Source of the DNA: Elusimicrobia bacterium CG_4_9_14_3_um_filter_62_55
Lineage (GTDB): Bacteria > Elusimicrobiota > Elusimicrobia > UBA1565
Direction of reading: 5' to 3'
Assembly (NCBI GenBank): GCA_002790095.1
Contig: PFUL01000183.1
Span: 74,287-116,565 of the forward strand
Length of the DNA: 42,279 nucleotides
The translations under genes and the position numbers were made by a program. The notes under the pieces were generated by a model. That model was not told the DNA's origin. It ran no database searches and worked only from the letters and a program-made list of their open reading frames with translations. Below, in pieces: positions 1-42,279 of this stretch (positions are counted from its first letter, which is position 1; each line of letters starts with the position of its first letter).

Positions 1-750
1 CAGCGCTCGGACCTCCGAGAGCGGCATCAAAGAGTCGTTTTCTCCGGAGAGATAGAAGACGGGCCGCGGGGACACTTTGTCGACGTGGTAGTGCGGGCTG
101 AAGGGTTCCGGGTCGGCTCCCAGGCGCCGGCGGATGATCAGCAAGGTCAGCCACACGAACGGAAAATAAGGGAGGTGGAATTTGTTCCGGCAGAACTGTC
201 GGACGACCTCGTTGAACGACCGAAACGGGGATTCCAAGACGCCGCAGCGAATCTCCGGATAGCGCGCCATCGCATGGATCGCCATCGCGGCCCCCATCGA
301 GAGTCCGCAGATCCCTAAACGCTTCACCCAGGACGGGTGCCGATCCTTCAGCACGCGCATCGCCGCGTCGAAATCAAAGGCCTCCAAATATCCGATCGAG
401 GAAAGCCGTCCGGCGCTTTCTCCGTGCGCGCGCGTGTCGAGAAAGAACAGATTGAAGCGGTCGCGCAGCGAGTGAAAACGGCGAAGCATGTCCCCCTTAT
501 TGTCTCCCCAGCCGTGACAGAAGAAGATCGTCGCGTCGGTAGGCGTGTCGGCCCGGACGGTCCACGCGCGCAGCACGACGTCGTCGTGGGTGGCGAACTC
601 GAGGGATTCGTAGGCGATGTCCAACTCCTCGGGGCGGAGCAGGTCGGGAAGCAGATCGGGCGGGTGGAAGACGACGTTGGCTCCCCACCAGCACGCGGCA
701 AAGACGGCGGCGACGAGAACGAACCCCGCCGGGAGCGCCCAGAAGGGCAT
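1..750 (-). CDS. Alpha/beta hydrolase, membrane-anchored (3' end outside window)
   Basis: The frame runs 250 codons from ATG at 750 to the window edge without a stop, so the C-terminus is missing. An N-terminal hydrophobic segment (about residues 4-22) suggests a signal anchor. The alpha/beta-hydrolase hallmarks are an oxyanion-side HGWGDNKGDM (from residue 79), DTRAHGES (105-112) and the nucleophile elbow GLSMG with Ser151. A likely acid is Asp239 in GENDSLMP; the catalytic His must lie beyond the window. The layout resembles BAAT/dienelactone-type serine hydrolases of the YqkD/Bem46 kind. The substrate cannot be told from sequence. Its ATG shares one base with the panB stop (TAATG), so it is probably translated by coupling as the last visible gene of the dapB-folK-panB operon. 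Confidence 0.85.
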   Translation of the reverse strand, partial: MPFWALPAGFVLVAAVFAACWWGANVVFHPPDLLPDLLRPEELDIAYESLEFATHDDVVLRAWTVRADTPTDATIFFCHGWGDNKGDMLRRFHSLRDRFNLFFLDTRAHGESAGRLSSIGYLEAFDFDAAMRVLKDRHPSWVKRLGICGLSMGAAMAIHAMARYPEIRCGVLESPFRSFNEVVRQFCRNKFHLPYFPFVWLTLLIIRRRLGADPEPFSPHYHVDKVSPRPVFYLSGENDSLMPLSEVRAL

Positions 751-1595
751 TACTGGGAGGCGCGGGTTTTCGATGGGCTGGTATAGGTGTGGTCGGGGCC
801 CGGAAAACCGCCCGCGCGAACCTCGGCGGTGTAGCGTTTGATCGCGTCGAGCATGGCAGGTCTTAGATCGGCGTAGCGTTTGACGAATTTCGGGACGGGA
901 CCTGCGCCCATGCCGAGCATGTCGTCGACGACGAGAATCTGGCCGTCGCAGGCTTTGCCCGCCCCGATGCCGATCGTCGGAACGCCGACCTTTTTCGTGA
1001 TCTCCCGGGCGAGCTCCTCGGGAACGGCTTCGAGCACGATCGCGAAAACGCCCGCGCCTTCGAGAATGCGCGCGTCGGTGAGCATCTTGTCGGCTTCTTG
1101 CGGACGACGGCCCTGAACTTTAAACCCGCCGAGCTTGTTGACGGCTTGGGGGGTGAGCCCGAGATGGCCCATGACCGGGACGTTGATTCGGACGAGTTCC
1201 TTGATGACCGGAGCGACCTCGATGCCGCCCTCGAGTTTTACGGCTTCGGCGCCGCCTTCTTTGACGAATCGACCCGCGACCCGCAAAGCCTCAAGAGCGT
1301 CGATCTCGTACGAGAGATAGGGCATGTCTGCGACGAGGAGCGCGCGCGAGTTGCCGCGCGCGACCGCCTTGGTGTGATGGAGCATCTCCTCGGGAGTCAC
1401 CGGAAGCGTGTTCTCGTAGCCGAGCTTGACGTTGGCGACGGAGTCTCCGACCAAGATAACATCGACGCCCGCCTCGTTGACGAGGGCGGCGGTCGGGGCG
1501 TCGTAAGCCGTCAGCGCCACGATGTTCTCGCCCTTGTGCTTCATGTCCAGGAGCGAGCGGGTGGTGACCTTTTTCGAGATAGTCATACGGCTCAT
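750..1595 (-). CDS. panB: 3-methyl-2-oxobutanoate hydroxymethyltransferase
   Basis: PanB transfers a hydroxymethyl group from 5,10-methylene-THF to alpha-ketoisovalerate to form ketopantoate, the first committed step of pantothenate/CoA synthesis in the cytoplasm. The 281-residue protein is close to the usual 260-280. It carries the family signature around YDAPTAALVNEAG and LVGDSV, with metal ligands Asp51 and Asp90 (ADMPY). It also has the KLEGG, GHLGLTPQ and LEAVPEE segments of the TIM barrel. I chose ATG 1595 because it forms an ATGA overlap with the folK stop; a second in-frame ATG lies at 1586. The pairing with folK links folate and pantothenate synthesis, which is common in bacteria. 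Confidence 0.96.
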   Translation of the reverse strand: MSRMTISKKVTTRSLLDMKHKGENIVALTAYDAPTAALVNEAGVDVILVGDSVANVKLGYENTLPVTPEEMLHHTKAVARGNSRALLVADMPYLSYEIDALEALRVAGRFVKEGGAEAVKLEGGIEVAPVIKELVRINVPVMGHLGLTPQAVNKLGGFKVQGRRPQEADKMLTDARILEGAGVFAIVLEAVPEELAREITKKVGVPTIGIGAGKACDGQILVVDDMLGMGAGPVPKFVKRYADLRPAMLDAIKRYTAEVRAGGFPGPDHTYTSPSKTRASQ

Positions 1596-2002
1596 TGTAT
1601 CAATTCTCCCAAATCCGCGAGCGCGGCCTTCACGAAGGTTCTGCGGTGGGCGCCCGGATGCGGCACGCGGAGTATCCGCGTCTTGACGCTCCGACTTCCG
1701 TAGGAGAGCAGATCCAGATCGAGGGGGCGAGGCCGCCAACGGCCGTCGGGCCGCCGTCCGGCCAGGGCTTCCAGGCGCTTGCATTCGACCAGGAGCCCGA
1801 TGGGACTTAACCGGGTTTCCACCTCGGCGACGGCGTTGAGATATTCTCCGCCGGCGTGAGCGCCCATCGGCGCGCTGGCGCGAATCGCGGAGCGGCGCAG
1901 CAGGCGCGTTCCCGGGAGTCGGTCCAGGCCGCGGAACCCGAAACGCAGATGGGCGGCTCGGTCGCCGAGATTGGAGCCCAAAGCGACGCGGCAGCGGGTC
2001 AT
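1592..2002 (-). CDS. folK: 2-amino-4-hydroxy-6-hydroxymethyldihydropteridine pyrophosphokinase
   Basis: FolK (HPPK) transfers pyrophosphate from ATP to hydroxymethyl-dihydropterin in folate biosynthesis. The 136-residue product has the family start VALGSNLGDR, the mid-protein YLNAVAEVET and the signature RPLDLDLLSYG, whose Asp pair binds Mg-ATP. The C-terminal PHPGAHRRTFV corresponds to the usual PHPRxxxRxFV. The protein is a little short for the family (about 160) but all key blocks are present. Both ends overlap neighbours by 4 bases: ATGA with the small membrane gene upstream and with panB downstream. Confidence 0.94.
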   Translation of the reverse strand: MTRCRVALGSNLGDRAAHLRFGFRGLDRLPGTRLLRRSAIRASAPMGAHAGGEYLNAVAEVETRLSPIGLLVECKRLEALAGRRPDGRWRPRPLDLDLLSYGSRSVKTRILRVPHPGAHRRTFVKAALADLGELIQ

Positions 2003-2250
2003 GGGCGTCGAGCGGCGTTTTCAGCGTCGCGATAGGCCCGGTAAAGCAAAGCGACCCCCACCGCGGTGAGAACGAGCGCGGCGGCGTTCCCGACGCGGCC
2101 TTCAAAAACAAAAAGGGTCCAGAGCAGCCAAAAGAGAGCGCCGATCGCCGTCAAAGTGACGAGCAGCATGGCGCCGAAATCCACCGGATCGTAGACCGGT
2201 TCGTTCGGATCGTCCTTCTCATCGAAGAACCGGGCAAGTCGTTCCTTCAT
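1999..2250 (-). CDS. Small two-helix membrane protein, unknown function
   Basis: This 83-residue protein has a charged N-terminus (MKERLARFFDEKDDPNEP) followed by two hydrophobic stretches, about residues 28-52 and 56-74. A short basic tail follows. The start at 2250 is preferred over an upstream ATG at 2307 because it makes an ATGA overlap with the dapB stop. It ends in an ATGA overlap with folK. I do not recognise a family. Position inside the operon suggests co-translation with dapB and folK, not necessarily a related function. Confidence 0.75.
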   Translation of the reverse strand: MKERLARFFDEKDDPNEPVYDPVDFGAMLLVTLTAIGALFWLLWTLFVFEGRVGNAAALVLTAVGVALLYRAYRDAENAARRP

Positions 2251-2957
2251 AGTCCGAGCACGTCCATCATCGAGTAAAGTCCCTTCTTTCCGCGGCGGTG
2301 AAGCCAAAGCGCCGCTTCCAGGGCTCCGCGGGCGAAGACGGCGCGGTCCTCTGCGCGGTGCGTCAATTCCAGGCGCTCATCGGGACCGGCGAAATGCACG
2401 GTGTGTTCCCCGACGACGCGGCCGAGGCGGAGGCTTTCGGCCGGAACCGGCCCGCGGCGTCTTCCCTCCGCGACCGCGGCGGCCAAGCGCACCGCGCTTC
2501 CGGAGGGGGCATCCTTCTTAAGGGTATGGTGGATTTCGAAGACGCCCGCGTCGTAACCGGGGAGCGCGGCGGCCGCCTTTCGGGCGAGCGCGAACAGCAG
2601 ATTCATTCCGGGGCTCATGTTGGGAGAAGCCAAGAGGGGAATTCGGGAGGAGAGCCGCTTTAATTCTCGGAGTTGGGCGGGAGAGAATCCGGTGGTTCCG
2701 GTCACAAAGCCGATGCGCGCGCGCGCGGCGATCCGGGCGAGGGCCAGGGACCCGGCGGGGAGCGAGAAATCGACGACGATGTCGGATTTTTCGGCGAATT
2801 TAAGAGCGCGCTGCAAATCGCAGAATTCGGGTCCCGGCGGACGGCGGCACACGCCTGCGACCAAGGCGAAGCGGCTGTCCGCGGAAACGAGGGTCGCGAT
2901 CGAGCGCCCCATTCGGCCCGTGGCGCCTCCCAGCAGCAGTCGGATCGGTTTCGCCAT
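2247..2957 (-). CDS. dapB: 4-hydroxy-tetrahydrodipicolinate reductase
   Basis: DapB reduces hydroxy-tetrahydrodipicolinate with NAD(P)H in the DAP/lysine pathway, feeding peptidoglycan and lysine. The 236-residue protein has the Rossmann loop GGATGRMG (residues 10-17), VTGTTGF (85-91) and SPNMSPGMNL (111-120). The catalytic block EIHHTLKKDAPSGSA (141-155) matches the family signature, with His144 and Lys148 in the expected H-x3-K spacing. The ATG at 2957 is preferred to an upstream in-frame ATG at 3014 because the Rossmann strand begins at once. A perfect TATAAT lies 6 nt upstream, suggesting a leaderless message. The lysine pathway partner lysA lies about 33 kb away in this window. Confidence 0.95.
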   Translation of the reverse strand: MAKPIRLLLGGATGRMGRSIATLVSADSRFALVAGVCRRPPGPEFCDLQRALKFAEKSDIVVDFSLPAGSLALARIAARARIGFVTGTTGFSPAQLRELKRLSSRIPLLASPNMSPGMNLLFALARKAAAALPGYDAGVFEIHHTLKKDAPSGSAVRLAAAVAEGRRRGPVPAESLRLGRVVGEHTVHFAGPDERLELTHRAEDRAVFARGALEAALWLHRRGKKGLYSMMDVLGL

Positions 2958-2963
2958 CGGCGG

Positions 2964-2969
2964 ATTATA
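2964..2969 (-). promoter_or_regulatory. -10 hexamer TATAAT upstream of dapB
   Basis: A perfect TATAAT sits 6 nt before the dapB ATG. No convincing -35 box is visible at 16-18 bp. If it is active, the transcript would begin at or next to the ATG, giving a leaderless mRNA. Confidence 0.5.
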
Positions 2970-2995
2970 GCTAAATCGATTTGGGAGCGATGCGG

Positions 2996-4699
2996 CTAAT
3001 TCCAATGCACGCAATTCGGCCAGCAGGGCGGCAGCTGCGCCGGCTCGGGCTCGGTTCGGTTGTTGCCGCCGGAGGGCGGTGTGTAGATTGGGGGAGGCGG
3101 GCCGTTCGTGCGGAAACGCCGCGCGATCGACGCCATCACGCTTCGTGAGTAATTTTCTCGCGCGGACGCACCCTTAAGGAGTTCGTTAAAGGTTTCGCGC
3201 TCGCACGCATCAGAAAAGCCGAAGGTCTTCCACTCGTCGGTTTTCGAAACTGCTCCCCGCACGAAACGCCACACGCGGTCGAACTCATCTTCGCTGATTG
3301 AATAGGGGTCGCGACATGCGATCCGGGCGAGCCGGGCGAGTTCCTGATGGCGCGTCGGACCTTGGGGGACGGCACGCGCCGTGGCGGGAGCGGTCGGGGT
3401 CGGGGCGGGACGGGCGGAAGCAGCTTGTTTCGAGACCGCGGAACTGTGTGCCCGCTCGATTATTTCAAGGTCGGAGAAGGGTATATCGTAAATTCCGTTT
3501 CCTGACATCGGCCCACGCGTAGGCCCGCTTCGTGCCGATTCCGAGCCGTATCCACGCCTAGTCGAATTAGAACGCGTCGTTTCCTGCGCGTTCCGTTGCC
3601 GCATCCTCTCTTGACTCTGCTGTATTTCTTCGAGTACGCGGTTCGTTTCATCCGTTTGGGCGCGCATGAACGCGTCCTCTGCAGCTTCCCGCAGTACCTC
3701 GATCGCGTCGAACGGCTCCTCGCGCGATGATTCGTGGGCTCCTTTGGCGAATTCGCGGTGTCGATACACGCTTGGGAGTTGCGTTTCGTAGACAGCGTCC
3801 GGAAAACGGTCCCGAATAAGCTTTGCTTGAGTTCGATAATCGCGGGCCTTCTTCCTGAAATGTTCGATCTGAGCGGGTGTAAACGGGGCTTGCTGACCAT
3901 TGATCGTCTCGTCACGGTTCATGAGTTCGAGCAAGTCCGCTTCCGCTTCGTTTGCAGCGGCTTCCTCTTCCCGCTTTTCGTACGCCCGTCGCACCGGGCG
4001 AAATCCATGATCGTCAAATGCTTTCGTAGTCGCGGCAAAATGCACCGTTTCATGAAGCAAGGAAAGTGCGAGTCGGTCGGCTCCTGGCTCAACTTGGGCT
4101 TTGTCTGTCAAGTTCGCAACGTCCTTGAAGAAGCTGCGGGGGAAAATCAGGATTTGTCTCCCTTGTTGGAAAACTCCGTAGTCCGCTCCCTGATCGGCGG
4201 CCAAGCGTTTCCTGCCCGACGAATCCGTCTCCCAAACGAAGGAAAAGGCAGGGTTCCACCGTGGCGACGTGGACATGATTCCCTGACTTGAAATTGGCGC
4301 CAGATTATAGGCTTTCACCTCCAACTGCAGAATTTGATTTATCGCGTAGGTTGTTTTTGCTTCTGCAATTCGCGCGTCGCGTTTCGCGTCATTCCATGTC
4401 GTCAGGTCGCGCCGGCAAGAAGTGGAGAGATATTCCCACACAAACCGTTGGAAAGCGGAAGTGCCGCAATTTTCGGAAACCATTCCCTCCGAGATCACTT
4501 TTATTTGATTCGCGTTGATAAACTCTTTGTAGAGGGGGCGAGCAGCGTCGATACGATTCTGAATCCTGTCACGGTCAGCTTTGGCTGCTCTTCTGGGTGT
4601 GGGCAGATATTCCCAATCAACCGGGGCAGTCGTCCAACTGCTACGTGCGGGGGAGACCGCCAGCAATGCCCAAAAACAAAGCAGAGGCCTCCGCGTCAT
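2996..4699 (-). CDS. Exported protein with HETVH zincin motif, unknown function
   Basis: This 567-residue protein starts with a signal-peptide-like segment (MTRRPLLCFWALLAVSPARS). A HETVH motif occupies residues 216-220, followed about 30 residues later by NEAEADLLELM (250-260). Glu251 or Glu253 could be the third zinc ligand, as in gluzincins. Then come a helical charged region, a Ser/Thr/Pro/Ala-rich linker (about 380-450) and a C-terminal domain ending in a Pro-rich tail with two late Cys (PPCWPNC). I do not recognise a family, and a metallopeptidase role is inference. Its ATG overlaps the stop of the upstream exported protein (ATGA), so the two are co-translated. The base composition looks less GC-rich than its neighbours. 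Confidence 0.7.
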   Translation of the reverse strand: MTRRPLLCFWALLAVSPARSSWTTAPVDWEYLPTPRRAAKADRDRIQNRIDAARPLYKEFINANQIKVISEGMVSENCGTSAFQRFVWEYLSTSCRRDLTTWNDAKRDARIAEAKTTYAINQILQLEVKAYNLAPISSQGIMSTSPRWNPAFSFVWETDSSGRKRLAADQGADYGVFQQGRQILIFPRSFFKDVANLTDKAQVEPGADRLALSLLHETVHFAATTKAFDDHGFRPVRRAYEKREEEAAANEAEADLLELMNRDETINGQQAPFTPAQIEHFRKKARDYRTQAKLIRDRFPDAVYETQLPSVYRHREFAKGAHESSREEPFDAIEVLREAAEDAFMRAQTDETNRVLEEIQQSQERMRQRNAQETTRSNSTRRGYGSESARSGPTRGPMSGNGIYDIPFSDLEIIERAHSSAVSKQAASARPAPTPTAPATARAVPQGPTRHQELARLARIACRDPYSISEDEFDRVWRFVRGAVSKTDEWKTFGFSDACERETFNELLKGASARENYSRSVMASIARRFRTNGPPPPIYTPPSGGNNRTEPEPAQLPPCWPNCVHWN

Positions 4700-5616
4700 C
4701 GCGCGACCGTAAACTCCCGAGTCGGGGATTTAAGACGGACCTTCTTTTCGATGATCCCGGATGGCGGAATGCGTGCATTGGCGATTAGGATGTTCTCGGC
4801 CAAGATATTCAATGGAAACGGAAGACGCTTCTCCCAAGCGGTGTGGCGCGACGCGAAAATGCTCCCTTCGTAAATAAGCTGAATCCGGTAGCGACCCGCG
4901 CTTTCGAATCGCCAACCTTCCAGGACGCGATAACCCGGAAGGGGATCGAGCAGCCGCATTCCCGTGATCCCATCAGTGACGCGTTTTTTGTCAGCGGCCT
5001 TGAGATCGGCGCGCAGGCGGGAGTACGCGCTCCCGGGGAGTTCTGCATCGCGATCGTCACGGGGATGATCGTCTTCCATGTGCGGGTCGAACCGGACCGA
5101 ATTCCCGTCTAAACGCTCGCCCGGACGCAAAGCGTACCAGAAGCCCACTGCGCCGGGCCTTTGCGGGAATTCGCGCAGATACGGGTTTCCGTTCGTATCG
5201 TAGCGATAGGGTTCGACCGACGGCTCGAACGGCAAGCGGTCCTTTGGCCCCGCTATCGGTTTCCCATCCGGGTCCCAGATGAGGTAACTGAACTCGCTGC
5301 CGGAGAGTCGAGAACGCCCGTCCAGAAGTACGGAGACATCGGCCTCGATGTTGCTGCAGCTTTGATTTTGGAAGGAAATTTGGTGCCAGACGGAATATAT
5401 GGAACCGGACGGAATCGGCCGACTTGAGACTTGTAAATCGAGAGACAGCGGAGCACAGGTCGACTTGCCTCCGTGATCAGGGATCGGGCAAGGCAGTTCG
5501 CAGGCGGGTTCTTCATGAGAAAGGACGAAGGCGTAGAAACCCGCATAAAGCAACGCAGAGGACAGGCCCGCCGCAAGCATTGCCTTGAAAATCGTCGTTC
5601 TTTTCATCATTTTCAC
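4696..5616 (-). CDS. Exported/membrane-anchored protein, unknown function
   Basis: This 306-residue protein has an N-terminal hydrophobic segment (about residues 11-33) after a basic start, then a Cys-containing region (ACELPCPIP, STCAPLSL). The rest looks like a beta-rich extracytoplasmic domain of the kind describing a value or bound (for example SFQNQSCSNIEADV, GRYRIQLIYEG). I do not recognise the family. The chosen start is GTG 5616, with AGGTGAG five bases upstream; ATGs at 5610 and 5607 are alternatives. It overlaps the HETVH protein by ATGA, and the two may work together, for instance as inhibitor or chaperone with enzyme. That pairing is inference. Confidence 0.65.
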   Translation of the reverse strand: MKMMKRTTIFKAMLAAGLSSALLYAGFYAFVLSHEEPACELPCPIPDHGGKSTCAPLSLDLQVSSRPIPSGSIYSVWHQISFQNQSCSNIEADVSVLLDGRSRLSGSEFSYLIWDPDGKPIAGPKDRLPFEPSVEPYRYDTNGNPYLREFPQRPGAVGFWYALRPGERLDGNSVRFDPHMEDDHPRDDRDAELPGSAYSRLRADLKAADKKRVTDGITGMRLLDPLPGYRVLEGWRFESAGRYRIQLIYEGSIFASRHTAWEKRLPFPLNILAENILIANARIPPSGIIEKKVRLKSPTREFTVAR

Positions 5617-5706
5617 GAGGTCTCACCTATAGTTTAGCGCCGTCTACGCCCAGCGAAAGAGGATTTCGACCCAATCAGGCCCGGGCCTGTTGGTCCTCCA
5701 GGGGCC

Positions 5707-7767
5707 TTGATTTCCTATAAATTACCGCCCATCTTTTGGAAAGAAGGGGGGGGGGGAGTCATTTCGGCCGAGGATCCACAGCTCGGGAACGAGGACGACG
5801 AGCGTCTGCTGAGTTTCGTGCAGGGCGCCTGGCGATCCGCGATCCAAGAGAATTTCGAGGGACTTTTCGTCATCGCGACCTTGGTGGGCGTCGGCGCGGT
5901 GCTCTATTTCTTTGATCAAAAAATATCCTTTTTAAACCTCTTCTTTATCCCCGTTTTAGTCGCCGGCTGTTTTATGAACACCCGAAGCGCGGTGCTGGGT
6001 TCTTTGCTGGCGATCGCGTGGGTCTCCTTCTTCGCGGTGCTCGATCCGGACTCCTTCTCCCAGGAAATGGGGCGCATCGGCCTTTATTGGCATCTGCTCA
6101 TCTGGGGGGGATTTCTCGTTCTGACCGGCGCCATCGTGGGGCGCATGACCGAGCGTCTGCGCGCCCGCTACGTGCAGGCGCGCGACGCGTTCCGGAAGGT
6201 CGCCTCGCTGCGCGGCGAACTGCAAAAGACCAACGACCGTCTTGAAGAGCGCAATCTCACCTTGGAGGTGACAAAGGCGAAGGTGGAGTCCGTTTTGTAC
6301 GCGACGATGGACCCTTCCGTGGCGAAGCTGATCATCGACCGTCGGCTGCGCAACGAGAAGCGCTCGATTACGGTGCTTTTCGCGGATTTGGCCGATTTCA
6401 CGAAGACGGCCGAGGGCCGCCCGCCGGAAAGCGTGATCGAGGATCTCAATCGTCTGTTTTCGGAAGTCGAACCGATTTTGACTCAATTCCGCGGTCATCT
6501 CGACAAATACCTCGGCGACGGTCTGATGGCGGAATTCGGCGCTCCGTTTTCGACCCAGCATCACCAACTGCTCGCGGTGATGGCCGGCATGCGGATGCAG
6601 GCGCGGCTCAAGGAAAAACGCTTCCCCGGGGAAATCCGAATCGGGATCGCCAGCGGAACGACGATCGTCGGCTTGGTCGGTTCCGAGCACCGGAAGAATT
6701 ACACGGCGATCGGCGACACGGTCAATCTCGCCTCGCGCCTTGAGGAGATCTGTCCGGTCAACGGGGTTTTGATCGACGAGACCGTTTACGAGCGCGTGTC
6801 TCATTGGTTCAACGCGCGGCGCATCCGCGTGGGACTCAGCGGGGAGGAAACGAAGAACCTGGAAGCCCGGCTGGAATTTCTTCAGGACGCGATCGCGGTC
6901 GCGCCTACTTCCAAGCTCTACCAGGAGGCGGCGAACCTGTGTTCGGATCTCGGCGACATGAGCCGCGCCTTGGATTTCCACCGCAAGGCGCTGGAGCTCG
7001 ATCCCACGCAGCAGGAGCCGCAGCAGCGCGCGATCACGGCGGCGCTCCTGACCGGGGAGGAGCGCGGGTTCGTGACGGTGAAGGGGAAGAAGGAGCGCGT
7101 CGCGGTGTTCGAGGTGATCGGGCTGCGCGATCCCTTGGACGATCCGAAGCGGGTTCCGACCTCTCTGGCCGAGAGCTTCGCGAGCGCGAGCAAGGGATTG
7201 TGGCTGCCGCGGGAGCAGGTCCTCTCGGTCGAAGCCGTCGAGGGTTCGATCGGCCACGCGGCGATCGTCGCTGCGATTTCCAGCGCGATGGGCCGGAAGG
7301 CCGGACTGGACGAGCGCGAATTACGGGATTTGATTCTCGCGGCGTTCCTGCACGACATCGGAAAGCGCAGCGTGCCCGAATACCTGCTCGCGCGCGAGGG
7401 TCTCATGCGGGATTTGCCGCCTCAAGACCAGGAATTGATCCGCTCGCACGTCGAGGAGGCGGAGACGGTGATCTCCGATTGGGGTTTGCCCCGCTCGGAA
7501 ACGATGCTGCGCGCGATCCGGGAGCATCACGAACGGCCCGACGGCTCCGGATACCCCAGGGGACTGGAAGGCGCGGACATTTGCATCGAAGCCCGGATCA
7601 TTCAGATCGCCGACACCTATGAGACGCTTACCGGGTGGCGTCCCTTTCAGGAGCCGCTGACGCCCCGCGCGGCGGTCGAGGAGATCCGCCGCGAAGCCGA
7701 CGAAGGCGGATGCGACGCGAAACTCGCGGAAATATTTCTCGAGTTGATGAAGAAAACGGTCGCCTAG
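5707..7767 (+). CDS. Membrane-bound class III nucleotide cyclase fused to HD-GYP phosphodiesterase
   Basis: One 686-residue polypeptide. Residues about 50-145 hold three or four membrane helices, followed by a coiled coil (about 150-195). A class III cyclase domain (about 215-375) has metal aspartates Asp227 (LFADLADFT) and Asp271 (DKYLGDGLMAEFG), Lys267, and YTAIGDTVNLASRLE with Asn340 and Arg344. The Lys plus Thr333 pair is common in bacterial adenylate cyclases. A TPR-like stretch (about 400-440) leads to an HD-GYP domain with HDIGK (549-553), His581 and HHERPDGSGYP (607-617). Such domains hydrolyse c-di-GMP. The start is uncertain: TTG 5707 is the open choice, but an ATT at 5761 directly follows a strong poly-G Shine-Dalgarno, and the 10-G run could hide an indel. 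The stop overlaps the convergent M48 gene in a CTAG. Confidence 0.9.
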   Translation: MISYKLPPIFWKEGGGGVISAEDPQLGNEDDERLLSFVQGAWRSAIQENFEGLFVIATLVGVGAVLYFFDQKISFLNLFFIPVLVAGCFMNTRSAVLGSLLAIAWVSFFAVLDPDSFSQEMGRIGLYWHLLIWGGFLVLTGAIVGRMTERLRARYVQARDAFRKVASLRGELQKTNDRLEERNLTLEVTKAKVESVLYATMDPSVAKLIIDRRLRNEKRSITVLFADLADFTKTAEGRPPESVIEDLNRLFSEVEPILTQFRGHLDKYLGDGLMAEFGAPFSTQHHQLLAVMAGMRMQARLKEKRFPGEIRIGIASGTTIVGLVGSEHRKNYTAIGDTVNLASRLEEICPVNGVLIDETVYERVSHWFNARRIRVGLSGEETKNLEARLEFLQDAIAVAPTSKLYQEAANLCSDLGDMSRALDFHRKALELDPTQQEPQQRAITAALLTGEERGFVTVKGKKERVAVFEVIGLRDPLDDPKRVPTSLAESFASASKGLWLPREQVLSVEAVEGSIGHAAIVAAISSAMGRKAGLDERELRDLILAAFLHDIGKRSVPEYLLAREGLMRDLPPQDQELIRSHVEEAETVISDWGLPRSETMLRAIREHHERPDGSGYPRGLEGADICIEARIIQIADTYETLTGWRPFQEPLTPRAAVEEIRREADEGGCDAKLAEIFLELMKKTVA

Positions 7768-9437
7768 GCTTTTCGGCCCTGACCGTGAGCCCCGCGTCCG
7801 CGAGGCTTGGATTTCGTCTTCTTGGGTTTTCGTTTCGCGCTCTTTCTCGGGGTCCTTCCCCGCGACGGGGTTTCGTCGCTTCCGGCGGCGGCGGCGCGGA
7901 TTCCCGCGGCGCCGGCTTCGATGCCCTGCGCGATCAAGCCGAGCAGCCCGCCGGCGGCTTCGCTGACCAGCGCTTGCGCCGAGCGTCGGACTTCCTCAAT
8001 GCGATCTCCAAGCCGCTTGACCTTGATGCCGTCGGGCGTCTCCAGCGAGGTGGTCGGCGTCCCGCAGCGCGTGCAGTCAAGGGAACTCAGCGCCACTAAG
8101 TGAGCGCAGGACGCGCAGAGGTCGGTCCCGGCGCGTTCGCGGAAGAGGCGCTTTCGAAACGCCGTTTCAAACACCGCCCCGTCGGTTTCCAAAGCGCTGA
8201 GTCCGCAGGCGAGCGAGAGTTCGCTCAGCGCGCGCGTCGCCGCGAAGCTGACTCCTTCGCCGCGCCGCAGGAGAAACGAATGAAAGTAAGGGAGCGCCCT
8301 CAGGCGGTCCCCTGTGAAATAGCGCAATTCGTGAAGCGCGCGCGTGATCGTCAGCGGTTTTTGCAGATGTCCGCGCAGCCGCTTGAGATCGGCCGGCTTC
8401 AAGCGCAGCGAGACCAGCAGCGTCGAGAGGTCCTCCCGAAGGGGAGGCGTGAGCGGTCCCGCGGCCCAAGCGCCGGCGAACGCCAACGCCGCTTTCAGGC
8501 GGGAGAGATCCGAACTCTCCATCGTCTTTTCGATCGTCGGCTCCTCGTTGCCGAGGATGTCGCCGACGGCCGCGTCGAGGTCGTCGGGATCGAGGAACTC
8601 CGATTTTCGGTCTTTCTTGACCCGGCGAACATAGAGATGCCCCCCGGCGAAGGTTTCGAGGCAGCGGATGCGTTTGGGCAGATAGGGGTGGGTGACGAAG
8701 AGTTCGCTCCATTTCCCGTAGCTGCCGGCGACTTCGGCGCTTTGGCGTCTGAATTCGTCGAGATCGATGCGGTCGGCGAGTTCCCTCGAACAGCAGCCCA
8801 AAAGCAGCAGCGCGCGGCGCGCGGAGTCGAGGTCTTGGACGCAGACGAGCCCCGCGCGGTCGCAGGTAATCTCGGACCGCCGGAACCAGGCCTTGAGCGC
8901 GATCTCCAGCGGAAACGCGAGCAGATGGATGCCGGGAACGCGGTATCCGTAGAACAATCCCATGTTGGCCAGATAGATCGCGATCGTGGCGTAGAGCGCG
9001 TGCTGGGACTTGATGTGACCGAACTCGTGGCCGAGAATGAACAGGAGTTCCTTCTCCGTCGCGGCTTCCAGCAGCGGACGCGTGATCGCGACGAAGGAAT
9101 TGTCCTGGTCGGTCCCCATGGTGAAGGCGTTGATCATCGGCTGCTCCACGACAAACAACGGCGGGGGCTTCATGCAGAGGAGCTCCGCCGCCTTCACGCG
9201 CAGCGCGTTGAGTTCCGGGAATTGCTTGGGGCCGACCTTGACGGTGGAACCGAGAAAGCCGGTACGCCGGAACTCGAGCCAGAATTCCACCCAGCGGGAG
9301 AAAACCCAACCGGCGCCGGGGACGGCTTTGAGGGCCTTGAGAGCGTCTCGGTCTCCCGCGTATTCGTAGTCGGAAGCATCGAGCGACGAAGGGACGGTCA
9401 GATTCTTAAGCCAGGCGAGATCGGGTTTCTTTTTCAT
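7764..9437 (-). CDS. M48-family metallopeptidase with C-terminal zinc ribbon and basic tail
   Basis: This 557-residue protein has the M48 zinc motif HEFGH at 137-141. A helix with RSEITCDRAG follows, in which Glu189 is the likely third ligand and Asp193 the usual E-x3-D partner. A mildly hydrophobic segment (about 148-182) lies between them, as in HtpX/Ste24-like proteins, but a full multi-helix membrane domain is not evident. Near the C-terminus CASC and CTRCG form a four-Cys zinc ribbon, then an Ala-rich helix and a Lys/Arg/Pro-rich tail. The start at ATG 9437 was chosen over one at 9476 because a TTGACT/TACCCT promoter lies between them. A proteolytic role is inferred from the motif; the substrate is unknown. 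Confidence 0.85.
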   Translation of the reverse strand: MKKKPDLAWLKNLTVPSSLDASDYEYAGDRDALKALKAVPGAGWVFSRWVEFWLEFRRTGFLGSTVKVGPKQFPELNALRVKAAELLCMKPPPLFVVEQPMINAFTMGTDQDNSFVAITRPLLEAATEKELLFILGHEFGHIKSQHALYATIAIYLANMGLFYGYRVPGIHLLAFPLEIALKAWFRRSEITCDRAGLVCVQDLDSARRALLLLGCCSRELADRIDLDEFRRQSAEVAGSYGKWSELFVTHPYLPKRIRCLETFAGGHLYVRRVKKDRKSEFLDPDDLDAAVGDILGNEEPTIEKTMESSDLSRLKAALAFAGAWAAGPLTPPLREDLSTLLVSLRLKPADLKRLRGHLQKPLTITRALHELRYFTGDRLRALPYFHSFLLRRGEGVSFAATRALSELSLACGLSALETDGAVFETAFRKRLFRERAGTDLCASCAHLVALSSLDCTRCGTPTTSLETPDGIKVKRLGDRIEEVRRSAQALVSEAAGGLLGLIAQGIEAGAAGIRAAAAGSDETPSRGRTPRKSAKRKPKKTKSKPRGRGAHGQGRKA

Positions 9438-9447
9438 GGCGGTTTTC

Positions 9448-9476
9448 AGGGTAGCCGACGGACGGTGCGGAGTCAA
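9448..9476 (-). promoter_or_regulatory. Promoter of M48 peptidase gene (TTGACT-17-TACCCT)
   Basis: On the minus strand TTGACT (9471-9476) and TACCCT (9448-9453) are 17 bp apart. The -10 box ends 10 nt before ATG 9437, so the 5' leader would be only a few bases. Confidence 0.5.
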
Positions 9477-9499
9477 GGCGATTTCGGCCGGTCCGTGTT

Positions 9500-10183
9500 T
9501 TAGTCGGAAAGTTCTCGCAATTCATAGACCTTGCCTATCTCCTTGCCGTTCCACTCGAAAACCAGGTTGCGCTCGCGCCGGCAGTTGCTCAGCGCGGGCG
9601 GCCGAAAGATGGCCGCACATTCCCCGCCCCGGTGGCGGACGCTGTCGTAGGCGATGCCGTAGGACGACTCGATGACCAATCGACCGCCCAACTCTTGTGA
9701 GGCCGCGTAGCTCGTTCGGCTGTAGACCTGCGGCAGCTTCTTCTGCATGCCGCGGATGTCATGCAGGTTCCCATCGAGATCGGCGGTGAGAACCCGCATC
9801 TCGAGACGCATCGGGTTCTCTTTGGTACGGCTCATGAAAGTCTCCCGGTGATGTCGGGTCTCCTCGATGGCGGTCGGGAGGGTCCTCGCCGCATAGTAGA
9901 CGCCGTGCTGCCCGTTGCTGAAGCGGCTTCCCTCCGGATTCCGGTAGGTGAACGGGGCCATGAGGTACTCTCTTCCCGGCCCGGAGACGATATCGACCGG
10001 GGCCACGATGGCGACCTCGCCGCGCTCTTGACGCAGACGGTCGTTGGTCATCTGCTCCAGGTCGGATATCAGGTCGAGGTCGTCAGGGTCCGCGACCTTG
10101 GACAGGATGCGCTCCTCGGGGTAGCGGGTGGAGATGATCCGCCAGCAGGGCTCCCATCGGACGCGATTGACCGGTAGGCTCAT
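9500..10183 (-). CDS. RES-domain toxin of an Xre/RES toxin-antitoxin pair
   Basis: The 227-residue protein carries the RES fold signature: SRFSNGQHGVYYAA followed by TAIEETRHH, and later YGIAYDSVRHRGGECAAIF. The conserved Arg, Tyr, Glu and Ser residues that give RES proteins their ADP-ribosyltransferase-like NAD pocket can be placed here. Known RES toxins deplete NAD+ by hydrolysis or phosphorolysis. I prefer ATG 10183 because it overlaps the antitoxin stop by ATGA; ATG 10189 is an alternative. It lies immediately downstream of the antitoxin gene and should be transcribed from the same promoter. Confidence 0.9.
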   Translation of the reverse strand: MSLPVNRVRWEPCWRIISTRYPEERILSKVADPDDLDLISDLEQMTNDRLRQERGEVAIVAPVDIVSGPGREYLMAPFTYRNPEGSRFSNGQHGVYYAARTLPTAIEETRHHRETFMSRTKENPMRLEMRVLTADLDGNLHDIRGMQKKLPQVYSRTSYAASQELGGRLVIESSYGIAYDSVRHRGGECAAIFRPPALSNCRRERNLVFEWNGKEIGKVYELRELSD

Positions 10184-10584
10184 CCCCATCCGCCGCGCTG
10201 AGCGTCAAGGTATTGCCGGACCACATAGAGATCGCTGACGTGCCCGGAAAGCATTCGGTCCAGAGCCGACTTGCCGCCGAAGACCGACGAGGTGTTCGAC
10301 TTCTTGATCCAAGCGTCGGCCGCGTCCTTATCTGGGAGCAGGATGTGCAGGGACTTGAATATCCCGAGTAGGTAGGAGATCCGCTCCAAGGTGTCCATGG
10401 AGAGATGTCCGTCCTGGTCCTTTTTCCATTTAAAGAAGGTTGAGCGCGCTGCAACCCCGAGCAGCAGCATCTGCTGCTCGACGTCGAGCCCCCATCTGTC
10501 CGCGAGCCGAAAGAATGCCCGAAGGGCAGGTCCCGACGCGGTCTTCGGGTTCAGCTTCCTGGGCAGCGTCTGTGCGGTTCCCAT
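10180..10584 (-). CDS. Xre/MbcA/ParS-type antitoxin
   Basis: The 134-residue protein has an N-terminal helix-turn-helix-like region (ADRWGLDVEQQMLLLGVAARSTFFKWKK). The C-terminal toxin-binding MbcA/ParS-type domain carries the familiar SALDRMLSGHVSDLYVVRQYLD and ends in AQRGGWG. The start at ATG 10584 has a good Shine-Dalgarno (CGGAGG) 7 nt upstream. Antitoxin first, toxin second with a 4-base overlap is the usual order. Autoregulation at the upstream promoter is expected from the family but no operator was proven here. Confidence 0.92.
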   Translation of the reverse strand: MGTAQTLPRKLNPKTASGPALRAFFRLADRWGLDVEQQMLLLGVAARSTFFKWKKDQDGHLSMDTLERISYLLGIFKSLHILLPDKDAADAWIKKSNTSSVFGGKSALDRMLSGHVSDLYVVRQYLDAQRGGWG

Positions 10585-10606
10585 AGCGGCCTCCGTCGAT
10601 AGGGAT

Positions 10607-10635
10607 ATTATAAGTCCATAAATGTACTTTGTCAA
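10607..10635 (-). promoter_or_regulatory. Consensus sigma70-type promoter of the Xre/RES operon
   Basis: On the minus strand TTGACA (10630-10635) and TATAAT (10607-10612) are separated by exactly 17 bp, so both boxes match consensus fully. The predicted leader of about 16 nt holds the CGGAGG ribosome-binding site. A promoter this strong fits an antitoxin operon restrained by its own repressor. Confidence 0.85.
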
Positions 10636-10732
10636 GTGTTTTTGGACTATACCCGGACGGCCGTCGGGGCCTGTTTCTCAGCTGAAACATCGCGGCAATC
10701 CCCTGGACCCGTCGAAGGGGTATCCTACAAGG

Positions 10733-11419
10733 ATGCCATCCTCGGCGCTTCGCGTCGCTTTCGGGTTCGCGCTCGGCCTATGGATCGCCGCGGGCGGCTG
10801 CGCCGCGCCCGGCGTCGAACCGCGAAGCGCCGCGCCCGCCGCGCCCGCCGATCCGGCCGCGGACGGCCGCGTCGGCGTCCGTCGGTCTATGCTGCTTCAA
10901 GACCTTCGTACGAATTTCCCCGCCGACTTTTCGGATGCGAATCCGCTCGGGGGATTGCTCCGGGCCGACGAATACGAGGGAGCGTTGGACGCGGGACGCG
11001 CGATCGAGGCTTTCGCCTCGGGAGACGATCTAAAATCGCTCTTGTTCGCCCAGGCGGCGGTCGGAGCGGACCCCGGCAATACCGCGCGGCGCTCGTTGCT
11101 GCACTGGATCTCCAAGAAGACCGGGCTGAGGCCCGATCCGGAGGGGGAACTTCCGCGGCGGGCTCTGCTCGCCTACGAACTCTCGGCGGCGGGCGGCGCG
11201 TTCTTTGAAGAGCGATTCGGCGAGGCCCTGCAAAGAGCGCGGCGGGCGATTTTGCTGGACGAAAGCTCGGCGGAGGCCTGGAAGCGCAAAGCGTCGGCGG
11301 AACTCGCGCTCAAAGACGAGGGGCGCGCGCGGGCGTCCTATAAAAAGGCGCGCGAGTTGGATCCCGACGACGAGAGGCTCGACCGCTTTCTCTCCGAACG
11401 CGGCTGGCTAAGTCAGTAG
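10733..11419 (+). CDS. Probable lipoprotein with TPR-like repeats
   Basis: The 228-residue product begins with a hydrophobic signal segment and a lipobox-like AAGGC, with Cys as the predicted lipidated residue. An Ala/Pro-rich linker follows. The C-terminal half contains tandem helices of TPR type, the last being ALQRARRAILLDE..AEAWKRKAS and GRARASYKKARELDPDDERLD. TPR lipoproteins usually scaffold protein complexes, for example in outer-membrane assembly or pilus function; the partner is unknown. ATG 10733 is chosen because the signal peptide starts here; a longer frame exists from 10622. The last bases overlap the convergent pilin gene by 7. Confidence 0.75.
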   Translation: MPSSALRVAFGFALGLWIAAGGCAAPGVEPRSAAPAAPADPAADGRVGVRRSMLLQDLRTNFPADFSDANPLGGLLRADEYEGALDAGRAIEAFASGDDLKSLLFAQAAVGADPGNTARRSLLHWISKKTGLRPDPEGELPRRALLAYELSAAGGAFFEERFGEALQRARRAILLDESSAEAWKRKASAELALKDEGRARASYKKARELDPDDERLDRFLSERGWLSQ

Positions 11420-11853
11420 GAAGTCCAGACCCGGCCGGCCGCGTCGGTATGCGAGCAGTTGATCCAGACCTTCCCGTAATTGGCGTCGGTCGGGGCGTTC
11501 ACATAGGACCATCCGCCGCCGTCGGTGAGGACGGCCGCGGCGGCGCCTTCGGAGGAGGTGTTGGAATCGGCGTGATAGTCGCGCAGCACCGTCATCGGAA
11601 CGCGGTTGATGTAGGCGCGGTTGTCGTCGAGAAGCGCGAGATTCTGCGGGTATTGGCTCAGCATGTTCGCGTAGTAAATGCCCAGCGCCGAGCGCAGCGC
11701 CCCGAGATTGCCCTTGGTCGCGCCGTCGTTGGCCTTTCGCATCGCGTCGACGTAGCGGGTCGCGGCGATCGAGGAGAGGATGCCGAGGACGACGACCACC
11801 ATCATGAGTTCGATCAAGGTGAAGCCGCGGCGGAATCGTTTCATTAGGTTCAT
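11413..11853 (-). CDS. Type IV pilin / pseudopilin
   Basis: The 146-residue protein has a short basic leader ending in Gly before FTLIELMMVVVVLGILSSIA, the class III signal cleaved and N-methylated by prepilin peptidase (Phe+1, Glu+5). A globular domain follows, with two Cys-poor strands and WINCSHTDAAGR near the end. Length and leader fit a minor or major type IV pilin, or a GspG-like pseudopilin. The start may be ATG 11853 or ATG 11844. PilT in this window is the matching retraction ATPase. The gene lies just downstream of tRNA-Glu on the same strand and may be read through from the tRNA promoter. Confidence 0.9.
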   Translation of the reverse strand: MNLMKRFRRGFTLIELMMVVVVLGILSSIAATRYVDAMRKANDGATKGNLGALRSALGIYYANMLSQYPQNLALLDDNRAYINRVPMTVLRDYHADSNTSSEGAAAAVLTDGGGWSYVNAPTDANYGKVWINCSHTDAAGRVWTSY

Positions 11854-11861
11854 AGAGAGGG

Positions 11862-11933
11862 TGGCTCCAAGGGGAATCGAACCCCTATTTCAGCCTTGAA
11901 AGGGCCGCGTCCTAGCCGTTAGACGATGGAGCC
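11862..11933 (-). tRNA. tRNA-Glu (anticodon UUC)
   Basis: A full cloverleaf folds on the minus strand. The acceptor GGCTCCA pairs with TGGAGCC. The anticodon stem CGGCC/GGCTG carries loop CTTTCAA with anticodon TTC, and the T arm is AGGGG-TTCGATT-CCCCT. The discriminator is A, and CCA is not encoded. Confidence 0.93.
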
Positions 11934-11953
11934 TAGGATCTTTCCGAAAGGTG

Positions 11954-12026
11954 TGAGCCCGGCGGGACTCGAACCCGCGACCCCACGCTTAAAAGGCGCG
12001 TGCTCTACCAGCTGAGCTACGAGCTC
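11954..12026 (-). tRNA. tRNA-Lys (anticodon UUU)
   Basis: A full cloverleaf folds on the minus strand. The acceptor GAGCTCG pairs with CGGGCTC with one T-G wobble. The D arm is of the GCTC-AGCTGGTA-GAGC type, the anticodon loop is CTTTTAA (TTT), and the T arm is GCGGG-TTCGAGT-CCCGC. CCA is not encoded. It is 20 bp upstream of tRNA-Glu and probably co-transcribed with it. Confidence 0.94.
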
Positions 12027-12046
12027 GTTCTCACCTGCCGGACCTG

Positions 12047-12055
12047 ATTATATCA
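12047..12055 (-). promoter_or_regulatory. Extended -10 promoter element for the tRNA-Lys/tRNA-Glu unit
   Basis: On the minus strand TG-A-TATAAT (TATAAT at 12047-12052) is an extended -10 element. The expected start point is near 12040, about 14 nt before tRNA-Lys. No good -35 box is seen. It overlaps the stop codon of the upstream lipoprotein gene. Confidence 0.55.
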
Positions 12056-12643
12056 CTTCCCGATGAATTTCTGCGCGAAACTCTGAAGATTTCGCAGATT
12101 CCCGGCCGTGAGGGTCCGTTCGACGTAGAACCCGTCCCCGCGAAGCTTCATCGTGACCTTCTTCGCGTCGGCAAGCCGCTGCAGATTGTTGGGGCTGATC
12201 TCGTAGAAGGCCGTTTCACGGAGCTTTTTTTCGGCGAGGATTTTCCGGTTTTCCTTGGAACCTTCACCGAACAGCGCGAAATTTTGACCGGATTCGGAGA
12301 GTTCGAATTCGAGCGTCTTTCCGGGTTGTACGAACAGCCACTCCTCCCCTTCGTAGACGGCGACCAGGCGAAAATGCGTCGCCCCTTGCCGCGCGGAAAT
12401 CCGCTCGGCGTCCAGAAAAACGCACGGGTCCCGGGTGAGACCGCAGGGGATCGGACCTATTTTATTGCCTTCCAGGCGGTCGACCGAACGGCCGGTGACC
12501 GGATCGACCCGGGTCTTGATTTTAAGGCCGCTCGCGCAGCCCGCGAAGGCCGCGAGCAGAAGAAAGATCGCCGTGCGCCGCTTTGTCCCAGCGGAAGAGG
12601 GTGCAAGTCCGAACGCCGACTCGAAAACGTCGATATTTTCCAC
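12053..12643 (-). CDS. Probable lipoprotein, unknown function
   Basis: The 196-residue product has a basic KRR followed by TAIFLLLAAFAGC, a classical lipobox, after about 20 leader residues. The mature part is beta-rich and mixed charged (FRLVAVYEGEEWLFVQPG, ENRKILAEKKLRETAFYEI). I do not recognise the family. The start is uncertain: GTG 12643 has a 7-bp gap to the PorV-like gene, while ATG 12730 would overlap that gene by 80 bases. It is probably the third gene of the Kelch/PorV operon, which hints at an outer-membrane role. Confidence 0.65.
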   Translation of the reverse strand: MENIDVFESAFGLAPSSAGTKRRTAIFLLLAAFAGCASGLKIKTRVDPVTGRSVDRLEGNKIGPIPCGLTRDPCVFLDAERISARQGATHFRLVAVYEGEEWLFVQPGKTLEFELSESGQNFALFGEGSKENRKILAEKKLRETAFYEISPNNLQRLADAKKVTMKLRGDGFYVERTLTAGNLRNLQSFAQKFIGK

Positions 12644-12650
12644 GGGCGTA

Positions 12651-13610
12651 TTATGGGTTATTCTCGACAAACTTGCCAGAAGCGTCGGAGAAGACGCGTT
12701 CGAGCTCCGCGGGACCCCAGCGGAAACCAAGGCTCATTTGATGCGATGCACCGAGCGCGCCGAACGGAATGAGCGCGTAATCGAGGGTAAAGGATTCCCA
12801 TTGAATTCCGAATCCCGCGGTGATGCCGATCGCGGCGTCGTTGCGGCCGTTATAGCCCATCCGAAGCGAGAGGGCGCCGGCGACGATCGCCGTCGCGCCG
12901 GCATGGGGTGAGTAGCGTCCATCCGGATCCTGCTCGAGATCGAGCAGAAAGCCGACGGGACGCCCGAGGATTTCCCATTGCAGGGCGGAGCCCCAGCGGA
13001 CCGAGAGCGGCAACGCTTCCCGGGCGATTTCGAATTTCGTTTTCGGACCCATGTTCTGCACGGCGACGCCGAGCCGCCAAGTCGGGTCTTCGGACATCTC
13101 GATTTGCGCGCCGGCGTCTGCGGCCCAGGCGGAGGCCCGCGTTCCGTCGAGGGTCTGGCGAATGAATTTCCCGGCCCAGCCGACGGTGAAGCGATCGGTC
13201 AGCGGCCACCCGAACCCCGCCCCGAAATGCTCCGCGGACGCGCCGAAGGATCCGATGCCTCCCGAGGGGTTGGAGAGCGTCGTGCGCGCGAGGTTTCCAT
13301 AAGCCAGACGGTCGGCGCTGACGCCCCACCCGTTTCGCAATCCCACGGCCAAATGCTCGCGCGTGACGCCCTGGAAGTGCTTCGTATGCATGAAGGACGC
13401 GTGGTTCTCCGGCAGCGACGCCAGCCCCGCGGGGTTGTAGGCGATCGCGTTGGCGTCGCCGGCTCCCGCCGCGAACGCCCCTCCGGTCGCGGCCTGCAGG
13501 GCTCCCGCATCGAGGAACAGAAAATCGAACGGCTCCTCGCCGGCGAATCGTCCGGCGTGCGCCGTCCGGGCGAGTGCCGCCAGCGCCGCGAAGAGCAGCA
13601 GCCGTCTCAT
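12651..13610 (-). CDS. PorV/PorQ-like outer-membrane beta-barrel protein
   Basis: The 319-residue protein has a signal peptide (MRRLLLFAALAALARTAHA). A segment typical of PorV/PorQ and UPF0164 proteins follows: FLFLDAGALQAATGGAFAAGAGDANAI continuing into YNPAGLASL. Repeated amphipathic strands end in YALIPFGALGASHQMSLGFRW. In type IX secretion PorV binds C-terminal sorting domains and hands cargo over at the surface. The ATG overlaps the stop of the 1665-residue Kelch/Fn3 protein (ATGA), which itself ends in a sorting-type domain, so a cargo-carrier pair is likely. Whether a full type IX machinery exists is not visible here. Confidence 0.8.
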   Translation of the reverse strand: MRRLLLFAALAALARTAHAGRFAGEEPFDFLFLDAGALQAATGGAFAAGAGDANAIAYNPAGLASLPENHASFMHTKHFQGVTREHLAVGLRNGWGVSADRLAYGNLARTTLSNPSGGIGSFGASAEHFGAGFGWPLTDRFTVGWAGKFIRQTLDGTRASAWAADAGAQIEMSEDPTWRLGVAVQNMGPKTKFEIAREALPLSVRWGSALQWEILGRPVGFLLDLEQDPDGRYSPHAGATAIVAGALSLRMGYNGRNDAAIGITAGFGIQWESFTLDYALIPFGALGASHQMSLGFRWGPAELERVFSDASGKFVENNP

Positions 13611-16600
13611 CGGATCACCGCCAGTTTCCCGACGGCGGCGTTGCCGTCGGAATCGGTGAATACGGCGAAGTAGATCCCGGAGGCGACATCCCGGCCGTCG
13701 CCGTTTTTCGCGTCCCAGCGGAGCAGGCCGCCTGCGACCGGGCTGAAGCTTCTCCACACGACGGAGCCGGTCACCGTGTAGATCGAGATTTCTCCGGAAG
13801 CCGGGAGATCGTCGAAGACGATCCCGGAGGTCGGATCCGCCGCGGTCCACGGTTTCCCGTCGTCGTCGATCGCGTTGCTGGGACGGTAGGGGTTCGGATA
13901 AATCCGAATCGAATTCACACCCGCCGCGGCCGGAGATACCGGCGCGAAGAGGCTGAAATGGGGGGTCGTTCCCGATACCGACAATTCGTCTTCCGCGGTC
14001 GCCGCGCTCGGGATCGAAAGCGTCCAGCGTCCGAGAGCCGCGTCGTAGACCGCGAGGCGCAGATTGTCGGCCCGAACCTCGGTCCCGTCGACGCGGTTGT
14101 TCCCGTCGCGGTCGAGATGCGAGAGGGTAATCGTCGCCGTGCGTCCCGCCGTAAACGCCGTTTGTCCGCTTTCCAGCGTGATTTGCGTAAAAATTCCCGC
14201 CGGAGCAAACGAGGAGGTGAAGACCGGCTTGGCGGCGGGGTCGGTATCGATGCGAAGGATGTCCGTCTCGTTTGAGATCACCGCGGAGGAGAGCGCGACG
14301 CGCAGCAGCCAATCCCCCGAATTATCGGAGACTTCCGCGGTGACGGGCGCCGCGCGATAGACCCGCACGCGTTGGATGACGCGGTTTCCGGTCCCTCGAT
14401 TCTCCTCGAAATCGGGGAGGATCGAATCCACCCGGACGCGGACGAACGGCGGCGCCGGATCGTCGGCGCCGGACGCGTCGCGCGCCGTCGCGCGCAGGTC
14501 GTAAACCCCGGCGGGGAGGGCGGCGGTATTCCAGTGCGTCGTAAACGGACGGGCGACGGCGGGGTTCGGGTGACGGGCATCGACCGCGGAGACCGCGGTC
14601 CAGGCTCCCGCGCCGGCGGCGCGGTACTCGAAGAGAATCCGCGAGACGTCGCCGTAGGAGCCTTCATCCAGTCCCGCCCGGAGCGTGACGTGATCTCCGG
14701 AAACCCGGGTTCCCGGAGGGGGAGCGCGGATCGACGCGACCAGCGCGGCGGGCGCGGCCGTCGTGATCGCCGCGGCGACCACGTGCGTGTTCTTTTCCTC
14801 CTCTCCCTTCTCGTTCTTGGCACGCAGGCCGAAGAGATACGTCGTGGAGAGGGGGAGCGGGACGGTGGTGTAGGAGGTCGAGGGTGCGGGGATGGCCGCG
14901 AACAGCGTCGTATAGTCGATGGTTCCCGTTCCGCTGTCCGTGTATAGGTTGTACACGACGACGGTCGTGGAGGGGGAGATCGTCCAGCTTAAATGAACCC
15001 GGCCGCCTGAGAGGGACCTTGCGCTGAAGGCGCTCGGCGGGTCGGGAAGCTTCCCGGCGAGAAAGGTCGAAACCACGGCGTCGTAGGGGGAAGGAATTCC
15101 CGCTCCATTAAGCGACCGAACGCGATAGTAGTAGGTCGAATCTGCGATGAGGTTGACGTCGGAGGCCGATGCCGCGGCGCTCGCCGCAACGACCGCAAAC
15201 GCGACGCCGTCGGTGGAGCGTTCGAGGGAGTAGGCCGTTTCGACCGGGTTGAGATTCGTGTTCCAGGAAAGCGTAACGCTGTCGATAAAAACGGCGGCGA
15301 CCGAGGTCCCCGTGGGGGGGCGCGCCAACGTTTGGGCGGTCGTTTCCGCGGAGAGCGATCCCTCGCCCGAAAGGTTCACTGCACGGATGAGCAGTCCATA
15401 GGTCGTGTTGGCTAACAGCCCCGCGTCGAGGAACGAAGTCGCGGTGGTCGTGGCGAGCTCGACCCCGGTGGAGCCCCGGTAGATCCGGTAAAACTCGACG
15501 GTGGGCCCTGCCGCGTTGGACCAGGTCCAGGTCAACGAGGAAGCGCCGAGGGCGGTTCCGCTGAGCGCTGCGATCACGCCGGGCAAGGTCTGCGTCGAGG
15601 CCGTCGCGACGCCGCTCGGGAGTCCATCCCCGTTTTGGGAGCGCAGGCGAAAGGAATAGGTCGTTCCCGCGGCGAGATTCGCGTAGGTCGTGGTCTGGGC
15701 GGTGAATGCGTCGGAAAACGCCGCAGCGGTCGCGCTCGAGGTCAGAAAATCGTCGGTGGAGATCGTGATCTCGTAGGGCGTCACGGGGGGGTTCCCGTTT
15801 CCGCTCCAGGACAGGGACAGGCTTCCCGTGCTGAGCGGAACCGCCGCGACAAACACCGGTTCGGCCGACAACGAATAGGCGGTCGCCGCCGGGCTCAGCC
15901 CCGCGTTGGAGGTTGCGTTGAAGGGTTCGACCCGAATCGCGAACGTCGTATTCGGGCTGAGTCCGGTCACCGCGACCGAACTGGTCGCGACCGTCGTCAG
16001 CGCGGGTCCCCCGGTCGATGGAAAAACCCGGTATTGCGCGGACGGTCCCCCCGAGTTCCAGGAAAACACGATCGAACTGACGCCCACGCCGACCCCGGAG
16101 ATCGTCGTGACCGGCGCGATGTTCGTCGGCGTCGACAGGACCGCCGAGAACGCCGTCCGAACCAGGTTCCCGTTCTGGGCGCGCATCCGGACGTAGTACG
16201 TCGTGCCGCCTGCGAGGGAGACGAGATCCGTCGTCGTTCCCGTCAGCGTATCCGCGAAAGCGAACGGCGTCGAAACGTTGAGGACGAAATCGTCGGTCGA
16301 CAACGAGATTTCATAGAGCGTTCCGGACGGATTGGAAGCGGCGTTCCAGGTCAACGTGATGCTCGTCCCGAAGACGGCCGAAGCGGAAAGCGATTGGGGC
16401 GGATTGGCCAGCGTGAAGGTGGACCGTTCGTCGGAAAAAAACGAGTCGAGCGCGTCTGCCGTGATTTGCGCGCGCGCCCGGACGAACACCGCGGTGTTCG
16501 GGGGAAATCCCGAAATCGTCGAGACGATGATCGTCCCCGTTCCGGCCTTGTCGCTCGTGGGAATCGTGGTGCCCGAAGCGGTCGGGTTGGGGAGGAACCC

Positions 16601-18604
16601 GGTGGAAATCATGATCTGGTCCTCCGTGGTCGCGCGATCGACGAAGGTCGCGACGATCGAGTTGCTTGAGAGCGCGATCAGCGAAGTGAAGGTCGGCGAC
16701 GCCGGGAGAACGTTGAAGGCGATCGTCACCGAGGAAACGTTCGGCGCGGCAAGCGTCGAGGTGGAGTAGAGGATCGCGCGGTACTGCACGAACCGGTCGT
16801 TCACTCCGTCGGCGTGCGACGAGTCGATCGCGACCGAGCCGGCCGGGTCCGTGTAGAAATTCCCTCCGCTCGGTCCCGTCCAGGGCCCGAACGTCCCCGG
16901 AGTTCCGCCCGCGTCCGGGGCCGTTCGCAGCTGCAGTTGAGCGCCGGTCCCGCTCGCGAAGCTTCCCTCCCACGTGAGCTTGCGCAGCACGGCTTGATCG
17001 GCGCCGAGGTCGAACGCGCTTGAGACCAAAGCGGCGGTGGGCGCGGTTTGCGTGTAGGTCACGGAAACGTCCGCGAGGACGGCGCTCGTCGAAATGTTCG
17101 TCGTGGTAAACGTCGCCCGATACTGAACGTAGCGCGCGGGGCCCATCGACGCGATCGATCCTCCGTTGGGAACAGGGAGAAACGCGCCGGCGTTGCTCCA
17201 GGAGAGGTCCGGGGTCGCGCTGTCCCCGGCCCGGAACGAAAGCGACAGTCCCACCGCCGGGTCGAAGGGGGAGGCCGGCGAGAACGAGAGAGTCTGCAGG
17301 TCGGACTTGTTACCGGTATCGAACACGGACGAGGTGAAGGTCGCCGAGGAGAAGAAGGTGTACTTGAGAATCTGATCGAGTCTTCCTCCACCGGGCGTGG
17401 AATCGCCGCCGAACAGGTAGATCCCCCCCGTGACCCCGTCGAACCCCGCTCCGGCGGCGGCGCGCGAACTTAAGAGTACGGGATTGCGCACGGCGAGCGT
17501 GTCCGCGACCGCATCGTACTCCAAAACGGAGTCCGTGGTCCCGCCGCTCGTGACGCCTCCGAGCACGTAGCTCTTTTTTGAAAGGCCGTGGTATGCGGCT
17601 CCCGATTGCGTCCGCGTCGATGGAAGCACGGCGTCTCGCAGCGTCCAGGTCGAGTTGTTCGCGTCGAATTCCAGGATCTCCGCGAGACCGAGCCCCGCGG
17701 AGTCTTCGCCGCCGAAGAGATAGGCCTTCTGAGAGACGGGATCGAACGACGCGGCGACGCCGCTGCGAGCGCTCGGGAGCGGCGTCGACAATTGAACGAG
17801 TGTGTCAAACGCGCCCTCGTAGCTGACGATCGAGTCGAGCTTGGACCCGTCGAAATTGTCGCCGCCGAACAGGTAGATCTTCTTCGTCCCGGTGTCGTAG
17901 ACGGACGCCATGTTCGCGCGGGAGGTCGGCAGCGCGGCGGGCTCCAGCATGAGCGTGTTCCCGATCGGGTTGTATTCGAAAATGTCCGCGACCTTGCTGC
18001 CGCCCGACAGGCTTCCGCCGAAGATGTAGATTTTTCCGGCGATCGAGTCGTAGGCGGCGGTCGTCCCGGCGCGCGCGGTCGGCAGCGCGTTGGATTTGAC
18101 AGACAGCGAAAGGGCCGCCGGGTCGTATTCCAGGATTTGGTTCGAGAGCGAACCGTTCGCGTTGACGCCGCCGAACAGGTAAAAGCGTTTGAGCGTCGGG
18201 TGGTAGGCGACTCCGATCTGGGAGCGCCCGGCCGGGAGCAGAGAGGACGCCGCCGTGACCGCTTCGAAGGTCGAGATCGCGACCGACGCGCCGGTCCCGC
18301 TCCCTTTGACGACGGCCGAACTCAGCGAGAGACTCGTCGTCGAGCGGTGAAAGCCGGTCGTGTCGGTGGAGTCGTCGGTTTGAAACCAAAGCCCCGCCCG
18401 GTTGGATTTGGACTCGAACGCGGTGGAGAGGATCACGACGTTTCCGTCGTCGTCGTCGTAGGCCTCCCATCCGGAAAGCAGCGCGGTGCTGGACCCGGAG
18501 ACCGCGCCCGCCGTCCAGGTCGTCTGAACGACGAGCGAGTCCGCCGCGGCCGCCGGAAGGGCGGCCGCGAAGAACAGCAGAACACTGAGAAATCCTGCAA
18601 TCAT
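13607..18604 (-). CDS. Large secreted Kelch / fibronectin type III protein with C-terminal sorting-type domain
   Basis: The 1665-residue protein has a signal peptide (MIAGFLSVLLFFAAALPAAAA). About residues 125-420 hold six Kelch-type blades, each with a pattern like AAYD..GKIYIFGG......LEYDP. Two laminin-G-like or discoidin-like blocks follow (about 420-640). Then come six to seven fibronectin type III repeats to about residue 1330, with recurring SITLTWN, GTTYYVRMRAQN and NTTYGLLIRAVN motifs. An Ig-like segment comes next. The final 100 residues match the pattern YPNP...GEISIYTVTGSVV...WDAKNGDG..VASGIYF..., as in type IX secretion CTDs and FlgD-like Ig domains. It is most likely a surface adhesin or binding protein exported with the adjacent PorV-like protein. 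The domain count is by eye. Confidence 0.85.
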   Translation of the reverse strand: MIAGFLSVLLFFAAALPAAAADSLVVQTTWTAGAVSGSSTALLSGWEAYDDDDGNVVILSTAFESKSNRAGLWFQTDDSTDTTGFHRSTTSLSLSSAVVKGSGTGASVAISTFEAVTAASSLLPAGRSQIGVAYHPTLKRFYLFGGVNANGSLSNQILEYDPAALSLSVKSNALPTARAGTTAAYDSIAGKIYIFGGSLSGGSKVADIFEYNPIGNTLMLEPAALPTSRANMASVYDTGTKKIYLFGGDNFDGSKLDSIVSYEGAFDTLVQLSTPLPSARSGVAASFDPVSQKAYLFGGEDSAGLGLAEILEFDANNSTWTLRDAVLPSTRTQSGAAYHGLSKKSYVLGGVTSGGTTDSVLEYDAVADTLAVRNPVLLSSRAAAGAGFDGVTGGIYLFGGDSTPGGGRLDQILKYTFFSSATFTSSVFDTGNKSDLQTLSFSPASPFDPAVGLSLSFRAGDSATPDLSWSNAGAFLPVPNGGSIASMGPARYVQYRATFTTTNISTSAVLADVSVTYTQTAPTAALVSSAFDLGADQAVLRKLTWEGSFASGTGAQLQLRTAPDAGGTPGTFGPWTGPSGGNFYTDPAGSVAIDSSHADGVNDRFVQYRAILYSTSTLAAPNVSSVTIAFNVLPASPTFTSLIALSSNSIVATFVDRATTEDQIMISTGFLPNPTASGTTIPTSDKAGTGTIIVSTISGFPPNTAVFVRARAQITADALDSFFSDERSTFTLANPPQSLSASAVFGTSITLTWNAASNPSGTLYEISLSTDDFVLNVSTPFAFADTLTGTTTDLVSLAGGTTYYVRMRAQNGNLVRTAFSAVLSTPTNIAPVTTISGVGVGVSSIVFSWNSGGPSAQYRVFPSTGGPALTTVATSSVAVTGLSPNTTFAIRVEPFNATSNAGLSPAATAYSLSAEPVFVAAVPLSTGSLSLSWSGNGNPPVTPYEITISTDDFLTSSATAAAFSDAFTAQTTTYANLAAGTTYSFRLRSQNGDGLPSGVATASTQTLPGVIAALSGTALGASSLTWTWSNAAGPTVEFYRIYRGSTGVELATTTATSFLDAGLLANTTYGLLIRAVNLSGEGSLSAETTAQTLARPPTGTSVAAVFIDSVTLSWNTNLNPVETAYSLERSTDGVAFAVVAASAAASASDVNLIADSTYYYRVRSLNGAGIPSPYDAVVSTFLAGKLPDPPSAFSARSLSGGRVHLSWTISPSTTVVVYNLYTDSGTGTIDYTTLFAAIPAPSTSYTTVPLPLSTTYLFGLRAKNEKGEEEKNTHVVAAAITTAAPAALVASIRAPPPGTRVSGDHVTLRAGLDEGSYGDVSRILFEYRAAGAGAWTAVSAVDARHPNPAVARPFTTHWNTAALPAGVYDLRATARDASGADDPAPPFVRVRVDSILPDFEENRGTGNRVIQRVRVYRAAPVTAEVSDNSGDWLLRVALSSAVISNETDILRIDTDPAAKPVFTSSFAPAGIFTQITLESGQTAFTAGRTATITLSHLDRDGNNRVDGTEVRADNLRLAVYDAALGRWTLSIPSAATAEDELSVSGTTPHFSLFAPVSPAAAGVNSIRIYPNPYRPSNAIDDDGKPWTAADPTSGIVFDDLPASGEISIYTVTGSVVWRSFSPVAGGLLRWDAKNGDGRDVASGIYFAVFTDSDGNAAVGKLAVIR

Positions 18605-18698
18605 CGTGCTTCCAGGGAGAAAAATACCCCTCGTTATCAGTGTAATTGAGTCTCCTAATAGCGCAATGACCGAAAGGTTACAGGCGCCGAGACGGCGA

Positions 18699-19553
18699 TC
18701 AGAAAAAACCGGTGAGAAATTCTTCGATGAGAACCGGCAGCGCGTCGGCGTAGCCGCCTTCGAGCACGGCGAAACGGGGAAGCCCGGTTTGGGCGATCAG
18801 CCCGCCGATCTTTCGGTAGGTTTTCGCGTCGAGCTTGAGTCCGGCCAACGGGTCGTCTTTGTAGGTATCGAAGCCCGCCGAGACGGCGAGCAGGTCGGGC
18901 TTGAAGGCGGTCAGCGCTTCAAGCGCCGGTTCGAGGCGCTTGAGGTATCCGTCTCCGTCGAGCCCCTCCGGCAGGGGTTCGTTGACGCAGTTCCCGATCG
19001 AATCGGCTCCGGAGCCGGGGTAAAGCGGAACCTGGTGCAGCGAGCAGAACCGGATCGCGGCTTCTCCGAGAACGATGCTCTGCGTCCCGTCTCCGTGATG
19101 GACGTCGATATCGAGGATCGCGGCGATCCGCGCGCGTCCCGTCCCGAGTGCGGCGCGCACGGACACCGCGATGTTGTTGTAGTAGCAGAACCCACAGACG
19201 CGTTCCTTTCCGGCGTGATGGCCGGGCGGACGCATCAGCGAAAACGCGGGCGTGCCTCCCGCGGCCGAACGCATCGCGCTGAGCGCTCCGGAAACGCTGA
19301 TTCGCGCGATCGGTTCGATCTTTCGCAGCGGCGGTGTGTCCGGGTCGACGAACGAACCGTCCCGGACCGAGTCCCAGTGGGAGGGAGGGTGCACGAGGGA
19401 CAATTCTTCTTCGGATACGGGCGCCGGCGGGGTTTCAAGGCGGATTCCGGCTGCGCGCAGGCGCTCGGCCGAGCGGAGTACGCGAAACGGCGCCTCGGGA
19501 TGTCCGGGGGCCTCGTAGCCGGCGACGGCGGGATCGTAGAAAACGCGGGACAC
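18699..19553 (-). CDS. Histone-deacetylase-family (AcuC/acetylpolyamine amidohydrolase-like) deacetylase
   Basis: The 284-residue protein has the class I/II deacetylase blocks: MRPPGHHA with tandem His112/His113, GFCYYNNIAV, and DIDVHHGDGTQ with zinc ligands Asp150 and His152. SAGFDTYKDDPLAG supplies the third ligand Asp, and VLEGGYADAL carries the active-site Tyr. Bacterial members remove acyl groups from lysines, acetylpolyamines or acetoin-pathway proteins; which one applies here is open. The start is GTG 19553, sharing one base with the stop of the ChaN-like gene (TAGTG), so translation is coupled. Confidence 0.92.
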   Translation of the reverse strand: MSRVFYDPAVAGYEAPGHPEAPFRVLRSAERLRAAGIRLETPPAPVSEEELSLVHPPSHWDSVRDGSFVDPDTPPLRKIEPIARISVSGALSAMRSAAGGTPAFSLMRPPGHHAGKERVCGFCYYNNIAVSVRAALGTGRARIAAILDIDVHHGDGTQSIVLGEAAIRFCSLHQVPLYPGSGADSIGNCVNEPLPEGLDGDGYLKRLEPALEALTAFKPDLLAVSAGFDTYKDDPLAGLKLDAKTYRKIGGLIAQTGLPRFAVLEGGYADALPVLIEEFLTGFF

Positions 19554-20470
19554 TACGGCTTCGGCAAAAGCCAGAAAAAGTCGGCGAAGCGCCGGTCGTC
19601 GGCGGCGGGATCGCGCAGGCGGCGCAGAAGATCGGGCGCCGGAAGTTCCTCCCCATCGAGCGGGTAAGGCAAAACGACGCGCTGATCGGCGGCGACGCGG
19701 TGCGCGAGCGATTCGGCGATGCCCGCCTTATAGATCATGTGTCCGCTTCCCGCGACGACGACCGCGGGACCGCCGCCTTCGGCGAGCGCGCGCAGCAGCG
19801 AGTGCGCCATCGTCTCGTTCCATACCATCTGCGCTTCGATCAAATGCTCGCGCATCCCGGGTGGAAGCGGTCCGTGCCCATCGAGCGCCCGGTTGACGTA
19901 GGCCAGATAATCGGGGTCGGTGATCGGGTGCAGCGTCGGAGGCAGCTGCGCGCGCTGCGCGGGGCTCAGCGAGGCGAGGCCTCCGCGCGCGACGGCCTTG
20001 ATGAGCGCGCGGGGGGTGTTGAGCCCCACCACGCGTACGCCGCGGGAGCGCGCGGAGTCGAAGATCGGTTTGTACATCGCGAAATCATAGCCCCAGGATT
20101 TGTCCCAAAACGCGGCGAATTCCGTTTCCGTCATCGTTCCGCTCAGAAACGCGTCCAGCGTCGGCTGTTGGTCGAACGAGATCATTTCAAGACCGAGAAT
20201 CGTCCCCGGTCGCCGCGAGGCGACCGCGTCGAGCACTGCGGCTTGCACGCGGTGATGAAGGGGTTGATCGTGGCGTTCCCCGACCAATATGATTTCCCGC
20301 GACGCCAGATCGGCGAAGAGAACGGCTTCGCTGAGGACGGCGCCGCTTCCGTCGGCGACGACGGCGGAGGCGGGCGTCGCTGCCGCCCCGCGAAGGACGG
20401 GCGCCGGCGCGGGCGCCGGAGCGGTCGCCATCAAGAGCGATAAGACGGGGAGGACGGGCGTCGCCGGCAT
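19553..20470 (-). CDS. ChaN/TraB-like (Tiki-superfamily) exported protein
   Basis: The 305-residue protein has a weak signal-like, Ala/Pro-rich N-terminus. The ChaN core follows: IILVGERHDQPLHH, ILGLEMISFDQQPTLDAFL, FWDKSWGYDFAMYKPIFDSAR, VVGLNTPR, and VVVAGSGHMIYKAGIAESL. The paired Glu/His motifs near the start of the domain are those of the ChaN/Tiki/EreA fold. ChaN of Campylobacter binds haem, while Tiki proteins are metalloproteases; no assignment between them can be made here. The stop couples to the deacetylase gene. TATAAT lies 8 nt before the ATG. Confidence 0.82.
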   Translation of the reverse strand: MPATPVLPVLSLLMATAPAPAPAPVLRGAAATPASAVVADGSGAVLSEAVLFADLASREIILVGERHDQPLHHRVQAAVLDAVASRRPGTILGLEMISFDQQPTLDAFLSGTMTETEFAAFWDKSWGYDFAMYKPIFDSARSRGVRVVGLNTPRALIKAVARGGLASLSPAQRAQLPPTLHPITDPDYLAYVNRALDGHGPLPPGMREHLIEAQMVWNETMAHSLLRALAEGGGPAVVVAGSGHMIYKAGIAESLAHRVAADQRVVLPYPLDGEELPAPDLLRRLRDPAADDRRFADFFWLLPKP

Positions 20471-20478
20471 GGGCGTCG

Positions 20479-20484
20479 ATTATA
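20479..20484 (-). promoter_or_regulatory. -10 hexamer TATAAT upstream of the ChaN-like gene
   Basis: A perfect TATAAT lies 8 nt before the ATG and overlaps the end of the DUF2752 gene. No clear -35 box is seen. It may give a leaderless transcript for the downstream pair. Confidence 0.4.
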
Positions 20485-20794
20485 CAACAAGAGAGGCGGC
20501 GAAGGGCCTAGTCAAGGCGCGTGCGGCGGTGCGTCCGGTCCAGGCGGTCCACCCGACGGCGACAAGCGGGCCCAGCGGGTGGAAGGCGAACGACGCGATC
20601 CAATCGCCGGAAAAAAATTCGAGAAGCGCGTGTCCCATGCCGCAGCCGGGACAGGGAACGCCCCACATCGCGCGGAACACGCAAAGGCGCAGGCTCTCCA
20701 GACTCTCGATTGAAATCCAGCCGACTCCCGCTGCGACGCCCAGCGCCGCGACCGCGGCCCACGCGGCGGCGGCGAGCGCGTCTTCAGAGCGCAT
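20480..20794 (-). CDS. DUF2752 membrane protein
   Basis: The 104-residue protein has hydrophobic helices at about residues 8-28, 50-64 and 72-90. It carries the DUF2752 hallmark CPGCGMGHA, a Cys-x2-Cys motif between the helices. The function of the family is unknown. Its start overlaps the end of the DUF4234-like gene by 11 bases, so the two are a transcription unit. Confidence 0.82.
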   Translation of the reverse strand: MRSEDALAAAAWAAVAALGVAAGVGWISIESLESLRLCVFRAMWGVPCPGCGMGHALLEFFSGDWIASFAFHPLGPLVAVGWTAWTGRTAARALTRPFAASLVV

Positions 20795-21173
20795 GATCGG
20801 CGTCCACGAGGCGGTTGATTTCGTGCTGGTAAACGGCGTCCGCGACGATCGTCAGGCCGAAGCAGGAGAGACCGAGCCCGATAAAGGGCAGATTCGGATT
20901 CGCTTCGTGTCCCTTCATCTTTAGGGTGCGGTAAAGATCCGAGCCCATCTTGTATTCGTAATAGATGTGAAAAATCCCGCAGGTCACGAGCGTCAGCAGG
21001 AGCCAGTACCAAAATCGGTATTCCTCTCGTCCCAGCAGCGCGTTCATGGCTTCGAACTCGCGGTAGTTCCAGTAGACGTTGTACAAGCCGCAGGTCACGA
21101 TCGAGAGAATAATTCCGACGGCGATGTCCAGCGCGTGATCGGGCGTCAGAGGACGTTCGGGGGAGAGCTCCAT
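20784..21173 (-). CDS. DUF4234-like small membrane protein
   Basis: The 129-residue protein has a repeated hydrophobic motif, IILSIVTCGLYNVYWNYREFEAMN and LLLTLVTCGIFHIYYEYKMGSDL. That is the internal duplication seen in DUF4234-type proteins (TCG[LI]Y..YW.Y), followed by a third hydrophobic stretch (about 95-115). The function is unknown. ATG 21173 is favoured over an upstream start at 21230 because the latter would run through the divergent promoter region. A TG-A-TATAGT element lies 7 nt upstream of the ATG. Confidence 0.78.
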   Translation of the reverse strand: MELSPERPLTPDHALDIAVGIILSIVTCGLYNVYWNYREFEAMNALLGREEYRFWYWLLLTLVTCGIFHIYYEYKMGSDLYRTLKMKGHEANPNLPFIGLGLSCFGLTIVADAVYQHEINRLVDADHAL

Positions 21174-21180
21174 GGGCAAA

Positions 21181-21189
21181 ACTATATCA
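21181..21189 (-). promoter_or_regulatory. Extended -10 element (TGATATAGT) of the DUF4234-like gene
   Basis: On the minus strand TG-A-TATAGT has its -10 hexamer at 21181-21186, ending 7 nt before ATG 21173. It faces the promoter of the murB/fts operon. The implied transcript is leaderless. Confidence 0.45.
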
Positions 21190-21223
21190 AATCGGTTCGT
21201 GCGGGCCGGCGCGCAATCCCGCG

Positions 21224-21252
21224 TTGACACCGTCGGTGCGCGGGAGTAGAAT
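21224..21252 (+). promoter_or_regulatory. Promoter of the murB-ftsQAZ operon (TTGACA-17-TAGAAT)
   Basis: TTGACA (21224-21229) and TAGAAT (21247-21252) are 17 bp apart. The -10 box is followed by seven G and then ATG 21260, so the transcript should start at or next to the start codon. Confidence 0.75.
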
Positions 21253-21259
21253 GGGGGGG

Positions 21260-21556
21260 ATGAGGGCTCTCTTGATCCTGGCGTTGTTCTCGACTCCCGC
21301 GCTGCACGCCGGCTTGTGGGACGCGATCAAGGACAAGACCAAGGAAGCGGTCAAGCAGTCCAAGGAAAAGCGCGACCGCAAGAAAATCAAGCTAAAGACG
21401 GTCGACGCCTCGGTCCGGGGTCTTGAAGAGGACTCTGCTGAAAGCGGGAGCGGCGAGGAGTCGCGCGACTACGAGTCTCTGGAATGGCTCGAAAGTCTCG
21501 AGGTCAACGACGAGGACGTGAACCGGTTCGTAAAAGAGGGCCGGCTTGCCCCCTAA
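21260..21556 (+). CDS. Small exported protein, first gene of the division operon
   Basis: This 98-residue protein has a short signal peptide (MRALLILALFSTPALHAG). A Lys-rich helix follows (WDAIKDKTKEAVKQSKEKRDRKK), then an acidic C-terminal half. I do not recognise a family. The start was set by the promoter: ATG 21251 lies inside the -10 box, and 21260 is the next ATG. It overlaps the TTG start of murB by 11 bases, so it belongs to the same operon and may act in envelope growth, which is inference. Confidence 0.65.
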   Translation: MRALLILALFSTPALHAGLWDAIKDKTKEAVKQSKEKRDRKKIKLKTVDASVRGLEEDSAESGSGEESRDYESLEWLESLEVNDEDVNRFVKEGRLAP

Positions 21557-22475
21557 GCGTAATTGGCGCGACGGGCTTCGTTCGCTGTTTCCGGACGCGA
21601 AATTCGACGAGCCCCTGAAAAAGTACACGACGTTTAAGATCGGCGGACCTGCGGACGCGTTCGTCGTCGCGAAAACGCTCGACGATCTCGTCCGGCTGTT
21701 TGGCTTCGCCCGTTCGCGGCGCCTGCCCGTCTTCCTCATCGGCTGGGGCTCGAATCTCCTCGTTCTCGATGGGGGAATCCGCGGCGTCGTGCTCCAATTG
21801 AAGGGCGATTTCGACCGCGTCGAATTTTTTGGAGAGGGGTGCGTGCGGGCGGGAGCCGCGGTGCGCCTGCCCAATCTCGTGCTGCGCTGCGCCCAGCGGG
21901 GACTCGCGGGGAGCGAACCGCTCGTCGGGGTTCCGGGAACGGTCGGGGGCGCCTTGGTGATGAACGCCGGAACCCGGGACGGGGAGATCGGCGATTTGGT
22001 CCGTTCCATCGAGTATTTCGACCCCGAAACGCTTTCGGTCCGGCGCTTGACCCGCAGCCGCATCCGCTTTCAATACCGCCGCAGCAGTCTGGGGGGGAAG
22101 TTTCTCGTCTCGACGGAGCTCGAATTGAAGGCGGGGGACAAAGTTGATATAATCGGGCGGGTTAAAAAGTATCAGCAAATCCGTCTGAAAACCCAGCCGG
22201 TCCATTCATACAACGTGGGATCCACTTTTAAAAATCCGCCCGGATTATTCGTCGCGCGCCTCATTGAGGAAGCGGGGCTTAAGGGCACGGAATTCGGCGG
22301 CGCGCGCGTCTCTTTGAAGCACGCCAATTTTTTTGAGAACGACCGCCGCGCGACCGCTTCCGACGTGTTGGGTCTCGTCGATCTGGTTCGCCGGGAAATT
22401 TTGGAGCGCCGAGGCGTCAAACTCGAATTGGAGATGAAGGTCGTCGGTGAGCCGGCGGAAGCGGCCGCGCGTTAG
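21546..22475 (+). CDS. murB: UDP-N-acetylenolpyruvoylglucosamine reductase
   Basis: MurB reduces UDP-GlcNAc-enolpyruvate to UDP-MurNAc with NADPH and FAD in the cytoplasm. The 309-residue protein has the FAD-binding blocks YTTFKIGGPAD, IGWGSNLLVLDGGIRG and SEPLVGVPGTVGGALVMNAG. It also has the substrate-side RIRFQYRRSS and SYNVGSTFKNP with the catalytic Ser in GST, then LIEEAGLKGTEFGGARVSLKHANFF. Start TTG 21546 overlaps the upstream small gene; FtsQ follows with a 29-base overlap. Confidence 0.95.
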   Translation: MPPKRNWRDGLRSLFPDAKFDEPLKKYTTFKIGGPADAFVVAKTLDDLVRLFGFARSRRLPVFLIGWGSNLLVLDGGIRGVVLQLKGDFDRVEFFGEGCVRAGAAVRLPNLVLRCAQRGLAGSEPLVGVPGTVGGALVMNAGTRDGEIGDLVRSIEYFDPETLSVRRLTRSRIRFQYRRSSLGGKFLVSTELELKAGDKVDIIGRVKKYQQIRLKTQPVHSYNVGSTFKNPPGLFVARLIEEAGLKGTEFGGARVSLKHANFFENDRRATASDVLGLVDLVRREILERRGVKLELEMKVVGEPAEAAAR

Positions 22476-23256
22476 GCTTCGACCGAAGGTCCGGTCCCGG
22501 CGAAGGTCCTTCGTCCGGACCGCGCTGACGGCGTCGTTGTTTGCGGTCGCGGTCACGGCCTTGGTGTGGACCCGTCCATGGCGCGCGTGGGACGGGTTCG
22601 GGTTGGAGGGTGTTCCCGGAGCGGATTTGGCGCGAGTCCGGTCTTTGAGAATCGTGGGAGTGCCCGACGCGTTGGCGGTACGGATGCTGGACCGGATCGA
22701 ATGGCGGCCGGGAGATTTTTGGGGACCGCGGCGTCCGGCGGTACAGGCGCGGGGACTGATGCGGATGTTCTCGTGCCTGAAGACGGTCCGCGCGAGGCGT
22801 TCCTGGACCCGGCGCGCAGTGGTGTTCGAGGCGAAGGTCCGGGAGCCGGTCGCGACGGTGGCGGGAAAGACCGACGGGCGGTTTTTAGACGCGGCGGGAA
22901 AGGTGTTCGAGGATCCGGTGCAGATCGTCTCGAGAGACGGACTGCCGGAAGTCGAACTCGAGGGGATTCCCGAGTCGTTCGATCTCGGTCCGGTGGCGGG
23001 GCTGATACGGGCGGGAAACGCGCCGGGCGCCCTGCCGGCTCCGTGGGTCGGCTTCCGGTTCGTTTCGGAAAAGGCGGGTTGGGAGGGATTTTTGGCCGAC
23101 GGCACCTTTCTCGAGTGGGGTCCCGTGGAATGGACGGGTTTGAAGCTGAGGCGTTTGCGGCAGGTGCTCGACGACGCCGGACCCCGACTCGAAGGTACGC
23201 TGACGGCCGATTTGAAGCATTTTGAAGATGGAAAGATTTTGATCCGACCGCGTTGA
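22447..23256 (+). CDS. ftsQ: Cell division protein FtsQ/DivIB-like
   Basis: The 269-residue protein has a very basic cytoplasmic tail (MSRRKRPRVRLRPKVRSRRR) and one membrane helix (about residues 22-42). A POTRA-like region follows (SLRIVGVPDALAVRMLDRI) and then a beta domain (VREPVATVAGKTDGRFLDAAG). That layout, between murB and ftsA, identifies FtsQ, which recruits FtsB/FtsL in the divisome. Sequence similarity to model FtsQ is low, as usual. GTG 22447 is the start, overlapping murB by 29 bases. Confidence 0.85.
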   Translation: MSRRKRPRVRLRPKVRSRRRSFVRTALTASLFAVAVTALVWTRPWRAWDGFGLEGVPGADLARVRSLRIVGVPDALAVRMLDRIEWRPGDFWGPRRPAVQARGLMRMFSCLKTVRARRSWTRRAVVFEAKVREPVATVAGKTDGRFLDAAGKVFEDPVQIVSRDGLPEVELEGIPESFDLGPVAGLIRAGNAPGALPAPWVGFRFVSEKAGWEGFLADGTFLEWGPVEWTGLKLRRLRQVLDDAGPRLEGTLTADLKHFEDGKILIRPR

Positions 23257-23266
23257 GAACAACCCT

Positions 23267-24511
23267 ATGGGAAAATCAGAATTGATCGCAGGCCTCGACT
23301 TAGGTTCAGGACGCGTTGTCTGCGTGCTCGGCACGCCCGATCCCGAAGGACAAGGCACGAAAATCCTCGGCGGCGCGATCGTCCCGACGCGCGGCTTGAA
23401 AGGCGGCGTCGTGCTCAATATTCACGAAACGGCCCGGGCGATCCGGGCCGCCGTCGAGAAAGCGGAGGAACAGGCCGGTCAGATGGTGCACGGCCTCTAC
23501 ATCGGAGTCCGCGGCGATCATATCCAATCGTTTAACAACAGCGGCAATTACAACATCGCGCGCACCGATAAAGAAATCACCGCCGAGGATGTCCGCGGGG
23601 TCATCGAGCACGCGAAGGCGATTCCCATTTCCGCCGACCGCGAAATCCTGCATGTGATCCCGCAAAGCTTCGCGCTCGACCGGCAAGGCGGCGTCCCCGA
23701 TCCGATCGGGATGGAAGGGGCTCTTCTGGAGGTCGACGTTCACATCGTGACCGCCTCCTCCAGTCACGTGACGAATTTGACCAAAGCCGTCGCTGAGGGG
23801 GGTTTCGACGTGATCGAGCCGGTGTACAGCCTTCTCGCTCTCGGCGAATTTCTCGTCACCGAGGAGGAGCGGGATCTCGGCTCCTTGCTCGTGGATGTCG
23901 GCGGCCAATCCATTTCGTTGGGGATCTTCGCGGAAGGCGGCATCAAATTCTCCAAGGAACTTCCCTTCGGGTCCGATTTCATCACACGCGATCTCGCGCA
24001 CGGTCTCCGCACGAAAATCCCGACCGCGGAGCGCATCAAGATCGAACACGGCATCGCCCATCCGGCCCTTCTCAACGGGAACGGCGACGACCTTATCGAG
24101 TTTAAAGGCGTCGACGGGAGAACGGTTCATAGCGTGAAGAAGAACACGATGGTGGACATCATTCTCCCTAGGGTCGAAGAGATGTTTACGCATATCGGCG
24201 AGGAGGTCCAGAATTCGAATTACGGGGATTTGGCCGTCCCCGGCGGAACGATTCTGACCGGCGGAGGCTCTCAGCTTCGCGGGCTCGCTCAGGCGGCTGA
24301 GCAGATCCTGAACATGCCGGCGCGCGGCGCCTACGCCCATCCGGGCATCGTCGACGCCCCCGCCGCGATTCTCGAAGACCCGTCGTACGCGACCGCTCTC
24401 GGACTCGTCTGCTACCCTCAATCCGCGTCGTTTGGTCAAACCACGATCGCGCGCCGAACGGAAGGCCGCGTGCTGCGCGGGCTGCGCCGCTGGTTTAAGG
24501 ATCTCTTCTAA
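23267..24511 (+). CDS. ftsA: Cell division protein FtsA
   Basis: FtsA is the actin-like ATPase that tethers FtsZ to the inner membrane. The 414-residue protein has phosphate-1 LIAGLDLGSGRVVCVLG, the SHS2/1C region (GLYIGVRGDHIQSFNNSG), phosphate-2 LLVDVGGQSISLGIF and the adenosine motif GGTILTGGGSQLRGL. The C-terminal amphipathic helix RGLRRWFKDLF is the membrane-targeting sequence. It sits 10 bp after ftsQ and 3 bp before ftsZ. Confidence 0.97.
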   Translation: MGKSELIAGLDLGSGRVVCVLGTPDPEGQGTKILGGAIVPTRGLKGGVVLNIHETARAIRAAVEKAEEQAGQMVHGLYIGVRGDHIQSFNNSGNYNIARTDKEITAEDVRGVIEHAKAIPISADREILHVIPQSFALDRQGGVPDPIGMEGALLEVDVHIVTASSSHVTNLTKAVAEGGFDVIEPVYSLLALGEFLVTEEERDLGSLLVDVGGQSISLGIFAEGGIKFSKELPFGSDFITRDLAHGLRTKIPTAERIKIEHGIAHPALLNGNGDDLIEFKGVDGRTVHSVKKNTMVDIILPRVEEMFTHIGEEVQNSNYGDLAVPGGTILTGGGSQLRGLAQAAEQILNMPARGAYAHPGIVDAPAAILEDPSYATALGLVCYPQSASFGQTTIARRTEGRVLRGLRRWFKDLF

Positions 24512-24514
24512 GCC

Positions 24515-25663
24515 ATGGTTCGCATAAAGTGTACCGAAGACTTTCAGGAAATGGGAGCGGTCATCAAGGTCGTCGGCCTCGGGGGTGCGGGCGGCAACGC
24601 GATCAACCGGATGGTGGAGGCGGGCGTGCGCGGAGTCGAATTGATCGCCGCGAACACCGACAACCAGGTACTCAGCCGCACGCGCGGCGATGTTCGCATC
24701 CAATTGGGCGAGACGGTGACCCGCGGGCGCGGCGTCGGCATGGACCCGGCGAAAGGCCGTTTGGCGGCCGAGGAATCCAAGGAAGCGCTTCGGGAAGTGA
24801 TGCGGGGCGCCGATATGATTTTCATCACGACCGGCATGGGCGGAGGAACCGGCACCGGAGCCGCCCCGCTGGCGGCGCAAATCGCCCGCGAGTGCAGCGC
24901 TTTGACGGTCGGAGTCGTTTCTCGGCCGTTCAGTTTCGAAGGACACGCCCGCGCGCAGATCGCGGACGCCGGGATCAAAGAGCTTCGCGAATGCGTCGAT
25001 TCCCTGCTCGTGATCCCCAACGACCGCTTGCTCGAAACCAGCGACGAATCCACGCCGCACGCCGAGGCGTATCGCCGTGCCGACGACGTGCTCCGTCAGA
25101 GCGTCCAGGCGATCTCCGACGTGATCACGCACTCCGGCGACATCAACATGGACATGGCCGATATCAAGGCCATCATGACGAACGCCGGCGAGGCGCTGAT
25201 GGGCGTCGGCGAGGCGAGCGGACCTCATCGGGCGGAAATCGCCGCGAAGGCCGCGATCGAGTCCCCTCTTCTGGAAAATGTGACGATCGACGGGGCGAAG
25301 GGTCTGATCGTCAACATCGTCGGGCGCTCCTCCGACCATGTCACGATGCATGAGGTCAACGAGGTGATGGCTCTGATCGGACCCGCGATGAGCCGTGAGG
25401 CCAAGATGAAAATCGGTCTCGCCTCGGACCCGTCCCTCGGCGATCGCCTGCGCGTAACGGTGATTGCGACGGGCTTCCCGGCGAGTCGCGCCCGCGGAGC
25501 CAGGCCCATCAGCCGGTTGGTCCGCGGACCGGCCGTCACGCCGATCAGCGGACCCGTGCAACCGGAGCGCGCGTTCAACCCGTTGGATCGGGGGCGGCGG
25601 GACGGGGGACAGGATTTGAGCAAGCCCGCGTACTTGCGGGTCAAGGTGCGAAAACTGCGCTGA
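24515..25663 (+). CDS. ftsZ: Cell division GTPase FtsZ
   Basis: FtsZ polymerises into the division ring. The 382-residue protein has the nucleotide loop GLGGAGGNAINRM, the tubulin signature GGGTGTGAAP (109-118), and the T7 catalytic loop as NMDMADIKAIM (211-221) with Asn211, Asp213 and Asp216. A 15-residue N-terminal extension precedes the fold. After a short Pro/Arg linker the end reads LSKPAYLRVKVRK, a recognisable variant of the D-[IV]-P-x-[FY]-L-R peptide that binds FtsA. The T7 loop differs from the usual NVDFADVR but keeps the acidic residues. Confidence 0.97.
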   Translation: MVRIKCTEDFQEMGAVIKVVGLGGAGGNAINRMVEAGVRGVELIAANTDNQVLSRTRGDVRIQLGETVTRGRGVGMDPAKGRLAAEESKEALREVMRGADMIFITTGMGGGTGTGAAPLAAQIARECSALTVGVVSRPFSFEGHARAQIADAGIKELRECVDSLLVIPNDRLLETSDESTPHAEAYRRADDVLRQSVQAISDVITHSGDINMDMADIKAIMTNAGEALMGVGEASGPHRAEIAAKAAIESPLLENVTIDGAKGLIVNIVGRSSDHVTMHEVNEVMALIGPAMSREAKMKIGLASDPSLGDRLRVTVIATGFPASRARGARPISRLVRGPAVTPISGPVQPERAFNPLDRGRRDGGQDLSKPAYLRVKVRKLR

Positions 25664-25679
25664 GCGCGTAGGAGAAAAC

Positions 25680-26762
25680 ATGTCAAACCTTCAGACTCTT
25701 CTTCAGACGATGATCGACAAACGCGGGAGCGATCTTCATATTCGCGCCGGGGGGCACGCCTACATTCGCGTCGACGGCGAATTGATGAAATTCGGGGAGC
25801 CGATGACCGCTGAGCAGGCGCTCGCGGTGCTCCACCAAGTGATCACGCCTCGGGCCAAGAAGATTTTCGAGGAGCGGGGGGAGTGCGACTTCTCCTTCCA
25901 GGCCGGCGATGTCGCGCGCTTTCGCGTCAACGCGTTCAAGAGGATGGGACGGCTCGCTCTGGCCATCCGCTACATTCCGATGAAGATCCCGACGATGGAG
26001 GAGTTGAACCTCCCCGTCGCCACGATACGCAAGATCGCCGACAACAAACGCGGGCTGGTGCTGGTGACCGGCATTACCGGATCGGGCAAGTCCTCGACGC
26101 TCTCCGCAATCATCAACTACATCAACGAAAGCCGTGCCGACCACATTTTGACCGTCGAAGATCCGATCGAATTCGTCCATAAAGACAAGAAGTCGATTCT
26201 AAGCCAGCGGGAGATCGGTGAGGACACCCTGGACTTCGTCGAGGCGTTGAAGATGGCCATGCGTCAGGACCCCGACGTGATTCTCATGGGGGAAATGCGC
26301 GACGCGGAATCGGTATCCGCGGCGATCACCGCGGCGCAGACGGGTCATCTCGTGTTCGGAACCCTGCACACGATCGACGCCGTTCAGACGGTCAACCGCA
26401 TCATCGATCTCTATCCGCCGCATCAGCAGGAACTGATGCGCATTCAGCTCTCTGAATCGCTGAAGGCGGTGATCAGCCAGCGGCTGCTGCCAGGAGTGAA
26501 GGGCGGGCGCGTTCCGGCGATCGAGATCATGATCGTCACCGCCCACGTGAAGAAGCAGATCGAGGACAACTCCGCGCGCGGCATCGCCGAGGCGCTCGCG
26601 AAGGGCGGCTTCTACGGCATGCAGACGTTCAATCAGTCCTTGGTGAAGCTGTACAAAGAGGGTCTGGTCAAGGAAGAGGACGTGCTCGCCGCCGCGACCA
26701 ATCCGGACGACGTCAAGCTTGCAATGCGCGGAATCGAACAGGAAGTCAACGCAGGAGGCTAG
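25680..26762 (+). CDS. pilT: Type IV pilus retraction ATPase PilT
   Basis: The 360-residue protein is of typical PilT length. It has the N-terminal SDLHIRAGGHAYIRVDG, Walker A GITGSGKSST (131-140), the Asp box ILTVEDPIEFVH, Walker B DPDVILMGEMRD (about 198-208) and the His box TGHLVFGTLHT. A retraction-type C-terminal GGFYGMQTFNQSL follows. It powers pilus disassembly at the inner membrane. It directly follows ftsZ by 16 bp with its own AGGAG site, placing pilus retraction in the division operon. A pilin gene is at 11413-11853. Confidence 0.96.
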   Translation: MSNLQTLLQTMIDKRGSDLHIRAGGHAYIRVDGELMKFGEPMTAEQALAVLHQVITPRAKKIFEERGECDFSFQAGDVARFRVNAFKRMGRLALAIRYIPMKIPTMEELNLPVATIRKIADNKRGLVLVTGITGSGKSSTLSAIINYINESRADHILTVEDPIEFVHKDKKSILSQREIGEDTLDFVEALKMAMRQDPDVILMGEMRDAESVSAAITAAQTGHLVFGTLHTIDAVQTVNRIIDLYPPHQQELMRIQLSESLKAVISQRLLPGVKGGRVPAIEIMIVTAHVKKQIEDNSARGIAEALAKGGFYGMQTFNQSLVKLYKEGLVKEEDVLAAATNPDDVKLAMRGIEQEVNAGG

Positions 26763-26778
26763 CGGGGCGGAAGCCCCG
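26763..26778 (+). other. Intercistronic hairpin after pilT
   Basis: CGGGGC-GGAA-GCCCCG is a perfect 6-bp stem with a GNRA tetraloop immediately after the pilT stop. No T-run follows, so it is not a classical terminator. It may stabilise the upstream mRNA or act as a processing point. Confidence 0.45.
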
Positions 26779-26827
26779 GAAAACGCCGTAGAAGTCGTAC
26801 CGATTTAAATTTTTGGGGGTTGGAATC

Positions 26828-27580
26828 ATGTTCGCTGAAGGATACATCGGAATCGCCGGGACGATCGGAGTCGGAAAATCCACGCTGACCAAGGAACTCG
26901 CCGAGGCGCTCAATTTCGAGCCGATCTTGGAAGAAGTCGACGGCAATCCATACCTGGAGGCCTTTTACCAGGACATGAAGTCCTACGGCACGATGATGCA
27001 GGTGTGGCTGCTCAATCATCGGTTCCGTCAGCATCGCGAGTTCGTGACGCGCATCAGCCTCGGGAAGATTCGAGGAGTTGTTCAGGACCGGACGATCTGG
27101 GAGGACACGATCTTCGCGCGGATGCTCAACCGGCATCCCGAAAAGATGATCTCGGATCTCGACTACAACACCTATCTCGATTTATTCGACAACATGGTGC
27201 TGCGGGAACTCGTCTTTCCGCAGATACTCATCTATCTCGACTGCGCCCCCGAAGCGGCCTATAAGCGCATCCAGGCGCGCGGCCGGGTCATGGAAAAGAC
27301 GATTTCGCTCGACTACCTTAAGATGCTTAAGAGCAACTACGAGGAATTCATCGGCGAGATGGAGGGTGCGGGCGTGCGCATCCTGCGGTTGGATTGGTCT
27401 CAGTTCATGCCGACCAGCGAGGTCGTCCGCCTGATCCACGAATACAGCCTGAAGCCTTCGAGTTTCACGAAATGGGTCCGCCCGCTTCGCAAATCGCCGA
27501 AGATGAAGCCGAACCCGGATTTACTGAAGAAGGATCGCGAGAAGCTCGACGCGGAGAAAAAGGAGCATGCCCGCATCTGA
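26828..27580 (+). CDS. Deoxynucleoside kinase (dNK family)
   Basis: The 250-residue protein has the P-loop GTIGVGKST (11-19) and the dNK-type segment EEVDGNPYLEAFYQD. It also has the DRT variant of the DRS motif in VVQDRTIWEDTIFA (Asp87/Arg88), and LIYLDCAPEAAYKRIQARGR of the lid region. Members phosphorylate deoxynucleosides (dA, dG or dC) for salvage; the base preference cannot be read here. ATG 26828 is chosen over TTG 26813 because the P-loop strand starts at once and GGGGTTGG lies just upstream. A basic tail (KKDREKLDAEKKEHARI) extends past the fold. Confidence 0.88.
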   Translation: MFAEGYIGIAGTIGVGKSTLTKELAEALNFEPILEEVDGNPYLEAFYQDMKSYGTMMQVWLLNHRFRQHREFVTRISLGKIRGVVQDRTIWEDTIFARMLNRHPEKMISDLDYNTYLDLFDNMVLRELVFPQILIYLDCAPEAAYKRIQARGRVMEKTISLDYLKMLKSNYEEFIGEMEGAGVRILRLDWSQFMPTSEVVRLIHEYSLKPSSFTKWVRPLRKSPKMKPNPDLLKKDREKLDAEKKEHARI

Positions 27581-28268
27581 GACCCTCCCGGTGAAAACCG
27601 AGGATTGGACGCGCGAAGGCGCGCTGTTCGTCGAGCCCCGGCTGAGGGCGCTCGGCGTTCCGCACGGCCTGACGACGCTGGCGTTGGGACCGATGGCCGA
27701 CCCTGAACGCCGCTGCGCCGCCGCGCGGGAAGCCGGGATCGAGGACGACGCGCCGTTGACGCTCAAGCAGACCCATTCCGCGACGATTCTTTCGGCCGCG
27801 CTGGAATCGGCTGGATCGGAAGGGGACGGGTGGATCGCGGGTCCCGGTTTTCTCGTCGGCGTCTTCGTGGCGGATTGTCTTCCTCTGATTCTTTTCGACG
27901 AGCCCGTGACCCGCGTCGCGGTGGTGCATGCCGGATGGAGGGGAATCGCCGCCGGCATCGCGCAGGAGGCCGTCGTGCGATTCGGGGGCGCGCCCGAGAG
28001 GCTGTTCGCGGCGATCGGTCCTCATATCGGCGCCTGCTGCTACACGGTCGGATCGGAGCTTCGCGAACGATTCGCCCCCGACCATTTCGACGGAGACCGT
28101 TTGGATCTCGGGGCCGCGCTCCGGGCCGAACTCGAAAACGCCGGACTCGCTCCCGACCGCATCGGGGTTTCGGCTCTGTGCACTCGTTGCCGCGAAGAGG
28201 ATTTTTTCTCCTTTCGCCGCGACGGGACGAAGCGCAACATGATGGCGTTTGCGGGGGTGCCGCGATGA
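27567..28268 (+). CDS. pgeF: Purine nucleoside phosphorylase / polyphenol-oxidase-family YfiH (PgeF)
   Basis: The 233-residue protein has the CNF1/YfiH fold signature: LKQTHSA (His70), VADCLPLIL (Cys104), VVHAGWRG (His121), AIGPHIGACCYTVG, and CTRCREEDFFSFRRDG. The two His and Cys bind zinc. The family is described both as purine nucleoside phosphorylase/adenosine deaminase and as a peptidoglycan-editing hydrolase (PgeF); placement among envelope and nucleotide genes fits either. It overlaps the kinase gene upstream by 14 bases and hisC by ATGA. Confidence 0.93.
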   Translation: MPASETLPVKTEDWTREGALFVEPRLRALGVPHGLTTLALGPMADPERRCAAAREAGIEDDAPLTLKQTHSATILSAALESAGSEGDGWIAGPGFLVGVFVADCLPLILFDEPVTRVAVVHAGWRGIAAGIAQEAVVRFGGAPERLFAAIGPHIGACCYTVGSELRERFAPDHFDGDRLDLGAALRAELENAGLAPDRIGVSALCTRCREEDFFSFRRDGTKRNMMAFAGVPR

Positions 28269-29407
28269 ATATCGAAAAACAGGTGCGTACGGAACTCCGG
28301 AGCGCGAAACCCTATCTTCCCGGAAAGCCGATCCAGGAAGTCCAGCGCGAACTGGGTCTCAAGCGGGTCGTCAAGTTGGCTTCCAACGAGAGTTTCTTGG
28401 GACCCTCCCCGAAAGCGCTGTCCGCGCAGCGCAAGGCCGCGAAAGACGTCTGGCTCTATCCGGAGGGGGCCAGTCCTCTGCTACGCCGCGCCGCCGCCGG
28501 TCATGCGGGCGTCGCCGAGGGGCAAGTGATCGTCGGAAACGGTTCCGATGAAATCATTCGCCTGCTCTGCGAGACCTTCGCCGGACGCGGGGACGAGGTG
28601 GTGTGTTCCGATTGCGGGTTTATCCGGTTCAGGCAGCAATCGGAAATGATGGGCGCGAAAGTCGTGTCGGTGCCCATGAAGAATTTAAAGCACGACCTCT
28701 TTGCGATGGCGCGGTCGGTGACGCCGAAGACGAAAATGATGTTCGTCGCTTCGCCGAACAACCCGACCGGTACTTACAATACGCGCGCCGAAGTCTCCTC
28801 GCTCTTGCGTTCCCTCCCGAAGGACTGTCTGCTCATCCTAGACGAGGCGTACTATCACTACGCGACCGGATTGGAAGACTATCCGGAAAGCACGCTGGAG
28901 TTCCTGCCTAAACACGACAACCTGATCGTTCTGCGCACGTTTTCCAAGGCGTACGGACTCGCGGGGCTGCGCGTGGGGCTCGGATTCGCGAATGCCGAAT
29001 TGGTGTCGTGGATCGACCGCATCCGGATGCCGTTCAACGTGAATCTGCCGGCCCAGGCGGCCGCGCTCGCCGCGCTGGAAGACAAGGCTTTTCTCCGGCG
29101 CTGCGTGCGGGAAACAGCGAAGAATCGCGAAGCCTTGGCGTCGGCGTTGGAATTTATGGGACTGCACTGCGTCCCCTCGACGGCTAATTTCCTTTGCGTC
29201 GAAACCCCGATCCCCGGAGCCGAGCTGTTTCGCCAGTTGCTGCGGCGCGGCGTGATCGTGCGTCCGCTCGACGAATACGGACTGACGCGTCACGTTCGGA
29301 TCTCGGTCGGGTCCGCGGCTCAAAACAAGTTCCTGCTGCTCGCGCTCAAGAAAATCGAAGGGCTGTTCTCCGGACGGGAACGGCGCGAGGAGGCGCTCTC
29401 TCGATGA
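28265..29407 (+). CDS. hisC: Histidinol-phosphate aminotransferase (HisC-like)
   Basis: The 380-residue fold-type I PLP aminotransferase has KLASNESFLGPSPKA (N-terminal HisC motif), GNGSDEII, ASPNNPTGT (162-170), LDEAYYHY and TFSKAYGLAGLRVG with the PLP lysine Lys228. The end VRPLDEYGLTRHVRISVG carries the phosphate-binding Arg. No other his genes are nearby, so it could also serve aromatic amino acid transamination. ATG 28265 overlaps pgeF by ATGA and the stop overlaps cmk by ATGA. Confidence 0.92.
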   Translation: MNIEKQVRTELRSAKPYLPGKPIQEVQRELGLKRVVKLASNESFLGPSPKALSAQRKAAKDVWLYPEGASPLLRRAAAGHAGVAEGQVIVGNGSDEIIRLLCETFAGRGDEVVCSDCGFIRFRQQSEMMGAKVVSVPMKNLKHDLFAMARSVTPKTKMMFVASPNNPTGTYNTRAEVSSLLRSLPKDCLLILDEAYYHYATGLEDYPESTLEFLPKHDNLIVLRTFSKAYGLAGLRVGLGFANAELVSWIDRIRMPFNVNLPAQAAALAALEDKAFLRRCVRETAKNREALASALEFMGLHCVPSTANFLCVETPIPGAELFRQLLRRGVIVRPLDEYGLTRHVRISVGSAAQNKFLLLALKKIEGLFSGRERREEALSR

Positions 29408-30138
29408 AGTCGGCTCGTTCCAAGGGGAAACGCGCGCGCAGCGGACTCGTCATCGCGATGGACGGTCCTGCCGGCGTCGGCAAGTCCACCATCGGAACGA
29501 TGGTCGCCAAGGAATTGGGATTTCGCTTCATCAATACGGGCGAGATGTACCGCGCGCTGACCTGGAAGGCTCTCGAAGAGGGGATCGATCCGACGGACGG
29601 GGACGCGCTCACCCGTCTGGCGAAGCGCCTGACCTGGGAGTTCCGGACGGTCGGGGAAGGCGTGGTGATCCGGACCCACATCGACGGCAAAGGAGTGACC
29701 ACTCAAATTCGCGAGGAACGAGTCAGCAAGAATTCGTCGATCGTGGCCGGAGCCGGCGGGGTGCGCCGCCTGCTGCGGGACATGCAGCGCAAGCTCGGGG
29801 AAGACGGATCGATCGTCATGGAAGGACGCGACATCACCACGAACGTCTTTCCGGACGCGGATTTCAAGGTCTATCTTGACGCCTCGATCGAAGAGCGGGC
29901 GAAGCGCCGCACGAAGCAGCTGCGCCAGCAAGGGAAGCCCGCCGACTACGATAAGATTCTTGATGCGATCATTCAGCGCGACCGCGGGGACCTGCAGCGC
30001 AAGATCAATCCGCTGACGCAGGCAAAGGACGCGATCGTTATCGATTCGACGAAAATGACGATGGTGGAAACGGCCGAAGAGATTTTGAAGTTGATCCGTT
30101 CGAAGCGGAAAGCGGGGATCGAAGGCGCAACAAGATAG
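29404..30138 (+). CDS. cmk: Cytidylate kinase
   Basis: The 244-residue protein has IAMDGPAGVGKST (18-29), FRFINTGEMYRALTW, and GSIVMEGRDITTNVFPDADFKVYLDAS. It also has the cmk-type RAKRRTKQLRQQG and DRGDLQRKINPL. Cmk phosphorylates CMP/dCMP. The cmk-rpsA order is widely conserved in bacteria and holds here, with rpsA 42 bp downstream. A basic N-terminal extension of about 14 residues precedes the fold. Confidence 0.95.
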   Translation: MKSARSKGKRARSGLVIAMDGPAGVGKSTIGTMVAKELGFRFINTGEMYRALTWKALEEGIDPTDGDALTRLAKRLTWEFRTVGEGVVIRTHIDGKGVTTQIREERVSKNSSIVAGAGGVRRLLRDMQRKLGEDGSIVMEGRDITTNVFPDADFKVYLDASIEERAKRRTKQLRQQGKPADYDKILDAIIQRDRGDLQRKINPLTQAKDAIVIDSTKMTMVETAEEILKLIRSKRKAGIEGATR

Positions 30139-30180
30139 AGACGAATTTCATATAGTGAAACGATAGAGAGAGGAAGGACG

Positions 30181-31404
30181 ATGATTGGCGACACGAAAGA
30201 CCTCGACCCCCGCGCGCAAGCCGCGTCCGGCGAGGAAGAACAGACGATGGAATCCCTGCTCAAAGAGCAGGATGCGGTGGACGACAAGCTCAAGAACCGG
30301 GAAGTGCTTTGGGTCAAGGTGATCCAGTCCGGAAAGGAACAGGTTCTCGTCGACGTGGGCGAGAAGAGCGAGGCGTTCGTTTCCGCAACCGAATTTCCGG
30401 AGGGACAGATCCCCGAGCCCGGCAAGCGCATCCCGGTCCTGCTGGTCAAGCGCGGCCGCGGCGACACGCCGACGCAAATGTCGACGGCGCAGGCCCGCGC
30501 GCGGCTCGGATGGGACCAGATCGCGAAGGCTTTCGAAGAGAAAGCACGCGTGCGCGGGAAGGTCACGTCCGCGATCAAGGGCGGATTCCTCGTGGACGTC
30601 AACGGCGTTTCCGGATTCATGCCTTCCTCTCAGTCGGATCTCCGGCCGGTTCGCAAACCGGACGGACTCGTCGGGACCGGCGTGCGCTGCTACATCCTTG
30701 AGCTGAACAAGGAAAAGCGGCAAGTGATTCTTTCGCGGCGCGCGGTGTTGGAAGAGGACGCGAAGGAGCGTCGCCTGAAACTTTTGAGGGAGCTCAAATC
30801 GGGCATGGTCCGGATCGGACGCGTGATGCGCGTCAACGAGCACGGCGTTTTCATCGACGTCGGCGGACTGGACGGACTGGTTCGCAACGAGGACGTCGCG
30901 TGGAAGGACGCCGAAGAGGCCAAGAAGAAGATCAAGCGCGGGGCGAAGCTCCGCGTTCGCGTCCTCAATATCGAAGAAGAAACCGGAAAGGTTTCGCTCG
31001 GTCTCAAGCAGCTGCAGGCGCATCCGGCCGATTCGGTGCGCAAACGCTATCCCCTGAAGAAGGTCGTCGCGGGCAAGGTCGTCGAGGTTCTAAAGGACGG
31101 CGTCCGCATCGAGCTCGCGAAGGGCGACAAAGCGTTTTGCTCCGTGCGGGAATTGCAGGTCGAGGGCGGGGATCCGACGCGCGCGCGTCCGGACAAGCGG
31201 GAGATGCTTCCCCCGATCTGGCCGAAGGTCGGCGATGAGGTCTCGGGCATCGTGGTCGGCATTCTCAACAGCACCTTCGAGGTCTCCCTGTCGATCCGCC
31301 GGTTTGAAGCCATTCAGGAACGCAAAAGCGTGCAGCGCTACATGAAGGAAGCGCCGCCGCTGACGCTCGGACAGTTGTTGACGGGCGATACCGACGGGGA
31401 CTGA
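30181..31404 (+). CDS. rpsA: 30S ribosomal protein S1 (four S1 domains)
   Basis: The 407-residue protein has an acidic N-terminus and then four OB-fold S1 motifs, at about residues 40-100, 118-185, 203-275 and 290-380. Examples are GGFLVDVNGVSGFMPSS, GVFIDVGGLDGLV and TGKVSLGLKQL. E. coli S1 has six domains; four-domain forms are common in other phyla. S1 binds mRNA leaders at the ribosome. A strong Shine-Dalgarno (AGAGAGGAAGG) precedes ATG 30181, and TATAGT is seen about 30 nt upstream. The stop shares a base with the proposed start of the next gene. Confidence 0.93.
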   Translation: MIGDTKDLDPRAQAASGEEEQTMESLLKEQDAVDDKLKNREVLWVKVIQSGKEQVLVDVGEKSEAFVSATEFPEGQIPEPGKRIPVLLVKRGRGDTPTQMSTAQARARLGWDQIAKAFEEKARVRGKVTSAIKGGFLVDVNGVSGFMPSSQSDLRPVRKPDGLVGTGVRCYILELNKEKRQVILSRRAVLEEDAKERRLKLLRELKSGMVRIGRVMRVNEHGVFIDVGGLDGLVRNEDVAWKDAEEAKKKIKRGAKLRVRVLNIEEETGKVSLGLKQLQAHPADSVRKRYPLKKVVAGKVVEVLKDGVRIELAKGDKAFCSVRELQVEGGDPTRARPDKREMLPPIWPKVGDEVSGIVVGILNSTFEVSLSIRRFEAIQERKSVQRYMKEAPPLTLGQLLTGDTDGD

Positions 31405-34253
31405 TCACGATCGTTCGCCTTTCGGCGGCGCTGCTTCTGGTGTCGGCGCTGGCCGCGCCTCAGACCCGGGCGCAGGCGTTCGGCCAAAATCAAGTCAAGA
31501 ACCGGGACTTCGACTGGAAGGTCGTTTCCACCGAGCACTTTGACGTCCACTATTACGAGGACTCCGAGCCGCTGGCGCCGTTCGCCGCGGAGATCCTGGA
31601 GCGTTCCTACCGGCGAATTTCGGCCTCGCTGGGGGTTTCCTGGAAGAACGATAAGCGAAAGCCGTTTTTCCTCTACGCCTCGCTCTCGGACATGCAGCGA
31701 TCAAGCATCGTCGAGGTCGGGGACGGTACCGGTGGCGTCACCGAGGCGCTGAAGAACCGTTTCATCGTCTTCAACGACGGATCGCGCGCCTGGCTCGACA
31801 CGGTCACGACGCACGAACTGGCGCACATCTTCCAATTTCATCTGCTCATCGAGGGCTTTTGGCGTTCGGCGCGAATCCTCAAGACCATCGTCTATCCGCT
31901 GTGGATGATGGAGGGCATGGCGGAGTTCTATTCGTGGGGACTCGACGACACGGCGGGCGAGGTGCTCATTCGCGACGCGGCCACCTCCGAGGGCCTTATC
32001 CCGCTCTACAAACTCGAGCATTTCAGCCATTTGAAGCCGCATCAGGTGCGTCTCGCGTACGAGAGCGGTTCCGCCGTGCTGGAGTTTATGGAAGCCGAAT
32101 TCGGTCCCGGCAGCGTGCAAAAACTGATCCGATCGTTTGAATCCCGGTTCGAATCGAGCGCGGTGCTTTTCGAAGTGACGGGGCTCGATGTTTTTCAATT
32201 CGACCGGAAATGGCGGGAATACGCGCGCGAGCGTTGGACGCGGATCGTGAAGCGGGAGCGCCTGCTGGAGCCGGAAGCTTACGGCGACGCCCTGACCCCG
32301 ACCGATAACGACATCCCCGAGGAGAACAGCTCTCCGACGCCGACGCCCGACGGGAAAGCGGTGATCTATTTGACGACACGCTACGGATTTCCGCCGTCGA
32401 TCGTCGAGCGCGATCTCGCGAGCGGACGCGAACGGAAGCTGGTCTCGCACGACACGCGCGTCGAGAGCATCCACCTCGGAAACTTCACCAACAAATCCCG
32501 GGTGATGTCCGTCTCCCCCGATGGGCGTTGGCTGGCTTTCGCGGGAACGAAGAATCACCGTGATTCGATTTACCTGTACGACCGTGAGCGGGGACGCTAC
32601 GAGCGACTTCCCGTCCCGGGGTTTCAGGCCGTGAACCAGCCTGCGTTTTCTCCCGACGGAAAGGAGATCGCCTTTTCGGGGCTCAAGGATTCCCGCACGG
32701 ATGTGTTCGTCATCGACCGGGCCTCCGGAAAGACGCGCCGCATCACCGACGATCCGCAAGACGACCAGACGCCGGTGTTTACGCCGGATGGGCGCACTCT
32801 CATTTACAGTTCGGAGATCGAGGTTCCCGGCGGACCGATGCTGTACCAGCGGCGTCTCTACCGGGTTCCCGCCAACGGCGGGCCGGTGGAGCGCCTCGTC
32901 GATCTTCCGGGTGCGGCGCGCGACCCCGTGGTCTCCTCCGATGGGAAGCGGGTCCTGTTCTGTCTCGAGGGGGGCGGGTTCTACGAGGCCTATGAACTCG
33001 ATCTGGACACGCGGGTTTCCCGGCGGCTGACGCGCTCGATCGGAGCAGTATACACGCCCGCCTACGCGCCCGACGGAAGTCTATTTTTCGCGGGGTTTCG
33101 AAAAGGGAGCCTCCGCTTGTACCGGGGCGAGCGGTCCCGCTTCGGGGAAGAGGCGGACTCGGCGGGACTCGCGGCGGCCGGAGGGGACGGGCGAATCGTC
33201 GCCGCGTCCAGCGGCCCCGCAGTCGGCGTCGGGCGTGCGGCGAAGTCCCCGTTTACGACGGACCTCTTCTTGCCCGCGTTCTTCTACTCGTCGAACGGGG
33301 GGCTGTTCTGGACCAGCTTTTGGCAGGGCTCGGATCTGCTCGGCCGCCACCAGGCGACCTCGCTGCTCAGCTACGGGTCCGGCGCGGGCTTTCTCGATTA
33401 CGGGACTCAGTATTCCTACAACCGCTGGCGCACCGGCCTCGGAGCCGGGGCGATCGGCCGCCTGCGGCAGGACTCCTTCGACGACGCGACGGGGCTCACC
33501 GGCGACGAGAGCTCCCACCTGCAGTTTCTGCGCGCGAGCTATCCGTTTGATCGCTTTCACCGGCTGGACCTTACGGTCGTTTCGGCGACCGGGCGGCTCG
33601 ACTTTGACGGGCTCGCGAGCACCGTTCGACAAGAGGCGCGGACCTTTTCCGGCCAACTGGTGCGCGACACCGTGCGCGGGCGCTATCTGGTCGCGACCGC
33701 CGGTCAGCGGGCGCGGATCGGCGCGTCGGTGAACGCGCAAGTGCTCGGCGGAAACGTCGACCGCGATTCGTTCTTCGCCGAAGGCGTGCAGTATGTTCCA
33801 ACCGGGGGTTTGAGCGCATTCGTTCTTCGCGGGTTCGGAATCCATCAACTGGGGCGAGACCCCAATCAATTCATCCTCGGCGGGATCGGCGGGGTTCGCG
33901 GCTTCGGGCGCAGTACGGTCAACGACCTCGGGCGCACCGGGGCGATCGGGACCGCCGAATGGCGGATTCCGTTGTGGTCGAATTTGGACTATTACATGTG
34001 GTACATCTTCCCCGATTTCTACTTCAAATCGATCTCCGCCGCCCTGTTCACCGACGTCGGGCATGTCTGGGAGTCGCGGGTGCAGTTAACGAACTCCCGG
34101 TGGGCCGATTTGCGCCATTCCTACGGCGCCGGCCTACGCATTCACACCTTCATCCTGCAATTGTTCCCGCTGGTGATCCACTTCGACTACGCGCGGCGCA
34201 CGACCTCGAGCGGGGACGGGGTTTTCTACGTGTATCTAGGTCCTCTTTTCTAG
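31404..34253 (+). CDS. Gluzincin / TolB-like beta-propeller / Omp85-type barrel fusion protein
   Basis: This large outer-membrane protein has about 949 residues. The signal peptide RLSAALLLVSALAAPQTRAQA is complete only if translation starts at the ATC at 31404, which overlaps the rpsA stop. GTG 31440 is the nearest standard start but would remove the signal. Residue numbers below are from the GTG. A peptidase_MA-like domain has HELAH (125-129) and WMMEGMAEF with Glu158/Glu162. TolB/PD40 propeller blades follow (SPDGRWLAFAG, FSPDGKEIAFSG, FTPDGRTLIYSS, YAPDGSLFFAG). The last about 340 residues form a barrel with the Omp85/BamA motif GGVRGFGRS and end in the strand GVFYVYLGPLF. No POTRA domain is seen. 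It may be a surface-export or processing unit. Confidence 0.85.
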   Translation: MTIVRLSAALLLVSALAAPQTRAQAFGQNQVKNRDFDWKVVSTEHFDVHYYEDSEPLAPFAAEILERSYRRISASLGVSWKNDKRKPFFLYASLSDMQRSSIVEVGDGTGGVTEALKNRFIVFNDGSRAWLDTVTTHELAHIFQFHLLIEGFWRSARILKTIVYPLWMMEGMAEFYSWGLDDTAGEVLIRDAATSEGLIPLYKLEHFSHLKPHQVRLAYESGSAVLEFMEAEFGPGSVQKLIRSFESRFESSAVLFEVTGLDVFQFDRKWREYARERWTRIVKRERLLEPEAYGDALTPTDNDIPEENSSPTPTPDGKAVIYLTTRYGFPPSIVERDLASGRERKLVSHDTRVESIHLGNFTNKSRVMSVSPDGRWLAFAGTKNHRDSIYLYDRERGRYERLPVPGFQAVNQPAFSPDGKEIAFSGLKDSRTDVFVIDRASGKTRRITDDPQDDQTPVFTPDGRTLIYSSEIEVPGGPMLYQRRLYRVPANGGPVERLVDLPGAARDPVVSSDGKRVLFCLEGGGFYEAYELDLDTRVSRRLTRSIGAVYTPAYAPDGSLFFAGFRKGSLRLYRGERSRFGEEADSAGLAAAGGDGRIVAASSGPAVGVGRAAKSPFTTDLFLPAFFYSSNGGLFWTSFWQGSDLLGRHQATSLLSYGSGAGFLDYGTQYSYNRWRTGLGAGAIGRLRQDSFDDATGLTGDESSHLQFLRASYPFDRFHRLDLTVVSATGRLDFDGLASTVRQEARTFSGQLVRDTVRGRYLVATAGQRARIGASVNAQVLGGNVDRDSFFAEGVQYVPTGGLSAFVLRGFGIHQLGRDPNQFILGGIGGVRGFGRSTVNDLGRTGAIGTAEWRIPLWSNLDYYMWYIFPDFYFKSISAALFTDVGHVWESRVQLTNSRWADLRHSYGAGLRIHTFILQLFPLVIHFDYARRTTSSGDGVFYVYLGPLF

Positions 34254-34274
34254 ATGATTTTTTCAGCATATATG

Positions 34275-34303
34275 TTGCGGATTATTATGATAAACGGTAT
34301 TAT
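34275..34303 (+). promoter_or_regulatory. AT-rich promoter of the DUF4143 ATPase gene (TTGCGG-17-TATTAT)
   Basis: TTGCGG (34275-34280) and TATTAT (34298-34303) are 17 bp apart within an AT-rich block that stands out in this GC-rich region. The -10 ends 9 nt before ATG 34313, and no Shine-Dalgarno is obvious. Confidence 0.5.
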
Positions 34304-34312
34304 ATATACGGA

Positions 34313-35461
34313 ATGGAAAAAGCCCCATTTTACCCTCGCGTACTCTCGCTTCCCAATCTGTTGAAAGGGGGAAATCATTTCCTGTTCGGCCCCCGGTCTA
34401 CGGGAAAATCCTTCCTCATCCGGCTTCAACTGCCGAACGCCAAGGTCTATGACCTTTTGGATTCGGATGTGTTCACGCGGCTGGCGCGCAGACCACGGAC
34501 GCTCGGAGAGGAATTGGCGGAGCATAAAGGGCTCGTTGTGCTAGACGAAATACAAAAGCTGCCCGCGCTGCTCGATGAGGTCCATCGATTGATCGAGTCG
34601 CGCGGCTTGAGATTCCTGATGACGGGCTCAAGCGCCCGCAAGCTCCGGCACGGCGGCGTCAATCTTTTGGGCGGGCGCGCGCGCGAGGCGCATTTGTTTC
34701 CGCTTTGCTCAAGGGAGATCCCCGGATTCGATCTCATCACCTACCTCAACCGCGGAGGCATCCCGCGCATTCACGCCGGCCGTGACTTTCGTGAGGGACT
34801 GCACGGTTACGCGAACCTCTATCTCAGTCAGGAGGTCGTGGCCGAGGCCCTGACGCGCAAGGTGGAACAGTTCGCCCGGTTTCTGGATGTGGCTGCGATC
34901 CAGTGCGGCGAGGAGTTGAACTATGAGGGAATCGCCGGTGACTGCGGCGTCCCGGCGCGGACCGTACGCAACTATGTCGCGATTCTGGAGGATACGCTTG
35001 TCGGCTTCGAGGTCCCGGCCTTCCGGGCGACGCGGCGGCGCAAGGCGATATCGCGTTCCAAGTTCTTCTTCTTCGATATCGGCGTAGTCAACGCACTCTC
35101 CCGGCGCGGAGAGATCAAACCGCGCAGCGAGCTATTCGGGAAGTGTTTCGAGCACTTCCTGTTCTTGGAACTTCGCGCCTATCTCAGTTATCGCCGCAAG
35201 CGAATTCCGCTCCAGTATTGGCGCAGCACCTCCGGCTTCGAGGTGGACTGCGTCCTCGGCGACCGCCTGGCGCTCGAGTTCAAGTCCTCGGACGAGGTTT
35301 CGGGGCGCCATCTGCGGGGCCTCAAAGCCCTGCGGGAGGAGGGAAAAGTCAAGGATTACGCGGTCGTATCCCTCGTCCCTGAGTCCCGGCGCATGGAAGG
35401 AATCAAAATCTACCCATGGCGCAAGTTTCTGGACGCGCTTTGGGGCGACGAGTTGATCTAG
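34313..35461 (+). CDS. AAA+ ATPase with DUF4143 (stand-alone ATP-binding protein)
   Basis: The 382-residue protein has Walker A GPRSTGKS (26-33), Walker B LVVLDEIQKLP (75-84; Asp78, Glu79) and the sensor LMTGSSARKL. The DUF4143-type second half follows, with AIQCGEELNYEGIAGDCGVPARTVRNYVAILEDT as a winged helix, FFFDIGVVNAL and a C-terminal nuclease-like YWRSTSGFEVDCVLGDRLALEFKSS (E-x-K). These genes are often mobile and of unknown function. ATG 34313 is the first start after an AT-rich upstream region; a longer frame into the barrel gene is rejected. The setting suggests horizontal gain. Confidence 0.9.
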   Translation: MEKAPFYPRVLSLPNLLKGGNHFLFGPRSTGKSFLIRLQLPNAKVYDLLDSDVFTRLARRPRTLGEELAEHKGLVVLDEIQKLPALLDEVHRLIESRGLRFLMTGSSARKLRHGGVNLLGGRAREAHLFPLCSREIPGFDLITYLNRGGIPRIHAGRDFREGLHGYANLYLSQEVVAEALTRKVEQFARFLDVAAIQCGEELNYEGIAGDCGVPARTVRNYVAILEDTLVGFEVPAFRATRRRKAISRSKFFFFDIGVVNALSRRGEIKPRSELFGKCFEHFLFLELRAYLSYRRKRIPLQYWRSTSGFEVDCVLGDRLALEFKSSDEVSGRHLRGLKALREEGKVKDYAVVSLVPESRRMEGIKIYPWRKFLDALWGDELI

Positions 35462-35483
35462 CGCTCCGACCGTCTCATTATTC

Positions 35484-35489
35484 TAGAAT
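35484..35489 (+). promoter_or_regulatory. -10 hexamer TAGAAT upstream of lysA
   Basis: TAGAAT ends 6 nt before the lysA ATG. No good -35 box is visible. It resembles the spacing seen for other genes in this window and would give a leaderless transcript. Confidence 0.35.
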
Positions 35490-35495
35490 GAGCGG

Positions 35496-36704
35496 ATGCA
35501 GCTCGACGGCGTCTCCCTGAAATCGCTCGCTCGCAAGCACGGGACCCCGCTCTACGTCTATTCGGCTAAGACGATCCGCGAGCGCTACCGCCGGCTTGTG
35601 CGGGCGGTCAGCTGGCGGGACTCGCTCGTGTGCTACGCGCTCAAGGCGAATTCCAACCGGGCGGTCTGCGCGCTGCTCGCGGACGAAGGCGCGGGCGCCG
35701 ACATCGTCTCGGGCGGCGAATTGATCCGCGCGGGGCGTGCGGGATTCCATCCGTCCAAGATCGTATTTTCCGGCGTGGGCAAAACCCGCGACGAGATGGC
35801 GGCCGCGCTGCGCCGGAAGATCCTCGCGTTCCACGTCGAGTCCGGCGAGGAGCTCGCCGCGCTCGAATCGGTCGCGAAGCGCCTTAAGACGCGGGCTCCG
35901 TTCTCGATCCGCGTGAATCCCGGGGTGAAGGCCGACACGCATCATCACATCACCACCGGCACCGTCGAGAATAAGTTCGGCGTCGAGGCCCCGGAGGCGG
36001 CGGCGCTCTATGAACGCGCGCTGCGTTCGCGCTGGCTCGCTCCAGTCGGCGTCCAGTGCCACCTCGGCTCCCAGATCGTCGACCCGGCCCCGTACGGCAA
36101 GGCGTTGGACCACCTTCTCGGGCTTGTGGATCGGATCGAGGGGAAGGGGGCGAATCTGCGCTACCTGGACATCGGCGGCGGAATGGGCATCCCGTACGCG
36201 TCGGGCAAGACCATGAACCTGGAGCGCTTTGCGGGAACGCTGACGCGGCGGCTTGTGGGTCGCCCATTGACTCTCGTCATCGAGCCCGGCCGCTGGCTGG
36301 TCGGCCCCGCAGGGGTGCTGTTGACCGAAGTCCTCTACCGCAAGAAAACGACGGCGCGACGCTTCGTCGTGGTCGACGCCGGGATGAACGACCTGCTGCG
36401 GCCGGCGCTGTACGGGGCGGCGCACACGATCGCCGCAGTGACGCCGCGGCGCGGCCGCCGTGTGCGCTTCGACCTGGTCGGCCCGGTCTGCGAGACCGCG
36501 GATCGTTTCGTACACGGGCTGGAAATGGTCGAGCCCGAGCCGGGGGACCTGCTCGCGATCGGCGAGGCGGGGGCCTACGGCTTCTCGATGAGTTCGACCT
36601 ACAACAGCCGTCCCCGTCCCGCCGAGCTCCTCGTCGACGGCGGGCGCGCGCGTCTCATTCGCCGCCGGGAGCGGCTTGACGATTTGGTTCGCGATGAACG
36701 CTGA
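35496..36704 (+). CDS. lysA: Diaminopimelate decarboxylase
   Basis: LysA decarboxylates meso-DAP to L-lysine with PLP. The 402-residue protein has YALKANSN with the PLP lysine Lys50, and GADIVSGGEL. It also has HHHITTG..ENKFGV, QCHLGSQI, LDIGGGMGIPY, EPGRWLVGPAG, GPVCETADRF and GEAGAYGFSMSSTYNSRPRP. These are the standard fold-III blocks, all present. The last codons overlap the next ORF by 11 bases. Confidence 0.96.
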   Translation: MQLDGVSLKSLARKHGTPLYVYSAKTIRERYRRLVRAVSWRDSLVCYALKANSNRAVCALLADEGAGADIVSGGELIRAGRAGFHPSKIVFSGVGKTRDEMAAALRRKILAFHVESGEELAALESVAKRLKTRAPFSIRVNPGVKADTHHHITTGTVENKFGVEAPEAAALYERALRSRWLAPVGVQCHLGSQIVDPAPYGKALDHLLGLVDRIEGKGANLRYLDIGGGMGIPYASGKTMNLERFAGTLTRRLVGRPLTLVIEPGRWLVGPAGVLLTEVLYRKKTTARRFVVVDAGMNDLLRPALYGAAHTIAAVTPRRGRRVRFDLVGPVCETADRFVHGLEMVEPEPGDLLAIGEAGAYGFSMSSTYNSRPRPAELLVDGGRARLIRRRERLDDLVRDER

Positions 36705-37044
36705 ATCCGGGAAGCCCGTCGACTCGGAGTTGTACTCCAAGGAATATTTTCTCGGATCCTGCGGCGGGATCGAATTCTTCGACCGCTACGGGCCGACGGT
36801 GCTCAAGCCCGCCGGACAGGGCTCCTTTTTGGCCGGCTGGGACGCGCGCGTGCGCTGCGTGCCGAACGCGAAACGGCTGCTGCCGGGACTTTACGGCGGG
36901 TCGCTCCCCGTGGATTTTCCGATCCGCCCCGCTCCGTCGTGGAAGCGCGCGCTGTATTTCGGCCTGCTGCTTCACCGGCCGCTCGACCGTTTTCTCGCAC
37001 GGGAATTTCTGATCGTCGCGCGTCCCCGGCGGGATGCGGCGTAA
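36694..37044 (+). CDS. Short methyltransferase-like protein, probably internally deleted
   Basis: This 116-residue frame begins MNAESGKPVDSELYSKEYFLGSCGGIEFF, which looks like the start of SAM-dependent methyltransferases with an LYS.EYF...C.G...F motif. It ends PSWKRALYFGLLLHRPLDRFLAREFLIVAR, which resembles the tail of the same family. The central Rossmann/SAM-binding part (GxGxG) is missing, so it is likely a remnant left by an in-frame deletion, or else a small unrelated protein. It overlaps lysA by 11 bases and the next membrane gene by 11 bases. Alternative start TTG 36676. Confidence 0.5.
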   Translation: MNAESGKPVDSELYSKEYFLGSCGGIEFFDRYGPTVLKPAGQGSFLAGWDARVRCVPNAKRLLPGLYGGSLPVDFPIRPAPSWKRALYFGLLLHRPLDRFLAREFLIVARPRRDAA

Positions 37045-38818
37045 GGACGCTCTCGCTCCGGCGGCGCTCGCCGTCGCCGTGGCGGTGCTGCACGCGCCGG
37101 TTCTTTTCGGAGGCGGGGTTTATTTTCACAACGACCTGACGCATATCTCGTTCCCCTGGCGGGTTCTCTCAACGGAGTTTTTGCAGCGGGGACTCTATCC
37201 GCATTGGAATCCGTATTCGTATTTCGGGATTCCCTTGTGGGCGAACATGCAGACGGGGACGCTGCACCCGTTCGCCGCGCTGTTTCATTTGTTCGATTAC
37301 GCGGACGCTCTCGGCTGGTTCCTCTGGCTTCAGCAGACAACGGGGGCGGTGTTCGCGTATCTGTGGCTGCGGTCCAGGCGAGCCTCCCGCCCCGCTGCCG
37401 CTGCGGGGGCGGCGGTGCTGAGCCTGGGCGGATTCGCGGTCGCCTATCTCCAATTTCCCAACATGATCGGCGTGGTGCTGCACGCGCCGATGCTGCTGTT
37501 GTTCGCCGGCAGGCCGGCGCTGTTCGCCGCGGCTGCGGCGTGGGCGCTCTTCGCCGGCTACCCCCCGTATTGGGCGTTTCTGATTCCGGCGTGCTGGGTT
37601 CTCGGAGGGCGCGGTTCCTGGAAGGGGACGGCGGGAGCGCTGGCGCTATCGGCGGTGCTTTGGATTCCCGGCGCCCAACTCGCCGCGGTTTCCGCGCGCG
37701 GGGAGCGCGGGCTCGCGCAGGCCGAGAGGACGGGGCAATCTTTGCGCCCCTATCAGCTGCTGGGAATCCTTCACCCGGAAGTCGCCCGGCGCTGGGATTT
37801 TTACCGTCAGACCCCGCGTCCTTACCGGCAGCAAGTGATCTGGGAGTCCCCGCAAGGGAAGAAGACCTTCACCTTCGAATCGCGCTACGTCGAAAACATG
37901 AAGGACGCCGGGGGGATTCGCTATGTCCCGCACCGGACGCTGTATCTCGGGGTGTTTGCCGCGGGGCTTGCTTTGCTCGGATTTCTGGCCGCCAAGCGGC
38001 GCGAGAAGGCCCTCTACGCGGCGTTTATCCTGGGGGCGGCGATTCTGGTCTTGGGAAGGCATACACGGCTCTCGGAGGCGCTCTGGAGTTCCTTTTTGCC
38101 GCTGCATTATCTCCGGGGGCCCGCGCGATTCTCATTCTTGTTCACTTTGGCCGCGATGCCGTTGGCCGCCGCAGGGGTGGAGACCTTGAAAGGCCGGCTG
38201 CGATGGGCGGCCGCGGCGGCGGTGATCGTCGAACTAACGGCCTACGGGGTCGGGTTTTATCCCGTCATCTTGAAATCGGATTACGGAAAGAAAGGACCGC
38301 TCGTCGAGTTTCTTCAGAAACACCCCGGGGAGCGGTTCTTTCAAGCGCCCTCTTTGGAGGTCTGGGCGCATTTAGACCAGGTAAGCGACGATCCGGCCTT
38401 CGCGGAGTTCCGCGCCTCGGTTTATAAAACCTACAAGCAGAAGCTGTTCGGCCTGTCGAACGCCGTCTATCATCTTTACGATGGGAACGGGGCCTTCGAG
38501 CCCTTGATTCCATCGCCGACGAGGCGCGTGATCGACGCGCTGATTTCCGCTCCCGTCGAGGAACGCGCCGCGTTGATGAAGCGCTACGGGATCCGGCGTT
38601 GGCTCTCGCGAACCCGGGAAGAGGCTCCGGGGCTAAGACAGGAGGGGCTGAGTCTTTGGTACAGCGCGGCCGGCGGCGCGCCGAAACACTACGAAAGCCC
38701 GTGGAAGCCCGGCCCGGGCGGATTTTATACCGGGCTCGCGCTTTCTTTGGCCTCGTGGAGCGCCCTCCTCGCGCTTGCGTGGAGAAAAAGACCGCGAAAG
38801 GGCTATACTATCGCCTGA
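37034..38818 (+). CDS. YfhO-like polytopic membrane protein
   Basis: The 594-residue protein has about ten hydrophobic helices. The motif near the N-terminus VYFHNDLTHISFPWRVLSTEFLQRG, then YPHWNPYSYFGIPLWANMQTGTLHP, fits YfhO and GT-C-type glycosyltransferases, whose first loop carries acidic catalytic residues. LHYLRGPARFSFLFTLA also fits the family. The last third is a soluble region ending in a helix and a basic RKRPRKG. It probably transfers a lipid-linked sugar in the envelope, by family comparison only. It overlaps the previous small ORF; 4 bp separate it from the next gene. Confidence 0.75.
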   Translation: MRRKDALAPAALAVAVAVLHAPVLFGGGVYFHNDLTHISFPWRVLSTEFLQRGLYPHWNPYSYFGIPLWANMQTGTLHPFAALFHLFDYADALGWFLWLQQTTGAVFAYLWLRSRRASRPAAAAGAAVLSLGGFAVAYLQFPNMIGVVLHAPMLLLFAGRPALFAAAAAWALFAGYPPYWAFLIPACWVLGGRGSWKGTAGALALSAVLWIPGAQLAAVSARGERGLAQAERTGQSLRPYQLLGILHPEVARRWDFYRQTPRPYRQQVIWESPQGKKTFTFESRYVENMKDAGGIRYVPHRTLYLGVFAAGLALLGFLAAKRREKALYAAFILGAAILVLGRHTRLSEALWSSFLPLHYLRGPARFSFLFTLAAMPLAAAGVETLKGRLRWAAAAAVIVELTAYGVGFYPVILKSDYGKKGPLVEFLQKHPGERFFQAPSLEVWAHLDQVSDDPAFAEFRASVYKTYKQKLFGLSNAVYHLYDGNGAFEPLIPSPTRRVIDALISAPVEERAALMKRYGIRRWLSRTREEAPGLRQEGLSLWYSAAGGAPKHYESPWKPGPGGFYTGLALSLASWSALLALAWRKRPRKGYTIA

Positions 38819-38822
38819 TCGT

Positions 38823-39209
38823 ATGAGCAAGCGCCGCAAGAACAAAAATAAAAAGAAGAAAGGCCATCACGCCGCCGCCGGCGGCGCGGACGCGCCTGCA
38901 TCGCATGACGCGTCCCGCTTGGAAAAAGACGCGGACGCTTGGGAAACCGAGGTGGAGCGCCTGTCGGCAAGGGGGAAAAAGGTGATCGGCGGCGGAATCG
39001 CCGTTCTCGCGCTAGGATTCTTCATCTTGACGCTCACCGATCCCTCCGGACGCAACTGGGCCTCGACTCTTTCCCCGATTTTGATCCTCGGCGCGTACGC
39101 GATTATCTTTTTCGGCATCTTCCTTCCGGATCCCGCCGCGCGTGAGGAGGGGGGAGAGACCGAAAAAGACATAGAGGCCTCGACGGCGTCTTTCCCGGAA
39201 TCGCTTTAG
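38823..39209 (+). CDS. Small membrane protein with highly basic N-terminus
   Basis: The 128-residue protein starts with a Lys/Arg-rich cluster (MSKRRKNKNKKKKGHH). A short helix follows, then two membrane helices (about residues 53-72 and 84-101) and an acidic tail. I do not recognise a family. It follows the YfhO-like gene by 4 bp and is the last gene before the terminator at 39237. An ATG at 38823 marks the start; a longer frame from 38775 lies in the preceding gene. Confidence 0.72.
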   Translation: MSKRRKNKNKKKKGHHAAAGGADAPASHDASRLEKDADAWETEVERLSARGKKVIGGGIAVLALGFFILTLTDPSGRNWASTLSPILILGAYAIIFFGIFLPDPAAREEGGETEKDIEASTASFPESL

Positions 39210-39236
39210 GGTTTTTTCCCCCAATTTTTTTTAGAT

Positions 39237-39269
39237 CCGCGCGCTCCGATCGGGGCTCGCGGTTTTTTT
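39237..39269 (+). terminator. Rho-independent terminator of the lysA-side operon
   Basis: The stem is CCGCG(C)GCTCC, loop GATC, then GGGGC(T)CGCGG, followed by seven T. The outer 5 bp and inner 5 bp stems (one T-G pair) are separated by one unpaired base on each side. It lies 27 bp after the stop of the small membrane protein gene. Confidence 0.85.
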
Positions 39270-39318
39270 CTGCCCAAAAAATCAGAAATATTGATAAACA
39301 ATAACTCGATGTTTTATT

Positions 39319-39338
39319 TTCCAGGGTGTCCAGGTACC
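39319..39338 (+). repeat. Repeat motif CAGGG-TGTCCAG-GTACCTGG (copy i)
   Basis: This is a shorter, more diverged version of the CAGGGG...TACCT block that heads the two longer repeats at 39577 and 39734. Confidence 0.4.
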
Positions 39339-39385
39339 TGGCGGTTTAAACTCAATTTTTGAGCTTTTTCGTTCCCCCGAGGGTC

Positions 39386-39501
39386 AAAAAACCATGAAGC
39401 CCAGAGCAGCGCCGCGGCGCCATTTTGCGTGTCGCGGCCCTTTAGTTTTTTCGATCGAGTGTGCGTTGGGTTTTTCACCGCGAAGCTCTTCATGGTTTTT
39501 T
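39386..39501 (+). repeat. 14-bp perfect inverted repeat (AAAAAACCATGAAG / CTTCATGGTTTTTT)
   Basis: The left arm is at 39386-39399 and the right arm at 39488-39501, with 88 bp between them. The arms belong to a family of CATGG-plus-T-run motifs repeated at 39541-39553, 39657-39672 and, as GATGG, at 39814-39830. Confidence 0.65.
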
Positions 39502-39576
39502 TAGCCAAGCCTACTTTTGAGCTCGATCGGGTCCGCGCGGCCTCATGGTGTTTTTGAGCGGAATCCGAATCCGGGT

Positions 39577-39680
39577 TTCCAGGGGGTAGGATACCTTGGG
39601 AATAGAGTATCGAATGTCGATATATCTCCTTTTTCTTCGAGATCCCTCTTTTTGAGCCTCATGGTCTTTTGAATCGCCGT
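39577..39680 (+). repeat. Diverged direct repeat, unit A
   Basis: The unit contains, in order, CAGGGGG, TACCTTG, TATCGAATGTC, a T-run and GCCTCATGGTCTTTT. It aligns without gaps to unit B about 157 bp downstream, sharing roughly 60% of bases over about 100 bp by eye. Confidence 0.5.
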
Positions 39681-39733
39681 TCGCAGCCCCGTTTTGGGAG
39701 CCGGTGCGGGGGGAGTCCCTTTTGGTGTTTCGA

Positions 39734-39838
39734 TCTACAGGGGTCCCAGTACCTTGTGTTTTAGATATCGAATATCAGTAACTTCAGTTTTTTATCGATT
39801 TCCGGCCTTCCGGCTCTGATGGTTTTTTTAAGGGCGCT
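39734..39838 (+). repeat. Diverged direct repeat, unit B
   Basis: The unit contains, in order, ACAGGGG, TACCTTG, TATCGAATATC, a T-run and GCTCTGATGGTTTTTTT, with the same internal spacings as unit A. Confidence 0.5.
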
Positions 39839-40372
39839 TCCGGGTCGGTCGCTCGCCTGCTCCAGGCCCCCGGCTGCCCTGCTGCTGACTCCGATATTCG
39901 ATAAATGATGTGCCTGTGCCCCGGATCTCCCAATGCCCGAGACTGCTAACTTTGAAATTCTCATAAACCGACTAAGGTTTCAACAAAAAGTAGTTAATTT
40001 ATATGTAGAAATAAATATTATTGAAGTCCATTTCGAGCCCAAGCCAAAACGGTCGTCCCTTGTGCCAATGTAACATAATATGTATTATCGTAAGTAGTAT
40101 TATCCTGCAGGGGGAGGCTCCCGCCAGCCGGATCCGGCGTCAAAACTCGGTTCTGAATGGGGCTTCAGCGCGGCCGGGTCGTCTGCGCTTATCGATAATC
40201 GTAGGCCGGATTTTGTGTCCGTAATGGGTTCGGCAGCGGTTCACTCCCAGCGCTAGGAGTTCTATTTCCGGAGCCCACGGACGGATTCAAGGGTCAATGA
40301 GTATGTTGAAAAACAATAATCCGCGACCGGAGTTGCCGGCCGGGCGTGCTGGAATGATTTATCGAAAAACAG

Positions 40373-40903
40373 CTATTTCGCTGTGCCGCTGGGGTCTATG
40401 AATGCGGCGTGTTGGCGACCGAGGCGAAAGGCCTTGGCGAGGCCGGGGCCGGAGAGTTCGTAGCGCCGCGCTCTGCGGCTGCCGGAGGCCAGGATCTCGC
40501 CCTGGTCGATCGAGGCCTGGATGGCGCGATCCACGCGCGCTATGGGGTAGCCGGAAGCCCGGAGCCAGCGTGCGATCTGGGCCGCGGTGGGGCGGCGCTC
40601 TCGCAATAGGGTTCTGGCGGCTGCGAGCAGGATCAGGCAGGCGTCCCTCTCCCCCCGCTCCCCCCGGAGCTTCGCCCTCATGGCGAGCTTCTGTCCGCTG
40701 GATTCAAGCAGGGTCTCCCAGGCCGGCTCTCCGGCATCCGGTCCGCTCTCCGCTGCTGCCGAAGTGCCGCGGCGGCCCGCTTGAAGCGCGATGAACTCCT
40801 GGCGTTCGGCGGCAATGAATCCCGGGCTCCCCTCGGCCTCGAATGAGGCGCCGCTGGGCAGCTGAATTCGAAGGCGGTGCGCGGCCGCGTCTCCCGGGCT
40901 CAT
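40373..40903 (-). CDS. Hypothetical protein with C-terminal winged-helix-like region
   Basis: The 176-residue protein has two parts. The N-terminal RIQLPSGASFEAEGSPGFI is a short beta module (LP-G-x-x-x-E-AEGSPEFI type) seen at the front of various hypothetical proteins. A low-complexity Ala/Gly/Ser linker follows. The C-terminal half (TAAQIARWLRASGYPIARVDRAIQASIDQGEIL, then GSRRARRYELSGPG) looks like a winged helix. It could be a DNA-binding or adaptor protein; that is inference. Its promoter (TTGACT-17-CATAAT) ends 6 nt before the ATG. It borders the repeat-rich tract on one side and the origin-like region on the other. Confidence 0.65.
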   Translation of the reverse strand: MSPGDAAAHRLRIQLPSGASFEAEGSPGFIAAERQEFIALQAGRRGTSAAAESGPDAGEPAWETLLESSGQKLAMRAKLRGERGERDACLILLAAARTLLRERRPTAAQIARWLRASGYPIARVDRAIQASIDQGEILASGSRRARRYELSGPGLAKAFRLGRQHAAFIDPSGTAK

Positions 40904-40909
40904 GCTTCA

Positions 40910-40938
40910 ATTATGCCACTAGTTGTCATTAGAGTCAA
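40910..40938 (-). promoter_or_regulatory. Promoter of the winged-helix-like gene (TTGACT-17-CATAAT)
   Basis: On the minus strand TTGACT (40933-40938) and CATAAT (40910-40915) are 17 bp apart. The -10 ends 6 nt before ATG 40903, so the transcript is expected to start at the start codon. Confidence 0.7.
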
Positions 40939-40943
40939 CTCGC

Positions 40944-41092
40944 TGTGGACAAATACCGGATAACACTCCAGGGGCTTTTCGTCGCATAAGTAATGTCACC
41001 CCAGCGGTTTAAGTCATGACATAAGACTTTAATTTAAGTTTTTAATGCCACGTTCAAGTCAAGGGATTGTGGATAAGCTCCAGGATAACTCC
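40944..41092 (+). promoter_or_regulatory. DnaA-box-like direct repeat flanking an AT-rich stretch
   Basis: TGTGGACAA (40944-40952) and TGTGGATAA (41068-41076) are the reverse of DnaA boxes TTGTCCACA and TTATCCACA; the second is a perfect consensus. Each is followed by a second GGATAAC and TCC, so the two copies form a diverged direct repeat of about 25 bp. Between them lies an AT-rich stretch (about 41010-41047) with the palindrome GTCATGAC. This could be a DnaA-regulated site or part of an origin. Confidence 0.5.
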
Positions 41093-41108
41093 CATCAATT
41101 GCGAGACC

Positions 41109-41266
41109 ATTACGAGACCGTTTCTCCCTGTGGCAAAGAATCGCCCTATTTTTGAGACGGCAAGCTCGGAGAGAGTCAGCCTGGATAGGTGAAAAGTGGT
41201 TTTAAGCGGTCAGACGGCCAAGTTTGTTCCACTCTATGCCACAAAGTGGAGAAACGGTCTCGTTAT
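41109..41266 (+). repeat. 19-bp inverted repeat pair enclosing a 158-bp MITE-like element
   Basis: The left arm ATTACGAGACCGTTTCTCC is at 41109-41127. The reverse complement of the right arm, ATAACGAGACCGTTTCTCC, lies at 41248-41266. They match at 18 of 19 bases, including 16 in a row. Inside the arms TGTGGCA (41129-41135) and TGCCACA (41237-41243) are also inverted. No coding frame is seen within. The right arm abuts the stop codon of the outer-membrane barrel gene. Target-site duplications are not evident. Confidence 0.7.
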
Positions 41267-42279
41267 CTAGAAGCGGGCGACGGCTTCTAGCATGTAGCGT
41301 TTGGCGGTGTTTTTCTCGAAGACGGTGGCATGGCCGGAGCGGAAGAAGGCCGCGGTGGCGTGGATTTGGAAGCGCTCGCGGAAGTCGTAGCGCAGCGTCA
41401 GGTCCAATTCCGAGCCCAAGGTCCTCGGGGCGGCGGTATTACGCTCGGCTTGGTACAAAAAATAGTCGAATTCGGCGACCCAGCCCTTGTAGGAAGGAGG
41501 GGTGAGCCCGAAGCCCACGGTTATGATGCCGCTGGCGCCCCTCTGGAGGCCGCTGACGGTGGCTGTGCTCTGCCCTCCGAATGCGTCGTAGGGGGTCGCT
41601 GCGTAGAACTGGCCGAATCCGGTGCGCTCGAGGCCGTCGTAGCGTTTCCCATGGGACGGGAAGAAGGCCTCGTTGGTGGTCGGGGTCCCGGGGTCGTCTC
41701 CGGATCCGCGGGCCAAAACGACTCGCGATATCCCTTGAACGTCCTTATAGAAGGTCTGCTTCCACTTGGCCTTCACCACCTGGGCGTTTCCGTTGTAGGT
41801 GATGTGGTTTCCGAGTGGGGCCGGCCCGGTGGGGTTGGCGGCGCCTCGTTCGATTGCGGCCTCCCCTTCGAAGATGATCGAGTGGAAGCGCATGTGGTAG
41901 CGGATACTGGAGAAGTAGCGGGTGACTTGGCCGACCAGGCAGCCGGAGACGCCGCAGCCGGTCACTTCGGAGAACTGGGTTCCGCGGTCTTTCTCGAGTA
42001 GGTGGTTCCATTCCCAGACGCCGTCCGCGCCGCGCTTCTCAAACGAGGCGCCGAACAGGTTGAGCGCGTTGGCCTGACCCCAGGCGTTGCGGGCGACGAA
42101 GGCGAAGCCTTGGGTCTGCACTCCCCCCCACGGCAGTTCGGCCTGGGCGCGCACGCCGGTGAGTCCCCCGCCGTTGTCATCGAGCAGGAGGCCGGAGCCG
42201 AGCGAGAAGTTCTGGCGTCCGGCCGAGAGCGTCCAGTTCTTCCCTCCGAGGTTCTTGACCCGCACGAAGGCGTTTTCCA
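41267..42279 (-). CDS. Outer-membrane beta-barrel protein, porin-like (5' end outside window)
   Basis: The open frame continues to the window edge, so the N-terminus and signal peptide are missing; the GTG at 42265 is probably internal. The visible 337 residues show alternating strands and loops (KNWTLSAGRQNFSLGSGLLL, VQTQGFAFVARNAWGQAN, HMRFHSIIFEGEAAIERG, VAEFDYFLYQAERNTA, LDLTLRYDFRERFQIHATAAFF). The protein ends in a C-terminal aromatic AVARF, the usual BAM-recognised terminal strand. Two Cys (GCGVSGCLVG) could form a loop disulphide. The strand pattern resembles alginate-export-type porins, but the assignment is weak. Confidence 0.75.
   Translation of the reverse strand, partial: ENAFVRVKNLGGKNWTLSAGRQNFSLGSGLLLDDNGGGLTGVRAQAELPWGGVQTQGFAFVARNAWGQANALNLFGASFEKRGADGVWEWNHLLEKDRGTQFSEVTGCGVSGCLVGQVTRYFSSIRYHMRFHSIIFEGEAAIERGAANPTGPAPLGNHITYNGNAQVVKAKWKQTFYKDVQGISRVVLARGSGDDPGTPTTNEAFFPSHGKRYDGLERTGFGQFYAATPYDAFGGQSTATVSGLQRGASGIITVGFGLTPPSYKGWVAEFDYFLYQAERNTAAPRTLGSELDLTLRYDFRERFQIHATAAFFRSGHATVFEKNTAKRYMLEAVARF

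Follow-up and report, generated by a model that had tools for sequence, protein, structure and literature searches.

A gene directly behind rpsA encodes a protease, a propeller and an Omp85 barrel

The window, a stretch of 42,279 nucleotides from an Elusimicrobiota genome, carries the gene for ribosomal protein S1 (rpsA, 30181-31404; Pfam S1, 99.2 bits) and, directly downstream, a frame of 949 codons that is open at 31404-34250 and ends with a stop codon at 34251-34253. All features described here lie on the forward strand. Behind a signal peptide, the encoded chain runs from a Peptidase_MA (gluzincin) domain through a TolB-type propeller of six blades and a linker of about 40 residues to a 16-strand Omp85 barrel. 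Pfam matched three families in this fusion protein, each above its curated cut-off, and an AlphaFold2 model with a 65-row alignment as input had a mean pLDDT of 90.9 and a pTM of 0.90. Pfam, AlphaFold2 and Foldseek agree on the architecture, upholding the first-pass annotation, which had read a gluzincin domain, a propeller and an Omp85 barrel in one chain. No NCBIfam model spanned the fusion, the best matches being partial and below their own cut-offs. Residue numbers refer to the translation of the frame (P0001); numbers in the AlphaFold2 model are higher by one. The signal peptide (TIVRLSAALLLVSALAAPQTRAQA; 31407-31478) was recognized from the sequence and from a low-confidence N-terminal helix at residues 1-28, and its cleavage site is a prediction.

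An assembly join of separate genes had been named at the outset as a possible flaw, and a survey for the same architecture had been proposed. In the alignment, the same three parts occurred in a single frame in 23 full-length sequences, comprising the window and 22 relatives with 46-71% identity, and full-length relatives were found across Elusimicrobiota and in Bacteroidota. A join or chimera was rejected because these single-frame relatives come from many independent assemblies in two phyla.

The peptidase domain retains an invariant zinc site

The gluzincin domain (residues 26-300; 31479-32303) was matched by Peptidase_MA_2 (PF13485) over residues 88-273 with 34.0 bits against a cut-off of 32.4. 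Modelled separately, it had a pLDDT of 87.7, and Foldseek matched this model to zinc peptidases of families M1, M30 and M9, with a best E value of 4e-4 for M1/M30 and TM-scores by query length of 0.47-0.60 in the top ten. The domain model and the M1/M30 matches indicate a thermolysin-like catalytic fold. Conservation was counted over 65 full-length aligned homologues from Elusimicrobiota and Bacteroidota. The zinc-binding and catalytic motif HELAH (H137, E138 and H141; residues 137-141, 31812-31826) was conserved as HExxH in 65/65 and was followed in each by the downstream Glu ligand typical of MA peptidases of the gluzincin type, bearing out the HELAH gluzincin domain first proposed. The EGMAE noticed downstream of HELAH is also present, at residues 170-174, but the probable third zinc ligand, judged from gluzincin families, is its first Glu (E170, the Glu of 'MMEG'; 31911-31913; 65/65) and not its last, which was kept in 56/65.

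Two further residues, R190 and Y219 (32058-32060), were invariant in all 65 homologues. Y219 is a candidate oxyanion-stabilizing Tyr, a role suggested by M1 peptidases and lugdulysin; its spacing presumably fits the oxyanion Tyr of those enzymes. Ahead of HExxH lies a GGVTE motif (31731-31745), a candidate substrate edge strand, in which both Gly, the Thr and the Glu were invariant in the 65 homologues and which, by its spacing, we take to lie roughly where M1 peptidases carry GXMEN. The invariance of the zinc-site residues across two phyla argues for a working enzyme, and a dead protease was rejected on the same count. The protease thus appears to be active as far as sequence conservation can tell, and the earlier suggestion that the protein could cleave a partner holds as a predicted protease capacity (zinc site 100% conserved in 65 sequences).

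A propeller and a flexible linker precede the barrel in place of POTRA domains

The second part is a TolB/PD40 beta-propeller (residues 307-576; 32322-33131). It was matched by Pfam PD40 in six stretches (95.3 bits against a cut-off of 20.9), and a sequence search of solved structures matched TolB over residues 370-565 with an E value of about 1e-21; TolB also gave the top Foldseek matches. The AlphaFold2 model showed six blades, so the PD40 propeller of the first-pass annotation stands and its count of at least four blades becomes six. The full-length TolB equivalog TIGR02800 scored 116 bits, short of its cut-off (343), so the chain is not assigned to it. Partner binding by the propeller is plausible.

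Propeller and barrel are joined by just a linker (residues 577-616; 33132-33251), with a pLDDT of about 55 at residues 591-610 and a length of 32-103 residues in Elusimicrobiota and 55-94 in Bacteroidota. No POTRA was found by Pfam, and none in the AlphaFold2 model, where this low-confidence segment stands instead; an overlooked POTRA was rejected on both counts. The absence of POTRA repeats and the placement of the propeller in their usual position, both noticed at first sight, were thereby confirmed, and the genome's own, separately encoded BamA scores five POTRAs.

The C-terminal part (residues 617-949; 33252-34250) was matched by Pfam Omp85 (PF01103) over residues 722-916 with 48.8 bits against a cut-off of 24. 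In the AlphaFold2 model it forms 16 strands, from 618-630 to 941-946 in model numbering, and its Foldseek matches were BamA and TamA. Loop 6 of Omp85 proteins belongs between barrel strands 11 and 12, and the VRGF motif (residues 831-834; 33894-33905) lies there in the model; its Arg was kept in 62/65 and its Gly in 63/65 homologues. The initial reading of an Omp85 barrel carrying VRGF was therefore correct. Heinz and Lithgow define the Omp85 superfamily by the barrel alone (PMC4104836), and the 16-strand barrel with its sequence signature and the VRG(F/Y) in loop 6 place the fusion protein within it. A stricter definition with at least one POTRA (PMC11116518) leaves it outside.

The gene is linked to rpsA and appears to start at a weak non-AUG codon

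Upstream DNA of 2 kb or more was available for 47 Elusimicrobiota loci, and in 44 of these rpsA precedes the fusion gene in the same orientation; the three loci without it (L087, L090 and L093) all belong to Endomicrobia. The linkage was absent from all Bacteroidota loci examined; two pairs among the loci of this comparison are near-duplicates. Linkage to rpsA, which in the window ends at 31404, is thus conserved within Elusimicrobiota, and the two genes are probably co-transcribed. In the window's family the fusion gene directly follows the rpsA stop codon, and in many other Elusimicrobiota a gene for a TPR protein lies between the two. The TPR gene was not found beside the fusion gene in the window, and its genome contained no close copy elsewhere (a weak 26% match). 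It was rejected as an obligate partner, there being none between rpsA and the fusion gene in the window. An apparent rpsA-TPR fusion in L065 was a run of masked bases. In near relatives lysA follows the fusion gene; in the window an AAA_14/DUF4143 gene intervenes before lysA.

No ATG, GTG or TTG precedes the signal peptide in the window, and the GTG at 31440 would truncate it. The sequence and the relatives point to a probable ribosome-binding site, GGGGA at 31396-31400, with a non-canonical start codon (together 31396-31409). The ACG at 31407-31409 best fits the congener, the alternatives being CTG at 31401 and ATC at 31404 and 31410. This ACG, 2 nt past the rpsA stop codon and with a purine-rich Shine-Dalgarno-like motif at a distance of 5-6 bases, is common to the window and its congener L006. 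Four other relatives (L007, L008, L009 and L010) share the arrangement GGAG-N7-CTG, with the CTG exactly 4 nt past the rpsA stop codon and with the flanking codons on either side differing among them. We read these as conserved weak non-AUG starts (CTG or ACG) in the window and five relatives, coupled to translation of rpsA. Such starts would support co-expression with rpsA and suggest translation well below S1 levels. The hint at constitutive expression given by the first-pass annotation accordingly keeps its basis in the conserved linkage and is weakened by the non-canonical start.

Distribution in two phyla

Genome surveys covered Elusimicrobiota and Bacteroidota. A homologue was present in 44 of 150 sampled Elusimicrobiota genomes, with one match each, and in 31 of 55 genera. 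Within this sample it was absent from the small genomes of family f5 among those listed and from several f2 genera. As about half of the sampled genera are without the protein, its function is dispensable in some lineages. In Bacteroidota, 94 of 148 genomes had a homologue, sometimes in two or three copies, a count in which some matches fall short of the barrel. A phylogenetic tree placed Elusimicrobiota (48 rows) and Bacteroidota (14 rows) each on one side of a branch, a pattern that fits long-standing vertical descent in each of the two phyla. In a co-occurrence scan the LptD Pfam model matched just 10 of the 150 Elusimicrobiota genomes, and TamB showed no evident link with the fusion protein in these genomes.

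Proposed function and alternatives

A protease anchored in the outer membrane is the reading with the best support, given the signal peptide, the barrel and the intact zinc site. We propose, at slightly better than even odds (a probability of about 0.52), that the fusion protein is an outer-membrane-anchored periplasmic zinc metalloprotease that, with the help of its propeller, processes envelope proteins or controls their quality. The signal peptide would export the protein, and the cell's usual BamA would insert the POTRA-less C-terminal barrel into the outer membrane. In place of POTRAs, the propeller and the gluzincin domain would then be tethered to the periplasmic face of the barrel by a flexible linker; the propeller would probably dock a substrate or partner, while the protease would act close to the barrel on envelope proteins that are unfolded or whose assembly is incomplete, and cleave them. 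The domains with barrel and propeller, the intact catalytic residues, their conservation and the gene order are established by sequence or model. We infer the periplasmic side, the insertion by BamA, the proteolysis, the substrate and the quality-control or processing role alike. N-termini of Omp85 barrels face the periplasm, and this, together with the precedent of PlpD, points to a periplasmic placement by analogy. The proposed role draws on the analogy with BepA and on the likening of WD40-Omp85 proteins to BamA-BamB fusions (PMC8423444, PMC4104836). The combined action might resemble that of BepA as the protease and BamB as the propeller on a BamA-type barrel, in one chain. BepA is a zinc protease with TPR, and the TPR gene near the fusion gene in many Elusimicrobiota was counted as support. 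A bolder version, to which we give a low probability, is a one-chain machine in which the barrel seam engages nascent outer-membrane proteins, the propeller docks them and the protease removes those that stall, at a low and fixed ratio to S1 set by the non-AUG start.

The first-pass annotation had favoured a unit for export and processing, in which the propeller binds a partner, the protease cleaves it and the barrel translocates or inserts it. The loop-6 motif of the barrel is kept as in translocating or inserting Omp85 proteins, and Omp85 proteins in general assemble or export proteins according to Heinz and Lithgow (PMC4104836), but the chain offers no POTRA for substrate delivery, no conserved partner gene, such as one for a secreted exoprotein, was seen adjoining the fusion gene, and PlpD illustrates an Omp85 barrel that need not be a translocase. 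Translocation by the barrel is possible, and nothing here speaks in its favour; with no POTRA, a linker of variable length and the PlpD enzyme staying in the periplasm (PMC11116518), this part of the annotation was unsupported, and we regard the export unit as unlikely. Less likely again is a surface protease of a type Vd-like kind, whose barrel would carry its own N-terminal domains, the protease with the propeller, out to the cell surface. An N-terminal enzyme is indeed joined to an Omp85 barrel, and PlpD was originally classed as such a secretion system, but its enzyme was located solely to the periplasm, and exporting it in folded form was judged unfavourable (PMC11116518); here a six-bladed propeller would have to pass in addition. 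We give equally little credence to a peptidase that would digest imported or nutrient peptides in the periplasm, with the barrel as a mere anchor or pore. The resemblance to M1 aminopeptidases in Foldseek and the GGxTE near the presumed GXMEN position would suit it, but the single match per Elusimicrobiota genome and the rpsA linkage look more like housekeeping than nutrition, and no transporter gene adjoined the fusion gene in the Elusimicrobiota loci examined closely. A catalytically dead scaffold or an assembly artefact had no finding in its favour, is contradicted by the zinc site, invariant in 65/65, and by the recurrence of the architecture in many independent assemblies of two phyla, and is highly improbable.

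Omp85 proteins are usually described by their substrate-receiving POTRA domains, whereas the lineage conserved in these two phyla carries in that place a propeller together with a protease that appears to be active. The coupling of proteolysis to outer-membrane assembly in E. coli is spread over BAM subunits and the proteases BepA and DegP. If the fusion protein is indeed a barrel-tethered quality-control protease, it would offer a genetically simple system for testing the coupling between proteolysis and outer-membrane protein assembly. Culturable Pedobacter carry relatives, so that the protein is open to direct tests.

Comparison with known systems

In both sequence and fold, the solved structures closest to the propeller are those of TolB, but the fusion protein shows no sign of a TolB N-terminal domain and has its propeller tethered to a barrel. 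BamA with BamB is likewise an Omp85 barrel that works with a periplasmic beta-propeller, but there the propeller is a lipoprotein of its own (BamB), the barrel protein BamA carries POTRAs, and neither contains a protease. BepA, like the fusion protein if its predicted side is right, is a zinc metallopeptidase of the periplasm; it has a TPR domain and acts on substrates at BamA, where an edge strand by its active site binds immature LptD (PMC8423444). BepA differs in belonging to family M48, in having its own TPR domain and in lacking both barrel and propeller; Pfam matched the fusion protein by PF13485 rather than by an M48 model and found no TPR in the chain.

PlpD/FplA (patatin-Omp85) likewise joins an N-terminal enzyme to a 16-strand Omp85 barrel, but its enzyme is a lipase rather than a zinc protease and a POTRA stands where the propeller does here. 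PlpD is a homodimer. The type Vd (PlpD-type) combination of patatin, POTRA and barrel was not found, Pfam giving neither a patatin nor a POTRA match. As the best-studied enzyme-Omp85 fusion, PlpD is the closest analogue with experimental work behind it, and its enzyme stays on the periplasmic side (PMC11116518).

Also close in architecture are the WD40-Omp85 proteins, which share a propeller directly N-terminal to the barrel without POTRA. PF00149 is a metallophosphoesterase family and not the gluzincin domain of the fusion protein. It is this family that makes up the 'Metallo' subfamily of Heinz and Lithgow (PMC4104836). Their main text describes WD40-Omp85 as an uncharacterized subfamily with a TolB-like propeller and suggests a resemblance to BamA-BamB fusions (PMC4104836). 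It gives the propeller only, with 'peptidase' occurring 0 times; its members may or may not carry the gluzincin domain. Heinz and Lithgow (2014) was the sole literature found on the combined architecture, and the searches gave no published description of the protease. These observations fit a propeller-barrel arrangement known since 2014 as WD40-Omp85, of which an uncharacterized, protease-bearing form is widespread.

Genomic context of the protease-Omp85 gene

In many Elusimicrobiota, the protease-Omp85 gene was separated from rpsA by a gene encoding a TPR protein (L045:4985-5998, L061:4991-5923, L078:5171-5998 and similar loci), giving the order rpsA, TPR protein gene, protease-Omp85 gene. 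The TPR protein is apparently membrane-anchored. The corresponding interval in the window's family contained no TPR protein gene. At the rpsA stop, the protease-Omp85 genes of the window (31396-31410) and of loci L006-L010 apparently started with non-canonical codons: ACG was common to the window and its congener (L006), and CTG was found in four relatives (L007-L010) at a constant spacing from both GGAG and the rpsA stop. Downstream, an AAA_14/DUF4143 ATPase gene (34313-35461) lay between the protease-Omp85 gene and lysA; it looks like an inserted gene, because most of the other close relatives that were examined had lysA no more than a few hundred bases behind the protease-Omp85 gene. The contig JAJAPZ010000001.1 of 'Candidatus Obscuribacterium magneticum' carried the protease-Omp85 gene twice (L074 and L075), in opposite orientation and with the same rpsA neighbour. 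This arrangement may reflect a duplication with inversion, or else an error of assembly.

Comparison with described Omp85 subfamilies

We take PF00149 to be the calcineurin-like metallophosphoesterase family. Therefore, the 'Metallo' Omp85 subfamily of Heinz and Lithgow 2014 (PMC4104836), who termed PF00149 a metalloprotease domain, may be mislabelled. A second Omp85 protein was encoded in the window's genome by a 441-aa frame (contig locus L003, G000:C125). No N-terminal domain was recognised in this protein, which makes it similar to the subfamily that Heinz and Lithgow named 'noNterm'.
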